Shown piece after piece: positions 1-64,000 of a stretch of 64,000 bases of DNA (position 1 is the first letter of the stretch; the number at the start of each line of letters is the position of its first letter). The notes beneath the pieces are model-generated. The model saw only the letters and a list, made by a program, of their open reading frames with translations. It searched no databases and was not told the DNA's origin. The position numbers and the translations under genes are program-made. Source of the stretch: Sandarakinorhabdus sp. AAP62 (GTDB lineage: Bacteria; Pseudomonadota; Alphaproteobacteria; Sphingomonadales; Sphingomonadaceae); assembly GCF_000331225.1 (NCBI RefSeq), contig NZ_ANFY01000008.1:1-64000 (forward strand), in the 5' to 3' direction.

Positions 1-170
1 ATCTTCTTGGCCTTCCATTCCCGCTACCGCCCCTCGCGGAACAACAACGCATCGTCGCCAAGGTCGATGAACTCATGGCCATCTGCGAGACCCTGAAAGC
101 TCACATTGCAGACGCAGGCGAAACCAGCCGGCACCTGGCGGACGCGATCACAGAACGGGCGGCAGTCTAA
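1..170 (+). CDS. hsdS: Type I restriction specificity subunit HsdS, C-terminal end (partial)
   Basis: The third forward frame runs from the window edge to a TAA at 168-170. Its translation contains PLPPLAEQQRIVAKVDELMA, the typical second conserved helix region of HsdS, followed by the usual short tail after 'CETLKAHI'. HsdS reads the DNA target for a type I restriction-modification complex with HsdM and HsdR, neither of which is in view. The stop codon overlaps the next ATG by one base (TAATG), so translation of the next gene is probably coupled, which places that cassette inside the restriction operon. Only 55 residues are visible. Confidence 0.85.
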   Translation, partial: LLGLPFPLPPLAEQQRIVAKVDELMAICETLKAHIADAGETSRHLADAITERAAV

Positions 171-964
171 TGCCGTGGCCCGAATTCACCGAGCTTTCGT
201 TCGGTTACTGCTTCCTTCGGGAGCTGGAAACCAAATACACAACCGGCGGGCGTTTTCCCAGGGCGCCCGATTTCATCAGCCAGTATGCTGAAAAGACCAA
301 GGGCTACGACGTTGAAGTCGCCATGGACGGTGCCGTTCCTCTGTTCATCCAGCTCAAGCGGTCGATGGTGATACGCTCGGCCAACGCTCGCGAGTTCGCG
401 TCGCCATTCTTCAAGAGCAAGCCGGCGCTCAGAATGAACCTGCACAGCAACGACAGTTTCGCGCAGCACATAGCTCTGCAGAAGCTGGAGCAGGCCGGAA
501 ACCATGTGATCTATGCGACCAGCCAGATCGAAAATCCGCAGGAGCTGGTCACGCACACCAAAAGTCGTACCATGGTCACCAAGGCCTCAGCCATCTTCAG
601 CCCCTCGACCATCATGCTTCCGAACGTTCACGAACAGCACCATGTAAGCTTCTACGCAAACACCAATTGGGCGGTATTGTTCTCCGAAAAGGGGCAACGA
701 TTTGAGCGCAAGTGGGCCGACGGTGCCGTTTGGTTGGCCGAGCTGCTTGAGACTTCGCGAGGACGCGAGGAGAATGAAAGGGCGATGAAGCTAGCAGAGC
801 AGGTGCTGATGGAGGCATTCGACAGAACTGCTGGCAGTCCGCCTGCCATGATCATGGATGCCGTTGGTAGCCTCGACGGCGCTGCGGCCAGGGTTTCGGT
901 GCTGGCCCAATATATGCTTGATGCCCAGCTCACGTTTCTGAAGCCGCCAGTGGAAGGCGAGTAG
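170..964 (+). CDS. Putative restriction-like nuclease, partner of the OLD-type ATPase
   Basis: A 264-residue protein with no family name I can assign firmly. Near the N terminus it has ELSFGYCFLRELE and then GYDVEV...PLFIQLKRS, placing Asp47 upstream of Gln61-Leu-Lys63. That spacing resembles the D...(E/Q)xK core of the PD-(D/E)xK nuclease fold in its Mrr-like Q variant, but this is inference from a short motif. No signal peptide or membrane segment is seen. The start overlaps the hsdS stop by one base, and the ATPase/TOPRIM gene follows after 6 bases, so the two form a translationally linked pair. A role in DNA recognition or cleavage in phage defence fits the context. Confidence 0.6.
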   Translation: MPWPEFTELSFGYCFLRELETKYTTGGRFPRAPDFISQYAEKTKGYDVEVAMDGAVPLFIQLKRSMVIRSANAREFASPFFKSKPALRMNLHSNDSFAQHIALQKLEQAGNHVIYATSQIENPQELVTHTKSRTMVTKASAIFSPSTIMLPNVHEQHHVSFYANTNWAVLFSEKGQRFERKWADGAVWLAELLETSRGREENERAMKLAEQVLMEAFDRTAGSPPAMIMDAVGSLDGAAARVSVLAQYMLDAQLTFLKPPVEGE

Positions 965-970
965 AGCCTA

Positions 971-2821
971 ATGCGTCTCCGCTCCGTCTGGATCAGCCAA
1001 TACAAGAACCTGCGTGATTTCTCGATCGGGTTTGATGGCGATGGCTCGATCGATATCTTCGTCGGCAGGAATGGCTCGGGGAAATCAAACTTCCTCGAGG
1101 CCATTATCGAAATCTTTGACCACGTGTACGAGCCTGGAAAAGGCTCCGAACAACCAAGTTTCGACTATCAAATCGAGTTTTCCGTCAATGGCCAGGATGT
1201 GGCGTTGCGGTGGCAAGACGGGCAGCTTTGGGTGAATGGCAGGGCCCGCAGCAGCGTGCCCAAAGAACTGAGGCCCCAGAATGTCATTGTCTATTATTCA
1301 GGCCAAAACCCGCACGTGGCCAGCTTGGTTAAACGCTATGAGGATCGCTTTCGGAAGCGGTTGCGCGGCGTGGATCTGTCAGAAAGTCCGGCCTTCATTG
1401 GCATAGGACCGGAATACAAGAAGCTGCTGATCCTCCTGTTGCTGTTGCTGCCGGAGGACCGACCGGCCCGGCGCTTCCTGTGCGCCAAGCTGGGGATCCT
1501 GGGCACTCGAAATGAGGTGGTTCTAACGATCGGGCGGCCAATCACCGCTATGAGAAGGAACTTTGATCACCTCGATCCGGGCGATTTATTCTGGGGTTTG
1601 CTTGGCGTAACGCGGACCTTTCTGATGGACCTCATCGCGTGCATCGAGGACGGCGCCACTCCGGGGGCGCTGCACGACCGGCAAAGCGATCTCTACAGCA
1701 TCCCAATTAGCGTTCCGCTGTTCCGCAGGGTATTTGATGGCCGGCCTCCACATGAATTGTTTCAGCTGTTCAGCAATCTGAAGATGCTGGGAATGCTGGA
1801 CGATATTGCCATGACGGTTACGCTCAATGGCCTTGAGCTGTCCGATCTCAGTCTGTTCAGTGATGGCCAGTTTCAATCGGTATATCTCTTCGCCATTGCC
1901 GAACTGTTCAAGGAACGGGAAAGCATCACCCTGCTAGATGAGCCAGACGCGTTTCTGCACCCCGAGTGGCAGTTCGAGTTCCTCAATCAGACCAACGATA
2001 TCTCGGAGGCCGCTGCCCGCTCCAATCACATCCTGATGAGCAGCCACAGCGCTGTGACGCTGATCAACAGTGTGTCGCCTCGGGTGAAGTTCTTCGAATT
2101 GCAGGATGGGGCGGCGCGTTGCTACCCCTTGCCGAAGCGGCTTGCGATCGAACGGCTCAGCAACGCGCTTATCCGGTACACAGAAAGTGAGCAGCTTCTC
2201 AGCATCCTGAATGCCATCCAGATCGAAAACAAGCCGGTGATGTTCACCGAGGGTAGCATTGATCCGATCATCATCAAGGAAGCCTGGTACCGGCTTTACC
2301 AGACCGAGCTGCCATTCATCCCGTTTTATGCTTTCAGCTGCACATACTTGTCGCAGCTTTTGCGAGACGATCGCATTATTAACGATATGGGCGGGCGGCC
2401 CGTTTTCGGATTGTTCGACTTCGATCAGGCCTTCAATCAATGGAATGGATTGGCAGGCGAAGTGATTGAAGCCAACTTCGTCAATGGCGCCTGCAAGCGA
2501 TTGGGTAATCGCAATGCCTACGCCTTTCTTATCCCTGTGCCGCTGAATCCAGCTGTCCGCGCCCAGGTATTTGTGAACGGTAATGACGGCACCACCTTTG
2601 GCGATCAGTCGCTTTGTGAGATCGAGCATCTCTTCTTTGGAGATGCGTTAACAGCTCCATACTTTGAAAATCAGCGGGCGCCCGGTGGAGGTAACAAGAT
2701 CGTCTTGAAGTCAGACGCCATGAAGGAACGGTTCGCCCGTGATGTTGTGCCTAGGCTTGATGATCGGTTCTTCGAAGTGTTTCGTCCTATGTTTGAACGC
2801 ATTTGTGCGATCATAGGGTAA
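971..2821 (+). CDS. AAA/ABC-type ATPase with C-terminal TOPRIM-like domain (OLD-type nuclease)
   Basis: A 616-residue protein with a RecF/OLD-style N terminus: Walker A GRNGSGKS at about residues 32-39, an ABC-like signature LFSDGQFQ near 300, Walker B with LLDEPDAFLHPEWQ near 320 and the following SSHSAVTL histidine. The C-terminal third has FTEGSIDP (about 425, TOPRIM glutamate) and GLFDFDQAF (about 480, TOPRIM DxD), so an ATPase-controlled nuclease is likely. OLD-family proteins with this layout occur in Gabija, retron and related anti-phage systems. Here the partner is the upstream nuclease-like gene rather than a UvrD helicase, so it is not a standard Gabija locus. Exact system identity is not known. 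Confidence 0.8.
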   Translation: MRLRSVWISQYKNLRDFSIGFDGDGSIDIFVGRNGSGKSNFLEAIIEIFDHVYEPGKGSEQPSFDYQIEFSVNGQDVALRWQDGQLWVNGRARSSVPKELRPQNVIVYYSGQNPHVASLVKRYEDRFRKRLRGVDLSESPAFIGIGPEYKKLLILLLLLLPEDRPARRFLCAKLGILGTRNEVVLTIGRPITAMRRNFDHLDPGDLFWGLLGVTRTFLMDLIACIEDGATPGALHDRQSDLYSIPISVPLFRRVFDGRPPHELFQLFSNLKMLGMLDDIAMTVTLNGLELSDLSLFSDGQFQSVYLFAIAELFKERESITLLDEPDAFLHPEWQFEFLNQTNDISEAAARSNHILMSSHSAVTLINSVSPRVKFFELQDGAARCYPLPKRLAIERLSNALIRYTESEQLLSILNAIQIENKPVMFTEGSIDPIIIKEAWYRLYQTELPFIPFYAFSCTYLSQLLRDDRIINDMGGRPVFGLFDFDQAFNQWNGLAGEVIEANFVNGACKRLGNRNAYAFLIPVPLNPAVRAQVFVNGNDGTTFGDQSLCEIEHLFFGDALTAPYFENQRAPGGGNKIVLKSDAMKERFARDVVPRLDDRFFEVFRPMFERICAIIG

Positions 2822-2854
2822 GGCTGATATTCTATTGCGTACTGGACGTAAGAA

Positions 2855-5800
2855 TTATTGATTACCAACGCTGACCTTCGCGCGACGTGCGACCTCCCTT
2901 ACGCAGGCATAGATGTCGTGGTTCCGGAACCGCTCGCCTGTACGTGCTACTTCCCCTTCAAACTCGGACTTCGTCACGATAAGAGCCCCGCCATAGATAC
3001 GGGGAGCTCCCATGGCACGTGAGATCACTTCAACCGAGCCGGCGCGATCTCCATCGATGACAACGGCGTAGCGTCGGCCGGGCAAGACTTCATACCAGTC
3101 GATGCCATCAAGCGGTCGCATTTGCTTGCCGAGTGGTTCTTCGACCTCGGTCTCCTCGTCTGCGGTCATATTTTTTGACGGAGTGGCTACCGCGGCAGGT
3201 GCTTGCGCCTCGTTTGGCGGAGCGAGTTCGATCAGCTCCTGCTCGGGCGCCAAGTCTTCGGGCGACGGTTCAGTCCGGGGCCGGCTGGCAAAGGCTGCCG
3301 CGGCCTTGGCACGCCATTCCTCGAGATTGTGGAGCAGCTTCGCCATCTCGTGATCTGGATCAGCGAACCAGTCGGTCGACCAGATGCGATGGATCCGCCA
3401 GCCCATGTTTTCCAATATCGTCTGGCGGATCCGGTCGCGGTCGCGAACGCTCAGCCCAGTATGCCAGCGGGCGCCGTCGCACTCGACGCCAGCAATGAAC
3501 CCAATCGGATAATCAGGATGGCGTACGCCCAGATCGATGCGGAAGCCTTCAACGCCGACCTGGGGGACCACATCATAGCCATGTGCCCGCAGCTTCTCGG
3601 CGACGAACATCTCAAAGTCGCTATCGAAGTCGCCGCCAACCTCACTGTCGGTTGCAGCGCCTTTCATAGCGTAGGTGAGGTAGGACTTGAGGGCCATCAC
3701 CCCTTTGCTCGATTTCTCGGTGATCTTGATGTCGTTCGGGCGCAGGGAGGTGAACACGCGCGTCGACAGCTTCGCTCGGGTTACAAGCACATTCAGCCGT
3801 CGCCATCCCACCTGCTGGTTCATCGGGCCGAAGCGCTGCATCACCGTCCCGTTTTTGTCTGGCCCATACACGGTGGAAATCAGGATAATGTCGCGTTCGT
3901 CACCCTGCACATTCTCGAGATTTTTGATGAAGAACTCCTCAATTCCGTTGTTGTGGAAATCGATATAGGCGCGCACCTCGGGCTCTTCGAGCTGCAGGCG
4001 ATTGAACTCATTCTGGATGAGTTCGGCCTGCTTGGCGTTCATCGTCGCGATGCCCAGCGATCGCTCCGGATAGGCGCGCATAAGGCGGAACGCCTCTTCA
4101 ATGACTGCTTGGGCCTCCTCCTGGTTGATCGAGGCTTCATAGGTGCCGCCGACATATCGGGACTTGACCCCCAGTAGCTCGTCGTCGGTCGTAGGGCTGG
4201 GAAACACGATCAGGTCCCGCTCATAGAACTCGCGGTTCGAGTACTGGATCAGATCCTCGTGTTGGGACCGATAGTGCCAGCGCAGCCGACGCTTGCGGCG
4301 GAGGCGCTGATTGGCCAAATCGAGGATCGACTCCGAGTTCACGACGACGGTTTCGTCCATGTCTTCATCATCATCGGTACCGGAGGCCGAGAAAAAGTCG
4401 CTAGGCGGCAATTGGTTGGCATCCCCCACCACCACAATCTGTTCGGCCCGCATGATGGCCGAGACAGCGAATTCGGGCCGCATCTGGGAGGCTTCGTCGA
4501 TCACCAGAAGGTCGAACGTTAGGTCGCCCGGCCGGATGAACTGGGCTGCCGAGGTAGGCGACATCATCCACACCGGCTTCAACGCCTTCAGGGCAGCCGC
4601 CGCCCGATGGGTGACCTCACGCAGAGACGTGCGTGGGCGACGCAGCCCTAATTCGTGCTGTAGCAGCGCTGCGTCCGTGAAACCGCCAACCGGACCGCTG
4701 TCCTTTCCGCGCGGCGGCTTATCTGAGAGGCGGGCGGCTACGATGGCCGCCGCTTCCAGGTTCTGGAGTTCCTTGTCGAGTGCCACAAACGCGCGACGGG
4801 CGCCATCCAGCGTAAGGCTGCCGAGCCGGCCCAATTCCGCGCCCGATCCGCCGACGTAGCTGCGCACGAGGGATCGCACCACGATCCATTCATAAAGATT
4901 TGCGAGCTCGTCGGGCGCGACGTCCCCAGCCACGGCCGAAAGCGCGTAGGCGTCGAGGCCAGCTTCACGCAAGGCAGAGCGATATTTCAGCAAGTTGGCA
5001 CAGGCCCTGACGCCCGCTGCGTCACTGGACATCGACGCCAAATGGTCGGCTAGCTCCGACCAGCTTGTTGCCAGTTTCGTGGCATCAATCTCGGCCAAAA
5101 TGGCAAACTTTGTAGCCTCGAAATCCCATTTGTTCTTAGCCTCCTCAATCAGAGGTGTAACTTCGGCCAGACGCGTTAGCAGTCCCAGCGGCTTATCTGC
5201 CCGGCGTGCCGCCTCAGCAATCGAAAGTGGTCCAGCCAATGCATTCAAAGCATCAACATGGTCCAACACTCGCTTCAGGGGGGCAGGATTACGCCTGACG
5301 GACGAGGCCCAGTCGAAGCCTGATTTCTCAGCTTGGAGGGCATGGTCGGCTTCCGCGCGCGCCAATTCGCCGATGCGATCGGCAAGTAGCTTGCCTCCGC
5401 GTCTGATCATCCCGTCTGCCCGCGCGCCAACCTTATGCAGGGCTTCTACCAGTCTTTCGGCCTTGCCTCGACTTTCAACGATGGTGTTTTCAAGCGCCGG
5501 CCAGGACAATGGCGCCGACAGCATGGCCAAGTGGGGGGCAGCAAGTTCGGTCACCCGGCCCGCGATGGCGGCTGCCCGCGAGCGGTCTGCAGCACCCAAA
5601 CGCAACCAGCCTATAAGCATGTCTGCCGCACCGTGCGCCCGCAGTTGCTCTTCCGCGCGGACAAGTGCGCTAGACGCACCAAGGGCGGCCTCCCAATCTG
5701 CGTCGGCACCGGTCCACAGCAAGGCGGGAAACAGCGATCGCGCTGGGCTATCGTTACGAAAACTGCTTGTAGTTCGGTGATGCCGCGCAGCCCTACGCAG

Positions 5801-8701
5801 CATTTCAATGGCCTTCGGGCGCTCTTCGGTGCCCTTCAGCCACCGCCTTGATCGCCGATCGGAAGCCTTGAATGCGCCATCGAACAGGCGCGCAAACATG
5901 CCGGCCTGCTCCAACACGTCAGCCGTGCTGGTGAGCTCCGATGAGCCTGCCTCTAGTCCTTCGGGCGTCAGAAGCGCGGTAAGTGCCTCACGCTCGCGCC
6001 GGATCTCGGCTGCAGTGCCCGCTTCGCGCTCAAGGGCAAGACGGGCAACCGGTTCCAGCAACGTGGGACTGGCTATCGCGGCTGTCGCCGATGGCATCTC
6101 GCCCAAAATGCTCAGCGCTGCCATGACGGCTGGCGTCGAAGAGCTCAGCAGCTGCACGGGCAGGGGGATTATCTGGGAAAGCGCGCCTATTTCAGCCTGG
6201 ATTCGTTCCACGGCTTCCTCAGCCGCCCGCAATTGCGCCAACTGATCATGGACCTGGGAGATGGCGTCCGGAATGTCATCCATGTCTGCCAGCGCGCTGC
6301 AAAGTGCCGCGACTGCATCGTTCGGAAGCTCGGCTGGTGCCTCGACATCAAGCTCCAACTGTCGTTTGCATTCATGCCAGCGGTCCATCAGCTCATGTAA
6401 TGCTTTTAGTTCGCCATATTGGCGAAGTGCACTTTGCAGCAGAAGCTCGTCGAGGCCGGATGGAGCGGTGATATTTCGGAGCTGGTCAACGGCGGGCCCA
6501 ACATTCGATCGCGGCCCGGGCCAAGTGATGCCCAACGATGTCAATTCTGCTTGAAGGTTCGCAAGTGTCCTTGCCGCCATCGCGGCTGTCCCTGCTGCGG
6601 CCAACTCATCTGCCTGATCAAACGGGTTCAGCCGCTCAGCCGCCATCCACAGCGTCTCGCCGTTGGAAGTGCGAAGCGCGGCAAGGGCGATGCCAAAATC
6701 CGAAAGGGCTTCGCGGCGTTCCTTCAGGGTCGCCGCATCAAGGCTTTCAATGTCTTTCGGCTCGAGGCCATTGGCGACTGTGTCGATCCCGGCGGGAAGC
6801 AAGCTACGAAGGCGGATTTCTCGCCACGAGAGTTGATAAGCCGTTTTACCGAGTGACCCCAGCGGCTCGCCAATCAGGGAAAGGTATCGCCGGATGAGGT
6901 CGCGCTTACGAGCAAGCTCTGCTCGTGTGTCCGATAGACGGGCTGGATCTGCAGAGGGTCTGGCGTTCAGGCGCTCCCGCAGGCCTGCATAGACCGTATC
7001 ACGCTTGGCCGTGTCTCCATGGAGTTCCAACAGCAGGGGGCCCAAGCCGGACTGACGCAGGCGGCTCGCCACCACGGAAAGCGCAGCCTGTTTCTCGGCC
7101 ACGAACAATACCCGCTTCCCGTCTTTCAACGCGCTGGCGATCATGTTCGTGATTGTCTGCGATTTGCCGGTTCCCGGTGGCCCCTCAATGGCCAGGGACT
7201 GGCCCTCCGCAACGTCGATAAGGGCGGCGTGCTGGGAAGCGTCGGCGGGCTGGATCAACGGCGGTGCCTTGCTCGCCAGCGGCTCGCGGTCGATATCCGG
7301 CGTTTCCAGCGGAGCCGGCTCACCGTCGAAAGACCGAGCATTGAGCAGGCCGGGCAGCAATGTGTGATTGGCAAAAGCCTGCGGCGGCCAGTTGCTCGGG
7401 TCCAGGTCCTTCCACAAGATCATGCGCGGAAACGGCAGGATGGCGACGGTGGCAAAGCGTCGAAGCGACAGCCGTCGGCCTTGGGCAAGAATCTCTTCGA
7501 GGCGCGCGAAATACTCCTCCGGGCTCTCGTCCTCGCCAAGTTCCGGTGTCTCCAGCCCCCAATGTTGGCGCATCTTCTCCTGGAGTGCGACATTGACCTC
7601 GAGGTCTTCGTCTCCTTCGACAAGCGTGTACTCGTAGCGGCCGCGTACCACCCTCTGCTCCAAGTGGACCGGAAGCGTCAAAATTGGTGCGTGGTGCTGC
7701 ACGTCAGATGCATCATCCTCGTACCATTGGACGAATCCGAGGCAGAGAAACAGGGTATGCAGGCCGGTCTCACGCTGGTGGGAGCGGTACTTCTCGTAGA
7801 TCGTCTTCAGACGCTTGCCGAGCTCCTTTGTCGTGAGCAGGACGCGAATACGGTTGTCTTCATGGTGTTCGGCAACATCATCGTCATCGGAGCCGCGGAG
7901 GTCGAAGGAGGGATCAAAGCCATGCGCCTTGGCCAATGCCTTTACGTCGAGAGCTTTGCCATAATCGAGAGCTGGTAAGCCGAGTTGGTGGCGAACCGCC
8001 TGTCTCAACAATCGCTCGGCTGACTGCCACTGGCGCATGTCCGCCTCGTCATCACCTAACTTTTCGGTTGCCGCCAGGAACAGTGGATCAGTTAGACGCG
8101 CGCGCTCATAAGCGATTTGAAATGCCGGCGTACGCTCGTCCTGGGGGGTAATGTCCTCGTCCGGCAATGGTTCGAACTGCAAAGGGCCTTCCTGAAGCGC
8201 TTTAAGCAAAAGGTCTGGCCGCTCATCGACAATGCGAATATGCGAGGTTGAGCGGCCTCCATGCTTGAATGCAATCAAAGGGTTGCGTTTCCCCAGGTCG
8301 ATCAATTTGGTCCGGAGGCCGGCAACGGCCTCATAGGTCCATCTCTGCTCGTCTGTCATGGGTGGCGGTTCCGGCGTACTCTGCTTCGGACGGGCTGATG
8401 GTTCGTCCGTGTCGGACCGGTTGGACGATCTTGACGCGCTTGGGACAATTCTCGCCGTTACGGGAGCTTTGACTCGAGCGATTGCTGGCGAAGTGGGTGC
8501 TGACTTTACCGGAACGATCGTTTGAGTTGGGCGCTGCTGCAGCAAGATTTTCTCAACGCGTGCCATCAACGTGCGGGCAGCGAGTGTCTTCCGGTGTGCT
8601 AGCTCGGTCCTGATTAACTCAAGTTCAGACGCGCTCTTCAGGTTCCGCTCGGCCATCGCTTTCAATTCATCGGTCGTTTTACTGAGAAGTGGCCGAGCCA
8701 T
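2855..8701 (-). CDS. Giant DUF4011 / SF1 helicase / Vsr-like nuclease / DUF3320 protein
   Basis: A 1948-residue single-chain protein. A helical N terminus and a Pro/Ser/Thr-rich linker lead to a DUF4011-like segment from about residue 130 (KLIDLGKRNPLIAF). A Upf1-like SF1 helicase follows: Walker A EGPPGTGKSQT near 505, Walker B VIDEASQM near 1400, then VVGDANQLPPS, WHYRSQHEDL, VQGDERD and LNVLVTRAK near 1640. About 900 residues of mostly helical sequence separate the two Walker motifs. Residues about 1690-1790 resemble a Vsr/DUF559-type endonuclease (FRIDLGVRH...GVECDGARWH...R), and the last 90 residues resemble DUF3320. Such proteins are found in defence islands, and Hhe (helicase-HEPN-Vsr) is the closest named system I know. 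Cytoplasmic DNA processing is inferred. Confidence 0.85.
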   Translation of the reverse strand: MARPLLSKTTDELKAMAERNLKSASELELIRTELAHRKTLAARTLMARVEKILLQQRPTQTIVPVKSAPTSPAIARVKAPVTARIVPSASRSSNRSDTDEPSARPKQSTPEPPPMTDEQRWTYEAVAGLRTKLIDLGKRNPLIAFKHGGRSTSHIRIVDERPDLLLKALQEGPLQFEPLPDEDITPQDERTPAFQIAYERARLTDPLFLAATEKLGDDEADMRQWQSAERLLRQAVRHQLGLPALDYGKALDVKALAKAHGFDPSFDLRGSDDDDVAEHHEDNRIRVLLTTKELGKRLKTIYEKYRSHQRETGLHTLFLCLGFVQWYEDDASDVQHHAPILTLPVHLEQRVVRGRYEYTLVEGDEDLEVNVALQEKMRQHWGLETPELGEDESPEEYFARLEEILAQGRRLSLRRFATVAILPFPRMILWKDLDPSNWPPQAFANHTLLPGLLNARSFDGEPAPLETPDIDREPLASKAPPLIQPADASQHAALIDVAEGQSLAIEGPPGTGKSQTITNMIASALKDGKRVLFVAEKQAALSVVASRLRQSGLGPLLLELHGDTAKRDTVYAGLRERLNARPSADPARLSDTRAELARKRDLIRRYLSLIGEPLGSLGKTAYQLSWREIRLRSLLPAGIDTVANGLEPKDIESLDAATLKERREALSDFGIALAALRTSNGETLWMAAERLNPFDQADELAAAGTAAMAARTLANLQAELTSLGITWPGPRSNVGPAVDQLRNITAPSGLDELLLQSALRQYGELKALHELMDRWHECKRQLELDVEAPAELPNDAVAALCSALADMDDIPDAISQVHDQLAQLRAAEEAVERIQAEIGALSQIIPLPVQLLSSSTPAVMAALSILGEMPSATAAIASPTLLEPVARLALEREAGTAAEIRREREALTALLTPEGLEAGSSELTSTADVLEQAGMFARLFDGAFKASDRRSRRWLKGTEERPKAIEMLRRAARHHRTTSSFRNDSPARSLFPALLWTGADADWEAALGASSALVRAEEQLRAHGAADMLIGWLRLGAADRSRAAAIAGRVTELAAPHLAMLSAPLSWPALENTIVESRGKAERLVEALHKVGARADGMIRRGGKLLADRIGELARAEADHALQAEKSGFDWASSVRRNPAPLKRVLDHVDALNALAGPLSIAEAARRADKPLGLLTRLAEVTPLIEEAKNKWDFEATKFAILAEIDATKLATSWSELADHLASMSSDAAGVRACANLLKYRSALREAGLDAYALSAVAGDVAPDELANLYEWIVVRSLVRSYVGGSGAELGRLGSLTLDGARRAFVALDKELQNLEAAAIVAARLSDKPPRGKDSGPVGGFTDAALLQHELGLRRPRTSLREVTHRAAAALKALKPVWMMSPTSAAQFIRPGDLTFDLLVIDEASQMRPEFAVSAIMRAEQIVVVGDANQLPPSDFFSASGTDDDEDMDETVVVNSESILDLANQRLRRKRRLRWHYRSQHEDLIQYSNREFYERDLIVFPSPTTDDELLGVKSRYVGGTYEASINQEEAQAVIEEAFRLMRAYPERSLGIATMNAKQAELIQNEFNRLQLEEPEVRAYIDFHNNGIEEFFIKNLENVQGDERDIILISTVYGPDKNGTVMQRFGPMNQQVGWRRLNVLVTRAKLSTRVFTSLRPNDIKITEKSSKGVMALKSYLTYAMKGAATDSEVGGDFDSDFEMFVAEKLRAHGYDVVPQVGVEGFRIDLGVRHPDYPIGFIAGVECDGARWHTGLSVRDRDRIRQTILENMGWRIHRIWSTDWFADPDHEMAKLLHNLEEWRAKAAAAFASRPRTEPSPEDLAPEQELIELAPPNEAQAPAAVATPSKNMTADEETEVEEPLGKQMRPLDGIDWYEVLPGRRYAVVIDGDRAGSVEVISRAMGAPRIYGGALIVTKSEFEGEVARTGERFRNHDIYACVREVARRAKVSVGNQ

Positions 8702-9076
8702 CCTTGCCTCACATCATGGCATTTTAGGTTCGACCTTATGGCCGTTCCGACGCCAGTGCCTAAAGTGTGTTGTATGGTCGCCGATTTTCCGTCTGATGAC
8801 CATTTTCTTGCTTGCATGCCGCGCTTTTGAAGTGATGGCAACCTTGTCGAGAAATGAACTCCTATGTTTGCATCCCTTTACCGTGGCCCGGAGCACTTCC
8901 TCCTGCGTGAGGCACCTCGGTAACCGTTGGCAGAGCGACCCCGCCGTTGGGGACGCTCATTCCATCCCCAGTTTATCCACCAAAAATAATTACTGAATCT
9001 ACCAAAAATTTTTCCAGATTTGGTTTGAAGTCACAGGCGCCTGCCGACACATTCCAGCCATCGAAAGGAGCCAACC
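8702..9076. promoter_or_regulatory. Divergent intergenic region with AT-rich repeated motif
   Basis: These 375 bases separate the minus-strand helicase gene from the plus-strand three-gene operon, so promoters for both should lie here. No convincing ORF is present. The stretch 8970-9030 is markedly AT-rich and contains two copies of CYACCAAAAAT (8977-8987 and 8999-9009), 22 bases or about two helical turns apart. The second copy also forms an inverted repeat ACCAAA (9001-9006) with TTTGGT (9019-9024). A regulator site or promoter for the 9077 operon is the likely reading. GGAG before the ATG at 9077 is a good ribosome-binding site. Confidence 0.4.
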
Positions 9077-9421
9077 ATGTCGGATCGTCAGTTTCTCGGT
9101 GCAGGAGAAAACCTCACTCGTCATGCCCGTGAGCGCATGCAGCAACGCGGAGTACGGGACGTGGAACTCCACGCATTCCTGAATCTTTCCTTGCTAGTGA
9201 AGGGGTGCGGAGACGGCTGTGATGCACTGATGCTTGATCGCAGGGATGCGTGCAGCCTTATTCATGAGGGGTGTCCACCAAAGCTGGCTGAGAAGCTCTG
9301 TCGCCTTCGTGTGATCATCGCAGAGGACGGTGCGATCGTTTCTGTCATGCCGCGCTGGCGTCGTCGCCCAACTCGCCCCTCAGGTAGTCGCCCGCGCCAG
9401 GAGATGCATCGCCATGGATGA
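9077..9421 (+). CDS. Small basic protein, DUF4258-like
   Basis: A 114-residue protein starting MSDRQFLGAGENLTRHARER with the pattern RHARERMQQRGV, which resembles the DUF4258 signature (His-x3-Arg-Met-x2-Arg), a family of small, often toxin-associated putative nucleases. Another short conserved stretch is LMLDRRDACSLI. The tail is very basic (PRWRRRPTRPSGSRPRQ). It is first in a run of three genes on the same strand; the next gene starts 8 bases before its stop, so the two are translationally coupled. The assignment rests on one motif and could be wrong; no function is claimed beyond that resemblance. Confidence 0.6.
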   Translation: MSDRQFLGAGENLTRHARERMQQRGVRDVELHAFLNLSLLVKGCGDGCDALMLDRRDACSLIHEGCPPKLAEKLCRLRVIIAEDGAIVSVMPRWRRRPTRPSGSRPRQEMHRHG

Positions 9422-10961
9422 CAATGTCTTACATGTTAGGTTCAATCGGCCTGAAGCCGATGCGAACGAGCGTCTACCCCGCGAGCAACGCGACAGGATT
9501 GCATGGCGCGAAACCTGGCTGAGGGCATGGCGTATGGAAACTGGTGTAGACCAGCGCAAGACACTCGATCGCATTGAGCGGGCCCACATGGCAGCCGCCT
9601 TCCGCAGTCTCGTTCTGAAACTGAAGACCGCTGATGGCAATCGGCTTGCGAAGGTGCAGGAAGCGCTCGAGAACGCATCTGAGAACATGAGTGATGTTAA
9701 CTATCGTCGGGAAAGGGGCTGCCCGCAGGATCTTCTGACCCTTTTGGCCAAGGCTGGCAGCAAGCGCGAGCGGACCTATCGTCTCGAGCGATTTGACGGC
9801 CGTGACCCCGATAACCTGCGCGGGAAGCTGATCGATTGGCTTGCTGTCGTTGAGGCGATTGGGGAGCAACTTGGGGTTCCAAGCGAACAGCAGGTGGCCC
9901 AGTTTGTGGCCGAGGTGCAAGATCGCCAGCGTCGGAAGCCTGTGGACCGTCCGGTGACGGGGTTGGCGGAAGCCTACGCCGAACTGTATGCCGATCTGGC
10001 CGAAGACCTGCGCCGGATCTGCGCCGAGGTTGCACGGCAGCATGACATTGCCAGCTATTATCATCTTGCTGATCAGGCCGCAGCTTGGTGGCTCGATGCC
10101 AAGTTTCAGTTCAACGAAGGAGAAGCAGACGGGTTTGCGACTGAGAACTTCATGACTGGCAGTTGGCGCCCGTTATCTGATGATGCCCCTTTTTTCGAGA
10201 ATGCTGGCCTCGGCCCACTGGGCGACATTCTAGTGTACGTGCCCCTTGGGGGGGTGGATTTCGGCCAAGTCGAGGTGACTGGCGAAGACAAGGGGCATTT
10301 CTATCTCGCCCCTGATGATGAACCCGTGCGGATCTCGCTGGAGTTCCACATCCATCTGGTTCTTAGGCCAGACATACCGGAAAGCGACCAAGTTGGCGGG
10401 CTCCTGCTTCAGCCCCACGTGGCCGCATGGCCAGACCAAGCGACAAACGAAATCGCAGATATGGGGCCGCATTATCCGTTGCCAACTCCGATTTGGGTGT
10501 CGGATGCAGGCAAGCAGTTCCTGGCGCGCAAGCTGCCGCGCCCGAGTAGCACCTATCTGCAGGCAATGCGCCGTCTTGCATTCGTGCACTGTGGTGAAAT
10601 CCGCATCGAGCCTCTGACGGCTGAATCCTGTCAGGATTGGCTCTGTGCGATTACAGCCGAATCGAATCGCGAGTGCGACGAGTTCTTTCCCTGGCCCCGC
10701 GGCGAATGGTCTTGGCAACAGCCAACCGCGCTTCCCACCTTCACGTTGGGTGGCTCAATCCAGTTGAACCTCTTGATACCTGATCACTCCGACGAAGTCG
10801 GTCACCGCATCGATCAGTTGCTACGCCTTGAAGCCGCTCGGAAAGTCGCATCAGCCCGTGCAGCGCTCGAACAGCGCAAGGCCGCTTATCGCGCGCAGCG
10901 CAATGGCCCCGACAGGAGCAGCGCCCTGCCGCCCATTCCCGATGAAGGAGAAGTCCAATGA
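9414..10961 (+). CDS. Protein of unknown family, middle gene of island operon
   Basis: A 515-residue soluble protein that I do not recognise. The ATG at 9414 is preferred because AGGAG lies about 9 bases upstream and it overlaps the preceding stop by 8 bases; an in-frame ATG at 9330 would overlap far more and lacks a site. The first half is helical and charged (residues about 1-220), while the second half has aromatic-rich, beta-like segments such as AAAWWLDAKF, VPLGGVDFGQVEV and FPWPRGEWSW, and the end is an Ala/Arg-rich helix. No nucleotide-binding, nuclease or membrane motif is apparent. It shares an ATGA overlap with the next gene, so the two products probably act together. Confidence 0.75.
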   Translation: MDDNVLHVRFNRPEADANERLPREQRDRIAWRETWLRAWRMETGVDQRKTLDRIERAHMAAAFRSLVLKLKTADGNRLAKVQEALENASENMSDVNYRRERGCPQDLLTLLAKAGSKRERTYRLERFDGRDPDNLRGKLIDWLAVVEAIGEQLGVPSEQQVAQFVAEVQDRQRRKPVDRPVTGLAEAYAELYADLAEDLRRICAEVARQHDIASYYHLADQAAAWWLDAKFQFNEGEADGFATENFMTGSWRPLSDDAPFFENAGLGPLGDILVYVPLGGVDFGQVEVTGEDKGHFYLAPDDEPVRISLEFHIHLVLRPDIPESDQVGGLLLQPHVAAWPDQATNEIADMGPHYPLPTPIWVSDAGKQFLARKLPRPSSTYLQAMRRLAFVHCGEIRIEPLTAESCQDWLCAITAESNRECDEFFPWPRGEWSWQQPTALPTFTLGGSIQLNLLIPDHSDEVGHRIDQLLRLEAARKVASARAALEQRKAAYRAQRNGPDRSSALPPIPDEGEVQ

Positions 10962-11575
10962 ACAGTGCACAGATCGATGAGGCCGCTCGCCGGCTGGGCT
11001 ACCGGCTTGGCTGGCGGTTCATGACCTGCCCGGCGGCTTGGCGGCATGAGGCAAAGCTGTTGCTCGTCACCCTCAACCCCGGCGGTGACCTGGTTCATGG
11101 GCCGTCTTGGTCGCAGGAGGAGGGGAGCGCCTATCTTGTCGAGAGCTGGGATGGCTGTTCGCGCGGCGCCAGCCCGCTGCAGCGGCAGGTGCAGGCCATG
11201 TTTGCATTGGCGGGCTGTGCGCCCGAGGAGGCCTTCTCGGCCCACCTGGTGCCCTTTCGCAGCCCGTCGTGGAGTGATCTCGAGCACCGACAGGAGGCTC
11301 TGAGCTTCTCTCGCGAGCTGTGGCGCTGGCTGCTGCCACAAGTGTCCGCCACGCGCGTGGTTTGCCTAGGCCAGGAAGCCGGGCGCGAGATCGCTGCGTT
11401 GACGGGCGCGCGGGACCTGGAAGCGATGCCAACCGGCTGGGGAAACATCCAAGCCTATCGTGGTCCAACAGCCGATGGCCGCGAACTCATCATCCTTCCG
11501 CACCTGAGCCGCTTCAAGTTGTTCAACCGGCCACAGTCGCAGCCCCTGCTGCGGCGGATATTCCGGGCGGAGTGA
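10958..11575 (+). CDS. Possible uracil-DNA-glycosylase-fold protein
   Basis: A 205-residue protein whose start overlaps the upstream stop (ATGA). Near residue 35 it has LLLVTLNPGGDL, close to the first motif of Mug/TDG-type glycosylases (G-x-NPG). In the middle it has AHLVPFRSPSW and TRVVCLGQEAG, and near the C terminus LPHLSRFKLF, in the place where glycosylases carry their HPS/NPS-type motif. The fold assignment is therefore plausible but not certain. If right, the protein may recognise modified bases in phage DNA or act as a sensor. It is the last gene of the island before the tRNA. Confidence 0.6.
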   Translation: MNSAQIDEAARRLGYRLGWRFMTCPAAWRHEAKLLLVTLNPGGDLVHGPSWSQEEGSAYLVESWDGCSRGASPLQRQVQAMFALAGCAPEEAFSAHLVPFRSPSWSDLEHRQEALSFSRELWRWLLPQVSATRVVCLGQEAGREIAALTGARDLEAMPTGWGNIQAYRGPTADGRELIILPHLSRFKLFNRPQSQPLLRRIFRAE

Positions 11576-11631
11576 TCGGCGAGGCAGGCTTTCGCAAGGC
11601 GCCATCCGCGCCGACTCCGAGCCGTCGCCGC

Positions 11632-11651
11632 GTGCTTACTATGTGCTTACT
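11632..11651. repeat. Two 9-bp direct repeats (GTGCTTACT) near island junction
   Basis: GTGCTTACT occurs at 11632-11640 and again at 11643-11651, separated by AT, an 11-bp period matching one helical turn. The pair lies 65 bases from the tRNA-Lys 3' end, in non-coding DNA between the last island gene and the tRNA. Short phased direct repeats next to a tRNA integration site are typical of arm-type integrase sites or excisionase sites. This is an inference from position only. Confidence 0.4.
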
Positions 11652-11715
11652 GGCGGCGTTTTCGGGGGCAAAATCGCCATCCGGATCGGGTCCAAAAAAT
11701 TCAATGATTAGAGGG

Positions 11716-11791
<76 letters not shown>

Positions 11792-11924
11792 AAACGCTGT
11801 GGAAGCGTGTGATCGGGCGGCGGGGCCGTCCGGTCGGGAGCGGGCGATTAGCAGGGGGGTGGGGGGTTGTAAACCGGTTTTTTGTGAAAAGGTGCCGGTT
11901 GCGGCGCCATGCGGCGAAGCATGT

Positions 11925-13034
11925 TCAATCAAAGCGGGGGCGATTGGCGCGGGCGATACCCATGATCAGCCCAAAAAGGATCATCACGGTCATCATGGCG
12001 CTGCCGCCCCAACTGATCAGCGGCAGCGGGATGCCCACAACAGGGGCAAGGCCCATCACCATCATCATGTTGATCGCCAGATAAAAGAACCAGGTGGCCG
12101 TAAGCCCCAAGGCCAGCAGGCGCTGGAATTGGCTGCGCGCATTGATCGCCGTGCGGATGCCCCAGGCCAGCACCAGGCCGTAGAGGATCATCACCAGCAA
12201 GCCGCCCATCAGGCCCCATTCCTCCGCCATCGTCGCGAAAGCGAAATCGGTGTGGAGTTCGGGGAGATAATCCAGGTGGCTCTGGGTGCCGCCCAGGAAG
12301 CCCTTGCCGGAAAGACCGCCGGAACCGATGGCGATCTTGCTTTGGGTGATGTGATAGCCGGCGCCGCGCGGATCGCTTTCGGGATCGAGGAAGATCAGCA
12401 CGCGTTTTCGCTGATAATCATGCAGCATGGACCAGGCCACCGGCAGCATGGCCGCCACTGCCGCCGTTGCCGCACCGAACAGCCACAGCCGCACGCCAGC
12501 CAGGAACAGCACCACCACGCCGCCAAACAGGATCGAAAGCGCCGTGCCCAGATCGGGTTGCAGCATGACCAGCCCCACCGGCATGGCGATCAGCGCCAGC
12601 GCCGGGATCAGCACATCAGGTCGGCTTTCATAACCCTTTGGCACATATTGATAATAGCGCGCCAGCACCAGTACGATGGCCAGCTTCATCATCTCCGATG
12701 GCTGGAACTGCATGATGCCGATGTCGAGCCAGCGTTGGCTGCCGCCGCGCACAGCGCCGGCCAGTTCCACGCCAACCAGCGCCACCAGCAGGGTGAGATA
12801 GATGGGCCAGGCCAGGGCCAGCCAGCGTTCCGGTGGCACCATAGCCAGCGCCAGCGCCCCCACCAGCAGGATGGCAAAGCGCACGCCTTGTTTCAGCGCC
12901 CACGGGTTCAGCGAGCCGCCGGCGGCTGAATAGAGCACGGTGAGGCCGATGCCGGCCAGCGCGCAGACCAGCAGCACCACGCTCCATGGCAGATGCCCCA
13001 GTTCGCGGCGCCACGGTCCGTTGAGCAGATCCAT
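11925..13034 (-). CDS. rodA: Rod-shape SEDS glycosyltransferase RodA
   Basis: A 369-residue multi-pass membrane protein of the FtsW/RodA/SpoVE family, which polymerises lipid II into glycan strands for side-wall growth. Visible hallmarks are the periplasmic-loop segment MAEEWGLMGG, the long loop with GSGGLSGKGFLGGTQ, and the C-terminal VVGIPLPLISWGGSAM. The start at 13034 (MDLLNGPWRREL) is 5 bases after the mrdA stop; an upstream in-frame extension would be an Arg-rich leader overlapping mrdA and is unlikely. It closes the elongasome operon mreB-mreC-mreD-mrdA-rodA, and RodA works as a pair with the PBP2 encoded just upstream. Confidence 0.95.
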   Translation of the reverse strand: MDLLNGPWRRELGHLPWSVVLLVCALAGIGLTVLYSAAGGSLNPWALKQGVRFAILLVGALALAMVPPERWLALAWPIYLTLLVALVGVELAGAVRGGSQRWLDIGIMQFQPSEMMKLAIVLVLARYYQYVPKGYESRPDVLIPALALIAMPVGLVMLQPDLGTALSILFGGVVVLFLAGVRLWLFGAATAAVAAMLPVAWSMLHDYQRKRVLIFLDPESDPRGAGYHITQSKIAIGSGGLSGKGFLGGTQSHLDYLPELHTDFAFATMAEEWGLMGGLLVMILYGLVLAWGIRTAINARSQFQRLLALGLTATWFFYLAINMMMVMGLAPVVGIPLPLISWGGSAMMTVMILFGLIMGIARANRPRFD

Positions 13035-13039
13035 CCGCC

Positions 13040-15043
13040 TTACTCTGGCTCGCGCGGCGGCTGCGGCGCGTCGGGATCGGCAATTTCGAATAGGGGCGGC
13101 TTGATGTCGAGTTTCAGCCAACTGGGCATCATCGCTCTGGTTTCGGTGGCGATGCTGTCGGCCGTTTCGCGAACCTCGCGGGCGGCGCGGGCGCGCGCGG
13201 CTTCGGCCTCGATCGGCGGCAGGATGGCCAGCGCGCGTTCGGGTTCAAACAGGAAGCTGAGCACGTCACGCGCGATGGGCGCGGCATAGCGGCCGCCGGC
13301 GATGCCATGTTCAAGGATCACGGAACAAGCGTACCGTGGCGCGCCGGCCGGCGCAAAGGCGACAAACAGCGCATGGTCGCGCTGCTTCCACGGCAGGGCT
13401 TCGTTGCGGATCACGCCGGTGCGGCGTTCGGCAGCGGAAATGCGGCGCACCTGGGCGGTGCCGGTCTTGCCGGCGAACAGCACGTCGCCAACCGGGCTGC
13501 GGGCGGCGCGCGCGGTGCCATGGCGGGCGTTGACGACGTCCACCATGCCCTGGCGCACCAGTTCCAGGTGCCATTCCGGGATGCCCAGCGACGGGAATTC
13601 GGCGGGAGATCCTTCGCCGATCAGGCGCGGCATCACGGCCTTGCCGCTGGCCAGACGGGCCGTCATCACCGCCAGCTGCAACGGATTGGTGATGATATAG
13701 CCCTGGCCGATGGCGGCGTTCAGCGTTTCGCCTTCGCGCCAGTTGCCCTTCCTGGGGTCGGGGCCAAAGCGGCGCTGCTTCCACGCCTTGTCGGGCACGA
13801 TGCCATCGGCCTGACCGGGCAGCGGCAGGGGATATTCCTGGCCCAGCCCGAGCCGGCGCGCCATGTCGGCAATGGCGTCAATGCCCACCCGGCGCCCCAT
13901 GGCATAGAAATAGGTGTCACAGCTGAGCGGTAGCGCGCGGGCCATGTCCACCGTTCCATGGCCGCGCCGGGCGTGGCAGTGCCAGGTGTTGTTGCCCAGC
14001 CGATATTTGCCGGAACAACCCACGCTTTCGGCTGGATCAATGCCGGCCTTGAGCGCCGCCAAAGTGGTCACCATCTTGAAGGTGGAGCCGGGCGGATAGA
14101 GACCCATGGCGCTCTTGTTGAGCAGCGGCGTGTGATCATCCTTTTGTAGGGCGTTCCACAGCGTTGCCGGGACGCGCCGCGAAAAGATGTTGGGATCATA
14201 GGCCGGCATCGAGACCATGCACAGCACATCGCCGGTGATGCAGTCCATGACGATCACGCTGGCCGAATTGTCCCCCAGCCGGCGCGCGGCATAATTCTGC
14301 AGATCGCGGTTGATGGTGAGGCGAAGCGTGTCGCCGGGTCGATCGGGCTGTGTCCCCAGTTCCCGCACCAGCTCGCCGCGGGCGGTCATTTCCACCTGCG
14401 CCGATCCGGCCTGTCCACGCAGTCGCTTGTCTTCGAAACGCTCGATCCCGTCCTTGCCGATGCGAAAACCCGGATAGATCAGCAGCGGGTTCTTCTCCTC
14501 GCGATATTGTTCGGGTGTCGGCGCGCCGACATAGCCGACCAGGTGCGCAAAGCGATCGGCCTCCGGGTAGAAGCGCGAAAAGCTCTGCACCGGGGTCACG
14601 CCAGGCAGGGTGGCGAGGCGCACGTTGCAGGCGGAAAATTCCGGCCAGGTGAGATTCTGGCGCACCACCACGGGCATGAAGCTGGGTTGGCTGGCGCAAT
14701 CATCGCGAATCCGCTGTTCTTCGCCGACGTCGATGTCGATCACGGAGCGGATCGCGATCAGGGCCGCGTCAAGATCATCCACTTCAGCCGGGCGCAGCTC
14801 CAGCCGATAATCGGGGCGGTTGAGGGCAATCGGCTTACCGTTGCGATCGACGATCCAGCCGCGGCGGGGCGGGATCAGCCGATCCTGGATGCGGTTTTCC
14901 TGCGCGCGCAACTGGTAGCGTTCGCCTTCGAACACGGCCAGCCAGGCCATCCGCCCGGCCAGCAGCGCGCCGGTGCCGGCCATGCCCGCGCCCAGCAGCA
15001 GGGCGCGGCGCGAGAAGGCCATGCGGCGAACCGGATCATCCAT
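13040..15043 (-). CDS. mrdA: Penicillin-binding protein 2 (transpeptidase)
   Basis: A 667-residue class B PBP. A cytoplasmic start and one transmembrane helix (about residues 10-30) precede the PBP dimerisation domain (NRPDYRLELRPAEV) and the transpeptidase domain with STFK (active serine, about residue 318), SCD in place of SxN, and KTGT near 524. It cross-links peptidoglycan during elongation in partnership with RodA. The start MDDPVRRMAFSRR is chosen because it overlaps the mreD stop as ATGGATGA. The C terminus carries an extra proline-rich tail of about 60 residues beyond the catalytic fold. Confidence 0.95.
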   Translation of the reverse strand: MDDPVRRMAFSRRALLLGAGMAGTGALLAGRMAWLAVFEGERYQLRAQENRIQDRLIPPRRGWIVDRNGKPIALNRPDYRLELRPAEVDDLDAALIAIRSVIDIDVGEEQRIRDDCASQPSFMPVVVRQNLTWPEFSACNVRLATLPGVTPVQSFSRFYPEADRFAHLVGYVGAPTPEQYREEKNPLLIYPGFRIGKDGIERFEDKRLRGQAGSAQVEMTARGELVRELGTQPDRPGDTLRLTINRDLQNYAARRLGDNSASVIVMDCITGDVLCMVSMPAYDPNIFSRRVPATLWNALQKDDHTPLLNKSAMGLYPPGSTFKMVTTLAALKAGIDPAESVGCSGKYRLGNNTWHCHARRGHGTVDMARALPLSCDTYFYAMGRRVGIDAIADMARRLGLGQEYPLPLPGQADGIVPDKAWKQRRFGPDPRKGNWREGETLNAAIGQGYIITNPLQLAVMTARLASGKAVMPRLIGEGSPAEFPSLGIPEWHLELVRQGMVDVVNARHGTARAARSPVGDVLFAGKTGTAQVRRISAAERRTGVIRNEALPWKQRDHALFVAFAPAGAPRYACSVILEHGIAGGRYAAPIARDVLSFLFEPERALAILPPIEAEAARARAAREVRETADSIATETRAMMPSWLKLDIKPPLFEIADPDAPQPPREPE

Positions 15044-15596
15044 GGCGCCAAAGCGGTGCGGTGGCCGCCAGCTTGCGTTGAATGGCAGCACACAGGCGCG
15101 CCACCAGCGGCCATGCCGCCACGCTGGTCAGCCATTGCCACAGCAGCGGCAGCGCCGGTGTCGGCCGCCCGGCCAGTGCCATCAGCGGCCCGGTGAGCAG
15201 CGCAAAGCCGAACAGTACGCCGGCCACCAGCAGCCAATCAAACAGTGACCCATGGCGCCCGAACAACTGGCCTGCCATGCGCATCACTCCGGTGGCCAGC
15301 GCGAATAGTGTGGCATTCACGCCCAAAGGCTGCCCGAACAGCAGATCGGCCAGCATGCCGATGCAGAAGGCCACCCATGGCGGCATCAGCCCCGGTTGCA
15401 GCATCGCCCAGACCAGCACCCCCATCAGCGCCAGGTGGGGCATGGCCGGCACGCTGATCGGCAGGGGCGCCAGCATCAATACCAGCAGTGCCACGCTGGC
15501 CAGTGCCGGCACCGCATAGCGCCACAGCGACAGCAGCCAGCGTCGGCGCTCTTCCGGGGTCATCAGCAGGGCTGGGGGTGGCGGGCTGGCGATCAT
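15036..15596 (-). CDS. mreD: Rod shape-determining protein MreD
   Basis: A 186-residue integral membrane protein with five or six hydrophobic helices, including PALASVALLVLMLAPL and PWVAFCIGMLADLLFGQPLG; the GxxxDLLFGxPLG pattern is typical of MreD. It links MreC to the PBP2-RodA complex in the inner membrane. The start at 15596 (MIASPPPPALLMTPEERRR) lies 4 bases after the mreC stop, and the longer in-frame start would overlap mreC heavily. Its stop overlaps the mrdA start by 8 bases. Confidence 0.9.
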   Translation of the reverse strand: MIASPPPPALLMTPEERRRWLLSLWRYAVPALASVALLVLMLAPLPISVPAMPHLALMGVLVWAMLQPGLMPPWVAFCIGMLADLLFGQPLGVNATLFALATGVMRMAGQLFGRHGSLFDWLLVAGVLFGFALLTGPLMALAGRPTPALPLLWQWLTSVAAWPLVARLCAAIQRKLAATAPLWRHG

Positions 15597-15600
15597 GGGA

Positions 15601-16557
15601 TCAGTTCGCCGGCGGTTCGTTGGTGCGCAGGCGCGGAGGTGGCGCGCCGCGGGTGCGGGCTTCCACTGGCACCGGTGCATCGAATACGGGGCCCTTTGGC
15701 TGGGTATCGGGGATGGGCAGCCAGGCGCGTTCCACCGTGATGAAACCGCCGCCCAGCGGGCTGGCCGCCAGACGGATCACCGGGCCATCACTGCGTGGAT
15801 CCACCACCACGCCCACCGGTACGCCGGGCGGATAGACGCCACCATCGCCGGAGGTGACGATGCGATCACCGGCAACCAGCACCAGTTCCGGCCCGATGCG
15901 ATCGGTGAGCAAGAGGGTCGGAAGGTTGCGCCCGACGGCAAGCCCGGCCTGGCCGGTGCGCTCGACAATCACCGGCACGCGGCTCAGCGGATCGGTCAGC
16001 AGCAGCACCCGGGCCGACTGGTGGCCCACTTCCAGCGTGCGGCCGACGAGGCCATCGGCGCCAATCACCGGCATGTCGCGGGTGATGCCGTCGTTGCTGC
16101 CCACGGCCAGCATGGCGGTGCGGGCAACGCTGCCCGACGTGGCCGCCGCGATGCGGGTGGTGGCCACCACCGTCCGCGTGGGCTCCCGTACGGCCATCAG
16201 CTGCTTCAGTTGGCTCAGTTCGCGCTGGCTGTTGCGCGCGGCGCGCAGCCGGGCATTGGCCTTGTCCAATTCGGCTTCGAGCTGGTCAGCGCGGCTGACG
16301 GCGCCGAAATAATCGCTGAAATCGCCCGCCAATTTGCCTGCGCCATCGATCGGCGCGCGCACCACCGACCACAGGGGCGCAACGATATCGGTGGCCGCCG
16401 CGCGCACGCCGCTGGCGGTTTCGGGATTGACCCGCGCCACCAGCAGCAGGATCAGCCCGGCCGCGATCACGCCGCCCGACACCACGGCCGAAACCAGCGC
16501 GAGATTCTGCTCCCGCCGGATGGCGGTGGGGCGGCGAGGGGCGGGAGTCCAGTCCAT
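15601..16557 (-). CDS. mreC: Rod shape-determining protein MreC
   Basis: A 318-residue bitopic protein: a short basic N terminus, one transmembrane helix (about residues 22-42), a coiled-coil segment (ADQLEAELDKANARLRAARN) and the periplasmic beta domain with GSNDGITRDMPVIGADGLVG and DRIVTSGDGGVYPPGVPVG, both MreC hallmarks. It scaffolds PBP2 in the periplasm. The C-terminal tail is Pro/Arg-rich (RTRGAPPPRLRTNEPP). The gene sits between mreB and mreD in the expected order. Confidence 0.95.
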   Translation of the reverse strand: MDWTPAPRRPTAIRREQNLALVSAVVSGGVIAAGLILLLVARVNPETASGVRAAATDIVAPLWSVVRAPIDGAGKLAGDFSDYFGAVSRADQLEAELDKANARLRAARNSQRELSQLKQLMAVREPTRTVVATTRIAAATSGSVARTAMLAVGSNDGITRDMPVIGADGLVGRTLEVGHQSARVLLLTDPLSRVPVIVERTGQAGLAVGRNLPTLLLTDRIGPELVLVAGDRIVTSGDGGVYPPGVPVGVVVDPRSDGPVIRLAASPLGGGFITVERAWLPIPDTQPKGPVFDAPVPVEARTRGAPPPRLRTNEPPAN

Positions 16558-16579
16558 GGGTCCCCTGGGGCGAGCCGGC

Positions 16580-17752
<1,173 letters not shown>

Positions 17753-17775
17753 TCAACTGCCCCTATTACACGCCG

Positions 17776-19608
17776 GTGCCCATTCGCCGCCTGCCTGAAA
17801 CCCTGATCAACCGCATCGCCGCTGGCGAGGTGGTGGAGCGGCCGGCAAGTGCCGCCAAGGAACTGGTGGAAAATGCGCTTGACGCCGGTGCCCAGCGCAT
17901 CCGGGTGTCGCTGGTGAATGGCGGCATTGATGGCCTGGAAGTGGCCGATGATGGCATCGGCATGGCGCCTGACCAGTTGCGGCTGGCCGTGGAGCGTCAC
18001 GCCACATCGAAACTGCCCGACGAGGACCTGCAAGCCATTCAAACCATGGGCTTTCGCGGTGAGGCGCTGCCGTCGATCGGCTCGGTCGCCACCCTGTCGC
18101 TGACCAGCCGGCCTGATGGCGGCGAAGGCTGGCGGCTGGTGGTGGACAATGGCCGCATCGTGCAGGATGGCCCGGCGAGCGCGGCGCCGGGCACGGTGGC
18201 GCGGGTGGACGGCCTGTTCGCCGCCGTCCCGGCCCGGCGCAAGTTCTTGAAATCAAACCGTTCTGAGCTGGCGGCCTGCCTTGATCATATCCGTCGGCTG
18301 GCGATGGCGCGGCCCGAAGTGGGTTTCGTGGTCGAGCATGAGGGCCGGCGCCTGCTCAACCTGCCGCCGCTGCCCGATGCTTCCCCGCAATCGACGCTGG
18401 CGCGGCTGGCGGCGATCATCGGCCCGGAGTTTGCCGGCAATGCCGTCGCGGTCGATCTGGCGCGCGAAGGGCTGCACCTTGCCGGCCTTGCCGGCATTCC
18501 GACGTGGAACCGGGGCGTTTCCGATCACCAATATCTGTTTGTAAATCAACGCCCTGTGAAGGATCGCCTGCTGGTGGGTGCCCTGCGCGGGGCCTATCAG
18601 GATCTGCTCGCCCGCGATCGTCATCCGGTGGTTGCGCTGTTCCTTGATGTCCCTTCCGACTTTGTCGATGTGAACGTCCACCCTGCCAAGACCGAAGTGC
18701 GCTTCCGCGACGCCGCCCAGGTGCGCGGCATGATCGTTTCGGGCCTGCGCCGCGCCCTGGATGAAGCCGGACACCGCGCCAGCACCCAGGTTTCCGGCGC
18801 GGCATTGGCGGCGTTCGTGTCGGAACCGCTGCCGACGGCTGCCGCTGCGTGGCCGCCCGCTGGCGGCGGTGATCCAGCGGCTGGCGGCATGATGGCTTTT
18901 GCTGGCGGCACAGCGCCGGGCGCCAGCTGGTCCGAAGCGCCGCGCCTGTTCAGCCAGTTGCCACCGGCTTTTGCCCCCGCACACCCCCCCGCACACACTC
19001 CCGCCGAACCCGCCCCGCCGCCGCAACAATTCCCGCTCGGCGCCGCGCGCGGACAGGTGGCGGCAACCTATATCGTCGCCGAAACCGACGACGCGCTGAT
19101 CATCGTCGATCAGCATGCCGCCCATGAGCGCCTGACGCTGGAACGCATGAACCGCGCCCTTGCCGGCGGCGCGGTCGCGTCCCAGGCGCTGCTGGTGCCG
19201 GAGGTGGTCGAACTGGACGAGATCGCCGCCGGCCGTATCACCGATCGCGCCGACGAACTGGCCGAACTCGGGCTCGAGGTCGAAGCCTTTGGCCCCGCCG
19301 CCGTCCTGGTCCGCGCTACCCCGGCGCTGCTCGGCACATGCGACGTGAAAGGCCTGATCACCGATCTCGCCGACGATCTCTCCGCCTTCGGCCGCGCGCT
19401 GAGCCTGAAGGAACGGCTGGACGGCGTGGCTGCCACCATGGCCTGCCACGGCAGCGTGCGGGCTGGCCGGCAGCTTTCGATTGCCGAAATGAATGCCCTG
19501 CTGCGCGAAATGGAAGTCACCCCGCACAGCGGCCAGTGCAACCACGGCCGCCCGACCTGGGTAAAGCTGGCCAAGACCGACATCGAGAAACTGTTCGGGC
19601 GGCGCTGA
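17776..19608 (+). CDS. mutL: DNA mismatch repair protein MutL
   Basis: A 610-residue GHKL ATPase and mismatch-repair coordinator. The start is a GTG giving (M)PIRRLPETLINRIAAGEVVE, matching the family N terminus exactly; the 27 residues before it are not MutL-like. N-terminal ATPase motifs ELVENALDAGA, DDGIGM and GFRGEAL are present. A Pro/Ala-rich linker (about residues 340-445) leads to the C-terminal dimerisation domain with DQHAAHERLTLE, the DQHA(x)2E(x)4E endonuclease metal motif, plus ACHGS and CNHGRPTW. It is therefore a nicking-type MutL, unlike that of E. coli. Divergent from mreB. Confidence 0.95.
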   Translation: MPIRRLPETLINRIAAGEVVERPASAAKELVENALDAGAQRIRVSLVNGGIDGLEVADDGIGMAPDQLRLAVERHATSKLPDEDLQAIQTMGFRGEALPSIGSVATLSLTSRPDGGEGWRLVVDNGRIVQDGPASAAPGTVARVDGLFAAVPARRKFLKSNRSELAACLDHIRRLAMARPEVGFVVEHEGRRLLNLPPLPDASPQSTLARLAAIIGPEFAGNAVAVDLAREGLHLAGLAGIPTWNRGVSDHQYLFVNQRPVKDRLLVGALRGAYQDLLARDRHPVVALFLDVPSDFVDVNVHPAKTEVRFRDAAQVRGMIVSGLRRALDEAGHRASTQVSGAALAAFVSEPLPTAAAAWPPAGGGDPAAGGMMAFAGGTAPGASWSEAPRLFSQLPPAFAPAHPPAHTPAEPAPPPQQFPLGAARGQVAATYIVAETDDALIIVDQHAAHERLTLERMNRALAGGAVASQALLVPEVVELDEIAAGRITDRADELAELGLEVEAFGPAAVLVRATPALLGTCDVKGLITDLADDLSAFGRALSLKERLDGVAATMACHGSVRAGRQLSIAEMNALLREMEVTPHSGQCNHGRPTWVKLAKTDIEKLFGRR

Positions 19609-19631
19609 AGGCGGCGCCGGCCGGCAAATGT

Positions 19632-19829
19632 CTATCCTGCTGCCCGGTCAAAGGCGGCGGCCAGCGCGTCGACCAATGTTCGTGCCTGCCGAAGGGTCTG
19701 GCGGCGCGGGTGGTAAAGCAACCCTATCGATCCGGTGTCAGCTTCGAGGTCAAAGCAGCGCGGCAGCCCTGCACTCTGCCTCGCATGAATACACGGCAGC
19801 AGCGCCGCCCACCGAAAGCCGGATTATCT
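19632..19829 (-). pseudogene. Decayed C-terminal remnant of a LysR-type regulator
   Basis: In the 354-base gap between mutL and bfd, the minus strand encodes a closed frame ending at a TAG (19632-19634). Its last part reads TGSIGLLYHPRRQTLRQAR then TLVDALAAAF, which closely resembles the end of LysR-type effector domains (hydrophobic strand, P-R-R, then the final VDxLxxxF helix). The frame is closed upstream by a stop at about 19830, and no DNA-binding domain is found nearby, so this looks like a gene fragment left by deletion. The call rests on one short similarity. Confidence 0.4.
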
Positions 19830-19933
19830 GATCCTGCTCACGCCTGTCGTCGGCTTCCTGGTGCGGACGAGGTGCGCGCCCACGTCGTGGGACGGATGGG
19901 CGGGCACGCGCGCACCGCACCACTTCTGCGGAT

Positions 19934-19952
19934 AATGCGAACCACTTGCATT
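19934..19952. promoter_or_regulatory. Fur-family-like operator upstream of bfd
   Basis: A 19-base near-palindrome AATGCGA-N5-TTGCATT, with one mismatch, about 60-80 bases upstream of bfd. The same 7-5-7 architecture recurs upstream of bfr at 20201-20219. Alphaproteobacterial Fur and Irr-like iron regulators bind similar AT-flanked GC palindromes, so iron-responsive control of both genes is likely. Which regulator binds is not determinable here. Confidence 0.5.
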
Positions 19953-20010
19953 AACAGCCGCGATGGTTGATAACGCTTCGCAACAACGTCACTTGATTCG
20001 CGAGACTGCC

Positions 20011-20184
20011 GTGTTCGTCTGTGTCTGCAATGCACTGAAGGAACGTGATGTGCGCGATGCTGCGCGCCTGGCCGGCAAGTCCTGCCCCAAGGCCGCCTAT
20101 GCGCAACTGGGCCACAAGCCCAAGTGCGGCCAGTGCCTTCCCTTTGCCAAGGAAGTGATCGAGAACGCCCGCGCCTGCGGCTGA
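20011..20184 (+). CDS. bfd: Bacterioferritin-associated ferredoxin Bfd
   Basis: A 57-residue [2Fe-2S] protein that reduces the haem of bacterioferritin to release stored iron. Four cysteines appear in VCVCNALKERDV and KCGQCLPFA, the BFD-like pattern C-x-C and C-x2-C. A GTG start at 20011 gives (M)FVCVCNALKERD, matching other Bfd proteins; an in-frame ATG at 19963 would add 16 atypical residues. It precedes bfr by 117 bases on the same strand, and each gene has its own palindromic candidate operator, so they may be regulated separately by iron. Confidence 0.9.
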   Translation: MFVCVCNALKERDVRDAARLAGKSCPKAAYAQLGHKPKCGQCLPFAKEVIENARACG

Positions 20185-20200
20185 TCCGGCATAGGCTGCT

Positions 20201-20219
20201 AATGCAAGTGCGTTGCAGT
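20201..20219. promoter_or_regulatory. Fur-family-like operator upstream of bfr
   Basis: A 19-base near-palindrome AATGCAA-N5-TTGCAGT, one mismatch from symmetry, about 85-100 bases upstream of the bacterioferritin start. It shares the architecture and most bases of the site before bfd. An AT-rich stretch (AATAAGTATCAGAAAAACAA) follows directly and probably includes the bfr promoter. Iron-dependent regulation is inferred from the motif pair and gene functions. Confidence 0.5.
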
Positions 20220-20301
20220 AATAAGTATCAGAAAAACAACGCTTTTTCTTGACCTGAATCAAGAACTGCGCCATGGCGATCCCAGCAAAGGGAGACTGGC
20301 C

Positions 20302-20781
20302 ATGCGCGGTGACGCCAAGGTGATCGAATTTCTGAATGCCGTGCTCAAGGGTGAGCTGACGGCGGTGAACCAATATTGGCTGCATTATCGCCTGCTCGAC
20401 AATCTGGGCATCAAGAAGCTCGCCGATTACGAGCGGCACGAATCCATCGACGAGATGAAGCATGCCGACAAGCTGATGGAACGCATCTTCTTCCTGGAAG
20501 GTCTGCCCGGCATGCAGGCGCTCAATCGCCTGCGCATCGGCGAGACGGTGGAAGAGGTGCTGCAGGCGGATCTGGAGCTGGAATTCGAAGCCATCGCCCT
20601 GTTGAAGGATGCCATCGAACATTGCGAGAAGGTGCGCGATTACGCCTCGCGCGATCTGTTCGCCGAAATCCTCAGCGCCGAGGAAGAGCATGTCGATTTC
20701 ATCGAGACGCAGCAGGACATGATCCGCCAGATGGGCCTGGCCAATTATATCCAGCTGCAATCGCGGCCGGCGGGCGACTAA
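20302..20781 (+). CDS. bfr: Bacterioferritin
   Basis: A 159-residue haem-containing ferritin that oxidises Fe(II) and stores it as a mineral inside a 24-mer. All ferroxidase ligands are in place: Glu18, Glu51, His54, Glu94, Glu127 and His130. The haem-binding Met52 (DEMKHADKL) is present, so this is a true haem-binding Bfr. Length matches the family exactly. A good GGGAGA site precedes the ATG. It is preceded by bfd and followed by a strong bidirectional terminator. Confidence 0.97.
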   Translation: MRGDAKVIEFLNAVLKGELTAVNQYWLHYRLLDNLGIKKLADYERHESIDEMKHADKLMERIFFLEGLPGMQALNRLRIGETVEEVLQADLELEFEAIALLKDAIEHCEKVRDYASRDLFAEILSAEEEHVDFIETQQDMIRQMGLANYIQLQSRPAGD

Positions 20782-20809
20782 GCCGTTCGCTTCCGCCCAA
20801 AACGAAAAA

Positions 20810-20842
20810 GGGCCGCCGTGGCATGCCACGGCGGCCCCTTTT
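20810..20842. terminator. Bidirectional Rho-independent terminator
   Basis: A perfect 28-base palindrome (20810-20837; 12-bp arms GGGCCGCCGTGG around CATG) flanked by AAAAA on the left and CTTTT on the right. It can terminate bfr transcription on the plus strand and the convergent TPR gene on the minus strand, whose stop codon is 21 bases beyond the palindrome. Confidence 0.9.
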
Positions 20843-20858
20843 CCATGTCGAGGACTGA

Positions 20859-21956
20859 TCAGCCGCGCGTGGCGGCGTACAGGCTCCACAGGCCGGCGAT
20901 TTCGCCCATGCCGCTCTTTTCATTCACGCCCTTGAACGCGGCGATCGCGGCGGCCTTCTGGCCGCCCTTCACAGCGGCAATGCCCTTGAACACGCGGGCA
21001 TAATCGGCATCCAGACCGTTGGCGGCAATGGCCTTGTCATAAGCGGCCATCGCCTTGGCATAATCGCCCAGGCCCAGATAGGCGTTGCCGCCCTTGAAGG
21101 CGGTGGCCGGCGAAGCGGACAACTTGAGCGCTTCCGGGCCCTCCTTGGCAACGCCGGCTGCCGCGGCAGCAGCAAGCTTCTGGCTCATCGGGTCGGTGCC
21201 GCCGCCGGTCTTGTCCAGCGCGGCCTTGGCCACGGCGGCCTGGCCGTTGATCAGCGCCAGACGGGCGAAATCCTGCAGATCGGTCGGGCGTTCCAGCGTG
21301 CCGGTGGTGAGCATCAGGTGATAAAGCGCCAGCTTGGCTTCCGAGCGCATGTTGTGGCCCTGCAGTTCGGTCAGCAGCACCTTCCAGCGCTTCGGCGACG
21401 GGTCCGACTTGATCAGGCGGTTGATGGTGGCGAGATAGCCCTTCTTGTCGCCCGACTTGAACTGGGCGCCGGCCAGATTTTCCAGATACACGGGCTTGGC
21501 GCCGTTGCTGGCGATCAGCTTGTTGTATGCAGCGATGGCGGCCTTGTGATTGCCCTGGCGGGTCATTGCCTGCGCCACCATGATCTGGCTGGCCTCACCG
21601 GGGCAGTTGCGGGCGATGGCGACGGCCTTGTCCATCTGGCCAGCGCGATAATAGAGCGGGCCGAGCTGGTTGCAGGGGGCGCCAACCTGTTCGAGAGCCG
21701 CCGCAGCCTGGCCAAATTGGCCGACAGCGGTGAAGGCGAAGCCGGCCATCTGAGCGGTCTTTTCGCGCTCTTCAGCGGTGGTGGCGGCGGCGCGGGCCTG
21801 GCCAATGGCGGCGGCGACACCGGCCGCATTGCGCGACTTGGCGGCGGCGGCGGCGGCGTTGAGCGCCTTGCCCACGGCAGGCGACACGGCGGCCACGGCC
21901 GGGGTGGCAACAGCCAACAGGCTGGCAGCGATCAGCAGGCGGGCATCAATCTTCAT
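20859..21956 (-). CDS. Secreted TPR-repeat protein
   Basis: A 365-residue protein starting MKIDARLLIAASLLAVATPA, a clear signal peptide with cleavage likely after AVA. The mature chain consists of alanine-rich helical repeats of TPR type, for example KAAIAAYNKLIASNGAKPVY, GGNAYLGLGDYAKAMAAY and AIAANGLDADYARVFKGI. It probably acts as a periplasmic scaffold; no enzyme motif is seen. The start is set by the signal peptide; the frame stays open far upstream only because it is antisense to fabD. It is convergent with bfr, sharing the terminator. Confidence 0.85.
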   Translation of the reverse strand: MKIDARLLIAASLLAVATPAVAAVSPAVGKALNAAAAAAKSRNAAGVAAAIGQARAAATTAEEREKTAQMAGFAFTAVGQFGQAAAALEQVGAPCNQLGPLYYRAGQMDKAVAIARNCPGEASQIMVAQAMTRQGNHKAAIAAYNKLIASNGAKPVYLENLAGAQFKSGDKKGYLATINRLIKSDPSPKRWKVLLTELQGHNMRSEAKLALYHLMLTTGTLERPTDLQDFARLALINGQAAVAKAALDKTGGGTDPMSQKLAAAAAAGVAKEGPEALKLSASPATAFKGGNAYLGLGDYAKAMAAYDKAIAANGLDADYARVFKGIAAVKGGQKAAAIAAFKGVNEKSGMGEIAGLWSLYAATRG

Positions 21957-22250
21957 TGGCAATCCTTGGCTGTTCTCGTCCAAAATCCCAGAACCGGATG
22001 CCTGGGTGGCAACCGACCCGCGAAACAGAATGGTCTTGCCGGGGTTTCGGGCCGATGAATGGCCATCGCGAATCCCCCCCGGCCCCTCCCTGAGCGCGAA
22101 TGGCAGCCCATAACGGAAGTTTTGTGCCATGCAACCGGGCAAAACGCCCCGGTTGGGCTTAGTGTCGCAGCCGTTCGGGCCGGGCGGTTGCATGGGCGCG
22201 ATGAAGCGCCTAATCGGCGGCGCACAACGAGATCCATCGGGAGAGGGACC

Positions 22251-23189
22251 ATTCGCGCTTTCATCTTTCCGGGCCAGGGCAGCCAATCGGTGGGCATGGG
22301 CAAGGGCCTTGCCGATGCCAGCCCCCATGCCCGCGCCGTTTTCGAAGAAGTGGATGATGCACTGGGCGAACGCCTGTCGCGCCTGATGTGGGAAGGGCCG
22401 GAAGACGAACTGACCCTGACGGCCAATGCCCAGCCAGCGATCATGGCGGTGGGCATCGCCTGCCTGCGCGTGCTGGAAAACGAGGCTGGCGTGCGGCTGG
22501 CGGACAAGGCGGCGTTCGTGGCCGGGCACAGTCTGGGCGAATATACCGCCCTGTGCGCTGCCGGCAGCCTGGGCCTTGCTGATACGGCCCGCCTGCTGCG
22601 GCTGCGCGGCACGGCGATGCAGGCCGCGGTGCCGCCGGGCGTTGGCGCCATGGCGGCGCTGCTCGGCCTCGATTTCGAAACCGTGCAGGCGATCGCCGCA
22701 GAGGCGGCGCAAGGGCAGGTGTGTGCGGCGGCCAACGACAATGCCACCGGGCAGGTCGTGGTTTCCGGCCATGTCGAGGCCGTGGCCCGCGCCATGAACC
22801 TGGCCAAGGGCAAGGGTGCGCGTCACTCCGTGCTGCTGCCGGTGTCGGCGCCATTCCATTGCCCGCTGATGCAGCCGGCCGCCGATGCGATGGCCGCAGC
22901 ATTGGCCGCAGCACCGCTGACCGCGCCAACCGTGCCGCTGGTCGCCAATGTCACCGCCGCGCCAGTGACCGACCCGGCCGAGATTCGCCGCCTGCTGGTG
23001 GAACAGGTGTGCGGCACCGTGCGCTGGCGGGAATCGGTGCTGGCCATGGCGGCGCTGGGCGTCACCGGTTTTGCGGAACTGGGCGGCAAGGTGCTGGGCC
23101 CGATGATTCGGCGTATCACCCCCGATGTGCCAACCATCACCGCGGCCGACATGCCTGGCGTGGAAGCCATTGCCGCTGCGATTGCCTGA
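22251..23189 (+). CDS. fabD: Malonyl-CoA:ACP transacylase FabD
   Basis: A 312-residue enzyme that moves malonyl from CoA to acyl carrier protein. Motifs are FIFPGQGSQSVGMG, GHSLGEYTAL (active serine) and SAPFHCPLM (active histidine). The family N terminus MRAFIFPGQGSQ aligns with an ATT codon at 22251 preceded by GGGAGAGG, and there is no in-frame ATG or GTG within the preceding 60 codons that would leave a plausible N terminus (a TTG lies 20 codons upstream without a clear site). Initiation at ATT is therefore proposed. First of fabD-fabG-acpP-fabF. Confidence 0.95.
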   Translation: MRAFIFPGQGSQSVGMGKGLADASPHARAVFEEVDDALGERLSRLMWEGPEDELTLTANAQPAIMAVGIACLRVLENEAGVRLADKAAFVAGHSLGEYTALCAAGSLGLADTARLLRLRGTAMQAAVPPGVGAMAALLGLDFETVQAIAAEAAQGQVCAAANDNATGQVVVSGHVEAVARAMNLAKGKGARHSVLLPVSAPFHCPLMQPAADAMAAALAAAPLTAPTVPLVANVTAAPVTDPAEIRRLLVEQVCGTVRWRESVLAMAALGVTGFAELGGKVLGPMIRRITPDVPTITAADMPGVEAIAAAIA

Positions 23190-23202
23190 AGGAGCTATTC
23201 CC

Positions 23203-23943
23203 ATGTTTGATCTGACCGGCATGACCGCGCTTGTGACCGGCGCCTCTGGCGGCATTGGCAGCGCGATTGCCAAGGCGCTCGGCGCGCGCGGGGCCCGCGT
23301 TGCCCTGTCCGGCACCCGCGCCGAAGCGCTGGCTGCCGTGGCCGCCGAATGCGGCCCCGATGCCGTGATCCTGCCGTGCAACCTGGGCGACAGCGCCGCC
23401 GTTGATGCGCTGGTGCCGCAGGCGGTGGAGGCCCTTGGTGGCCGGCTGGACATATTGGTCGCCAACGCCGGCATCACGCGCGACAATCTCGCCATGCGGA
23501 TGAAGGACGAGGAGTGGGCAGACGTGATCCGCATCAACCTCGAAGCCACCTTCCGCCTCTATCGCGCCGCCGCCAAGCCGATGATGAAGCAGCGTTTTGG
23601 CCGGCTGATCGCCATCACCTCGGTCGTGGGCGTCACCGGCAATCCGGGCCAGGCCAATTATGCGGCGTCCAAGGCCGGGCTGATCGGCATGTCGAAGGCG
23701 CTGGGCCAGGAACTGGCGTCACGCAACATCACGGTGAATTGCGTGGCGCCGGGGTTCATCGTTTCGGCGATGACCGATGCGCTGCCGGCGGCGCAGAAGG
23801 ACGCGCTGACGGGGCGGATTCCGGCCGGAAGGCTGGGCGAAGGCGCCGATATTGCGGCGGGGGTGGTGTATCTGGCGTCGAAGGAAGCTTCGTACGTGAC
23901 GGGGCATACGCTGCACATCAATGGTGGGATGGCGATGCCCTGA
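23203..23943 (+). CDS. fabG: 3-oxoacyl-ACP reductase FabG
   Basis: A 246-residue short-chain dehydrogenase that reduces 3-oxoacyl-ACP with NADPH. TGASGGIG (cofactor), NAGITRDNL, the catalytic Ser in ITSVVGVTG, YAASK (Tyr and Lys) and the C-terminal YVTGHTLHINGGMAMP are all typical of FabG. AAGGAG lies 9 bases upstream of the ATG, and the gene begins 13 bases after fabD stops. It is followed by a hairpin-rich spacer before acpP. Confidence 0.96.
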   Translation: MFDLTGMTALVTGASGGIGSAIAKALGARGARVALSGTRAEALAAVAAECGPDAVILPCNLGDSAAVDALVPQAVEALGGRLDILVANAGITRDNLAMRMKDEEWADVIRINLEATFRLYRAAAKPMMKQRFGRLIAITSVVGVTGNPGQANYAASKAGLIGMSKALGQELASRNITVNCVAPGFIVSAMTDALPAAQKDALTGRIPAGRLGEGADIAAGVVYLASKEASYVTGHTLHINGGMAMP

Positions 23944-23953
23944 TGGGCGCGGC

Positions 23954-24107
23954 CGGCGGCGGAGCCGCCGAGTCCGCTCCGGGCTGCAAGGAAGAAGAAG
24001 GAAGAGCGTGGCGGAGCCACGCCGTCGAAGCTGTTCTGCCGGCTGTGGCCGGCAGCCAGCCCGGCCGAGCTTGTGCGAGTCTGGCGGCGGCACGCCGCCA
24101 GCCGCAC
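23954..24107. repeat. Cluster of four GC-rich stem-loops between fabG and acpP
   Basis: The 261-base fabG-acpP spacer contains four perfect hairpins: 23954-23970 (7-bp stem, loop GGA), 24006-24022 (7-bp stem, loop GGA), 24036-24055 (8-bp stem, loop TGTG) and 24081-24101 (9-bp stem, loop GCA, extended by GTGCG/CGCAC to 24073-24107). The first two share the core GGCGGAGCC. None has a T-tract. They may be repeat-element copies or mRNA-stability structures that allow acpP to be expressed much more than fabG; no gene is seen in the spacer. Confidence 0.6.
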
Positions 24108-24204
24108 GGCGCTCTTGCCACAATTTCGCCATCACGCTATCGCCGGCCAGTAACTGCAAACCAACCCACGGCGAACACACCGCCGCCAACATAGGGGACG
24201 AAAA

Positions 24205-24441
24205 ATGAGCGATGTCGCCGAGCGCGTGAAGAAGATTGTTGTCGAGCATCTGGGCGTGGAAGCCGACAAGGTGACCGAAGCCGCCAGCTTCATCGACGAT
24301 CTGGGTGCCGACAGCCTCGACACCGTCGAGCTGGTGATGGCCTTCGAAGAAGAATTCGGCGTGGAAATCCCGGATGATGCCGCCGAAAAGATCCTCACCG
24401 TGGCCGATGCGATCAATTTCATCGGCGCCAACGGCAAGTGA
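24205..24441 (+). CDS. acpP: Acyl carrier protein
   Basis: A 78-residue acidic four-helix carrier of fatty-acyl chains. The DSL motif is present in [20 protein letters not shown], whose serine receives 4'-phosphopantetheine. Length and sequence are canonical. GGGGACGAAAA precedes the ATG. It stands between fabG and fabF, the conserved order, but long structured spacers on both sides suggest it also has its own promoter or is processed from a longer transcript. Confidence 0.98.
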
Positions 24442-24450
24442 TTTCCGGCT

Positions 24451-24475
24451 GAAGGCCGCGGCTGCCGCGGCCTTC
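24451..24475 (+). other. Stem-loop after acpP
   Basis: A perfect 11-bp stem GAAGGCCGCGG/CCGCGGCCTTC with a CTG loop begins 10 bases after the acpP stop. There is no T-tract, so it is more likely a partial terminator, attenuator or 3' stabiliser than a complete Rho-independent terminator. The remaining 180 bases before fabF show nothing else. Confidence 0.6.
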
Positions 24476-24655
24476 ACGCCATGTTGACAGGGCTGGCCGC
24501 CCGTTTGAGAACGATGGGCCGGCAAAACAGGGAACGGCCCATCGCTTGCACACAGGCGGCGGGCCGTTTCGTGCCAAATGGGCCAGCCTTTTCACGGGCG
24601 GCCCAACCCCCAGCACCGGCAGGGCAGGCCGGTCGCGCAGAAGAATGGAATGCCG

Positions 24656-25918
24656 ATGCGCCGTGTCGTCGTCACTGGTCTGGGCCTGGTCACCCCCTTG
24701 GGGGCGAATGTCGAAACCACCTGGGCCAACATCCTGGCCTCGCAATCGGGCGCCGGCCCGATCACGCGCTTTGATGCCTCCGATCAGCTGTGCCGCATCG
24801 CCTGCGAAGTAAAGGCCGGCGACGGCACCGGGCTCACCTTCGATGCCAACAAGCGCGTTGATTACAAGGTGCAGCGCCAGGTCGATCCGTTCATCGTCTA
24901 TGGCATCGATGCGGCCGGCCAGGCCATTGAAGACGCCGGCCTGACCGACATGAGCGAGGAAGAGCGTTTCCGCGCCGGCTGCTCGATCGGCAGCGGCATC
25001 GGCGGCTTGCCGGGCATCGCGTCGGAATCGATCGTGTGCCATGAAAAGGGCCCGCGCCGCGTGTCCCCGCACTTCGTGCATGGCCGGCTGATCAACCTGA
25101 TTTCCGGCCAGGTTTCGATCAAATATGGCCTGATGGGGCCCAACCACGCGGTCGTCACCGCTTGCTCCACCGGCGCCCATGCCATCGGCGATGCCGCCCG
25201 CATGATCGCGCTGGATGATGCCGATGTGATGCTGGCCGGCGGTTCCGAAAGCGCGCTGTGCCCGCTGGGCATCGCCGGTTTCGCTCAGGCCCGCGCGCTG
25301 TCGACCAATTTCAACGACGATCCGACCCGCGCCAGCCGCCCCTATGACAAGGATCGCGATGGCTTCGTGATGGGCGAAGGCGCTGGCGTGGTGGTGCTGG
25401 AGGAATATGAACGCGCCAAGGCGCGCGGGGCGAAAATCTATGGCGAAGTGATCGGCTATGGCCTGACCGGCGATGCCTATCACGTGACGGCGCCGCATCC
25501 GGAAGGGTCGGGCGCGTTCCGTTCGATGCAGATGGCGCTGCGCAAGGCCGGCCTGAACCCGGCAGACATCGATTATATCAACGCCCACGGCACCTCCACC
25601 CCGATGGGCGACGAGCTGGAACTGGGCGCGGTGAAGCGGCTGTTCGGCAATGCCATCGACAATGTCTCGATGTCGTCCACCAAGTCGGCCATTGGCCACT
25701 TGCTTGGCGGTGCCGGCGCGGTGGAAGCCATTTTCTGCCTGCTCGCCCTGCGCGATCAGGTGGCGCCGCCGACGCTCAATCTCGACAATCCGTCGGACGC
25801 CTGCATCGGCGTTGACCTGGTGCCGCACGTGGCGAAACAGCGCCGCATCCGCGCCGTGCTCAACAACTCGTTCGGCTTTGGCGGCACCAACGCGACGCTG
25901 GTGATGCGCGGCGTTTGA
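24656..25918 (+). CDS. fabF: 3-oxoacyl-ACP synthase II FabF
   Basis: A 420-residue elongating condensing enzyme. The Cys-His-His triad appears in TACSTGAHA, NAHGTSTPMGD and KSAIGHLLGGAGA, with NNSFGFGGTN at the C terminus. The start MRRVVVTGLGLVTPLG is chosen as the family N terminus; an ATG two codons earlier (24650) is equally possible. It joins malonyl-ACP to acyl-ACP in chain elongation. It is the head of a tightly packed run, with mltG starting 8 bases after its stop. Confidence 0.96.
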   Translation: MRRVVVTGLGLVTPLGANVETTWANILASQSGAGPITRFDASDQLCRIACEVKAGDGTGLTFDANKRVDYKVQRQVDPFIVYGIDAAGQAIEDAGLTDMSEEERFRAGCSIGSGIGGLPGIASESIVCHEKGPRRVSPHFVHGRLINLISGQVSIKYGLMGPNHAVVTACSTGAHAIGDAARMIALDDADVMLAGGSESALCPLGIAGFAQARALSTNFNDDPTRASRPYDKDRDGFVMGEGAGVVVLEEYERAKARGAKIYGEVIGYGLTGDAYHVTAPHPEGSGAFRSMQMALRKAGLNPADIDYINAHGTSTPMGDELELGAVKRLFGNAIDNVSMSSTKSAIGHLLGGAGAVEAIFCLLALRDQVAPPTLNLDNPSDACIGVDLVPHVAKQRRIRAVLNNSFGFGGTNATLVMRGV

Positions 25919-25926
25919 GCCGGGCG

Positions 25927-26889
25927 ATGCGCCGCGCCTTTCTGGCCTTTGTCGCCTTGCTGTTGCTGGGCGTGGCGATCATGCTGATCCCGTGGTTCGG
26001 CTGGGGCAATGTCAGCGGGCCGGCGCAATCGTTCGAGGTGAAGCGCGGCGCCAGCCTGTCTGGCGTGGCGCGTGATCTGGAGACCGCCGGTCTGGCAAAA
26101 TCCGCCTGGCAATTCCGCGTGCTGGCGCGCGTGCTGGGCGATGACGCACCGGTGCAGGCCGGGCGCTATCGGTTGCGCGCCGGCACGCCGTGGCGCGATA
26201 TCCTCGCCACGCTGCAGAAGGGCGAGGTGGAGCGCTTCACCGTCACCATTCCCGAAGGCTGGCCGGCAGTGCTGGTGGCGGAACGGCTGAACGCCGTATC
26301 GGGGCTGACAGGCAAGGCGAGCGTGCCGGCCGAAGGCAGTATCTTGCCCGACACCTACGAATATCAACCCGGCGAGGACCGCGCCGTGCTAATGAAGCGC
26401 ATGCAGACGGCGATGATCAAGACCCTGGCTGATCTCTGGCCCAAGCGCACCGCGCGCGCGGTGGTGAAAACGCCGGAACAGGCCATCGTGCTGGCCAGCA
26501 TCGTCGAGAAGGAAACCGGCAAGGCCAGTGAACGCAGAATGATTGCAGGCGTTTACAGCAATCGGCTTGCACAGGGTATGAAGCTGGATGCCGATCCCAC
26601 GGTGATTTATCCGATTACCGCCGGCAAGCCGCTGGGCCGCCGCATCCGCCAATCGGAACTGCGTCGCGACACCGGCTACAATACCTATCTCAAGCCCGGC
26701 CTGCCACGCGGCCCCATTGCCAATCCGGGGCGCGACAGCATCATGGCCGTGCTCGACCCGGACGACACGCAGGCGCTCTATTTCGTCGCCGATGGCAGCG
26801 GCGGCCATGTCTTTGCCAAGACTCTCGCCGAACATAACGCCAATGTGGCGCGCTGGTTTGCCCTGCGCCGCCAGCGCGGTGAGATGTGA
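25927..26889 (+). CDS. mltG: Endolytic murein transglycosylase MltG
   Basis: A 320-residue YceG-like protein that cuts nascent glycan strands at the inner-membrane surface. A short cytoplasmic stub and one transmembrane helix (FLAFVALLLLGVAIMLI) precede a LysM-like region and the catalytic domain with VLASIVEKETG (catalytic Glu), SNRLAQGMKLDADPTVIYP and PGLPRGPIANPG, all MltG signatures. An in-frame TTG at 25915 overlapping the fabF stop is an alternative start. The fabF-mltG neighbourhood is common in proteobacteria. Confidence 0.93.
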   Translation: MRRAFLAFVALLLLGVAIMLIPWFGWGNVSGPAQSFEVKRGASLSGVARDLETAGLAKSAWQFRVLARVLGDDAPVQAGRYRLRAGTPWRDILATLQKGEVERFTVTIPEGWPAVLVAERLNAVSGLTGKASVPAEGSILPDTYEYQPGEDRAVLMKRMQTAMIKTLADLWPKRTARAVVKTPEQAIVLASIVEKETGKASERRMIAGVYSNRLAQGMKLDADPTVIYPITAGKPLGRRIRQSELRRDTGYNTYLKPGLPRGPIANPGRDSIMAVLDPDDTQALYFVADGSGGHVFAKTLAEHNANVARWFALRRQRGEM

Positions 26890-27497
26890 GCCGCAAGCCC
26901 GCCAGCCGTGGCACGTTCGGCCGGTCAGCGCCGGCAAAGCGCCGCAAGCCGAGCCTGCTGATGTGGCTGGCGCGCGTCGTGGCGCTGCCGGTGCTGGCGT
27001 GGATGCTCGGCCTGATCTGGTTCAGCCTCACCCTGCCCGGCGCGGCGCCGCTGGGCCTGAAGAGCGATGGCGTGGTGGTGCTGACCGGCGGCGCCGGCCG
27101 CTTCCGACGCGGGCTGGCGGTGGTGGAATCCGGCGCGGCGCGGCGGATGCTGGTTTCGGGCGTGGGCGAAAAGACCAGCCGCCGGCAACTGGCCGCGGCC
27201 TTCGGGATTGCCACGCGCCGGCTGCGCACCACCGATCTGGGCTATCAGGCGGTCGATACACGCTCCAACGCCGAAGAAACGGCGCGCTGGGTGGCTGAAC
27301 ATGATTTCAAATCGATCCGGCTGGTGACCAGTGCCAGCCACATGCGCCGCGCCCGGCTGGAATTGTCGCGCGTGCTGCCCAGGGGCGTGACCGTATTGTC
27401 CGATGCCGTGCCATCTGAACCCAAGGCGCCGGGGCTGGCGTTTGAATATACAAAATGGTTGGCACGGCGTGGGGCGCTGCTGCTGGGGGCGGCGTGA
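26886..27497 (+). CDS. YdcF/ElyC-like DUF218 membrane-anchored protein
   Basis: A 203-residue protein with a basic N terminus, one transmembrane helix (VVALPVLAWMLGLIWF) and a DUF218 domain: VVVLTGGAGRFRRGLAVVESG, RMLVSGVGEKTSR, DTRSNAEETARWV and LVTSASHMRRARLEL. DUF218 proteins (SanA, ElyC, YdcF) affect envelope integrity and lipid-carrier use; the molecular activity is not settled. A GTG start overlaps the mltG stop (GTGA) and the stop overlaps the plsC start, so it is in the same operon. Confidence 0.85.
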   Translation: MSRKPASRGTFGRSAPAKRRKPSLLMWLARVVALPVLAWMLGLIWFSLTLPGAAPLGLKSDGVVVLTGGAGRFRRGLAVVESGAARRMLVSGVGEKTSRRQLAAAFGIATRRLRTTDLGYQAVDTRSNAEETARWVAEHDFKSIRLVTSASHMRRARLELSRVLPRGVTVLSDAVPSEPKAPGLAFEYTKWLARRGALLLGAA

Positions 27498-28222
27498 TGC
27501 GCCATCACCCTCTGGCGACCGCGCTGGCCTTCGTGCGGACCGTCATTTTCCAGCTTGTCTTCCTCGGTGGATCCCTGCTGCTGGTGCCACTGGCGCTGCT
27601 GCTCGGCCTGCTCGGTTCAGGCGGAAGCCTCTATATCGGGCCGAAGTATTGGGCGGGCTGGTTCCGCCTGACCAGCCGGGTGATCACCGGCGTGCGGATC
27701 GAGATTGAAGGCGAGATTCCGCCCGGGCCGCAGCTGTTTGCGCTGAAACATGAAAGCGCGGTGGAAGCCATCCTCACCCTCTGGTGGTTTGAACGGCCGG
27801 CCGTGGTGATGAAGCAGGAACTGCGCCGGATCCCGATCTGGGGCCTGGCTTCGGCCCGGCATGGCTCCATCTTCGTTGATCGCTCCGGTTCGGCGAGCAT
27901 GCTGCGCGAAATGATGCGGCAGGCGCAGGCCGCGGTGGCGCAGGGCCGCCCGGTGGTGATCTTTCCGGAAGGCACGCGGGTGCAAGTGGGCGAAACCCCG
28001 CCGCTCGCGGCCGGATTCGCCGGGCTCTACAAGATGCTGAAGCTGCCGGTGGTGGCCGTCGCGATCGACAGCGGCAGCGTCTGGCCGAAAAGCTTCATCA
28101 AATATCCCGGCACCGTGCACATGAAGGTGGCGCCGCCGATCCCGCCCGGGCTGCCCCGTGCCGAGGTGGAAGCACAGGTGCATGCCGCGATCAATGCCTT
28201 GCAGGCAGAGGGCCGCACATGA
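27497..28222 (+). CDS. plsC: 1-acyl-sn-glycerol-3-phosphate acyltransferase
   Basis: A 241-residue membrane enzyme making phosphatidic acid from lysophosphatidic acid. One or two hydrophobic segments lie at the N terminus (FVRTVIFQLVFLGGSLLLVP). Block I reads KHESAVEA, i.e. H-x4-E instead of the usual H-x4-D, and block III is VIFPEGTR. The start ATG shares one base with the previous stop (TGATG). Located in the fabF-mltG run, so fatty-acid and phospholipid synthesis are co-expressed with wall enzymes. Confidence 0.9.
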   Translation: MRHHPLATALAFVRTVIFQLVFLGGSLLLVPLALLLGLLGSGGSLYIGPKYWAGWFRLTSRVITGVRIEIEGEIPPGPQLFALKHESAVEAILTLWWFERPAVVMKQELRRIPIWGLASARHGSIFVDRSGSASMLREMMRQAQAAVAQGRPVVIFPEGTRVQVGETPPLAAGFAGLYKMLKLPVVAVAIDSGSVWPKSFIKYPGTVHMKVAPPIPPGLPRAEVEAQVHAAINALQAEGRT

Positions 28223-29199
28223 CCCGCCGTTGGCCGCTGCTGCTGTCGTTGCTGCCGCTGCTGCTCGGCCTGGCAGTCTATGGCCAGTTCTGGCGCGGCT
28301 GGGCGGCAGACTTTGAAACCACGCTGGGGCGCTGGTTTCCGGGCAGCGGCGCGCAGGTCAGCGGCTTTCCCTATCGGCTGGAGGCCGAGCTGGCCGGCGT
28401 TTCCCTGGCCCACCAGGGCGGCACGCAGCTGGCGCTGGCGGTGCAGAAGCTGCGGCTGAACCGCGGGCCATGGCGGCCGGAATTGACCGTGCTGCAGGGG
28501 CAGGAGGTGGCGCTGGCAGCGGCGGCGGCCGGGCTGTCGGCCAAGGTTTCGGCGGCATCGGCCACCGCCAGCCTGAAGCTGGTGAACGATGCCAACGGGC
28601 TGCAACGCCTGGGCCGCCTTTCGATCATCCTGCCCGGTGCGCGCGGCACGCTGGCGCCTGGTGGCAGCACGGCATTTCGGGCCGAGACGCTGGAACTTCA
28701 TGCCCGCGAGATGTTCGGCGCGCAGAGCCTGGCCGAACCCGCCAGCCCGCGCCTGCCGCAGCGCGGCCAGTTCGTGGTGGGGGCTACCGGCTTCGCCGCA
28801 GGGCAGGGCGCGCCGATCAGCCTGGCCGCCGATCTGATCGTGCGTGGTGGCGGCCGGCTCGACGATTATCGCCGCTGGGCCGATGGCGGCGGCAGCCTCG
28901 ATCTGGTGATGACCGGCAGCGATGCCACTGGCGAGATCTTCAAGCTGGATGCCAGCGTGGTGCCGCTGGGTGCCAGCACCCGGCTGGCGGGCACGATCGC
29001 CACGGTTTGCCCGCTCACCGTGCAGGCGGCCATGAACGGCACCGCTCCGCCGGCCGAACAGCGGCTGCGCGCGCCGATCACGCTGGCGCTGGAAACGTCA
29101 CTGCCGCTCACGGGAGTGGCCGCGCTGACGGGCCTTCCCGCCGATCTGGCGACCAGGGCGCGGCGCGGGCAATTGCCGGCCTGCCCCCGATTGCGCTGA
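28219..29199 (+). CDS. DUF2125 family exported protein
   Basis: A 326-residue protein with an N-terminal hydrophobic signal or anchor (LLLSLLPLLLGLAVYGQFW) and then SGFPYRLEAELAGVSLAHQG, the diagnostic opening of DUF2125. The remainder is beta-strand-rich, and no catalytic motif is seen. The family is restricted largely to alphaproteobacteria and lacks a known function. It overlaps plsC by 4 bases (ATGA) and is the last gene of the run. Predicted to be periplasmic or inner-membrane-anchored. Confidence 0.85.
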   Translation: MTRRWPLLLSLLPLLLGLAVYGQFWRGWAADFETTLGRWFPGSGAQVSGFPYRLEAELAGVSLAHQGGTQLALAVQKLRLNRGPWRPELTVLQGQEVALAAAAAGLSAKVSAASATASLKLVNDANGLQRLGRLSIILPGARGTLAPGGSTAFRAETLELHAREMFGAQSLAEPASPRLPQRGQFVVGATGFAAGQGAPISLAADLIVRGGGRLDDYRRWADGGGSLDLVMTGSDATGEIFKLDASVVPLGASTRLAGTIATVCPLTVQAAMNGTAPPAEQRLRAPITLALETSLPLTGVAALTGLPADLATRARRGQLPACPRLR

Positions 29200-29207
29200 A
29201 CGGCAGA

Positions 29208-29238
29208 ACGGCCACCCGCCGGGCTGGCGGATGGCCGT
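29208..29238. terminator. Stem-loop between convergent genes
   Basis: A 13-bp stem with one mismatch (ACGGCCA-C-CCGCC against GGCGG-A-TGGCCGT, loop GGGCT) lies in the 57-base gap between the DUF2125 gene and the convergent CsgG-like gene. There is no clear T-tract. Its position suggests a shared transcription end. Confidence 0.5.
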
Positions 29239-29256
29239 GCTGTTTGGCGTGCGCTG

Positions 29257-30225
29257 TTACCTGGCGATGCCGATGGCGATTTCGCTCACCCAACCCTTGG
29301 TGCCAAGTTCATCGGTGACTTCCCAGAAGCCGCCTTCCTTGTTGCCGGTGGGATAGAGCATGGCGCCGCCGTCGAGCGGCTTGATCACCTTGGCTGAAAG
29401 CGCCGGGCCGGCGAACATGCGACCGGGGTTCTTCATCACCACGGCACGTTCGGCCTGTTGGCCGCCGGCGGCGGCTTCCAGCCCGCCCAGATCGCTCACC
29501 AGCTTGGTGAAGGCATCCAGATAGGCCAGCGCCACGACCTGGCCGATTTCGGTATCGGCATAGCCGCTGGCACCGCCGGCACCGAGGACGCCGCCGCCAA
29601 AGATGCCGCCACCGCCGCCAAAGCCGACATCCTTCTTGGTGGCCTGGCCTTCGGTGACAAATTCTTCCGACGACTTGTTGTTGACGACTTCCAGCGTGAC
29701 GTTGGCCGAACGCTTCTTCACATCAAGCCCGCCAAGCAGCGCGCCACCCACGCCCGGCACCACGGCGCCAAGCAGGGCACCAACGCGGAAACCGCCCTTG
29801 TTGCGATTGGCGGTGACGATGTTGGGGATCATGGTGAAATCGGCCTGCACCATCTGGCCCTTGCCAATGGTGCCGCCGCCGCGCATTTCGCCGCCGGCCG
29901 CCAGCGACCGTTCGGTCTGCATGGCGGCCATGCCGCGCTGCGAGCGGTTCACCAGGCGGAAGCAGCCGGATTTCTGGGCATAGACGCGCAACAGCGCTTC
30001 GGGCGAACCCAGGCCCAGGCCTTCCCACCAGCGCACTTCCGGATCGCTGATGCCCATGGTGCCGATCGGTTTGGCACAGGTGGGCAGTTCGGCGGTCTTG
30101 GCAGCGCGCTGCTTTTCGATGCCACCCTTGCGGCCGGCGTCGATCTGGGCAGTGGCTGGTGCGCTGGCCACGACAAGGCTGAGCGTGGCCATGGCAGCAA
30201 GGCTGTTGAGCAAATTGGTCTTCAT
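29257..30225 (-). CDS. CsgG-like secreted protein with C-terminal SH3-like domain
   Basis: A 322-residue protein with a signal peptide (MKTNLLNSLAAMATLSLVVA, cleaved after ATA). Residues about 50-240 resemble the CsgG/HfaB curli-secretion family: CFRLVNRSQRGMAAMQTERSL, QADFTMIPNIV and VTLEVVNNKSSEEF, but with a long glycine-rich insertion (VGFGGGGGIFGGGVLGAGG). The last 60 residues (VIKPLDGGAMLYPTG...GWVSEIAI) look like a bacterial SH3 domain that would bind the wall. There is no lipoprotein cysteine, unlike CsgG itself. No curli subunit gene is nearby, so the role is unknown. Confidence 0.75.
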   Translation of the reverse strand: MKTNLLNSLAAMATLSLVVASAPATAQIDAGRKGGIEKQRAAKTAELPTCAKPIGTMGISDPEVRWWEGLGLGSPEALLRVYAQKSGCFRLVNRSQRGMAAMQTERSLAAGGEMRGGGTIGKGQMVQADFTMIPNIVTANRNKGGFRVGALLGAVVPGVGGALLGGLDVKKRSANVTLEVVNNKSSEEFVTEGQATKKDVGFGGGGGIFGGGVLGAGGASGYADTEIGQVVALAYLDAFTKLVSDLGGLEAAAGGQQAERAVVMKNPGRMFAGPALSAKVIKPLDGGAMLYPTGNKEGGFWEVTDELGTKGWVSEIAIGIAR

Positions 30226-30350
30226 GAAAATCCTCGAACTGGTTCCAGAGGGTTGGCGGCCGTTATCGACCTGCCACCCAGTTACGCGACCCCGATATCC
30301 CGGTTGCGATTATCGCATGCAGATACGGCGGCTTGTAAAGCCGAAAATGC

Positions 30351-31262
30351 TCAATCCGGCGCATGCCGGCCGAAATCGGCGGCGTCGGTATCCTGGCCTT
30401 CATCGACGATGGAGCGGCGAATGGCGCGGGTGCGGGTGAACAGGCTTTCCAGCGCATCGCCGTCGCCCCAGCGGATGGCGCGCTGCAGGGCGACCAGATC
30501 CTCGGTGAAGCGGCCCAGCAGTTCCAGCACGGCATCGCGATTGCCCAGGAACACATCGCGCCACATCACCGGATCGCTGGCGGCGATGCGGGTGAAATCG
30601 CGGAAGCCCCCCGCTGAATATTTGATCACTTCCGATTTGGTCACCTCCTCCAGATCGCTGGCGGTGCCAACGATGGAATAGGCGATGAGGTGCGGCAGAT
30701 GGCTGGTGACGGCGAGCACGCGATCATGGTGGGCCGCATCCATCACGTCCACCTTGCTGCCCAGCCGGCGCCAGAATTCGGACAGGCGCTCCACCATGGT
30801 GGCATCGGCGCGCGGCGGCGGCGTGATGATGCACCAGCGGCCCTTGAACAGGCTGGCAAAGCCGGCATCCGGCCCGGATTTTTCGGTGCCGGCCACCGGG
30901 TGCGCCGGGATGACATGCACGCCGGGCAGCGCGGCGCTCAGCACCTTGAGCACATTTTCCTTCACCGAACCCACGTCGCTGACCACCGTATCGGGGGCCA
31001 GTTCCGGGGCGATTTCAGCCGCGACTGCTGCCATGGCGCCCACCGGCACGCACAGGATCACCAGATCGGCATCGATCACCGCCGTGCCGGCACCATCGGC
31101 GACATCATCGGCCAGGCCCAGTTCGGAAACACGCATCCGGACGGCCGGGCTGGCATCGCTCACCACCAGTTGCACGGTGGGCATGGCGGTGCGGATGGCG
31201 CGGGCCAGCGACGAGCCAATCAGGCCCATGCCGATGATGGCGACACGCGAAAACGGCAGCAT
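30351..31262 (-). CDS. tyrA: Prephenate dehydrogenase
   Basis: A 303-residue NAD-dependent enzyme of tyrosine synthesis. The N-terminal Rossmann motif [17 protein letters not shown], the VSDVGSVK segment, [14 protein letters not shown] with the catalytic His, and [12 protein letters not shown] are all TyrA hallmarks. The start shares one base with the hisC stop (TGATG). Substrate could be prephenate or arogenate; the sequence alone does not settle this. No chorismate mutase domain is fused. Confidence 0.92.
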
Positions 31263-32377
31263 CAGGCGCTGGCTCCGGCGCCTTCGACATAGTCGCGCAG
31301 GGCGGCGGCGACGGTGCGGGTTTCCGTTTCGGTGCCGATCGAAATGCGCAGGCAGCGCGGCATGTTCTGCACCGCGAGGTAACGGCAGATGATGCCGTGA
31401 TCGAGCAGATACTGGTTGCAATCCGCGGCCGACACCGGGCCGCTTTCGGGGAATTCGATCAGGATGAAGTTGCAGGCCGAAGGGATGGCGCGCAGGCCGG
31501 CGTTGCCGAGCGCTGCGATCTCGCCTTCCAGCCAGCCGCGCAGGCGGATGGTTTCGCGGCGCACCATGGCGAGATGGGCATCGTCGCCCAGCGAGGCAAC
31601 CGCGGCAGCCTGGCCGGTGGTGGTGACGTTGAACGGCCCGCGCACCCGTTCCATGGCGGCGATCAGCGGCAGGGCGGCGACGGCCCAGCCAACGCGCTGG
31701 GCGGCAAGGCCGTGTATCTTGGAGAAGGTGCGGGTAACGATCAGATTGGGCAGCGTCTGTGCCAGCGCCAGCCCGTCTTCATATTCCCCGTCAACGAATT
31801 CGGCGTAGGCGCAGTCCAGCACCAGCACGACATCGCTGGGCAGGCCCGCGATCAGGCGGCGCACGTCGGCCGCCGGCAGCAGCGTGCCGGTCGGGTTGTT
31901 GGGATTGGCGACATAGATGACCCGCGTGGCCGGCGTGATGGCGCGCAGGATGGCATCGATATCGCCGGTGTAATCCACATCCGGCACCACGACCGGCGTG
32001 GCGCCGACGCGGCGGGTGGCGCCTTCATAGACCGCAAAGCCGTGGCGGACATGGATGATCTCGTCGCCCGGCCCGGCAAAGCTGGAGGCGATCATGTGCA
32101 GGATCTCGTCGCTGCCGGTGCCGCAGATGATATGTTCGGGCTTCACGCCATATTTGCGGCCCAGCGCCTCGCGCAGCGCGGTGGAGGCGGGATCGGGATA
32201 GCGATGGCCATCGGCCAGCACGGCCTGCATCGCGGCCACCGCCATGGGGGACGGCCCCCACGGATTCTCGTTGGACGACAATTTCGCCACGACGGGCGCG
32301 CCCGCGCTCGATTTGCCCGGCACATAGGCGTGCATGGCTTCGATCCACGGTTTCATCTGGGGTGCGGCACTGGTCAT
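31262..32377 (-). CDS. hisC: Histidinol-phosphate aminotransferase HisC
   Basis: A 371-residue class I/II PLP aminotransferase. [44 protein letters not shown], and [16 protein letters not shown] (PLP lysine in FSK) match HisC of the alphaproteobacteria. Coupled to tyrA, which suggests it may also transaminate aromatic keto acids, a known dual activity of HisC-family proteins. Divergent from metX, with only 63 bases between, so their promoters overlap. Confidence 0.92.
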
Positions 32378-32440
32378 GCAGGCGCGTTAGCGAATATCGC
32401 TGGCACAGTCACCCCCGCAGCATTATTGGCCTTGCCCCTG

Positions 32441-33544
32441 ATGGATGAACGCTTTGGCCTTGATCGCCGTGTCACCCTGCCGGGGGAGTTTCCGCTGGCG
32501 GGCGGCGGCGTGCTGCCGGAACTCACTATCGCCTATGAAACCTATGGCAAATTGAACGCGGGCGGCACCAATGCCGTGCTGATCTGCCACGCGCTCACGC
32601 TTGATCAATATGTGGCCAGCGCCCACCCGCGCACCGGCAAGCCGGGTTGGTGGACGCGGCTGATCGGGCCGGGCAAGCCCGTGGATCCGGCAGACTGGTT
32701 CGTGATCTGCGCCAATGTGCTGGGCGGCTGCATGGGATCGACCGGGCCGACGAGCATCGATCCGCGCGACGGCCAGGCCTATGCCATGCGCTTCCCGGTG
32801 ATCACCATTGCCGACATGGTGGCGGCGCAGGCGCGGCTGCTCGATCATCTGGGGGTGGGCACGCTGGCGGCGGTGATCGGCGGTTCGATGGGCGGCATGC
32901 AGGCGCTCACCTGGGCCGTGCATCACCCGGCGCGGGTGAAGAAGGTGGTGGCCATCGCGACGGCGGCCCGCCATTCGGCGCAGAATATCGCCTTCCACGA
33001 AGTCGGCCGGCAGGCGATCATGGCCGATCCGATGTGGGCGGGCGGCGCATATGCTGCCGCCAGGCCGCCGGCTTCGGGCCTTGCCGTGGCGCGCATGGCG
33101 GCGCACATCACCTATCTGTCGGAGGAAGGGCTGACCGAGAAATTCGGCCGCCGCCTGCAGAACCGCGATGCGGTGTCATTCGGCTTTGACGCGGATTTCC
33201 AGGTCGAATCCTATCTGCGCCACCAGGGCCTCAGCTTCGTCGAGCGCTTCGACGCCAATAGCTACCTCTACATTACCCGCGCCATGGATTATTTCGATCT
33301 CGCCGAACCGCACGGCGGCAATCTGGCGCGCGCCTTTGCCGGGGTGCAGAGCCGCTTCTGCCTCGTCTCCTTCACCTCGGACTGGCTCTATCCCACCGCC
33401 GAGAGCCGCCGCATCGTGCGGGCGCTGAACGCCGCTGGCGCGCCCGTGTCGTTCGTGGAGCTGGAAAGCCCGTTCGGCCATGATGCCTTTCTGCTCGACG
33501 CGCCGGAGATGAACCGGGTGATTGACGGGTTCCTCACCGCATGA
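32441..33544 (+). CDS. metX: Homoserine O-acyltransferase MetX
   Basis: A 367-residue alpha/beta-hydrolase-fold transferase activating homoserine for methionine synthesis. [31 protein letters not shown] (nucleophile Ser) and [11 protein letters not shown] (catalytic His) are diagnostic; SDWLYP carries the Asp. Whether acetyl-CoA or succinyl-CoA is used cannot be read with certainty. The ATG at 32441 gives a normal-length protein. It overlaps metW by 4 bases, the conserved metXW arrangement of proteobacteria. Confidence 0.95.
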
Positions 33545-34134
33545 CGCCGGTTCCGCTGCGCCCCGATCTGGCTGCCGTGGCCGCTGCCGTGCCGGAGGGC
33601 GCGCGCGTGCTCGATATCGGCTGCGGCAATGGCCAGTTGCTGGCCTGGCTGCGCGACACCAAGGGCGTTGAAGGCCGCGGCATCGAGCTTGATCCCGGCG
33701 ACGTGGCCGCCGCCGTGGGGCGCGGCCTGGCGGTGGTGCAGGGCGATGCCGATACCGATCTGGCCGATTATCCCGATGCCGCGTTCGACGTGGTGATATT
33801 GTCGAACACGCTGCAGGCCATGCACCGCCCGGCAGCGGTGCTCGCCGAACTGGTCCGCATCGGCCGCAGCGCCATCGTGTCCTTCCCCAATTTCGGCCAT
33901 TGGCGGGTGCGAATGAGCCTGTCCGTGGGTGGTCGCATGCCCGTCACCCGCAGCCTGCCGGTGAGCTGGCACGAAACGCCCAACATCCATTTCTGCACCA
34001 TCGCCGATTTCGAGGCGCTGGCCCGTGACATGGGGCTGACGGTGGAGCGCCGCGCCGGGCTGGCTTCGGGCCGGCAGGTGGCGCTGTGGCCCAATCTGCT
34101 GGCCGATACCGGGGTGTTCGTCCTGCGCCGATAG
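33541..34134 (+). CDS. metW: MetW methyltransferase-like protein
   Basis: A 197-residue class I SAM-methyltransferase-fold protein: [15 protein letters not shown] (motif I), [35 protein letters not shown] and [12 protein letters not shown]. MetW is needed with MetX for methionine synthesis in several bacteria and is thought to activate MetX. Translational coupling with metX (ATGA) supports that. Confidence 0.94.
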
Positions 34135-34147
34135 GCTATCGTGAGGC

Positions 34148-34531
34148 GTGGACGACGATCTTGATCCCGAACTGATCCGTTTCCTGCGGGAAGAACTGGG
34201 GCATGATGTGCCCACAGGCCGCGAATGGACGTTCACCGGGCCGTTGTGGATCTGGAAGGGCAAGGCGGCGGACGGCAAGCCTTCGCCGATGAGCTGGCAT
34301 TTCCTCACCATCACCGGCGATGTCGCGGCGGGCATCCGCGCGGCCGCACCGGGGCGCTCGGCGGCGTGGGGGTCGGTGTATGTGAAGGTGATGCTGGGGG
34401 CTACAAGATGGGCGACCTCGGTATTCCCGTCGAAGGACGTGGGCGGCTACCTGCTGCCGGTGAAGGCGGCGGTGCGGAAGCAGGAAGGCGTGGGCGAGGG
34501 CGACGTGGTGACGGTGGAATTGTCGCTCTAG
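34148..34531 (+). CDS. DUF1905 domain protein
   Basis: A 127-residue protein with a GTG start 13 bases after metW. FTGPLWIWKGK, MSWHFLTITGDVAAGI, WGSVYVKVMLGATRWATSVF and YLLPVKAAVRKQEGVGEGD follow the DUF1905 pattern from end to end. The family forms a small beta-barrel of unknown function. A REPIN-like repeat follows 23 bases after the stop. Its connection to methionine synthesis is only positional. Confidence 0.85.
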   Translation: MDDDLDPELIRFLREELGHDVPTGREWTFTGPLWIWKGKAADGKPSPMSWHFLTITGDVAAGIRAAAPGRSAAWGSVYVKVMLGATRWATSVFPSKDVGGYLLPVKAAVRKQEGVGEGDVVTVELSL

Positions 34532-34554
34532 CGCCCCCCCCCAATACAGTCCTT

Positions 34555-34654
34555 GTCATGCTGGCGCAGGCCAGCATCCATCGTGCCGATTGAGCCCTGC
34601 GCTGCCACCCATGCGCCCGACTCCAAAGTAGATGCTGGCCTGCGCCAGCATGAC
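34555..34654. repeat. REPIN-like pair of inverted palindromic units
   Basis: A 24-base sequence at 34555-34578 is repeated exactly in inverted orientation at 34631-34654, spaced by 52 bases. Each unit is itself a small palindrome (ATGCTGGC...GCCAGCAT), so the element has the architecture of two REP units in a REPIN. It fills the gap between the convergent DUF1905 and thioesterase genes and is followed by GGGGCTTTTT, so it may also end transcription. Similar GTCATGCTG-containing intergenic repeats are scattered through some bacterial genomes. Confidence 0.8.
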
Positions 34655-34675
34655 GGGGCTTTTTGTGAGTGGAGC

Positions 34676-35083
34676 CTAGATCGCCATTTGCGTTTGCGTC
34701 GTCACGCTGGCCAATTTGCCTTCGGCGCTTTCCACCCGCGTTACCCACACGCTGGTGCGCCGGCCAACGTGCAGCGGCGTCGCGGTGGCCACCAGCGTAC
34801 TGCCCACCGGAATCGCCCCCATCATGTTGGTTTTCGATTCGATCGTGGTGGTGGTCTTCGCTTCGGGCGGCAGCACCTGGAACGCCCCGCAGGCGCCGGT
34901 GAAATCCGCCAGCGCCATCAGGAATCCACCGTGCGCGGTGCCGCCCGCCGTGCAATATTCGGGCTTGATGACGGCGTGGACAACCACGCGCTCCTTGCCC
35001 ATCTCCTTGATCTCGAAACGCAGGTGCGCCGAAAACGGCACACGCTTGATCACCTCGGCAAACGCGGCTTCGTCCATCATCAA
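34676..35083 (-). CDS. PaaI-type hotdog thioesterase
   Basis: A 135-residue hotdog-fold acyl-CoA thioesterase: AHGGFLMALADFTGACG with the PaaI-like HGG-x-Asp pattern, then TIESKTNMMGAIPVGSTLVATATPL. It hydrolyses small acyl-CoA esters, specificity unknown. The start (three consecutive Met codons) overlaps the upstream methyltransferase-like gene by 4 bases. It belongs to a minus-strand run with thiolase and a PhaC-like hydrolase, which suggests acyl-CoA metabolism. Confidence 0.88.
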   Translation of the reverse strand: MMMDEAAFAEVIKRVPFSAHLRFEIKEMGKERVVVHAVIKPEYCTAGGTAHGGFLMALADFTGACGAFQVLPPEAKTTTTIESKTNMMGAIPVGSTLVATATPLHVGRRTSVWVTRVESAEGKLASVTTQTQMAI

Positions 35084-35613
35084 TTCACCATTCTGGGCAC
35101 CATCGCCGGATCGGCGGCGCCGACCAGCACGGGCTTCTGCCAGTCGGTCTTGGCGACGAGCACGACATGATGGCGTTCGGGCAGCGTTTCCACCCGCCAG
35201 TCCAGCACTTCGAACATGGCTTCATCCAGCCGCAGCTGCAGCGGCTCGCGCAGCCAGCCGATATCCTTGATGTGCCACGGCCGCCGCGCCCGCACGATCA
35301 GCACGGCAAGGCCGGCCGGGCTCAACACCCGCCACAATTCGCGCAGCATCAGCCGCGGCTGGATCAGCGGCGCGGAGAGCAGCACCTTGTCGAACAGGGC
35401 CTCGTGGAAGGGCAGGTGATGCGGATCGGCGCGCACCGTGCCTGGCCGCAATTCCTCGTCGCTCGCCGCCACGCAGGCCACATGTTCCCAGCCCTCCAGC
35501 GCCAGCCCCACCCGTTCCGGCGGCTGGCCGAGCACCAGCAGCCGGCCCGACGGATTGTCGGCGCGATGGCCGGCAAACAGCCGCTCGACGGGCGTGGCTT
35601 CGCGGATCAACAT
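35080..35613 (-). CDS. Methyltransferase-like protein with degenerate SAM motif
   Basis: A 177-residue protein resembling a class I SAM-dependent methyltransferase: LLVLGQPPERV at motif I (without the usual GxGxG), ADPHHLPFHEALFDKVLLSAPL, and LMLRELWRVLSPAGLAVLIV, the LxExxRVLxPGG-like strand. The degenerate first motif leaves catalytic activity in doubt. The start MLIREATPVERLFAG lies 5 bases after the thiolase stop; the longer in-frame start would overlap the thiolase. Confidence 0.75.
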   Translation of the reverse strand: MLIREATPVERLFAGHRADNPSGRLLVLGQPPERVGLALEGWEHVACVAASDEELRPGTVRADPHHLPFHEALFDKVLLSAPLIQPRLMLRELWRVLSPAGLAVLIVRARRPWHIKDIGWLREPLQLRLDEAMFEVLDWRVETLPERHHVVLVAKTDWQKPVLVGAADPAMVPRMVN

Positions 35614-35618
35614 GCGGT

Positions 35619-36791
35619 TCAGCGTTCGACGGCGAGGGCGATGCCCATTCCTCCGCCAATGCACAGCGTGGCGAGGCCCTTTTTCGCATCGCGGCGGCCC
35701 ATTTCGTGCAGCAACGTCACCAGGACGCGCGCGCCCGATGCGCCGATCGGGTGGCCGATGGCGATGGCGCCGCCGTTCACATTGAGCTTGGTCGGATCGA
35801 GGCCGAGTTCCTGGCCCACGGCCAGCGCCTGCGCGGCAAACGCCTCGTTGGCTTCGACCAGATCCAGATCCGCCACGCTCCAGCCGGCCTTGGCCAGCGC
35901 CTTGCGACTGGCCGGCACCGGGCCGATGCCCATCACGGCAGGATCGACGCCCACGCTGGCAAAACCGGCGATGCGCGCCAGGATCGGCGCGCCGCGGCGG
36001 TTGGCTTCGGCTTCGCTCATCAGCACCAGCGCGGCAGCGCCGTCGTTCAGGCCCGAGGCGTTGGCGGCGGTGACGCTGCCATCCTTCTTGAAGGCGCCCT
36101 TCAGGCCCGAAACGCTGTCCAGCGTCACGCCATCGCGGATATATTCGTCGGTATCCACCACGGTGTCGCCCTTGCGGCCCTTGATGGTGACCGGTGCGAT
36201 TTCAGCCGCAAAGCGACCCGCAGCACGCGCCGCGCTGGCCTTGTTCTGGCTGGCGACGGCGAATTCATCCTGGGCGCTGCGGCTGATCTGATACATTTCG
36301 GCGACATTTTCCGCCGTGATGCCCATGTGATAGCCGTTGAAGGCATCCCACAGCCCATCCTTGATCATCGTATCGACCAGTTCCATGTGGCCCATCTTCT
36401 GCCCGGCACGCAGCGCCTGGGCGTGATTGGCAAGGCTCATCGATTCCTGGCCACCGGCGACCACGATGCCGGCATCGCCATTGGCAATCGCCTGAGCGGC
36501 CATGGCAACGGCGCGCAGGCCGGAACCGCAGACCTGGTTGACGCCATAGGCCGGGGCCTCCAGCGCGATGCCGGCGGCCATGGCGGCCTGCCGCGCCGGG
36601 TTCTGGCCCTGGGCGGCGGTCAGCACCTGGCCCAGGATGACTTCGCTCACCTCGCCCGGCGCCACGCCGGCATCGGCCAGCGCGGCTTCGATGGCGGCCT
36701 TGCCGAGCAGATGGGCGGGCGTGCTGCCGAAACTGCCCATGAAGCTGCCGACGGCGGTGCGGCGGGCGGCAGTGATGACGATATTGCTCAT
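35619..36791 (-). CDS. phaA: Acetyl-CoA C-acetyltransferase (thiolase)
   Basis: A 390-residue thiolase. Catalytic Cys in [14 protein letters not shown] (about residue 88), [16 protein letters not shown] with the His, and CIGGGMGIA with the second Cys. Condenses two acetyl-CoA to acetoacetyl-CoA, the first step of polyhydroxybutyrate synthesis, or runs in reverse in degradation. Context with a PhaC-like protein and phaR favours PHB metabolism. Start overlaps the PhaC-like stop by 4 bases. The symbol is inferred from that context; atoB would also fit. Confidence 0.9.
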
Positions 36792-37846
36792 GGATCTTCC
36801 CCTGAAATGGCGAGTCGTTTTGTACAGCCTAGGCCGGATTGCCGCGCTGCACCATCAGCGACGGCCTGTTCTGCGGCGAAGAATGTCGTCAGCGCCGCCC
36901 ACAGCCTGTCGGGCGCCTGCCGTCCCACCACCATGCCGACATGGCCGCCAGCGATATCGAGCCGCGACGCGCTGCCGGGCGGGCTGAGAGCGGCGGCGGC
37001 GGGCACGATGCGATCGCTCAGCGCCACGGCGTCGAGGATCGGGATGGCCGGCACCGGCGCCAGCGTGGCTGCCTGGCCGCCGAACAGCGCAGCCATATCG
37101 TGCGCCACCGCCAGGCTGAGCGGCGCGCCGCCATTGGCCCAGTCCTCCAGCCGCACGAAATCGGCGAGGGTGGCCGCATCGGCCGTGGCCAGCCGCTCAT
37201 ATTTGGCGGCAAGCCCGGCGGGATCGAGTGACCAGAAGGCTGGCTGCAGCAGATCGATCGGCAACTGGCCCATGGTCTGCGCCAGGGGTTCGGCACTTGC
37301 CCACCAGCGTGCCAGGCCGGCCCGCGCGGCAGCGTCATAGCCGGCGAAATTCCACGGTGTGGCGATCAGCGCGAGACGGGTGGCGGCGACCTGCCCGGCC
37401 AATGCCAGCGCCAGCGTGCCGCCCAGGCAATAGCCCATCAGGCCAACCGGCTGCGCCAGGGACTGCACCAGCGGCGCCAGTCGTTCGCGCACCAGATCGG
37501 CAAGGCCCAGCGGTTCCGGCTGCGGCCCCCAATCGACCAGCAGCGGATCAAGCCCGGCGGCTTCGAAATGGGCAAACAGGCTGCGGCCGGGCAGATCCAG
37601 CACGTCGGGCGGATTGATCAGCGATGGCACCATCACCAGCGGCCGTGGGCCGATCCGGCCGCGCAGGGTGACGCCGCCAACCCGGGCGACCTCGGGTCGC
37701 GGCGGCAGCGGTGGCGGGCGGGCCGCCTGCTGATAGCGGGCCAGCCCGGCAAGCGCCGCGGCCAGCCGGGCCGAGTCGCCAGCGCAGGCGCCTTGCAACG
37801 CGGCGAGGAAAACGGGCAGGGGGTGTGGGCCGGGGGCGCGGGTCAT
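36788..37846 (-). CDS. PhaC-like alpha/beta hydrolase (short, class III-sized)
   Basis: A 352-residue alpha/beta-hydrolase-fold protein with features of PHA synthases: [39 protein letters not shown] (nucleophile Cys in a lipase-box-like motif), SDRIVP (Asp) and GGHVGMV (His). Class I synthases are near 600 residues; this is close to class III PhaC, but no phaE is seen. It may be an active synthase or a related acyltransferase. An in-frame ATG at 37882 is an alternative start. Divergent from phaR, 81 bases away. Confidence 0.7.
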
Positions 37847-37927
37847 CAGCCATTGCCGCCCTGCGGCATTGCACCGCAACATTCGGATATGCTAGGCCCA
37901 GTGCGACAATTCATTCCGGGAGCCGTC

Positions 37928-38527
37928 ATGGCCAATGCCTCTTCCTCCCCTGATGCCAAGGCCGGCAATTCCGGCCTGGCGCCTGTGATCATCAAGAAAT
38001 ACGCCAACCGGCGGCTCTACAATACCGAAACCTCCAGCTACATCACGCTCGATCATCTGGCCGGGATGACGCGCGAAGGCCGCGATTTCCAGGTGTTCGA
38101 TGCCCGCACCGGTGAAGATATCACCCGCAGCGTGCTCACCCAGATCGTGATGGAAGGTGAAGCCGGCGGCCAGACCATGCTGCCAACCTCGTTCTTGCGC
38201 CAGATCATCGCGCTCTATGGCGATTCGATGCAATCGATGGTGCCGCATTATCTCGAAGCCTCGATGGCGGCCTTTGCCGAGAACCAGGCGATGTTCCGCA
38301 GTGCCGCGCTGAAGCCGTTCGAACAGCTGGCGCGTCAGAATCTGGCGATGTTCCAGGCCGCAACCGAGATGATGACCGGTGGCCTGCTGCGCGAATCCGG
38401 TAGCAAGGCCGCCGAAAAGCCGCCGGAGAAGCCCCCGGAAAAGCCTCTGCCCAGCGCCGAGGACGTGGCCCAGCTGAAAGACCAGCTCGCCGCCCTGCAA
38501 GCCCGAATCGACGGGTTGAAGCGCTGA
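37928..38527 (+). CDS. phaR: Polyhydroxyalkanoate synthesis repressor PhaR
   Basis: A 199-residue regulator. IIKKYANRRLYNTETSSYITLDH is shared by all PhaR proteins and forms the DNA/PHB-binding N-terminal domain; two PHB-accumulation helices follow (TSFLRQIIALYGDSMQSMVP). The C terminus has a PPEKPPEKP linker and a terminal coiled coil. PhaR represses phasin and PHB genes and leaves DNA when PHB accumulates. Divergent from the PhaC-like gene, which it probably controls. Confidence 0.93.
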   Translation: MANASSSPDAKAGNSGLAPVIIKKYANRRLYNTETSSYITLDHLAGMTREGRDFQVFDARTGEDITRSVLTQIVMEGEAGGQTMLPTSFLRQIIALYGDSMQSMVPHYLEASMAAFAENQAMFRSAALKPFEQLARQNLAMFQAATEMMTGGLLRESGSKAAEKPPEKPPEKPLPSAEDVAQLKDQLAALQARIDGLKR

Positions 38528-38741
38528 ACCGACCGCCGCGTGCGAATTTCCGGCACGTCGGCCATTGTGAAACCTTCATGACAGCCAAGACAGTCCGTTT
38601 CACCGCTTGCCCGAGGGGCTTGTGCGGTTTATGGGGCGCCCAGGGAGTGGTTCTGCCGGAGGGGTCTGGCAGGGCAGAGGTTCGGGGCTGGTTGCTGTCC
38701 CGCATGGGGTGGCACATCGGCACCGTTTTTGGGGTGTTGGT

Positions 38742-39230
38742 ATGAAGAGCGAATCATATGGATCGTTTTCCGGGCCTGGTACCAACGATGATGGGCCGCT
38801 GATCGTGCCGGCCGATGGTGACGATCTGCCCGCGGATTATCGCCCGAGCGCGAACGAAGAGTTCATGAATCCGCGGCAGCTGGCCTATTTCCGCAAGAAG
38901 CTGCTGGCCTGGAAAGACGAGATACTGAAAGAATCGGAAAGCACGCTGGAAGCCCTGAAGGCCGAACCGCTGCGCGAACCCGATCTGACCGACCGTGCCG
39001 CCAGTGAAACCGATTGGGGCATCGAGCTGCGCACGCGTGATCGCCAGCGCAAGCTGATTTCCAAGATCGATGCCGCGCTGCGCCGCATCGAAACCGGTGA
39101 TTATGGCTGGTGCGAAATGACGGGTGAGCCGATCAGCCTGCAGCGGCTGGAAGCCCGCCCGATTGCCACCATGACGATCGATGCCCAGGAACGGCACGAG
39201 CGTGATGAGAAGGTGAGCCGCGACGAGTGA
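38742..39230 (+). CDS. dksA: RNA polymerase-binding transcription factor DksA (single-Cys type)
   Basis: A 162-residue DksA. The coiled-coil hairpin (FRKKLLAWKDEILKES...) carries the DxxDxA tip as DLTDRAASETD, needed to act in the RNA polymerase secondary channel with ppGpp. The zinc-finger region YGWCEMTGEPISLQRLEARP keeps only one of the four cysteines, so zinc is probably not bound as in E. coli. The 214-base upstream region is non-coding and should hold its promoter. Followed by a strong terminator. Confidence 0.92.
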   Translation: MKSESYGSFSGPGTNDDGPLIVPADGDDLPADYRPSANEEFMNPRQLAYFRKKLLAWKDEILKESESTLEALKAEPLREPDLTDRAASETDWGIELRTRDRQRKLISKIDAALRRIETGDYGWCEMTGEPISLQRLEARPIATMTIDAQERHERDEKVSRDE

Positions 39231-39237
39231 GCGATTT

Positions 39238-39279
39238 GGCCGCGGCCCCGGTTTGCAATCCGGGGCGCGGCCGCTTTTT
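39238..39279 (+). terminator. Rho-independent terminator after dksA
   Basis: GGCCGCGGCCCCGG (39238-39251) pairs with CCGGGGCGCGGCC (from 39260) with one bulged G and an 8-base loop, followed by GCTTTTT. It begins 8 bases after the dksA stop and ends just before the stop of the convergent DUF465 gene. Confidence 0.88.
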
Positions 39280-39284
39280 CGCGA

Positions 39285-39443
39285 TCAGTGGTTGGTGCTG
39301 ATCTCGTCCTTGAGCTTGAGTTTTTCCCGCTTCAGCCGGCGCAAGGTCGTCGGATCGGGCAGGGGCCGCTTCAGTTCGGCGGCAAGGCTGGCATCCAGCC
39401 TGGCATGACGGGCAATCAGATGTTCCCGGTGGGCATTGGCCAT
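39285..39443 (-). CDS. Small DUF465 (YdcH-like) protein
   Basis: A 52-residue helical hairpin protein, MANAHREHLIARHARLDASL then LRRLKREKLKLKDEI, the latter being the conserved basic-acidic helix of the YdcH/DUF465 family. Function is unknown. The start at 39443 is chosen because upstream in-frame sequence is Cys-rich and unrelated. A second family member starts 224 bases away on the opposite strand. Confidence 0.85.
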   Translation of the reverse strand: MANAHREHLIARHARLDASLAAELKRPLPDPTTLRRLKREKLKLKDEISTNH

Positions 39444-39666
39444 TGGCACACTCCCTCTTGCATCCCCTGCCGGCAACGACCGGCAGCGGGAACAGCAAGT
39501 GCACCATGGAACCGCGGCGCTGTCCATGCCCCATGTGGCGATTCACCGCCGGTTTGGCATGATTTCGTCGCAGCGCCACTGCCCTCTTGCCGGCCGACGG
39601 CAAGAGCGGTTAACGCAAGGGTCAGCGGCCCGCTGGCACAGGTGCGGCGCCGAAGGAGCGTGCAGG

Positions 39667-39864
39667 GTGGATGAAGTCGAGATCCGCGACCGCATCGAGA
39701 TGCTGAAGCAGGATCACCGCGACCTTGATGCCGCGATCGACGCGCTGCGCTTGCTGCCCATGCCCGACATGATCCAGTTGCAACGCTTCAAGAAGAAGAA
39801 GCTGCTGCTGAAGGATGAAATCGCCATGCTCGAGGATCTGCTGATCCCCGACATCATTGCCTGA
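39667..39864 (+). CDS. Small DUF465 (YdcH-like) protein, second copy
   Basis: A 65-residue helical protein, EIRDRIEMLKQDHRDLDAAI then QLQRFKKKKLLLKDEIAMLE, matching DUF465. A GTG start with GGAG about 8 bases upstream is used; no ATG is available. It is paralogous to the gene at 39285-39443, and the two are divergently transcribed. Function unknown. The following TPR gene begins 13 bases downstream. Confidence 0.85.
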   Translation: MDEVEIRDRIEMLKQDHRDLDAAIDALRLLPMPDMIQLQRFKKKKLLLKDEIAMLEDLLIPDIIA

Positions 39865-39877
39865 CAGGGGGGATCCG

Positions 39878-40435
39878 GTGCGCCGGGTGCTGATCCTGCT
39901 CTGCCTGCTGGCCGGCCCGCTGCGCGCGCAGGAGGCAACGGGCGAAGCAGCGCTGGCCGCGCCGTGCCGGGAAGCCGCCGAAGCCGCCCGGCCCAGCGGC
40001 AGCCAATTGAGCCGCTGCGATCGCGCCATCCGCCAGCCCGGCGTGCCGGCGCCGGTGCGGCTGGCCATGCTGATGAACCGCGGCATCGCCCTGCTGCGCG
40101 CCGGCAAGCTGGCCAGGGCCGAAGCCGATTTCGATCTTGCCATCCGATCCGCCCCGGGCCTCGCTGAAGCCTGGATCAACAAGGGTGTCGTGCTCGCCCG
40201 TCAGCCCGGCCGCGAGACCGAGGCGGTGGCGCTGATCAGCCATGGGATCGAGATCGGCCCAAAGGAGCCGGCCCGAGCCTATTTCGCCCGCGCCCAGGCA
40301 CTGGAAGTGGCCGGCAAGCTGCGCGAAGCGATGGACGATTATGCCGCCGCCGCCAGAGCCGATCCGGACTGGCCGGCGCCCGCCGAGGAACTGAAACGGT
40401 TCCGCGTCGAGCGCCGGAAGGTGCTGAGGGGCTGA
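39878..40435 (+). CDS. Secreted tetratricopeptide-repeat protein
   Basis: A 185-residue protein with a signal peptide (MRRVLILLCLLAGPLRAQ from a GTG start preceded by AGGGGGG). Three TPR-like units follow, for example RLAMLMNRGIALLRAGKLAR, AEAWINKGVVLARQPGRETE and RAYFARAQALEVAGKLREAM. A scaffold or interaction role in the periplasm is likely. Its stop directly abuts the stop of convergent hsp20. A TTG at 39857 is a less likely start. Confidence 0.8.
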   Translation: MRRVLILLCLLAGPLRAQEATGEAALAAPCREAAEAARPSGSQLSRCDRAIRQPGVPAPVRLAMLMNRGIALLRAGKLARAEADFDLAIRSAPGLAEAWINKGVVLARQPGRETEAVALISHGIEIGPKEPARAYFARAQALEVAGKLREAMDDYAAAARADPDWPAPAEELKRFRVERRKVLRG

Positions 40436-40921
40436 TTACTCGGCGGCGAGCCGGGTTTCGGCCGTCACGTTCAGCGCATCGACCGCAGGGGCGATCTCCA
40501 CCTTGCGCGCGCGCTTGTGTTCCGGGATCTCGCGCACCAGCTCGATGTTGAGCAGGCCGTTTTCAAAGCCGGCGCCGGTCACCTTGATGGTGTCGGCCAA
40601 CTGGAAACGCCGCTCGAAGGCGCGCTTGGCGATGCCGCGATGCAGGAACAGGCGACCAGAGCCATTGGCCTTGGCATCGGCTTCCGGCGTCGCCTGGCCA
40701 ACCACGATGAGGGTGTTTTCCTGCACCGTGATGTCCAGTTCATGGCGACCGAAACCGGCCACCGCCATCTGGATGCGATAGGCGCCGTCGCCCAGCTTCT
40801 CGATATTGTAGGGGGGATAGGCGTCGCCGGGTTCGACGCGCCCGGCCAGTTCCACCAATCGGTTCAGATTCTCGAATCCAATGGACGAACGCAGCAAGGG
40901 AGAGATATCAAATCCACGCAT
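40436..40921 (-). CDS. hsp20: Small heat-shock protein Hsp20 (IbpA-like)
   Basis: A 161-residue alpha-crystallin chaperone that holds unfolding proteins. The crystallin domain spans YPPYNIEKLGDGAYRIQMAVAG to VTGAGFENGLLNIEL (the GxLxI/V-type end). MRGFDISPLLRSSIGFENLN is the IbpA-like N terminus. The ATG at 40921 has AGAGGA 8 bases upstream. It overlaps the proposed ATG of the divergent DUF1465 gene. Heat induction is probable, but a clean RpoH promoter is not seen. Confidence 0.93.
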   Translation of the reverse strand: MRGFDISPLLRSSIGFENLNRLVELAGRVEPGDAYPPYNIEKLGDGAYRIQMAVAGFGRHELDITVQENTLIVVGQATPEADAKANGSGRLFLHRGIAKRAFERRFQLADTIKVTGAGFENGLLNIELVREIPEHKRARKVEIAPAVDALNVTAETRLAAE

Positions 40922-41444
40922 GGCAAAATCCTCTTCAAGCAAAGATGCCGTTGATCCCGCCCACCATGGGCCGGGAAGCGCCGACGCCCCTTCTGGCAGC
41001 GTCGGCAACCTGAATCTGGGCAGCGTTGGGGCTGTTTCAAGGGGCGTGGCTGCAAGAGGACGCAAACCAAAGCGGGTGCTGCCGCTGCGCGCGCATCTCG
41101 ATGCGCTCTATCACGATACGATTGCTGTTTCCGAAGCTGCCCGGCGCTGGTTTGACGGGCCTGGCCGGTTGTGGAGCGAGGAGCTGCCGCCGCCGCAGCG
41201 GCTGGCCGTTTCGATGGAAGCACTGGGCGTGACGACCCGGCTGCTCGGCGTGATGAACTGGCTGCTCCACCCGGCCCATGATGGCGAGGTGAAGGCCCTG
41301 CAGCCGATCGATTGTCCGGAACCGCCGCCGCTGCCGGCCGATCACCCCTTGCTTGCGACCGAAGGCGGCCCCATTGCCATGGCCAGCCGCCAGGCGCTGG
41401 CCCGCGCCCACCAACTGATCCGCGATAACGGAGACACGCCATGA
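40920..41444 (+). CDS. DUF1465 family protein
   Basis: A protein of up to 174 residues whose second half matches DUF1465: LHARLYDDT-like HLDALYHDTIAVSEAARRWF, then AVSMEALGVTTRLLGVMNWLL. DUF1465 is alphaproteobacterial and of unknown function. The ATG at 40920 overlaps the hsp20 start codon on the other strand (CATG) and lacks a close ribosome-binding site; a GTG at 41046 preceded by AAGGGG is a credible alternative start and would free room for promoters. It overlaps the next gene by 4 bases. Confidence 0.75.
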   Translation: MAKSSSSKDAVDPAHHGPGSADAPSGSVGNLNLGSVGAVSRGVAARGRKPKRVLPLRAHLDALYHDTIAVSEAARRWFDGPGRLWSEELPPPQRLAVSMEALGVTTRLLGVMNWLLHPAHDGEVKALQPIDCPEPPPLPADHPLLATEGGPIAMASRQALARAHQLIRDNGDTP

Positions 41445-41854
41445 ACCCTTTCCACCTTGCCATCCCGGTTGATGATCTGGCGGCGGCCCGGCAGTTCTAC
41501 GGTGCGGTGCTTGGCTGTCCCGAGGGACGCTCGTCGGAAACCTGGATCGATTTCGATTTTCACGGCCATCAGCTGGTGGTGCACAAGGCGCCGCGATCGG
41601 CCGTGGTGCGCAATCCGGTTGATGGTGACAGCGTGCCGGTGCCGCATTTCGGCCTGGTGATGGATTGGGCCGGCTGGGAATCGCTGGCCACCCGCATCAA
41701 GCACGCTGGCCTCGCCTTTGAAATGGAACCGCATGTGCGCTTTGCCGGCAAGCCGGGCGAGCAGGGCACGTTTTTCCTGTTCGATCCGGCCGGCAATGCG
41801 CTGGAATTCAAGGCGATGCGCAATCCGGAGAATTTGTTCGCCAAGCAGGCGTGA
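41441..41854 (+). CDS. VOC / glyoxalase-fold protein
   Basis: A 137-residue protein with two beta-alpha-beta-beta-beta units: FHLAIPVDDLAAARQFYGAV (metal His near residue 5), HFGLVMDWAGWESL and GTFFLFDPAGNALEFKAM (metal Glu). It could be a lyase, dioxygenase or resistance protein of the vicinal-oxygen-chelate superfamily; the substrate is unknown. ATGA overlap with the DUF1465 gene shows co-translation. Confidence 0.85.
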   Translation: MNPFHLAIPVDDLAAARQFYGAVLGCPEGRSSETWIDFDFHGHQLVVHKAPRSAVVRNPVDGDSVPVPHFGLVMDWAGWESLATRIKHAGLAFEMEPHVRFAGKPGEQGTFFLFDPAGNALEFKAMRNPENLFAKQA

Positions 41855-41925
41855 GCCTGTGGCGCGGGGTGGGCAAGTCGCCACACCCGGCTAACATTCG
41901 CCCGCTTCTGGGTTAAAGCCCAACC

Positions 41926-42672
41926 ATGCGACCCGACACCCCCTCCGCCGGCCCGGCGGTGGCTGCCCCCGTGCTGGCAGCCACCGTGCCGGCAGCCCCA
42001 GTCCTTTCGGCAGTTGGGCTGACGCGCGCCGTGCCGCTGGCCGGGGGCGGGCGGCGGACCTTGTTTTCGGGCGTCAGCATCGCGCTGGCGCCGGGCGAAG
42101 TGGTGGCGATTACCGGCGAATCCGGGGTGGGCAAATCGACCCTGTTGAACGTGATTGCCGGGCTGGACATGGCCGATGCCGGGGAGGTGCTGATCGGCGG
42201 CAGGAATGTCGCCGGGCTTGCCGAGCCGGCGCGGGCGGCGTTGCGGGCGACGGCGCTGGGTTTCGTGTTCCAGGCGTTCCATGTGCTGCCGCACCTTTCC
42301 TTGGCGCGCAACGTGGCGCTCCCTTGCCTGCTGGCCGGCATGAATGCCGCCGATGCGCTGGCCCGGGCGGAAGCGACTCTGGCCGAAGTCGGCCTGGCCG
42401 GACGCGGGCCGGACTGGCCGGCGGTATTGTCGGGCGGGGAATTGCAGCGCGTCGCCATTGCCCGTGCGCTGGTGCATCGCCCCGGCCTGGTGCTGGCCGA
42501 TGAGCCGACCGGCAATCTCGATCCCGAAACGGCGGGGCGCATTCTCCATCTGCTGCTGGCGCAGGCGCGTGATCGCGGCGCGGCCGTGCTGATCGTTACC
42601 CACAGCGAGATGGTGGCGGCTGCGGCGACCCGCGTGCTGCGCCTGTCGGCCGGCGGGCTTTTGCCCAGCTGA
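41926..42672 (+). CDS. ABC transporter ATP-binding protein (LolD/AttE-like)
   Basis: A 248-residue ABC ATPase of the MacB/LolD type. Walker A GESGVGKST, Q-loop FVFQAFHVLPHL, signature LSGGELQRVAIARAL and Walker B VLADEPTGNLD are intact. An Ala/Pro-rich N-terminal 25 residues precede the fold. Its stop overlaps the permease start by one base, and a lipocalin-like gene follows, so the trio matches the attEFGH type of lipoprotein-handling exporter with the two permeases merged into one. Confidence 0.92.
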   Translation: MRPDTPSAGPAVAAPVLAATVPAAPVLSAVGLTRAVPLAGGGRRTLFSGVSIALAPGEVVAITGESGVGKSTLLNVIAGLDMADAGEVLIGGRNVAGLAEPARAALRATALGFVFQAFHVLPHLSLARNVALPCLLAGMNAADALARAEATLAEVGLAGRGPDWPAVLSGGELQRVAIARALVHRPGLVLADEPTGNLDPETAGRILHLLLAQARDRGAAVLIVTHSEMVAAAATRVLRLSAGGLLPS

Positions 42673-45212
42673 TGCAGCATTGGCAGGCAACGGGCTGGCT
42701 GATCGCCGGAGAATGGCGGGCGCATCCGGTGCGGATTGGCCTTGCCGTGCTGGCGATTGCCGTGGGCGTGGCGCTGGGTTTTGCCGTGCATATGGTCAAC
42801 AGCGCGGCGCTGGCCAGTTTCGGCCGGGCGGTGGCCAGCGTGCAGGGTCGGGCCGATCTGGCGGTGCGGGCCCGATCGGCAGCGGGGCTGGATGAAGCGC
42901 TGTATCCCCGGCTGGCGCGGCTGCCCGAGGTGCAGGCGATCAGCCCGGTGGTGGAACTGCCGGCCAGCTGGGGCAGACTGGCGCGACCGGGTTCGCAGGC
43001 TAGAGGCGGACGTTTCACGCTGATCGGGCTTGATCCGCTGCGGGCGCTGCGCGTGACGCCGGGGCTGGTCGGCCTGTCGCGGGCGGGCCAGTCCGGCGTG
43101 GGCAGCCGGCCGACATGGCAAGGCGATGCGGTGTGGCTGTCCCCGGCCTTGCAGCGCGCCACCGGGCTGCAGCCGGGCGACGCGTTCACGCTGACAGCGG
43201 CGGGCCGGCAGGCACGCTTCACCGTGATGGGCCGGCTGGCCTCGGCCGGCGACGAAGCGCAGATGGCGGTGATCGACATTTCGGAGGCACAGTGGCGGTT
43301 TGGCCAGGTGGGCCGCCTGCAACGGCTTGATCTGAAGCTGGCGGAAGGTGCCGGCGCCCGCCTGGCCGTACAGGCAGCGCTGCCGGCTGATGCCGTGCTG
43401 GCAACGCCCGAAGCCGAAGCCAGCCGGGCCGACGCACTGAGCCGCGCCTATCGCGTGAACCTGGGCATGCTGGCGCTGGTGGCGTTGCTCACCGGCGGGT
43501 TCCTGGTGTGGTCGGCGCAGGCGCTCAGCGTGGCGCGGCGGCGGCCGCAGTTCGCGCTGCTTGGCGTGCTGGGCCTGCCGCGGGCCGGGCTGGTGCGGCA
43601 GTTGCTGGCGGAAGGCCTGCTGCTCGGGCTGGTCGGCGCTGCGCTGGGCGTGGCGCTGGGCCATGGGCTGGCGGCGCTGGTGGTTGATCGTTTTGGCGGC
43701 GATCTGGGCGGCGGCTATTTCAATCGGGCGCAGACCCGGCTGGGCTTTGATCTGGCCGCAGCGTTCGGTTTTGGCGCGCTGGGGCTGGTCACGGCGCTGG
43801 CCGGCAGCATTGCCCCGGCGCTGGCGGCGGCGCGCACGGCCCCGGCGCAGGCGTTGAAGGGCCTGGGCGATGTGCCTGATCCGGCCACCGCACCGCGCGC
43901 CTGGCCCAGCCTGGCCCTGCTTGCGGCGGGTGGCCTGGCGGCACTGGGGCCGGCACTTTGGGGCCTGCCGCTGCTGGGTTACGCCGCGATGGCGTTGCTG
44001 CTGGCCGGCGGCGTGGCGTTGATGCCGGCGCTGGCGCGGCTGCTGCTGGCGCCTTTGGCGCGGCGGGGGAGCGCCTGGTTGCCGCTCGATCTGGCGGTGC
44101 GCCGGCTGTGGGGTGTGCCGCAGGCGGCGGCGCTGGCACTTTCCGGCATCGTCGCCTCCACCGCGCTGATGGTGGCGATGGCGGTGATGGTCGCCAGTTT
44201 CCGCCAGAGCGTTGATGATTGGCTGATCGCGGTGCTGCCATCAGACCTGTATCTGCATCTGGAAGCCGCCGAAGCTGGCGGGCTGGCCCCGGCCGATCAG
44301 GCCCGGCTGGCGCAGGTGCCCGGGCTGGAAAGCGTGCGGTTCCAGCGGGTGATTTCGGTGCGGATCGCGTCTGATCAGCCGGCCGTGGCGGTGATGGCGC
44401 AGAGCGGCGACCTGACCATGCCACTGACCGCCGCGGCCGATGCAGCGGCGCCTGCCGGTACCACGCGCGCCCTGATTTCCGAGCCGCTGGCCTGGCTTTA
44501 TGGCTGGCGGGTGGGCGAGGTGCACAGCCTGGTGATCGGTGGCCAGCAGCGGCGCCTGTATGTGGCCGGCACCTGGCGCGATTATGCCCGGCAGTGGGGC
44601 GCGATCATGCTGCCGCTGGCGGATTATCGCCGCCTGACCGGCGATGTCACCGCAACCGAGGCGGCTTTCGAACTGAAGGCCGCCGCGGATGCCCAGACGG
44701 TTCAAGCCGCCTTGCAAGCCGCGCTGCCGGCCGCCGTGCAGGGCCAGGCGCAATTCGGCCGGCCAGCGGAGATGCGGGCCGTGGCGCTGACCATTTTCGA
44801 TCGCAGTTTCGCCGTCACCTATGCGCTGGAAGCCATCGCCATCATCATCGGCCTGATCGGCGTGGCGACCAGCTTTTCGGCGCAGGTGCTGGCGCGCATG
44901 CGCGAATTCGGCATGTTGCGCCATGTTGGCGTGCCGCGCCGGCAGATCCTGCAGATGCTGGGGCTGGAAGGGGCGGGCCTCGGCCTGATCGGGGCGCTTT
45001 CGGGCCTGTCGTTGGGGTTGGTGATGGCGCTGGTGCTGGTGCGCGTCGTCAACCCGCAGAGCTTTCACTGGACGATGGATCTGGCGCTGCCGTGGCCGCT
45101 GCTGGCCGGGCTGGTGGCGGCGCTGGTGATCTGTGCCGGTGGCACGGCGGTGATCGCCGGGCGGCGCGCGCTGGGCGGGCAGGCGCTGTTGGCGGTGCGG
45201 GCGGATTGGTGA
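42672..45212 (+). CDS. FtsX-type ABC transporter permease
   Basis: An 846-residue permease with two FtsX-like modules. One N-terminal helix (IGLAVLAIAVGVALGFAVHM), a large periplasmic region, then hydrophobic clusters at about residues 265-480 and 715-840, the last including ALEAIAIIIGLIGVATSFSA. This is the double-FtsX layout of YbbP/AttFG proteins that extract lipids or lipoproteins from the inner membrane rather than transport across it. Coupled to the ATPase upstream and to the lipocalin gene downstream (TGATG). Confidence 0.9.
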   Translation: MQHWQATGWLIAGEWRAHPVRIGLAVLAIAVGVALGFAVHMVNSAALASFGRAVASVQGRADLAVRARSAAGLDEALYPRLARLPEVQAISPVVELPASWGRLARPGSQARGGRFTLIGLDPLRALRVTPGLVGLSRAGQSGVGSRPTWQGDAVWLSPALQRATGLQPGDAFTLTAAGRQARFTVMGRLASAGDEAQMAVIDISEAQWRFGQVGRLQRLDLKLAEGAGARLAVQAALPADAVLATPEAEASRADALSRAYRVNLGMLALVALLTGGFLVWSAQALSVARRRPQFALLGVLGLPRAGLVRQLLAEGLLLGLVGAALGVALGHGLAALVVDRFGGDLGGGYFNRAQTRLGFDLAAAFGFGALGLVTALAGSIAPALAAARTAPAQALKGLGDVPDPATAPRAWPSLALLAAGGLAALGPALWGLPLLGYAAMALLLAGGVALMPALARLLLAPLARRGSAWLPLDLAVRRLWGVPQAAALALSGIVASTALMVAMAVMVASFRQSVDDWLIAVLPSDLYLHLEAAEAGGLAPADQARLAQVPGLESVRFQRVISVRIASDQPAVAVMAQSGDLTMPLTAAADAAAPAGTTRALISEPLAWLYGWRVGEVHSLVIGGQQRRLYVAGTWRDYARQWGAIMLPLADYRRLTGDVTATEAAFELKAAADAQTVQAALQAALPAAVQGQAQFGRPAEMRAVALTIFDRSFAVTYALEAIAIIIGLIGVATSFSAQVLARMREFGMLRHVGVPRRQILQMLGLEGAGLGLIGALSGLSLGLVMALVLVRVVNPQSFHWTMDLALPWPLLAGLVAALVICAGGTAVIAGRRALGGQALLAVRADW

Positions 45213-46243
45213 TGCGGCGTCTGCTCCTGTTACTGGCGCCCTTGCTGCTGGCAGCGACGTTCGCGCCGGTGCGGCCGGGCGTGCCGATGCGCTTTCCGGC
45301 CGATCATGGCGCCCACCCCGAATTCCGCACCGAGTGGTGGTATGTGACGGGCTGGCTGAACACGGCGCAGGGCAGGCAGGGATTTCAGATCACCTTCTTC
45401 CGCACGCGGCCGGATATCGACACGCCGAACCCTTCCGCCTTCGTGCCGCGCCAGGTGATCTTTGCGCATGCGGCGCTCGCCGATCCGGCACGCGGCAAGC
45501 TGCGCCACGCCGCCCGCATTGCCCGCGCCGGCTTTGGCCTGGCCAATGCGCGCGTGGGCGACATGGATGTGACGCTGGACGATTGGCGGCTGTGGCGGGG
45601 CAGGGACGGCCGGCTGCACGCGAAATTGGCCGGGGATGGTTTCGCCTTCGATCTGGCCTTCACGCCGACGCAAGGCGTGATCCTGCAAGGGCAGGGCGGT
45701 TTCAGCCGCAAGGGGCCGGGGGCCGGGGAGGCGAGCCATTATTACAGCTGGCCGCATCTCGCCGTTGCAGGCCGGGTGAACGGCGCGGCGGTGACGGGCA
45801 CGGCCTGGCTCGACCGCGAATGGTCATCGACGCTGATGAACCCCAAGGCGGTGGGCTGGGACTGGCTGGGCCTCAATATGGACGATGGCAGCGCCGTCAC
45901 CCTGTTCCGCATGCGCGACAAGGCAGGCAGCGCGCTGTGGGCCGGCGGCAGCCATCGCAGCAAGGCCGGCGTGCTGACCGTGCTGAAGCCCGATGATGTG
46001 CGCTGGCAGGCCGGCGGCTGGTGGCAATCCCCGCGCAGCAAGGCGCGCTGGCCGGTGCGGCCCACGGTGGCGCTGCGGGTGGGCGCGGCGTGGCGCGAGT
46101 TGCCCGTGGTGCCGATGATGGCGGATCAGGAGCTGGACAGCCGGATGAGCGGCGGGCCGGTCTATTGGGAAGGCGCCGTGACGGTGCCGGGCGGGCGCGG
46201 CTATCTGGAATTGACGGGCTATGCTTCTCCCTTGCGGATGTGA
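45212..46243 (+). CDS. AttH-like secreted lipocalin-domain protein
   Basis: A 343-residue exported protein with a signal peptide (MRRLLLLLAPLLLAATFAP). FRTEWWYVTGWLNTAQGRQG, SHYYSWPHLAVAGRV and GTAWLDREWSSTLM are characteristic of the AttH / carotenoid-1,2-hydratase-related double-lipocalin family. In this operon context an AttH-like substrate-binding role is more likely than carotenoid hydration. The start overlaps the permease stop by one base; the long upstream in-frame extension is only a shadow of the permease. Confidence 0.85.
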   Translation: MRRLLLLLAPLLLAATFAPVRPGVPMRFPADHGAHPEFRTEWWYVTGWLNTAQGRQGFQITFFRTRPDIDTPNPSAFVPRQVIFAHAALADPARGKLRHAARIARAGFGLANARVGDMDVTLDDWRLWRGRDGRLHAKLAGDGFAFDLAFTPTQGVILQGQGGFSRKGPGAGEASHYYSWPHLAVAGRVNGAAVTGTAWLDREWSSTLMNPKAVGWDWLGLNMDDGSAVTLFRMRDKAGSALWAGGSHRSKAGVLTVLKPDDVRWQAGGWWQSPRSKARWPVRPTVALRVGAAWRELPVVPMMADQELDSRMSGGPVYWEGAVTVPGGRGYLELTGYASPLRM

Positions 46244-46297
46244 GGGGCAAGAAGCTAACAGCGCAGCCAGGCAGGGGTGCTGAGATTGGGGACACAT

Positions 46298-47533
46298 GTG
46301 ACTGACACCGGCCTGATCGCGCCTGATTTTGCCCCCGCCGCCCCGCGCGGCCTGTGCACCGATTGCGGCGTGTCGCGCACGGCAACGCCCAATGATTGCG
46401 GCACCGCCTGCCAGTTCATCAAGCCCGATTATGCCGCGATGGAGGCCCAGGTGCATGGCCGCGCCCGCGATGAATCGCGCCCGGATGAACTCTTCTTCGG
46501 CCCGTTCCAGCGCATGGCCAAGGCCCGGCTGAAGCAGCCGCTGGAAGGCGCGCAATGGACCGGCATCACCAGCCGGCTGGGCCAGCGCCTGCTGGAAACG
46601 GGCGCGGTGGACGCCATCCTGACCATGGCACCCGATCCGGACGACAAGTGGAAGCCGCGCCCGGTGCTGGTGACCAAGCCCGAAGCCATGGCCGCCGTGC
46701 GCGGCATGCGCATGGGTTATGCGCCGCTGCTGGCGCTGCTGGAACCGGCGCGCGCGGCGGGCTTCAAGCGCATCGGCATCATCGGCATCCCCTGCCAGAT
46801 CCATGCGCTGAGGCGGCTGGAGGCCAAGCTGGGCTTCGAGCGTATCTACGTCATCGGCACGCCGTGCAGCGACAACACGACGACCAGCAATTTCCACGAG
46901 TTCCTGAGCCTGCTCTCCGACAAGCCCGACAGCATCACCTACCTGGAATTCAAGGCCGATTATCATGTCGAACTGCGCTTCGACGATGGCCGCCGCAAGG
47001 ATATCCCCTTCCTGATGCTGCCGCTGTCAGACCTGCGGCCGGACTTCTTCCCGCTCACCTGCCGCACCTGCGTGGACTACACCAACAGCCTGGCAGACAT
47101 CACGGTGGGCTACATGGGCGGCACCGGCGAACAATGGCTGCTCGTCCGCAACGATCGCGGCGCCGAATTGCTCGGCCTGCTCGGTGACGAAGTGGCGCTG
47201 ACCGAACCCGATGACAACGGCAAACCCGATGGCTCCAAGCGCGCCGGGCCGGTGAAGGGCTTCCTCGCCAACACCGAACGCGCCGCCGGCGGCCTCCCCT
47301 TGCGCCGCATGCCGAAATTCATCCGGCCGCTGGTGGGCAGGCTGATGCCGCTCGTCGGCCCCAAGGGCAAGGAATTCGCCCGCACCCGCGTCGAGATGAA
47401 AGCCATCGAAACCATCCTCCACCTGCGCCGCGAAGCACCCGGCATGATGAAGAACATGATCCCGCCGCACGTGTGGACCCTGGTGGCGCGCTATGGGCTG
47501 GTGCCGGGGAAGGGCGAGACGAAGGAGGGGTGA
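46298..47533 (+). CDS. bciB: 3,8-divinyl (proto)chlorophyllide a 8-vinyl reductase, BciB type
   Basis: A 411-residue FrhB-family iron-sulfur flavoprotein. It follows cyanobacterial BciB along its length: Cys20, Cys23, Cys34, Cys38 in GLCTDCG...CGTACQF, HGRARDESRPDELFFGPFQ, KQPLEGAQWTGITSRL, IIGIPCQIHALRRLE, YVIGTPCSDN, LTCRTCVDYTNSLADITVGY. BciB reduces the C8 vinyl group of divinyl chlorophyllides with ferredoxin. The GTG at 46298 has GGGGA 6 bases upstream; GTG 46277 is an alternative. The LPOR gene lies 710 bases further on the other strand, so both are (bacterio)chlorophyll genes. Confidence 0.87.
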   Translation: MTDTGLIAPDFAPAAPRGLCTDCGVSRTATPNDCGTACQFIKPDYAAMEAQVHGRARDESRPDELFFGPFQRMAKARLKQPLEGAQWTGITSRLGQRLLETGAVDAILTMAPDPDDKWKPRPVLVTKPEAMAAVRGMRMGYAPLLALLEPARAAGFKRIGIIGIPCQIHALRRLEAKLGFERIYVIGTPCSDNTTTSNFHEFLSLLSDKPDSITYLEFKADYHVELRFDDGRRKDIPFLMLPLSDLRPDFFPLTCRTCVDYTNSLADITVGYMGGTGEQWLLVRNDRGAELLGLLGDEVALTEPDDNGKPDGSKRAGPVKGFLANTERAAGGLPLRRMPKFIRPLVGRLMPLVGPKGKEFARTRVEMKAIETILHLRREAPGMMKNMIPPHVWTLVARYGLVPGKGETKEG

Positions 47534-47553
47534 GGCCCCTCTGGCAATCGGCG

Positions 47554-47589
47554 CCGGACTAGACTATATTCGGTCTCTATTCAGTCCGG
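47554..47589. promoter_or_regulatory. Candidate operator of the toxin-antitoxin operon
   Basis: Just before the antitoxin gene, CCGGACT (47554-47560) and AGTCCGG (47583-47589) form a 7-bp inverted repeat, and AGAC (47561-47564) with GTCT (47572-47575) form a smaller one inside. This AT-rich segment (ACTATATTCGGTCTCTATTC) probably contains the promoter and binds the antitoxin for autoregulation, as is usual for Phd/YefM systems. Confidence 0.5.
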
Positions 47590-47599
47590 GAGCTTCTCC

Positions 47600-47878
47600 A
47601 TGCGCTATTCCACGCAGGTGCGTCCGGTCAGCTACCTGAAGGCCAATGCCGCGGACGTGCTGACCGATCTCAACGAGCGCCGCGAGCCGGTGCTGATCAC
47701 CCAGAACGGGCAGGCGAAGGCCGTCCTGGTCGATGTCGTCTCCTTCGAGGAAACCCAGGAAACTCTGGCGCTGCTGAAAATTCTCGCTCTCGGCCAGCGG
47801 GAAATCGAGGCCGGCGAAACGGTCGACGCCCGCACCGCCATCGCCGCCCTCAAGGATCGCCTCGCGCCGTCCGCATGA
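47600..47878 (+). CDS. Phd/YefM-family antitoxin
   Basis: A 92-residue antitoxin. RYSTQVRPVSYLKANAADVL and REPVLITQNGQAKAVLVDVV follow the Phd/YefM DNA-binding domain; the C-terminal helices (LALGQREIEAGETVDA) would wrap the toxin. GGAG precedes the ATG. It overlaps the toxin gene by 4 bases. The pair sits between bciB and LPOR and may stabilise that segment. Confidence 0.92.
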   Translation: MRYSTQVRPVSYLKANAADVLTDLNERREPVLITQNGQAKAVLVDVVSFEETQETLALLKILALGQREIEAGETVDARTAIAALKDRLAPSA

Positions 47879-48216
47879 CGACCCGCTACACGGTCCAGCT
47901 GACCCGCAGCGCCGAACGCGACCTCGCCACGATCGCCGGTTATCTGGCGCAATCGGCCTCACCCGCCATCGCCGCCGCCTTCCTCGACACCATGTTGGAT
48001 CGTATCGCTGAACTGGAACAATTCCCCGAACGCGGCGCCATCCCGCGCGAACTCGAAGCGCTGGGCATCACCAGCTTCCGCCAACTCAGCGCCAAACCCT
48101 GGCGCATCATCTACCGTATCAGCGAAACCACGGTAACCATCCTGCTGATCGCTGACGGACGCCGCGACATGCAGACCCTGCTGGAACAGCGACTGCTGCG
48201 GTCGACGACATTGTAG
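47875..48216 (+). CDS. ParE/RelE-family toxin
   Basis: A 113-residue RelE/ParE-superfamily toxin: QLTRSAERDLATIAGYLAQS, LEQFPERGAIPREL, FRQLSAKPWRIIYRISETTV and ILLIADGRRDMQTLL, which is the usual fold order. ParE members poison gyrase and RelE members cleave ribosomal mRNA; sequence alone leaves the target open, with the ParE side somewhat favoured. Convergent with LPOR, whose stop is 28 bases away. Confidence 0.92.
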   Translation: MTTRYTVQLTRSAERDLATIAGYLAQSASPAIAAAFLDTMLDRIAELEQFPERGAIPRELEALGITSFRQLSAKPWRIIYRISETTVTILLIADGRRDMQTLLEQRLLRSTTL

Positions 48217-48243
48217 GGGACGTCAGGCTTGCCTTCGATCCGG

Positions 48244-49215
48244 TCAGGCCAGCCCCACCGCCTTCATCGTCAAATCCCACAGCCGTTCGTTGCGCGCTTC
48301 GTTGGTGCCGCGCGTCGACAAGGGCTGGGCAAACGGCATGCGGCCTTCTTTCTGGCGGTTGCCCCAGCTCCAGTGGACGCCGGATTGGCTGGCGAAGGCG
48401 GGGTCGGCGATGACTTGCGCCGTGCGTTCGCCGGCGAGGGGTTGGGAGACGTAGCCCTTGGTGATGTTTTTCTGGAACCAGGGGAAGATTTTCTGGAAGG
48501 CGGGTGGGGTGTGGCGGAAGAGGAGGGTTTCGGCGACGCAGCCGGGGTAGAGGGTGTTGAAGACGATGCCGGTTGAGCCCCAGCGTTTCTGGAACTCGCG
48601 GCTCATGATCATGCAGGCGAGTTTCGAATCCTTGTAGGCCTTGCCGGGCTTGAACGGTTTGCCGTCGATCATGGCGATGGGGGCCTGGAAGCCGGCTGCG
48701 AGGCCGGCGAGGTCGCCGAGGTCAGCCGGGGCGGGGATGGGGATCTTGCCGCCGAATTCCTCGCTGTTGGCCGTCACCGTGCCGAGCGTGATCAGGCGTG
48801 GCGGCGAGGCGAGGCGGCCCTTGGCCTGCTTCAGATCGTCGATGAGGAGGTGGGCGAGGAGGAAGTGGCCGAAATAATTGGTGGCAACGCTGATTTCATA
48901 GCCTTGCGCGCTGCGCATCGGCGCTTCGAGGCGGGGCAGGTAGACGGCGGCGGTCAAGAGCAGCGCGTCGAGGGGGAGGCCGGTGGCGTGGAATTCGTCC
49001 GCGAACTTGCGCACGCTGGCCTGATCGCCCAGATCGATGGGCATGATGCGGCGGCTTTCGGCCGGGATGCCGATTTCCGTCGCGGCGGCTTCGGCCTTGG
49101 CGAGATCGCGGCAGGCCATGATGACGAGCCAGCCGCGCGTCGCCAGCGATCTGGCGGCCCACAGGCCAACGCCCGACGAGGCGCCGGTAATGATCACCAC
49201 TGGTTGGATGGACAT
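48244..49215 (-). CDS. por: Light-dependent protochlorophyllide oxidoreductase (LPOR)
   Basis: A 323-residue SDR enzyme that reduces protochlorophyllide to chlorophyllide using light and [17 protein letters not shown] (cofactor), NAAVYLP-like [48 protein letters not shown] (Tyr194, Lys198), [11 protein letters not shown] (Cys226), [20 protein letters not shown] and [13 protein letters not shown] are LPOR-specific and match cyanobacterial enzymes at the same residue numbers. Start [11 protein letters not shown] is at normal length. LPOR is typical of cyanobacteria and plants and known in only some aerobic anoxygenic phototrophs, so transfer is likely. Confidence 0.93.
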
Positions 49216-49288
49216 GAAGTCTCCGTAATGCGCGGCCCTGTTCGCCGCGCTCTTTGACTCAAACCACTGCGCACGGCAAGTTTGTCGC

Positions 49289-50371
49289 ATGCAGTCGCTT
49301 CCCGATTTCCTTGCCCGTGTAAAGCCGCCGATCACACCGGCGTTGGTGGTGCGGCGCGCCGTGATGATGGCGAATCTGGCGGCCATGCAGGCGGCTTGCG
49401 CCGAACGGGGCGTGCGGCTGCGTGCGCATGGCAAGATGCACAAGTGCAGCGCGCTGGGCCGGCTGCAGATCGAGATGGGCGCGGTGGGCCTGTGCTGCCA
49501 GACGGTGGGCGAGGCTGAAACCTATGTGCATGCCGGGATCGGCGATGTGCTGGTGACTGCGCCGGTGCCGGCCTGGGGCTGGCTGCGGCTGGCGGCGCTG
49601 GCCCGCACGGCGCGCGTGGGTGCGGTGATGGACAGTGCAGCCCAGATTGCCGAGGCGGCCACGGCGGCACTGGCGGCGGGCGTGGTGCTGGATGCCCATG
49701 TCGACGTAGATCCCGGCATGGCGCGGGCCGGGGTGGCGCCTGCTGGTGCTGTGGCGCTGGCCGCGGCGATCGCCGGGCAAAAGGGCCTGCGCTATGCCGG
49801 CATCCAGGCCTATTGCGGTCATCATCAGCATCTGTCGCCGGCGGAACGGGCGGCGGCCCATGCCGAGTGGACAGCGCGATTGGTCACCGTGGTGGCCGAA
49901 CTGCGCGCCGCCGGACTGGCTCCCGAACAGATCACCGGTGGCGGCACTGGCACGGCGGCCATGGATCTGGCTGCGGGCGTTTACACGGAGCTTCAGCCCG
50001 GCAGTTATGCGGTGATGGACGTGGAATATGGCGATCTGGGTGATCTGCCGTTTGCACCGGCGCTGTTTCTGGCGGCATCCGTGGTTTCGGCCAATCATGC
50101 CAGCCACGTGACCTGCGATGCCGGGCACAAGGCGCTGCATCCCAATGGGCCGATGAGCCGGGTCGTGCAGCCGGCGGGCAGCGTTTACAAGCCCATGGGC
50201 GATGAGCATGGCGCGATCGTGCCGCCCAGCGGGGTGGGCGAAGGCGATCTGGTCTGGCTGCAGCCCGGCCATGTCGATCCGACGGTGGCGCTGCACGATG
50301 CCTTCTTTGTGGCGGAAGAGGATGGCCGGCTGGAACGTTGGCCCATCGATGCGCGGCGGGCCAGCCTTTGA
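49289..50371 (+). CDS. DSD1-family PLP enzyme (D-threonine aldolase-like)
   Basis: A 360-residue fold-type III PLP enzyme with alanine-racemase-like N terminus. [10 protein letters not shown] carries the PLP lysine (Lys49). The C-terminal metal site MGDEHGAI and [16 protein letters not shown] is typical of D-threonine aldolases and D-serine dehydratases. It cleaves or dehydrates a D-hydroxy-amino acid; the precise substrate is unknown. Divergent from LPOR, with 73 bases between. Its stop overlaps the mtnP start (TTGA). Confidence 0.88.
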
Positions 50372-51243
50372 ACTGGAAACTGGGTATCATCGGTGGTTCC
50401 GGCCTCTATGCCATCGATGGGCTGGAGGATGCGCACTGGGTGCAGGTGGAGAGCCCGTGGGGCACGCCGTCTGATGCCATTCTCACCGGCCGCATTGCCG
50501 GCATCGAGGTGTGTTTTCTGCCGCGCCACGGCCGCGGCCACCGCATCCCGCCGCATCAGCTCAATGTGCGTGCCAATATCGACGCGCTGAAGCGGCTGGG
50601 CTGCACCGATGTGCTGGCGGTGTCGGCGGTGGGCTCGTTGAATGCCGCCATGGCACCGGGCGAATTCGTGGTGGTGGACCAGTTCATCGACCGCACCAAG
50701 GGGCGGCCCTCGACCTTCTTCGAGACTGGCCTGGTCGCGCATGTGCCGATGGCCGATCCGACCTGCCCGCGGCTTTCGGCCCTGGCGGCGGACGCAGTGG
50801 CGGCGGCGGGTGGCACGGTGCATCGCGGGGCGACTTACCTGGCGATGGAAGGCCCGGCCTTTTCCACACGCGCCGAAAGCCGGCTGCACCAGGCGTGGGG
50901 CTGTGATCTGGTGGGCATGACGGCGATGCCGGAAGCCAGGTTGGCACGCGAGGCGGAGCTGCCCTATGCGCTGGTCGCCATGGTGACGGATTTTGATTGC
51001 TGGCACGATGGCGCCGATGTTGATGTGACCGACATCCTGGCCGTGATGCACGGCAATGCGGCGCTGGCGCGGGCCATGATCATGACATTGTGCGCCCGCC
51101 TGCCAGCGATGCGTGCGCCCAGCCTGATCGATACGGTGCTGGATAGCGCCATCATGACCGCGCCCGATGCGCGCGACCCGGCGATGTTGGCCCGGAACAG
51201 CGCCATCCTGTCGCGCTGGCTGGCAAAAGGGCGCACTGGCTGA
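50368..51243 (+). CDS. mtnP: S-methyl-5'-thioadenosine phosphorylase
   Basis: A 291-residue nucleoside phosphorylase. LGIIGGSGLYAIDGLED, PRHGRGHRIPPHQLNVRANI, YLAMEGPAFSTRAESRLH and VGMTAMPEARLAREAELPYA are signatures of MTAP. It splits methylthioadenosine into adenine and methylthioribose-1-phosphate for methionine salvage. A TTG start overlapping the previous stop (TTGA) is the only in-frame start giving the family N terminus. Confidence 0.93.
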   Translation: MNWKLGIIGGSGLYAIDGLEDAHWVQVESPWGTPSDAILTGRIAGIEVCFLPRHGRGHRIPPHQLNVRANIDALKRLGCTDVLAVSAVGSLNAAMAPGEFVVVDQFIDRTKGRPSTFFETGLVAHVPMADPTCPRLSALAADAVAAAGGTVHRGATYLAMEGPAFSTRAESRLHQAWGCDLVGMTAMPEARLAREAELPYALVAMVTDFDCWHDGADVDVTDILAVMHGNAALARAMIMTLCARLPAMRAPSLIDTVLDSAIMTAPDARDPAMLARNSAILSRWLAKGRTG

Positions 51244-51269
51244 CGGCGTTCACGCTGCTATCAGGGGCC

Positions 51270-52133
51270 ATGGATCGCATCAGCATCGCCACGCCGGCCG
51301 GCACGGTTTCCGCCCTGCAGGCCGGGCCACGGGATTTTCTGGGCCCGCGCCTGCATTTTGCCCATGCCACCGGCATGAACGCGCAACTGTATGAACCCGT
51401 GCTGGCGCCGCTGGCCGACCGGTTCGCCATCACCATCAGCGATGCACGCGGCCATGGCCATAGCGGCCTTGATCGTGATCCGGCCCACCTGACCAGCTGG
51501 GAGGATTTTGCCCACGATCTGCTGCGCCTGATCGACGTGATCGACCGTGGCAGCGCCTGGGTTCTGGCCGGCCATTCGATGGGGGCCACGGTGTCGTTGC
51601 TGGCCGCCGCCATGCGCCCGGAACGGGTGGCCGGGCTGGTGCTGCTCGATCCGCCGATGCTGCCGTTCGATGTGGCGGCAACGGTGCGGGCCGGCGCCAG
51701 CATCCCCAATCCGATGGCCGATCAGGCGGCGCGGCGGCGCGGCATGTTCCCCAGCCGGGCCGAGGCGCGGGCGGCCTATCAGGGCCGCGGCGTGTTCCGC
51801 ACCTGGAGCGATGCCCATCTGGATGCCTATCTGGCCGGTGGGCTGATCGACACTGATGAAGGCGTGGAACTGGCCTGCCAGCCGGCGTTCGAGGCGGCGA
51901 CCTTCCGCGCGGTGTCGCCCAATGTCGAGCCGGCGCTGGCCCGCCTGCAACGGCCGTTCGTCCTGCTGGCCGGGGCGGAAGGCTCGACCGTGCGTGATGC
52001 CGAACTGGCGGTGTTCGCAGCGCACCCGTTGTGCCGCAGTGCGACGCGCCTGCCCGGTACCACGCATTTCCTGCCGCTGGAGCGCCCCGAAGCGGTGCGC
52101 GCCGCGATCAGTTCTTTTTCTGCGGCACCGTGA
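51270..52133 (+). CDS. Alpha/beta hydrolase
   Basis: A 287-residue hydrolase with HFAHATGMNAQLYEP (oxyanion region), ISDARGHGHSG, AGHSMGATVSLL (nucleophile Ser), and PGTTHFLPLERPE (His). The substrate is not identifiable. No signal peptide, so cytoplasmic. Its last 26 bases overlap the 3' end of the convergent lptA gene. Confidence 0.88.
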   Translation: MDRISIATPAGTVSALQAGPRDFLGPRLHFAHATGMNAQLYEPVLAPLADRFAITISDARGHGHSGLDRDPAHLTSWEDFAHDLLRLIDVIDRGSAWVLAGHSMGATVSLLAAAMRPERVAGLVLLDPPMLPFDVAATVRAGASIPNPMADQAARRRGMFPSRAEARAAYQGRGVFRTWSDAHLDAYLAGGLIDTDEGVELACQPAFEAATFRAVSPNVEPALARLQRPFVLLAGAEGSTVRDAELAVFAAHPLCRSATRLPGTTHFLPLERPEAVRAAISSFSAAP

Positions 52134-52596
52134 AACGCCCGGTCACGCGGCCACCGGGATTGCTGGCCGAACGCGCGTCGAAACTGGTGGTGCGGCTGGC
52201 GAGGTTCCATACCACGCGCGCGCCTTCCAGATGATCGGTGCCGCGATCCAGCTTCACATTGCCGATCAGCGTCACCAGCTTGCCATTCACATCATAGACG
52301 CCGCTGTTGGACGTGGCGCGCATCGTATCCTGGCGCAGCCGCACATTGCCCAGTGCATCGAGCCGCTGCACCTGGGGATTGCCCGCACTGTCCTTGGCGT
52401 AACTGATGCGCACGCGATCGGCGTTGAGGATCATGCTGCCTTGCCGGATGACGACAGCGCCGGAAAAAATGGCTTCATTGCTGTCATCGGCGATGTCGAT
52501 GCGGCCGGCATCCACATCGATGGGGGCGTTGCTGTCAAAGCGTTGGGCTGCCACGGGGCTGGCCAACAGCATCATGATCACGAAAGGCAGGCGCAT
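52108..52596 (-). CDS. lptA: LPS-export periplasmic protein LptA
   Basis: A 162-residue protein with a signal peptide (MRLPFVIMMLLASPVAAQ) and the OstA-like beta-jellyroll: FDSNAPIDVDAGRIDIADDS, AIFSGAVVIRQGSMILNADRV and KLVTLIGNVKLDRGTDHLEG. LptA bridges the periplasm carrying LPS (or glycosphingolipid in LPS-free sphingomonads) from LptC to LptD. The start is 2 bases from the lptC stop. Convergent overlap of 26 bases with the hydrolase gene. Confidence 0.9.
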   Translation of the reverse strand: MRLPFVIMMLLASPVAAQRFDSNAPIDVDAGRIDIADDSNEAIFSGAVVIRQGSMILNADRVRISYAKDSAGNPQVQRLDALGNVRLRQDTMRATSNSGVYDVNGKLVTLIGNVKLDRGTDHLEGARVVWNLASRTTSFDARSASNPGGRVTGRFTVPQKKN

Positions 52597-52598
52597 TC

Positions 52599-53243
52599 CT
52601 ATCCTCTGCCGCCGCGCTGGTTGATGCGCAAGTGAACATTGCCGATCAGGCTGACGCGATTGCCGGCCAGATCGCCGGTCATGCGGTTGCTGCGGAATGT
52701 GCCCACCGGCAGCCGGCCCGAAACCGGCGCATCGGTCTTCACGGTGCGGCGTTTCAGATCGATGGCCACGGTTTCGGCATCCAGCGTGTAGCCGCCATCT
52801 GATCGCAGCTTCACCGGGCCAGCGACTTCCAGCCGGTCTTCATCAATGAAATAGCGGCCCGAAGGCGCAGCGACCGTGGCCGGGCCGTCCTTGCCTTCCA
52901 GCCGGGCGGCGAGCTGCGTGAGCACCACCACCGGTTCGGCGCTAGTGCGCTGCACGGCGCTGCCGGCCGAAATCGAGAAGGCTTCGCCGTTCGCCGTCTT
53001 GCCGCGATATTCGGCGCGGTTCACCCGCAGCCGTTCCCTGGACAGCGCCACCTGATCCTTGGCCAGCAGGAAGGAAAATTCCTGCACGCCGATCAGCGGC
53101 CAGATCAGGATGGTGATGCCGATCAGGAAGGCCGCGGCCGGCAACGCCAGTTTCAGCACCGTCATGCGCCGATCATGCCCGCTGCCGGGCAGGGCTGCCA
53201 GCTGACGCCGCGAGAGCGGGCGGGGGATGGGCGTGGTGGCCAT
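52599..53243 (-). CDS. lptC: LPS-export protein LptC
   Basis: A 214-residue bitopic protein: cytoplasmic N terminus, one transmembrane helix (LALPAAAFLIGITILIWPLIG) and a periplasmic beta domain with YRGKTANGEAFSISAGSAVQ and VSLIGNVHLRI. It takes lipid from the LptB2FG transporter to LptA. The start MATTPIPRPLSRRQ is chosen since the upstream frame is antisense to other sequence. It follows the RNase D-like gene by 25 bases, the common rnd-lptC-lptA order in alphaproteobacteria. Confidence 0.92.
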   Translation of the reverse strand: MATTPIPRPLSRRQLAALPGSGHDRRMTVLKLALPAAAFLIGITILIWPLIGVQEFSFLLAKDQVALSRERLRVNRAEYRGKTANGEAFSISAGSAVQRTSAEPVVVLTQLAARLEGKDGPATVAAPSGRYFIDEDRLEVAGPVKLRSDGGYTLDAETVAIDLKRRTVKTDAPVSGRLPVGTFRSNRMTGDLAGNRVSLIGNVHLRINQRGGRG

Positions 53244-53268
53244 TTTGAGCGTGCGTTCGGTCAGGCGA

Positions 53269-53883
53269 TCACAGGTGTGCGAAAATATCCTGCTCGGCCC
53301 AGCCGACCAGATCAAGTTCGGCGCGGGTGGCCAGGAAATCGAAACAGGCGTTGGCGATGTGGGTGCGGCCTTCGCGGGCCAGACGTTCCACCAGCACGGC
53401 GTGAGCGCGGTGCAGATAGCGCACATCGCTGGCGGCATATTCCTTCTGCGCGTCGGAAAGTTCGGCGGCGCCCCAGTCGCTGGATTGCTGCTGCTTGGAA
53501 ATCTCGACGCCCAGCGTTTCCTTGAGCAGATCCTTCAGGCCATGGCGATCGGTGTAGGTGCGCACCAGTTTCGAGGCGATCTTGGTGCAGAACACCGGCG
53601 TTGCCCACACGCCCAGGAACTGGTGGATCACCGCCACGTCGAACCGGGCGAAGTGCATCAGTTTCAGGCGTTCGGGATCAGCCAGCACCGCCTTCAGATT
53701 GGGCGCGTCATACTGGCCGGGGGCAAAGCGCACCAGATGTTCATCGCCGTGGCCATCGCTGATCTGCAGCAGGCACAGCCGATCGCGGTGCGGATTGAGG
53801 CCCATGGTCTCGCTGTCCACGGCCACCGGGCCGGGGGCGAGAATGCCGGCGGGAAGATCGCCTTCGTGAAGATATACGGTCAT
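53269..53883 (-). CDS. rnd: RNase D-like 3'-5' exonuclease
   Basis: A 204-residue DEDDy exonuclease, only the catalytic domain: AVDSETMGLN (Exo I, D and E), MHFARFDVAVIHQF (Exo II, D) and YAASDVRYLHRAH (Exo III, Y-x3-D). It lacks the HRDC domain of full-length RNase D, as is common in alphaproteobacterial copies beside lptC. It probably trims tRNA or other structured RNA ends. The ATG at 53883 gives the family N terminus MTVYLHEGDLP. Confidence 0.92.
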   Translation of the reverse strand: MTVYLHEGDLPAGILAPGPVAVDSETMGLNPHRDRLCLLQISDGHGDEHLVRFAPGQYDAPNLKAVLADPERLKLMHFARFDVAVIHQFLGVWATPVFCTKIASKLVRTYTDRHGLKDLLKETLGVEISKQQQSSDWGAAELSDAQKEYAASDVRYLHRAHAVLVERLAREGRTHIANACFDFLATRAELDLVGWAEQDIFAHL

Positions 53884-53942
53884 GGTCGTCGGCCTAGCAG
53901 GCGCGGGCCTTGCTGTCATCTGCGCTGGCGCTATCCTTGGCC

Positions 53943-54290
53943 ATGATGGTGACCGCTGCTGATTTGCCCGACGTGCGCGCGCTGCTGGTCGCGGCGGCGC
54001 GGAGTGGGCGCGATCTGTCCTATTCCGAAATGTTGCTGGCGCTGGGCTATCGCTTCAGCCGCCCAAAGATGCGCAGCCTGTGCCGGCTGCTCGACGCGAT
54101 CGATGATGCCGGCCGTGCCGCTGGCGAGCCGGAACTGGCGGTGCTGGTGGTGCGCGAATCGGATCGGCTGCCGGGCCAGGGCTGGTGGGTGGGCCGCCGC
54201 GACGCGCCGGCCGATTGGACCGGGCCAGCCGCCCGCGCCTTCGTTGCCGAACGGCAGCAGGCAGCCTTTGCCTGGTGGGAAGGGCGCTGA
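53943..54290 (+). CDS. Conserved hypothetical protein
   Basis: A 115-residue soluble protein that I recognise only as a conserved type without assigned function: DLSYSEMLLALGYRFSRPKM, SLCRLLDAIDDAG, and ELAVLVVRESDRLPGQGWWV. The first part is helical and could be a winged-helix-like unit (suggested, not shown). Two adjacent ATG codons (53943, 53946) are possible starts. It diverges from the RNase D-like gene and converges with the DUF6600 gene, 3 bases away. Confidence 0.75.
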   Translation: MMVTAADLPDVRALLVAAARSGRDLSYSEMLLALGYRFSRPKMRSLCRLLDAIDDAGRAAGEPELAVLVVRESDRLPGQGWWVGRRDAPADWTGPAARAFVAERQQAAFAWWEGR

Positions 54291-54293
54291 ACC

Positions 54294-55664
54294 CTAGCGC
54301 GGGTGCTCGTTGTTTTCCCCGTAGGACCGATGGTCATTGCCGCGCTGACCGCCATTTTCAACCGGCGCGCGGCGTGGTTCGGGCCGGGGCTCGGATCGGG
54401 CCTGCGGACGATATTCGGGACGCGGCTGGCCATTGCCTGCGCCCCAGTTCTGCCGCGGGGCACGCGGTTGGGCCTGGGGTTGCGGCGGGCTGGGCAACGC
54501 CATGCCGCCGGCCACCCGATCCGATACCCCGTCGCGCCGTCCGTTCCAGCCGCCATCACCACGATTTTCATTGGCGACGCGTGGCGGCCGGCCATCGGCG
54601 CGCCAATTGCCTTGATTGCCGCCATTCCAGCCGCCGGGAACACCTGGCTGCACGCCATCGCGGCGCTGGCCGTCGCGGTTCCAGCCACCACGCGGCTGGT
54701 TGCCATTCCAGCCGGGCTGTGGCTGGCCCGTCAGATCGCGGCCGATGCGGTCACCCACGCTGCCGGGTTGGCCGCGGCGCGGTTCACCGCGCCAGCCGTC
54801 GCCCCGGTTGTCCCAGCGCCGATCGTCACTCCGGCGGCCATTGTTCCAGCCCGGGTTGTTCCAGCCCGGATTGTTGCGGTTGCCGCCGCTCCAGCCCCGG
54901 TTCCAGCCATTGTTGCCGTTCCAGCCGCGATTGCCGCCATGGCCTGGCGCGCGCCAGCCCCAGTTGCGATCCCATGGCTGGTTCCAGCCCCAATAGGGCG
55001 CATGCTGCCAGCGGCTGCGGCCCCACCAATTGGCGCCGGTGTTCCACGGATAGATGCGGCCGCCAAAGCCGCGCGCATAAAGATTGCCGCGCGGCACCCA
55101 CACCCACGACGGGCCATACCAGCTGTTCCAGCTGTCATAGCCCCAGCCGGAACCAAAGCCGAAGCCGACATTCCAGCTGACGCGCGGCGGGATCGGCGCC
55201 CAGCCCACCACATCATCGGCCTCGCGCCAGGCGACCCAGCTTGGCCCCCAGGTCACATCCGGCACCCATACCCAGCCCACGGCTTCATCAAAGCCCCAGC
55301 GGCCATAATGATCGGTGGCCCAGCCCCAGGGATCGGCCGACAGCCAGAAGCGGTTTTCCAGCCATTGCCCGTTCTGATAGGGGCGCCAGCCGTTCGGCGC
55401 ATTGGGCACGAACACCAGGCCCCACTGCGGCGATTGCAGCCAGCGGCCATGCAAGCTGAGCGGCTGGCGGAACACGTCGATGCTGGGCACGTCTTCCGGG
55501 CCCCACTGGGCGCCGGGCTGCGCCGGCCAATCGGTGGCATAACCGCCCATCACCGGCTGGTAGCCCGATGGGTAGCTGGGCGCGACGCCCGAGGCGTAAT
55601 CGGGATAGGCGCAGCCCGCCAGCGTGGCAGCCAGCAGCAGCAGGACCGAACGGGGGAGTGACAC
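54294..55664 (-). CDS. DUF6600-like lipoprotein with Trp/Asn/Gly-rich tail
   Basis: A 456-residue protein with a lipoprotein signal (VLLLLAATLAGCAYP, lipobox LAGC). Residues about 60-215 have repeated Trp-Gly-Tyr motifs as in DUF6600 (GQWLENRFWLSADPWGWATD, HYGRWGFDEAVGWVWVPDV, SWVAWREADDVVGW). The rest is low-complexity (WNNPGWNNGRR, GGWNRDGQRR), rich in W, N, G, R, and P and probably disordered. Probably anchored to the outer membrane on its periplasmic side; function unknown. A long antisense frame here is an artefact of composition. Confidence 0.85.
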   Translation of the reverse strand: MSLPRSVLLLLAATLAGCAYPDYASGVAPSYPSGYQPVMGGYATDWPAQPGAQWGPEDVPSIDVFRQPLSLHGRWLQSPQWGLVFVPNAPNGWRPYQNGQWLENRFWLSADPWGWATDHYGRWGFDEAVGWVWVPDVTWGPSWVAWREADDVVGWAPIPPRVSWNVGFGFGSGWGYDSWNSWYGPSWVWVPRGNLYARGFGGRIYPWNTGANWWGRSRWQHAPYWGWNQPWDRNWGWRAPGHGGNRGWNGNNGWNRGWSGGNRNNPGWNNPGWNNGRRSDDRRWDNRGDGWRGEPRRGQPGSVGDRIGRDLTGQPQPGWNGNQPRGGWNRDGQRRDGVQPGVPGGWNGGNQGNWRADGRPPRVANENRGDGGWNGRRDGVSDRVAGGMALPSPPQPQAQPRAPRQNWGAGNGQPRPEYRPQARSEPRPEPRRAPVENGGQRGNDHRSYGENNEHPR

Positions 55665-55742
55665 AGGCGACGCCTTTCACAGGAGATCGACCATCCAGTC
55701 GCACCCGCCGGCTTTCGGAATGCTGAATATTGCGAAAATATT

Positions 55743-56744
55743 TCAGCGCGGGATCTTGGCCTCCATCACGCATTCGCCGCCGGTGGGCAAGGGCCCGGCG
55801 CGCAGCAGGCGGATGGCATAGGGGGCCATGCCGCCATTGTCGTGGCCCACGTCAGGCACCAGTGCGCAGCTCCAGCCGAAACGCACGCCGGCCTGTTTTG
55901 CCGCATCCTGGGCGGCAGCATAGAAGGCCTTGCCACGCGCCAGCCGGTGCGGGCCCTGCGCCATGGCTTCGGGCTGGCGCGGCAGGCTGGGATAGTTTGG
56001 ATCATTGTCGGCCGTGCCCTGCATGATCAGCATCGGCGAGGCAAAGGCCCGTTCCGGCTGCCACAGGCCGGGCGGCAGATTGCCCACCCCGAACGGCCAG
56101 CGATTGCGGCCGCTTGGCCAGGTATAGCTGCCGCTGTTGGCCGAGATCGCCCGGCTCATCTTCTGGCCAAAGCCGAGCATGACAAAGCGGTGGACGAACT
56201 GCGCGCCCGCCGAATGGCCGAACAGCACATAGTCTTTCGCGGTCAGCTTCTCGCGGGCCACCACCCGGTCGAAGATGACGTCGATCGCGGAATAGCTCCA
56301 TGCCGAACGTGGCCGCAGGCTGCCATCGATGGCAAACATCGCGCCATAGCTGTAATTGTCGTTGGTGGGGAAACCGCCCTTGGTGAATTCCGGCACCACC
56401 ACGATCAGGCCTTCGCGCGTCGCCATGTTCACCCATTCGGCAACATAGCGATCGGCATCGCGGCCAACGCCGTGCATGACGAACATCACCGGTGCATCGG
56501 GCGCTGCGGTGGCCGGGCGCAGCACCCACACCGGGATCGGCGGGCCGCCCCAATCGGCCACTTCAAAGCGGCTGACGCCGGCGGCCGCCAACACCGCCGG
56601 CACCCGGGCGATGCCGGCCACCGGCACCCGCTGCGCCACCGGCTGCTGGGCGAAATCGCGGATCAGCGCATCCACCTCCGGCTGGGCAGCGGCAAGTGGG
56701 GCAGCGGCCATTGCGGCGAGCAGGGCAGACAAGCGGATCATCAC
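55743..56744 (-). CDS. Secreted alpha/beta hydrolase (esterase)
   Basis: A 333-residue exported hydrolase with a signal peptide (MMIRLSALLAAMAAAPLAAA). VMFVMHGVGRDADRYVAEW, VLFGHSAGAQFVHRFVM (GHSAG nucleophile), and VPDVGHDNGGM (His) give the triad. It resembles the poly-hydroxybutyrate depolymerase / LpqC side of the fold, but the substrate is unknown. It is the last gene of the symporter-TonB receptor-M14 run, 8 bases after the carboxypeptidase. Confidence 0.87.
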   Translation of the reverse strand: MMIRLSALLAAMAAAPLAAAQPEVDALIRDFAQQPVAQRVPVAGIARVPAVLAAAGVSRFEVADWGGPPIPVWVLRPATAAPDAPVMFVMHGVGRDADRYVAEWVNMATREGLIVVVPEFTKGGFPTNDNYSYGAMFAIDGSLRPRSAWSYSAIDVIFDRVVAREKLTAKDYVLFGHSAGAQFVHRFVMLGFGQKMSRAISANSGSYTWPSGRNRWPFGVGNLPPGLWQPERAFASPMLIMQGTADNDPNYPSLPRQPEAMAQGPHRLARGKAFYAAAQDAAKQAGVRFGWSCALVPDVGHDNGGMAPYAIRLLRAGPLPTGGECVMEAKIPR

Positions 56745-56752
56745 GGGTTCCT

Positions 56753-57943
56753 TCAGCGGGCGGCCGCCATAAGCGCCTGGGCAGCGGCGGTGGCAAGGTG
56801 GTTGGTGCGTGTCGTGGGGCTGTCGTCACCCACTTCCCAGGTCAGGGCGCCCACGCCGAACTGGTCGCGCGCCCAGCTTTTCAGCACGCCATTGCCGGGA
56901 TTGTGCGCCCGATCAATGCGGATATCGGCGCCGGCCAGATCGCCGGTAATGGCCTGCAACATGGCTTCGCCCAGATCGGCCCCGGTGGGCTGCGGCGGCG
57001 CATAGACGACATCGCGGAAGGTGGAATGGAAATCGATCACGGCCAATATGGGGCCGCGGGCGGCTTCGGCGGTGATGGCGGCGCCCAGCGCGCGGGTTTC
57101 GGGCTGGGTGAACGGGCCCCAATCACGGTTGAGATCAACGCCGCCCAGATTGTGCCGCCAATGGCCCATCGCGAAACCATCGGGATTGGCCAGCGGCACG
57201 ATCATCAGCGCATGGCGGCGGCGGAAGGCGCGCGCCGCACGGCTGGGGCCAAGCAGCACATCGGTGAAGCGGGCAAAGGCCTGCGGCCCGCTGGTTTCGG
57301 GCGGGTGCTGGCGGGTGATGATGACGATCGTGCCGCGCGCCTTGGCCGGGCGGTGAAGATAGACCGCGAGCGGCCGGCGGGCGATGCTGTGGCCGGCATC
57401 GGCGCGGATCAGCTGGCCGGCGCGCACCCGCGCTTCGAACGGGGCCAGCACATCGTCGCTGCGTTCCGGCGGCTGGGCGATCAGCAGGCGGGTGCGGGCC
57501 GGCGGCAGACGGATGGTGACCGAATGCTGATCGGTGGGCACCGTCACGGCCTGCGGATCAAGGCGAACGGCCGGTGCGCCCGGTTCCGCCGTCCACGGCG
57601 CATAGCGGTGGCGGCTGTCACCATAATGCAGGGTGACGATGGTGGATGCCGGCGCGTCGCTGGCCAGCACCAGGCCATACCAGGGGCTGGGGTTGATCGG
57701 CCTGTTTTCGGGCGCGATGGTCACATGCACATGGCCATCGGCATCGATGCGGCAGGCCGCCGCCGCCGCCCGTTCGAACCCGATGTGCACGCGCCGGCCA
57801 CTGCCAGCGCACAACGGCGCCGAGGCGGTGGCGGCGGTGAACCAGGCCGGCGACAGGGCGGCTTCGGCCGCCAATGCCGGCAGCGGCACCGCCAGGACAG
57901 CCAACAGGCTGACCCATCCTGCCGCCGCCACCGGCATGTTCAT
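56753..57943 (-). CDS. Secreted M14-family zinc carboxypeptidase
   Basis: A 396-residue exported peptidase. Signal peptide at WVSLLAVLAVPLPALAAEA; an N-terminal beta domain of about 150 residues; then the M14 catalytic domain with RQHPPETSG (H-x2-E zinc ligands), MGHWRHNLGGVDLNRDWG, IDFHST (third zinc ligand His) and LTWEVGDDSP (catalytic Glu). The layout matches cytosolic-carboxypeptidase-like (M14D) proteins. It shares one base with the TonB receptor stop, so peptide trimming and uptake are likely linked. Confidence 0.9.
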   Translation of the reverse strand: MNMPVAAAGWVSLLAVLAVPLPALAAEAALSPAWFTAATASAPLCAGSGRRVHIGFERAAAAACRIDADGHVHVTIAPENRPINPSPWYGLVLASDAPASTIVTLHYGDSRHRYAPWTAEPGAPAVRLDPQAVTVPTDQHSVTIRLPPARTRLLIAQPPERSDDVLAPFEARVRAGQLIRADAGHSIARRPLAVYLHRPAKARGTIVIITRQHPPETSGPQAFARFTDVLLGPSRAARAFRRRHALMIVPLANPDGFAMGHWRHNLGGVDLNRDWGPFTQPETRALGAAITAEAARGPILAVIDFHSTFRDVVYAPPQPTGADLGEAMLQAITGDLAGADIRIDRAHNPGNGVLKSWARDQFGVGALTWEVGDDSPTTRTNHLATAAAQALMAAAR

Positions 57944-60900
57944 CAGAAGGTGCCGCGCAGCTGCACGTAGAGTTCGCGGCCCTTCAGCTGGTGATAATCC
58001 GGGCGATAACCCAGCGATTCATCCACCAGCGGCGGGGCGGTATCGAGCACGTTGTTCACGCCCAGCCGCAGCCGCACATTCTGGCCCTTGGCGATCTTCA
58101 GGCGATAATCGGCAAACAGGTTGACGCGCCAATCTTCCTTCACCTGCCAGAACTGGGTGACGCCATTCACCGTGATATCGGCGTTGGTGTCGGTGAAGCC
58201 GGCGACATAGCGCACCGAGCCGCCCAGGGCGACGTCGCCCAGATCCCAGCCCCAGGTCGTGCTGGCGCGCCAGCGCGGATTGCCGTCCAGCCGCACGCGG
58301 TTGACTTCGAGGATGGTGAAATCGGTGCCGAAGGCGCTGTTGCCATTGCCCGCCAGCGAATTCAGCAGTTCGTTGCGCTCCACATCCAGCGTCATCAGGT
58401 AGGTGGCTTCGATGTTGAGGCGGAAATCGCCCAGCTTGCCCCAGTCGAACGCCATGTTGAGGCTGAAATCGAAACCGTCGGCCACCTGCTTGTCGAGGTT
58501 GATGTAGGGATCGCGGATGAACTGCACGGCACCGGCAGCCTGGCGCTGGTCATTCGGGTTGGCCAGGTTCCAGGCGGCAAAGGCGGCGAGATCCTCGGTG
58601 GTGGCATTGGCGCGCACCACGTTGGGGTTGCTGCGGCCCTGCTTGCGTTCGAGGAAATCGAGCGCCAGCGCTTCACGGTCACCAAAGGCGCCGATCACGC
58701 CGGTCTGTTCGAAGCGCCAGTAATCGACGCTGAACACGAAGCGCTTGACCGTCGGGCTGTTGAACAGCTTGCCGGCATCAAGCACACCGCCGACGACGAT
58801 TGTCTTGGTATCCTCGTTCAGCAGATTGGGGTTGGATGTGCGCACCGACGGCACATAGGCATCGCCGGTGGACGCCGGATCGCCGGTCACGGCCGAACGC
58901 CAGTAATCTTCCACACCCAGGTTGAGGCGCGAGATGTCGCCGCGGTTCAGCTGCACCATGTTGGGTACGCGGAAGCCTTCGGAATAGGCGGCGCGCAGGT
59001 TGAAGGCGCGCACCGGGAACCAGCTCAGCGCCACCTTGGGCTTCACCGCGCCATCCTTGATGTCGTCGAAATATTCGCCGCGCACCGCCAGCTGCAGGTT
59101 CAGCTTGTTGTAGAAGACGCCGTCATTGCCTTCGATCAGCGGCACCAGCGCTTCGGCAAAGCCGGCATAGACATTGCGGCTGGCCGAACTGTCGTTGGTG
59201 GGGCTGACGCCAACCACATCCGATCGGCCCGACACGTTGGCGGTGTTGAAGATGATGGTGCCATCCAGGCGCGGATCGCGATCTTCGGTATAGCTTTCGC
59301 GCCGCCATTCGACGCCGGCCGCGATCCCGATCGGCCCGGCCCACAGATCAAAGGCATTGGCGTTGGAAATGCGGAAATCGCCGGTGGTCAGTGTCGTCTT
59401 GCCGCTGTTCAGGCTGGAAATGCGCACCCGGTCCCACTGGGCCTGGGTGTTGGCATTGGGGCCGCCGAACGGGTTGATGGCATCGGGCGTCGATTTGGCC
59501 AGTTCCGCCTGCAGCAGCGTCTTCGACAGGCGGTTGCTTTCCTCGTCGGTCGTCTTGTTGGAGCTGTTGGCGATGGCGCCTTCCCAATCCCAGTTGCCGA
59601 TCTGGCCGCGCAGGCCGGCCATCACGCGATAGGTGCTGGTATCGGTGGAGATGAAGCGCGGGCCCAGATCGGTGGGGCGCCAGTTCTGCAGCAGCACGTC
59701 CACACCGCCGGCCGGGGCATCGGTGGTGTTGAGGCCGGGCAGGCGGTTGGGGCTGCCCACCGCGCCGAAGGGGTTCCAATAGTTGCTGGCCGGAATGATC
59801 AGGAAGGCGAGGCCGGAATCGAGCGGCTGGGTGGCGCGATTGCCGTCGGTGGTGGCCTTGTAATACAGGCCTTCGGCGAAGAACTCGATGCCGCTGGCGA
59901 ATTCATGTTCGAACTGGCTGTAGATGTTGATGCGGGTGGCATCGGTGATCAGCTGGCGACCGCGCGCCGACACCGGATCATTGCCGATGAACACGCCTTC
60001 GCCGCGCGCGTTGTTGGGCTGGTTGGCATTGAAATCAAAGCGCAGGCCGGTGTCCAGCGTGGCATCATCAAGGCCCATGCAGCCGCCGGGGCGTTCGCCC
60101 AGCGTGGCGCGCGTGCCGGAAAACTGGCAGGGCTGGATGTGGAACACGCCGCTCGTGCTGGTCAGGGTCGTGCTGCCCTGGCGGATGCGGCGGCCAACGA
60201 AGACATTCTGCGAATTGATCGCGCCGGTCTGGAACTGGCCGAACGGCGACGAGGTGGAGGTGTTGCGGAAATCGGTGGTGGTGGTGCCGAACGGATCGTC
60301 ACCCAGCACGCCACGCTTGTCCACGGTGTTGAACTGCGGGCCCAGTTCGCTGGCATACAGGCCGGTACGCTCGAAATAGCCGCCGGTGAACATCAGCCGG
60401 GTGCGGCCTTCGTTGAACTTGAAGCCAAAGGCGACATCGCCCTGGAATTCCTGGCTGCCCGTGCCTTCGACACCGGAATAGCGCAGCGTGGCGCGCAGAC
60501 GATCGAAATTGGCATCGAGGATGGTGTTGACGACGCCCGCCGTCGCATCGGAGCCATAGAGCGCCGAGGCACCGTCGCGCAGCACTTCGACGCGATCGAT
60601 GCCGGCGGCCGGGAAGGCATTGACGTTGGTGATCTGGCGCGGGGTCGAACCGATATCCTGGTTCACCGCGTGGGCGGCAATGCGGCGGCCATTGAGCAGC
60701 ACCAGCGTATTGCCGGTGCCCAGGCCGCGCAGGTTGATGGTGGCGACGTCGCCGCGCGCATCATTGGGGCCATCGGCGGCACCGTTGATTTCGGCGGCGC
60801 CAGCCTGGGCAATGTTTTCAAAGATTTCGCCGGTGGAGTTCACACCGAAGGCGGCGATATCGTCGGCATTGAGGATGGTGACCGCCAGCGCGCCGCTGTC

Positions 60901-61047
60901 CGACGCGCCCTTGATGTTGGAGCCGGTGACGACGATCAGCTCCTCTTCCCTGGGCGCGGCCGCAGTGTCGGCCGCCTGGGCCAGTGCCGGGCCGGCGAGC
61001 AGGGCGATGGTGAGGGCAGCAAGGCTGCAGGAGGCAGTGATCTTCAT
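57943..61047 (-). CDS. TonB-dependent outer-membrane receptor
   Basis: A 1034-residue receptor. Signal peptide MKITASCSLAALTIALLAGP; TonB-box-like EELIVVTGSNIKG; plug domain about residues 35-175 with ATINLRGLGTGNTLVLLNGR and VEVLRDGASALYGSDATAGV; then a 22-strand barrel ending in LYVQLRGTF with a terminal Phe. The oar/large-receptor style suggests a peptide or polymer substrate. AAGGGGACC precedes the ATG. Placed between a dicarboxylate-type symporter and a carboxypeptidase. Confidence 0.95.
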   Translation of the reverse strand: MKITASCSLAALTIALLAGPALAQAADTAAAPREEELIVVTGSNIKGASDSGALAVTILNADDIAAFGVNSTGEIFENIAQAGAAEINGAADGPNDARGDVATINLRGLGTGNTLVLLNGRRIAAHAVNQDIGSTPRQITNVNAFPAAGIDRVEVLRDGASALYGSDATAGVVNTILDANFDRLRATLRYSGVEGTGSQEFQGDVAFGFKFNEGRTRLMFTGGYFERTGLYASELGPQFNTVDKRGVLGDDPFGTTTTDFRNTSTSSPFGQFQTGAINSQNVFVGRRIRQGSTTLTSTSGVFHIQPCQFSGTRATLGERPGGCMGLDDATLDTGLRFDFNANQPNNARGEGVFIGNDPVSARGRQLITDATRINIYSQFEHEFASGIEFFAEGLYYKATTDGNRATQPLDSGLAFLIIPASNYWNPFGAVGSPNRLPGLNTTDAPAGGVDVLLQNWRPTDLGPRFISTDTSTYRVMAGLRGQIGNWDWEGAIANSSNKTTDEESNRLSKTLLQAELAKSTPDAINPFGGPNANTQAQWDRVRISSLNSGKTTLTTGDFRISNANAFDLWAGPIGIAAGVEWRRESYTEDRDPRLDGTIIFNTANVSGRSDVVGVSPTNDSSASRNVYAGFAEALVPLIEGNDGVFYNKLNLQLAVRGEYFDDIKDGAVKPKVALSWFPVRAFNLRAAYSEGFRVPNMVQLNRGDISRLNLGVEDYWRSAVTGDPASTGDAYVPSVRTSNPNLLNEDTKTIVVGGVLDAGKLFNSPTVKRFVFSVDYWRFEQTGVIGAFGDREALALDFLERKQGRSNPNVVRANATTEDLAAFAAWNLANPNDQRQAAGAVQFIRDPYINLDKQVADGFDFSLNMAFDWGKLGDFRLNIEATYLMTLDVERNELLNSLAGNGNSAFGTDFTILEVNRVRLDGNPRWRASTTWGWDLGDVALGGSVRYVAGFTDTNADITVNGVTQFWQVKEDWRVNLFADYRLKIAKGQNVRLRLGVNNVLDTAPPLVDESLGYRPDYHQLKGRELYVQLRGTF

Positions 61048-61073
61048 GGTCGGGTCCCCTTGTTGTGCTCTTA

Positions 61074-62345
61074 TCAGTCTGGATCGGCTTCCGGCCCCGG
61101 ATTGGCGATGTCGGGCCCGAATTTGTGGTGGGTGAAAACGGCGGAAAACTGGTCTTCGTTGATGGATTTTTCCCAGCGCGAGACGACGATGGTGGCCACG
61201 GCATTGCCGATGAAATTGGTCAGCGCCCGGCATTCCGACATGAAGCGATCAATGCCCAGGATCAGCGCCATGCCGGCGATCGGCACGCTGGGGACGATCG
61301 ACAGCGTGGCAGCCAGGGTGATGAAACCGGCGCCGGTGACGCCTGCTGCGCCCTTGGAACTGAGCATGGCGACGCCGAGCAGAAGTAGTTGGTCACCCAG
61401 GCTGAGGGTGATGCCGGTGGCCTGCGCGATGAACAGTGCCGCCAGCGTCATGTAGATGTTGGTGCCATCGAGGTTGAAGCTGTAGCCGGTGGGCACCACC
61501 AGCCCCACGATGGGCCGCGGGCAGCCGGCGCGTTCCATCTTGTCCATCAGGCTGGGCAGCGCGCTTTCGGAACTGGAGGTGCCGAGCACCAGCAGCAGCT
61601 CGGCCTTCAGATAGCGGATCAAGGTGAAGATCGAGAAGCCGGCTCCACGTGCCACCAGCCCCAGCACGATGATGACGAACAGCAACGAGGTGAGATAGAA
61701 GGTGGCGACCAGCGCCGCCAGATTGGCGATGGAACCGATGCCATATTTGCCAATGGTGAAGGCAAAGGCCCCGAATGCCCCGATCGGCGCTGCCCGCATG
61801 AAGATCGCCACCAGCCGGAACAGGCCGGCGCCCAGCGCCTCGAACAGCCGCACCACCGGCCGCGCCGCTTCGCCCGCCGTGGCCAGCGCGATACCGAAGC
61901 TGATGGCGAGGAACAGTACCTGCAGCAGATTGCCGTCCACGAAGGCGCCAGCCATGGTTTCGGGAATGATCCCCAGCAGGAAGCTGACGATGGTCTGGTC
62001 CTTGGCCTTCTTCACATAATCATTGACCGCGCCCGTCTCCAGCGTGGCCGGATCGATGTTCATGCCGGCGCCGGGCTGCACGACATTGGCGACGATCAGG
62101 CCGACGATCAGCGCGATGGTGGAGAAGAACAGGAAATAGGCAAAGGCCTTGCCGGCAACGCGCCCGACGCTGCCCAGATTGCGCATGCCGGCAATGCCGG
62201 TGACGATGGTGAGGAAGATCACCGGCGCGATGATCAGCTTGACCAGGCGGATGAAGCCATCGCCAAGCGGCTTCAGCGCCACGCCGGTATCCGGCGCAAA
62301 ATGGCCGATCAGGCCGCCAACGATGATGGCAACCAGCACCTGCAC
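61074..62345 (-). CDS. DctA/GltP-type dicarboxylate or amino-acid:cation symporter
   Basis: A 423-residue DAACS-family carrier with eight membrane helices. Signature motifs are [17 protein letters not shown] (hairpin 1), [19 protein letters not shown], and [14 protein letters not shown]. It imports C4-dicarboxylates, glutamate or aspartate with cations across the inner membrane. The GTG at 62345 omits about 15 residues usual before LYVQVLVAI; no ATG, GTG or TTG is in frame just upstream, so the start is uncertain. First gene of the operon with the TonB receptor 26 bases downstream. Confidence 0.9.
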
Positions 62346-62618
62346 ATAAAGCTGTGCATGGAGCGGCGTCCGCCGCAGCGGCTGCGCCTGTACTGATGGC
62401 CCAAGAGCGATGACTGCGATCCCCCGATCCCGACTAAGATCCAGCAGCCTGGGCTGCGTGATTTTGCCCTCCCTGAAACAACTGGCGTGTCAGCGCAAGG
62501 CTTGCCGCAGGGCCTGGGGTGAAGCATTTCGTGAACGTTGCCAAAACGTCGCAATCCAGCCTTGTTCGCGAGGGCCGGCACGCATGAACGCCCGGCCCTC
62601 GGCCGCGAACCCATCGCT

Positions 62619-63275
62619 TCAGCGCGCGTCGGCAAGCAGGCGTTCGTCGGCTTTCGCATTGGCGGTGCGGGCAAGGGCGCGCAGGCGATCGGGGCTGGCG
62701 GCCGGTCCGCTGAGCGCGGAGACCAGTTCCACCGTGCGCCTTGTGGCCCGGGCATAATCGAACCAGGCGCGGCGCACATGATGGCCCAGTTCGGGGGCAT
62801 AGTCCCACTCGTGCCGTTCCAGCAGCCGCATGGTGGTGGGCGAATGGCGGTCGCAGCTGATGTGGGTGGCCAGGAAGCTGCCGGCCTTCACCTTGATCAG
62901 GCCGGTATTGCCCACCTTGCAGGTCCAGTGCTCGACATCGCGCACCCAGTTTTCGCTGTTGCGCGTCCGCACTTCGGTCACCACGCGAAAATGGGTGCGG
63001 CGACGTGGGCCCATCGGCCACAGATCGTCGGGCGTGCCGATGATGGTGCGCCGGCCTTCGCCGCGCCCGCTGGTCCAGGTGGTGATGGGCAGCACCGGAT
63101 GCATCGGCCGCCAATGGCTGCGCGTGCCAAGGCCGCGCCATTCCACCGATCGGCGGCGGATATCGCGCACCTGTTCGACATGGCCATCGGAATAGATGAA
63201 GGCATCGCCCGGCATCAGCGCCGGCACGGCCGGTGCCATGGCGACCACGGCGGCAGCAGCAAGCAGCATGGTCAT
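62619..63275 (-). CDS. Secreted protein of unknown function
   Basis: A 218-residue protein with a signal peptide (MTMLLAAAAVVAMAPAVPAL). The mature part contains AFIYSDGHVEQVRDI, WVRDVEHWTCKVG and THISCDRHSPTTMRLLERHE, with two cysteines that could form a disulfide. No family is recognised. It follows the S8 protease gene by 10 bases on the same strand and is probably co-transcribed with it. The 273 bases between it and the symporter gene contain no gene I can support. Confidence 0.75.
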   Translation of the reverse strand: MTMLLAAAAVVAMAPAVPALMPGDAFIYSDGHVEQVRDIRRRSVEWRGLGTRSHWRPMHPVLPITTWTSGRGEGRRTIIGTPDDLWPMGPRRRTHFRVVTEVRTRNSENWVRDVEHWTCKVGNTGLIKVKAGSFLATHISCDRHSPTTMRLLERHEWDYAPELGHHVRRAWFDYARATRRTVELVSALSGPAASPDRLRALARTANAKADERLLADAR

Positions 63276-63285
63276 GGCCTGTTGC

Positions 63286-64000
63286 TCAGGGCCGGTCGGC
63301 GATGAAGCCGGCGCCGAACACCGGATCACGCCCCGGCGCGCCGAGGTCGCGGGCTTCGCGCTCCAGGCCGGCCAGCGCGGCGCGCGCGGCGGCCGGATCG
63401 GGGGCCTTCAGGCTGCTCGCCAGCCGGATCGCCACGCTGGGCGCGGCAAACGAGGTGCCCGATACGATCTTTGTTGTGCCATCCGGTGCTAATCCCACGA
63501 CGTCCACTCCGCGTGCGGCGAAGGCAATATAGCTGCCGCGATTGGCATAACGATAAACCGCCTGCTTTTCATCCACGGCCGTCACCGCCACCACGCCGGG
63601 ATAGGCGGCGGGGAAGGCGGGCGGCGCCGCCGGACCATCATTGCCGGCCGCTGCAACGATGATATGGCCGCGCGCCGCCAGCCGGGCGATGGCATCGGCC
63701 ACCACCGGATTGTTGGCACCCGACAGGCTGACATTGATCACCGCGACTTTCTGGGTGGCCATCCAGTCCAGCGCCCGTACCACGGCCAGCGCCGATCCGG
63801 CGCTGCGGCGTGGCCCGGAAAACACGTCGCCCACGATGATTTCGGTGCGGCTGCCCGGGGCCGGCTCGGTGCCGGCGATCAGGCTGGAAATGATGGTGCC
63901 GTGCAGCGCCGGATCCGGCGTGCCGCCGTTGAAGCCCTGCTGCACCAGGCGGGTGCGTTTCAGATCGGGCAGGGCGCCGGCCACGCCGGTATCGATCACG
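63286..64000 (-). CDS. Subtilisin-like S8 serine protease (partial, 5' end missing)
   Basis: The last 237 residues of an S8 peptidase; the gene continues beyond the window. All three catalytic positions are visible: Asp in IDTGVAGALPD, His in HGTIISSLIAG, and Ser in SGTSFAAPSVA, with the oxyanion Asn in VAAAGNDGP. The absent 5' part would carry a signal peptide and probably a propeptide. It is likely exported and co-expressed with the downstream secreted protein. Confidence 0.92.
   Translation of the reverse strand, partial: VIDTGVAGALPDLKRTRLVQQGFNGGTPDPALHGTIISSLIAGTEPAPGSRTEIIVGDVFSGPRRSAGSALAVVRALDWMATQKVAVINVSLSGANNPVVADAIARLAARGHIIVAAAGNDGPAAPPAFPAAYPGVVAVTAVDEKQAVYRYANRGSYIAFAARGVDVVGLAPDGTTKIVSGTSFAAPSVAIRLASSLKAPDPAAARAALAGLEREARDLGAPGRDPVFGAGFIADRP

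What the first reader, a model, noticed from the sequence alone, without database searches (positions are those of the whole stretch)
46298..49215. BciB and light-dependent protochlorophyllide reductase side by side in a sphingomonad-like genome
Seen: a protein following BciB end to end and, 710 bases on, one with every LPOR-specific motif (Tyr194, Lys198, Cys226, the KIPIPAP and HWSWGNRQK segments). Known: LPOR is typical of oxygenic phototrophs and has been reported from a limited set of aerobic anoxygenic phototrophs; purple bacteria normally rely on the oxygen-sensitive DPOR (BchLNB) and usually on BciA. Inferred: two cyanobacterial-type enzymes acting on neighbouring intermediates form an oxygen-tolerant bypass module acquired by transfer. 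Their convergent orientation and position outside any visible photosynthesis cluster are unusual.
Basis: partly seen in the sequence, partly recalled or inferred. Interest (0 to 1): 0.85.

Follow-up and report, generated by a model that had tools for sequence, protein, structure and literature searches.

The report
Light-driven and 8-vinyl chlorophyll-pathway gene pair
A freshwater light-harvesting bacterium carries, side by side, two genes for making bacteriochlorophyll, one of them for an enzyme driven by light; both kinds were already known in such bacteria, and what is new is that the neighbouring pair recurs in about half of the genomes of its genus although the two genes have separate histories.

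Summary
Window 46298-47533 (+) is bciB-like and 48244-49215 (-) is a true light-dependent protochlorophyllide reductase (LPOR), convergent and 710 bp apart. The genome is almost certainly Sandarakinorhabdus sp. AAP62, a published aerobic anoxygenic phototroph, with DPOR (bchL, N, B) in a photosynthesis cluster on another contig. LPORs of such bacteria were described and assayed in 2020; BciB is reviewed as present in some purple bacteria. The 'cyanobacterial bypass module' is not supported: LPOR lies in the known proteobacterial LPOR clade (64% identical to the best cyanobacterial row held), but this BciB lies in an alpha/beta-proteobacterial clade (39%), and other genomes carry one gene without the other. 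BciB alternates with BciA in its family (of 26 pufM genomes: 8 BciB, 15 BciA, 0 both, 3 neither). New, as far as my searches show: the convergent pair recurs in 13 of 24 genomes of the genus (LPOR cut by the contig edge in one), with a gap of 6 to 2478 bp holding different genes. Most likely LPOR is a light-driven, oxygen-tolerant backup for DPOR and BciB the resident 8-vinyl reductase.

The parts
46298..47533 (+). bciB-like gene (8-vinyl chlorophyllide/protochlorophyllide reductase), GTG start, 411 aa; an in-frame GTG at 46277 is also possible
   Evidence: FrhB_FdhB domains; alignment; tree; HCAR 5dqr 359.4 bits
47600..47878 (+). Phd/YefM-type antitoxin ORF in the gap between bciB and LPOR
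   Evidence: 34.4 bits, cut-off 20.8; 60.6 bits, cut-off 29.8; same pair at the same place in G525
47875..48216 (+). ParE/RelE-type toxin ORF of the same pair
   Evidence: ParE_toxin 60.4 bits, cut-off 23; RelE_StbE below its cut-off (22 against 27.9)
48244..49215 (-). LPOR gene (light-dependent NADPH:protochlorophyllide oxidoreductase), ATG start, 323 aa
   Evidence: TIGR01289 433 bits; tree
49253..49263 (.). TTTGACTCAAA near-palindrome upstream of the LPOR start; identical in two other genus genomes and TTTAAGTCAAA in a fourth; role unknown
42672..45212 (+). FtsX/MacB-type permease, flank on the bciB side, conserved in most members
45209..46243 (+). CrtC-type lipocalin protein, flank on the bciB side, conserved in most members
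49289..50371 (+). alanine racemase/D-serine dehydratase-like gene, usual flank on the LPOR side (not found in UBA6157, G511, G521)
50338..51243 (+). nucleoside phosphorylase superfamily gene, flank on the LPOR side, conserved in most members
51270..52133 (+). alpha/beta hydrolase, flank on the LPOR side, conserved in most members

Best explanation
The two genes are ordinary members of known families in an aerobic anoxygenic phototroph. LPOR uses light and NADPH to reduce protochlorophyllide to chlorophyllide, backing up the oxygen-sensitive DPOR (bchL, N, B) that the same genome keeps in its photosynthesis cluster. BciB reduces the 8-vinyl group, preferably of the chlorophyllide that LPOR or DPOR makes, and is the only dedicated 8-vinyl reductase found in the genome (no BciA was found; chlorophyllide reductase is the known fallback). 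The genes meet tail to tail at a locus conserved in much of the genus, are inherited together there, and are not an operon; the gap between their stop codons holds different genes in different members, here a toxin-antitoxin pair. Shown: family membership, DPOR and puf on another contig, no BciA by two searches, conserved locus, different relatives of the two proteins. Inferred: enzyme activities, backup role, absence of functional coupling.
For: LPOR score and solved relatives. One clade of LPORs from aerobic anoxygenic phototrophs, SH-aLRT 98, window with S. oryzae, G106 and G020 at 99 (quick tree). Purifying selection: dN/dS 0.10-0.22 (LPOR) and 0.12-0.13 (BciB) for the window against three genus members, 0.21 and 0.27 against UBA6157. 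Four DPOR/COR-type paralogues; bchL, bchB, bchN over curated cut-offs; pufM. BciB/BciA alternation: of 26 pufM genomes among 149, 8 BciB, 15 BciA, 3 neither, 0 both (Fisher p 1.06e-4, not corrected for kinship; three of the BciA genomes supplied the profile, and one BciB match, G072, has an in-frame TAG). No BciA in the window's genome by the profile or among its three PF13460 proteins. Conserved locus: convergent neighbours on one contig in 12 of the 18 genus genomes with LPOR over the cut-off, plus G526 where LPOR is cut by the contig edge. Both gene trees hold the same 11-member clade with the window. Literature: 10 of 11 putative LPORs of such bacteria active in at least one assay (PMC7947762 section read); BciA and BciB prefer 8-vinyl chlorophyllide (PMC4214422 passages).
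Against: No activity is shown for these two proteins. Thr88 replaces an Asn kept in every other LPOR aligned, and two usual Cys are missing, so activity could be reduced; but E. dokdonensis LPOR also lacks both Cys, and PdLPOR, which I take to be that species' enzyme, was active in both assays. No experimentally characterised BciB was in the tree. BciB-like genes also occur in two class genomes without a pufM match (G246, 84% complete; G278, 99% complete, one contig), and a BciB fragment in G090 without pufM. In G515, G511 and G522 the two genes are not neighbours. In both genus trees an outside row falls inside the genus, so inheritance is not purely vertical.
Confidence: 0.85

Rival explanations
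1. Co-acquired cyanobacterial module: LPOR and BciB were transferred together from cyanobacteria as an oxygen-tolerant bypass.
For: LPOR is of cyanobacterial ancestry (PMC7947762; consistent). The genes are neighbours, and both occur, not adjacent, in two Polynucleobacter-like beta MAGs.
Against: BciB is 39% identical to the best cyanobacterial BciB held against 64% for LPOR, and sits in an alpha/beta clade on a long branch. 8 of 12 non-cyanobacterial LPOR genomes lack a BciB match, and 5 of the 8 family genomes with BciB lack LPOR. No cyanobacterial LPOR stretch held here, up to 10 kb each side, has a BciB match.
Confidence: 0.04
2. Functionally coupled pair: kept together by selection because LPOR makes 8-vinyl chlorophyllide that BciB takes over, with shared light- or oxygen-dependent expression.
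For: Neighbourhood conserved in 13 genus genomes; the 18 genus genomes with LPOR over the cut-off all have BciB; four of seven AAP LPORs in PMC7947762 favoured divinyl protochlorophyllide, two favoured monovinyl, one neither (passages); BciB prefers 8-vinyl chlorophyllide.
Against: Convergent, not co-transcribed; flanking genes of unrelated function are conserved too, so shared ancestry of the locus explains it. Genus genomes with BciB and no LPOR match exist (G514, G521), and the genes are apart in G515, G511 and G522. TGT-N12-ACA sites (PpsR-like, recalled motif) are no more frequent than chance (2 found, 4.49 expected) and none lies in the intergenic region before either gene; one lies about 380 bp before bciB inside the lipocalin ORF.
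Confidence: 0.1
3. LPOR is decaying in this strain: Thr88, missing Cys and a toxin-antitoxin insertion next to it mark relaxed selection.
For: Thr88 is unique among the LPORs aligned.
Against: Intact ORF, dN/dS 0.10-0.22 within the genus, catalytic Tyr, Lys and Cys226 kept, insertion lies outside both genes. The missing Cys are shared by the genus members aligned and by E. dokdonensis.
Confidence: 0.06

Closest known systems
LPORs of aerobic anoxygenic phototrophs (Dinoroseobacter shibae, Erythrobacter/Porphyrobacter, Limnohabitans, Gemmatimonas; Chernomor et al. 2020, PMC7947762)
   Same: Same family over the curated cut-off, same clade, DPOR also present; the paper cites the Sandarakinorhabdus limnophila and S. 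cyanobacteriorum descriptions among its references for LPOR carriers shown to be phototrophs
   Different: Sequence differs at Leu87, Thr88 and Ala200; the paper's main text does not mention bciB
BciB 8-vinyl reductases (Synechocystis slr1923, Chloroherpeton thalassium) and plant HCAR (5dqr)
   Same: FrhB_FdhB architecture, conserved Cys, found mostly with reaction-centre genes, alternates with BciA
   Different: Alpha/beta-proteobacterial subclade, 39% identical to the closest cyanobacterial BciB held; the two named enzymes themselves were not compared
Sandarakinorhabdus sp. AAP62 genome and photosynthesis cluster (PMC3587927)
   Same: 22 contigs, 3.13 Mb, photosynthesis cluster on a contig of about 550 kb: almost certainly this genome
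   Different: The announcement does not mention LPOR or bciB

Membership tests
LPOR | Score over the curated TIGR01289 cut-off and not a general SDR | tested here: met
   433 against 331.35 bits; next family 100.7
LPOR | Catalytic Tyr and Lys (YxxxK) and Cys226 | tested here: met
   Y194, K198, C226
LPOR | Four conserved Cys highlighted in PMC7947762 (not taken as defining, see evidence) | tested here: not met
   two of four kept, as I place them; Leu87 and Ala200 at the others. E. dokdonensis LPOR lacks the same two, and PdLPOR was active, so they do not define the family
LPOR | Falls with LPORs of aerobic anoxygenic phototrophs in a tree | tested here: met
   98 and 99 SH-aLRT; no general SDR was in that tree
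LPOR | Light-dependent protochlorophyllide reduction | not testable with these tools
   -
BciB | FrhB/FdhB N and C domains with conserved Cys for Fe-S clusters | tested here: met
   seven Cys invariant in eight proteobacterial sequences; that they bind clusters is inferred
BciB | Closer to HCAR/BciB than to F420 hydrogenase subunits | tested here: met
   359.4 against 91.5 bits; the same profile finds a match in 13 of 16 cyanobacterial genomes at E 2.1e-126 to 7.9e-117
BciB | Occurs with bacteriochlorophyll genes and alternates with BciA | tested here: met
   8 of 8 family genomes with a near-full-length match have pufM and lack BciA (G072's copy has an in-frame TAG); class-wide 7 of 9 have pufM
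BciB | 8-vinyl reductase activity | not testable with these tools
   -
Operon or co-transferred module | Same strand and co-transcribable | tested here: not met
   convergent in all 13 same-contig cases
Operon or co-transferred module | Both genes closest to cyanobacterial donors | tested here: not met
   (trees without outgroup)

The most novel reading that the evidence does not exclude
The convergent LPOR/bciB pair is a selected unit: in sunlit, oxygenated water LPOR supplies 8-vinyl chlorophyllide directly to BciB, and the tail-to-tail arrangement couples their expression, giving a linked light-dependent branch of bacteriochlorophyll synthesis in a purple bacterium.
Probability: 0.1. Interest if true: 0.5.

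Novelty: new member of a known kind. Interest (0 to 1): 0.3.

Why it matters
It is a clean case for asking why aerobic anoxygenic phototrophs keep both DPOR and LPOR, in a genus with LPOR-bearing and LPOR-lacking members at the same locus. The BciA/BciB alternation in one family (15, 8, none with both) is a useful natural experiment on 8-vinyl reductases. It does not change the published picture of how LPOR reached these bacteria.

Tried and rejected
Joint transfer from cyanobacteria: rejected on the BciB tree and identities; that tree has no outgroup, no green bacteria, and puts the one gamma BciB (Thiodictyon) on the cyanobacterial side. Oxygen-tolerant module including BciB: rejected on its published cofactors. 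PpsR-type (TGT-N12-ACA, recalled) regulation: no excess over chance. LPOR as part of the photosynthesis cluster: none of 19 proteins from the C7 cluster region matched in the window; of these 19, six names come and pufM, the rest I assigned from the published gene order or left unnamed. Of ten cluster-region ORFs scanned three had no family at E 1e-30 and one was PspF, not a pigment gene. The BciA label rests on a motif I recalled, on 68% identity to a protein on an 860-kb Rhodobacter record annotated only as NAD(P)H-binding and on its occurrence; no curated family names it, PDB hits are weak, 3 of its 18 genomes lack pufM (G022, G033, G063), two matches hold one in-frame stop (G103, G121) and G041's is partial. 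The BciA search scored 14 of 26 first-look candidates in the window's genome; the PF13460 search there scored all 19. The named LPOR set is a capped list, best 80 of more. Rows left out of the LPOR tree: L071, L072, L074 (second copies), L146, L145, L150 and three rows under 280 aa; row L039 labelled cyanobacterial is a second copy of G106, and L136, a Gracilibacteria MAG, groups with cyanobacteria. All trees are quick ones. G526 counts as LPOR-less but holds a 184-residue LPOR piece at its contig edge. A class-wide cyanobacterial search could not be run. No structure was predicted. No supplements could be read, so which tested LPOR code of PMC7947762 is Sandarakinorhabdus is not established.
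Full report
What is there. The window is bases 1-64000 of contig C8 of a 3,131,544-base, 22-contig genome. A bciB-like gene lies at 46298-47533 (+) and LPOR at 48244-49215 (-), convergent with 710 bases between them. LPOR scores 433 bits against the curated TIGR01289 cut-off of 331.35; the next family gives 100.7. The 7 distinct PDB sequences found at E up to 1e-20 are all protochlorophyllide oxidoreductases. The other protein has the FrhB_FdhB N and C domains, and a profile of its family finds 7-hydroxymethyl chlorophyll a reductase (5dqr) at 359.4 bits, F420 hydrogenase-type subunits at 91.5 and below.

Which organism. The nearest named LPOR is that of Sandarakinorhabdus oryzae, 91% identical. 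Contig C7 carries the cluster: four Oxidored_nitro proteins, bchC, bchI, bchL, bchH, bchB and bchN, each over the curated cut-off of at least one model, and pufM. So DPOR is complete and LPOR is an additional enzyme.

Sequence detail. Tyr194, Lys198 and Cys226 are kept. Of the four Cys highlighted in PMC7947762, as I place them, two are replaced (Leu87, Ala200) in the window, G106, G020 and S. oryzae, and both are also missing in Erythrobacter dokdonensis. Thr88, at the Asn of the NAA motif, occurs only in the window: of 89 aligned rows 84 have Asn, 3 Thr (all copies of the window sequence) and 2 a gap; some loci are in twice. Both genes are under purifying selection.

How common. Of 149 family genomes, 4 have LPOR over the cut-off, 8 have a near-full-length BciB match (G072's with an in-frame TAG) and one a fragment, 26 have pufM, and 18 match a BciA profile, 15 of them with pufM. 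Among the 26 pufM genomes: 8 BciB, 15 BciA, 3 neither (G003, G057, G101), none with both; Fisher p is 1.06e-4 without correction for kinship. One genus (g72) has BciB in one member and BciA in another. In 337 class genomes BciB is in 9, pufM in 22, LPOR in 1, the window's own; 7 of the 9 BciB genomes have pufM, G246 and G278 do not. BciB is therefore a regular alternative to BciA in this family, not an oddity.

Origin. In a quick tree of 81 LPOR rows those of aerobic anoxygenic phototrophs form one clade (98), the window with its genus (99), as published; one non-cyanobacterial MAG row (L136, Gracilibacteria) groups with cyanobacteria, and rows were drawn from a capped list. The best cyanobacterial LPOR held is 64% identical, the best cyanobacterial BciB 39%; the 18 alpha and 2 beta BciBs lie on one side of a long branch, 13 cyanobacterial and one gamma BciB on the other. 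This does not look like joint arrival from cyanobacteria. Of 12 non-cyanobacterial LPOR genomes searched whole, 4 have a BciB match and 8 do not.

The locus in the genus. Of 24 genus genomes, 18 have LPOR over the cut-off and 23 have BciB, two of these partial. On one contig the two are convergent neighbours in 12 of the 18, and in G526 with LPOR cut by the contig edge. The gap is 6 to 2478 bases: 6-9 in G527, G106, G516 and G526; 188 to 2478 in the other nine, holding a histidine kinase (G509), a penicillin-amidase family gene (G519), the same toxin-antitoxin pair (G525), ORFs without a Pfam match, or no ORF of 80 codons (G518). In G020, G517 and G529 both genes lie within 2 kb of contig ends on the facing side and adjacency is open; in G515, G511 and G522 they are apart. 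Permease and lipocalin genes flank bciB, and racemase-like, phosphorylase and hydrolase genes flank LPOR, in most members. This order was not found around bciB in G095, G001, G072, G030 or G113, nor around LPOR in G108, E. dokdonensis, Gemmatimonas, D. shibae, L081 or L083. In G521 the locus runs from bciB to the phosphorylase with neither LPOR nor the racemase-like gene. The two gene trees share the same 11-member clade with the window, but in each an outside row falls inside the genus (G030 for BciB, E. dokdonensis for LPOR). The pair is best read as an inherited neighbourhood with a tolerant gap between two convergent genes, not an operon.

Mechanism and prior art. From published work: 10 of 11 putative LPORs of such bacteria were active in at least one assay (PMC7947762, section read); of seven tested, four favoured divinyl protochlorophyllide, two monovinyl, one neither (passages); BciA and BciB prefer 8-vinyl chlorophyllide (PMC4214422 passages); BciB is FAD/[4Fe-4S], ferredoxin-dependent and found in some purple bacteria (PMC7242693 passages). 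So LPOR backs up DPOR in oxygen and light, and BciB finishes the vinyl reduction; these roles are inferred for this strain. My searches listed no paper on a linked bciB-LPOR pair; 'bciB' occurs 0 times in the main text of PMC7947762; supplements and subscription papers were not seen.

Noticed in passing
window 47600-48216; L264 6689-7305 (G525): The same Phd/ParE toxin-antitoxin pair sits in the bciB-LPOR gap in two genus members, while others hold unrelated genes or nothing there: a tolerant insertion slot.
   Followed up: yes
window LPOR residue 88: Thr replaces an Asn kept in every other LPOR aligned; effect unknown.
   Followed up: partly
window 49253-49263; L071, L072, L075: A conserved 11-base near-palindrome (TTTGAGTCAAA, TTTAAGTCAAA in G106) lies upstream of LPOR; no exact copy elsewhere in the window or in the photosynthesis-cluster stretches held.
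   Followed up: partly
L083, L084, L109 (beta MAGs, Polynucleobacter): In these beta-proteobacteria LPOR lies beside bchL in the photosynthesis cluster, convergent with it.
   Followed up: partly
L271 (G511) and L080 (Erythrobacter dokdonensis): E. dokdonensis LPOR groups with a genus member (99), suggesting LPOR exchange among sphingomonads.
   Followed up: no
G278 (L201), G090 (L046, L047): A BciB-like gene in a 99% complete genome without a pufM match, and a BciB fragment in another: remnants of lost phototrophy or another use.
   Followed up: no
L069 (Pseudanabaena sp. PCC 7367 plasmid), L068 (D. shibae pDSHI05): LPOR genes on plasmids, the Pseudanabaena one conjugative by typing, show a possible route for spread.
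   Followed up: no
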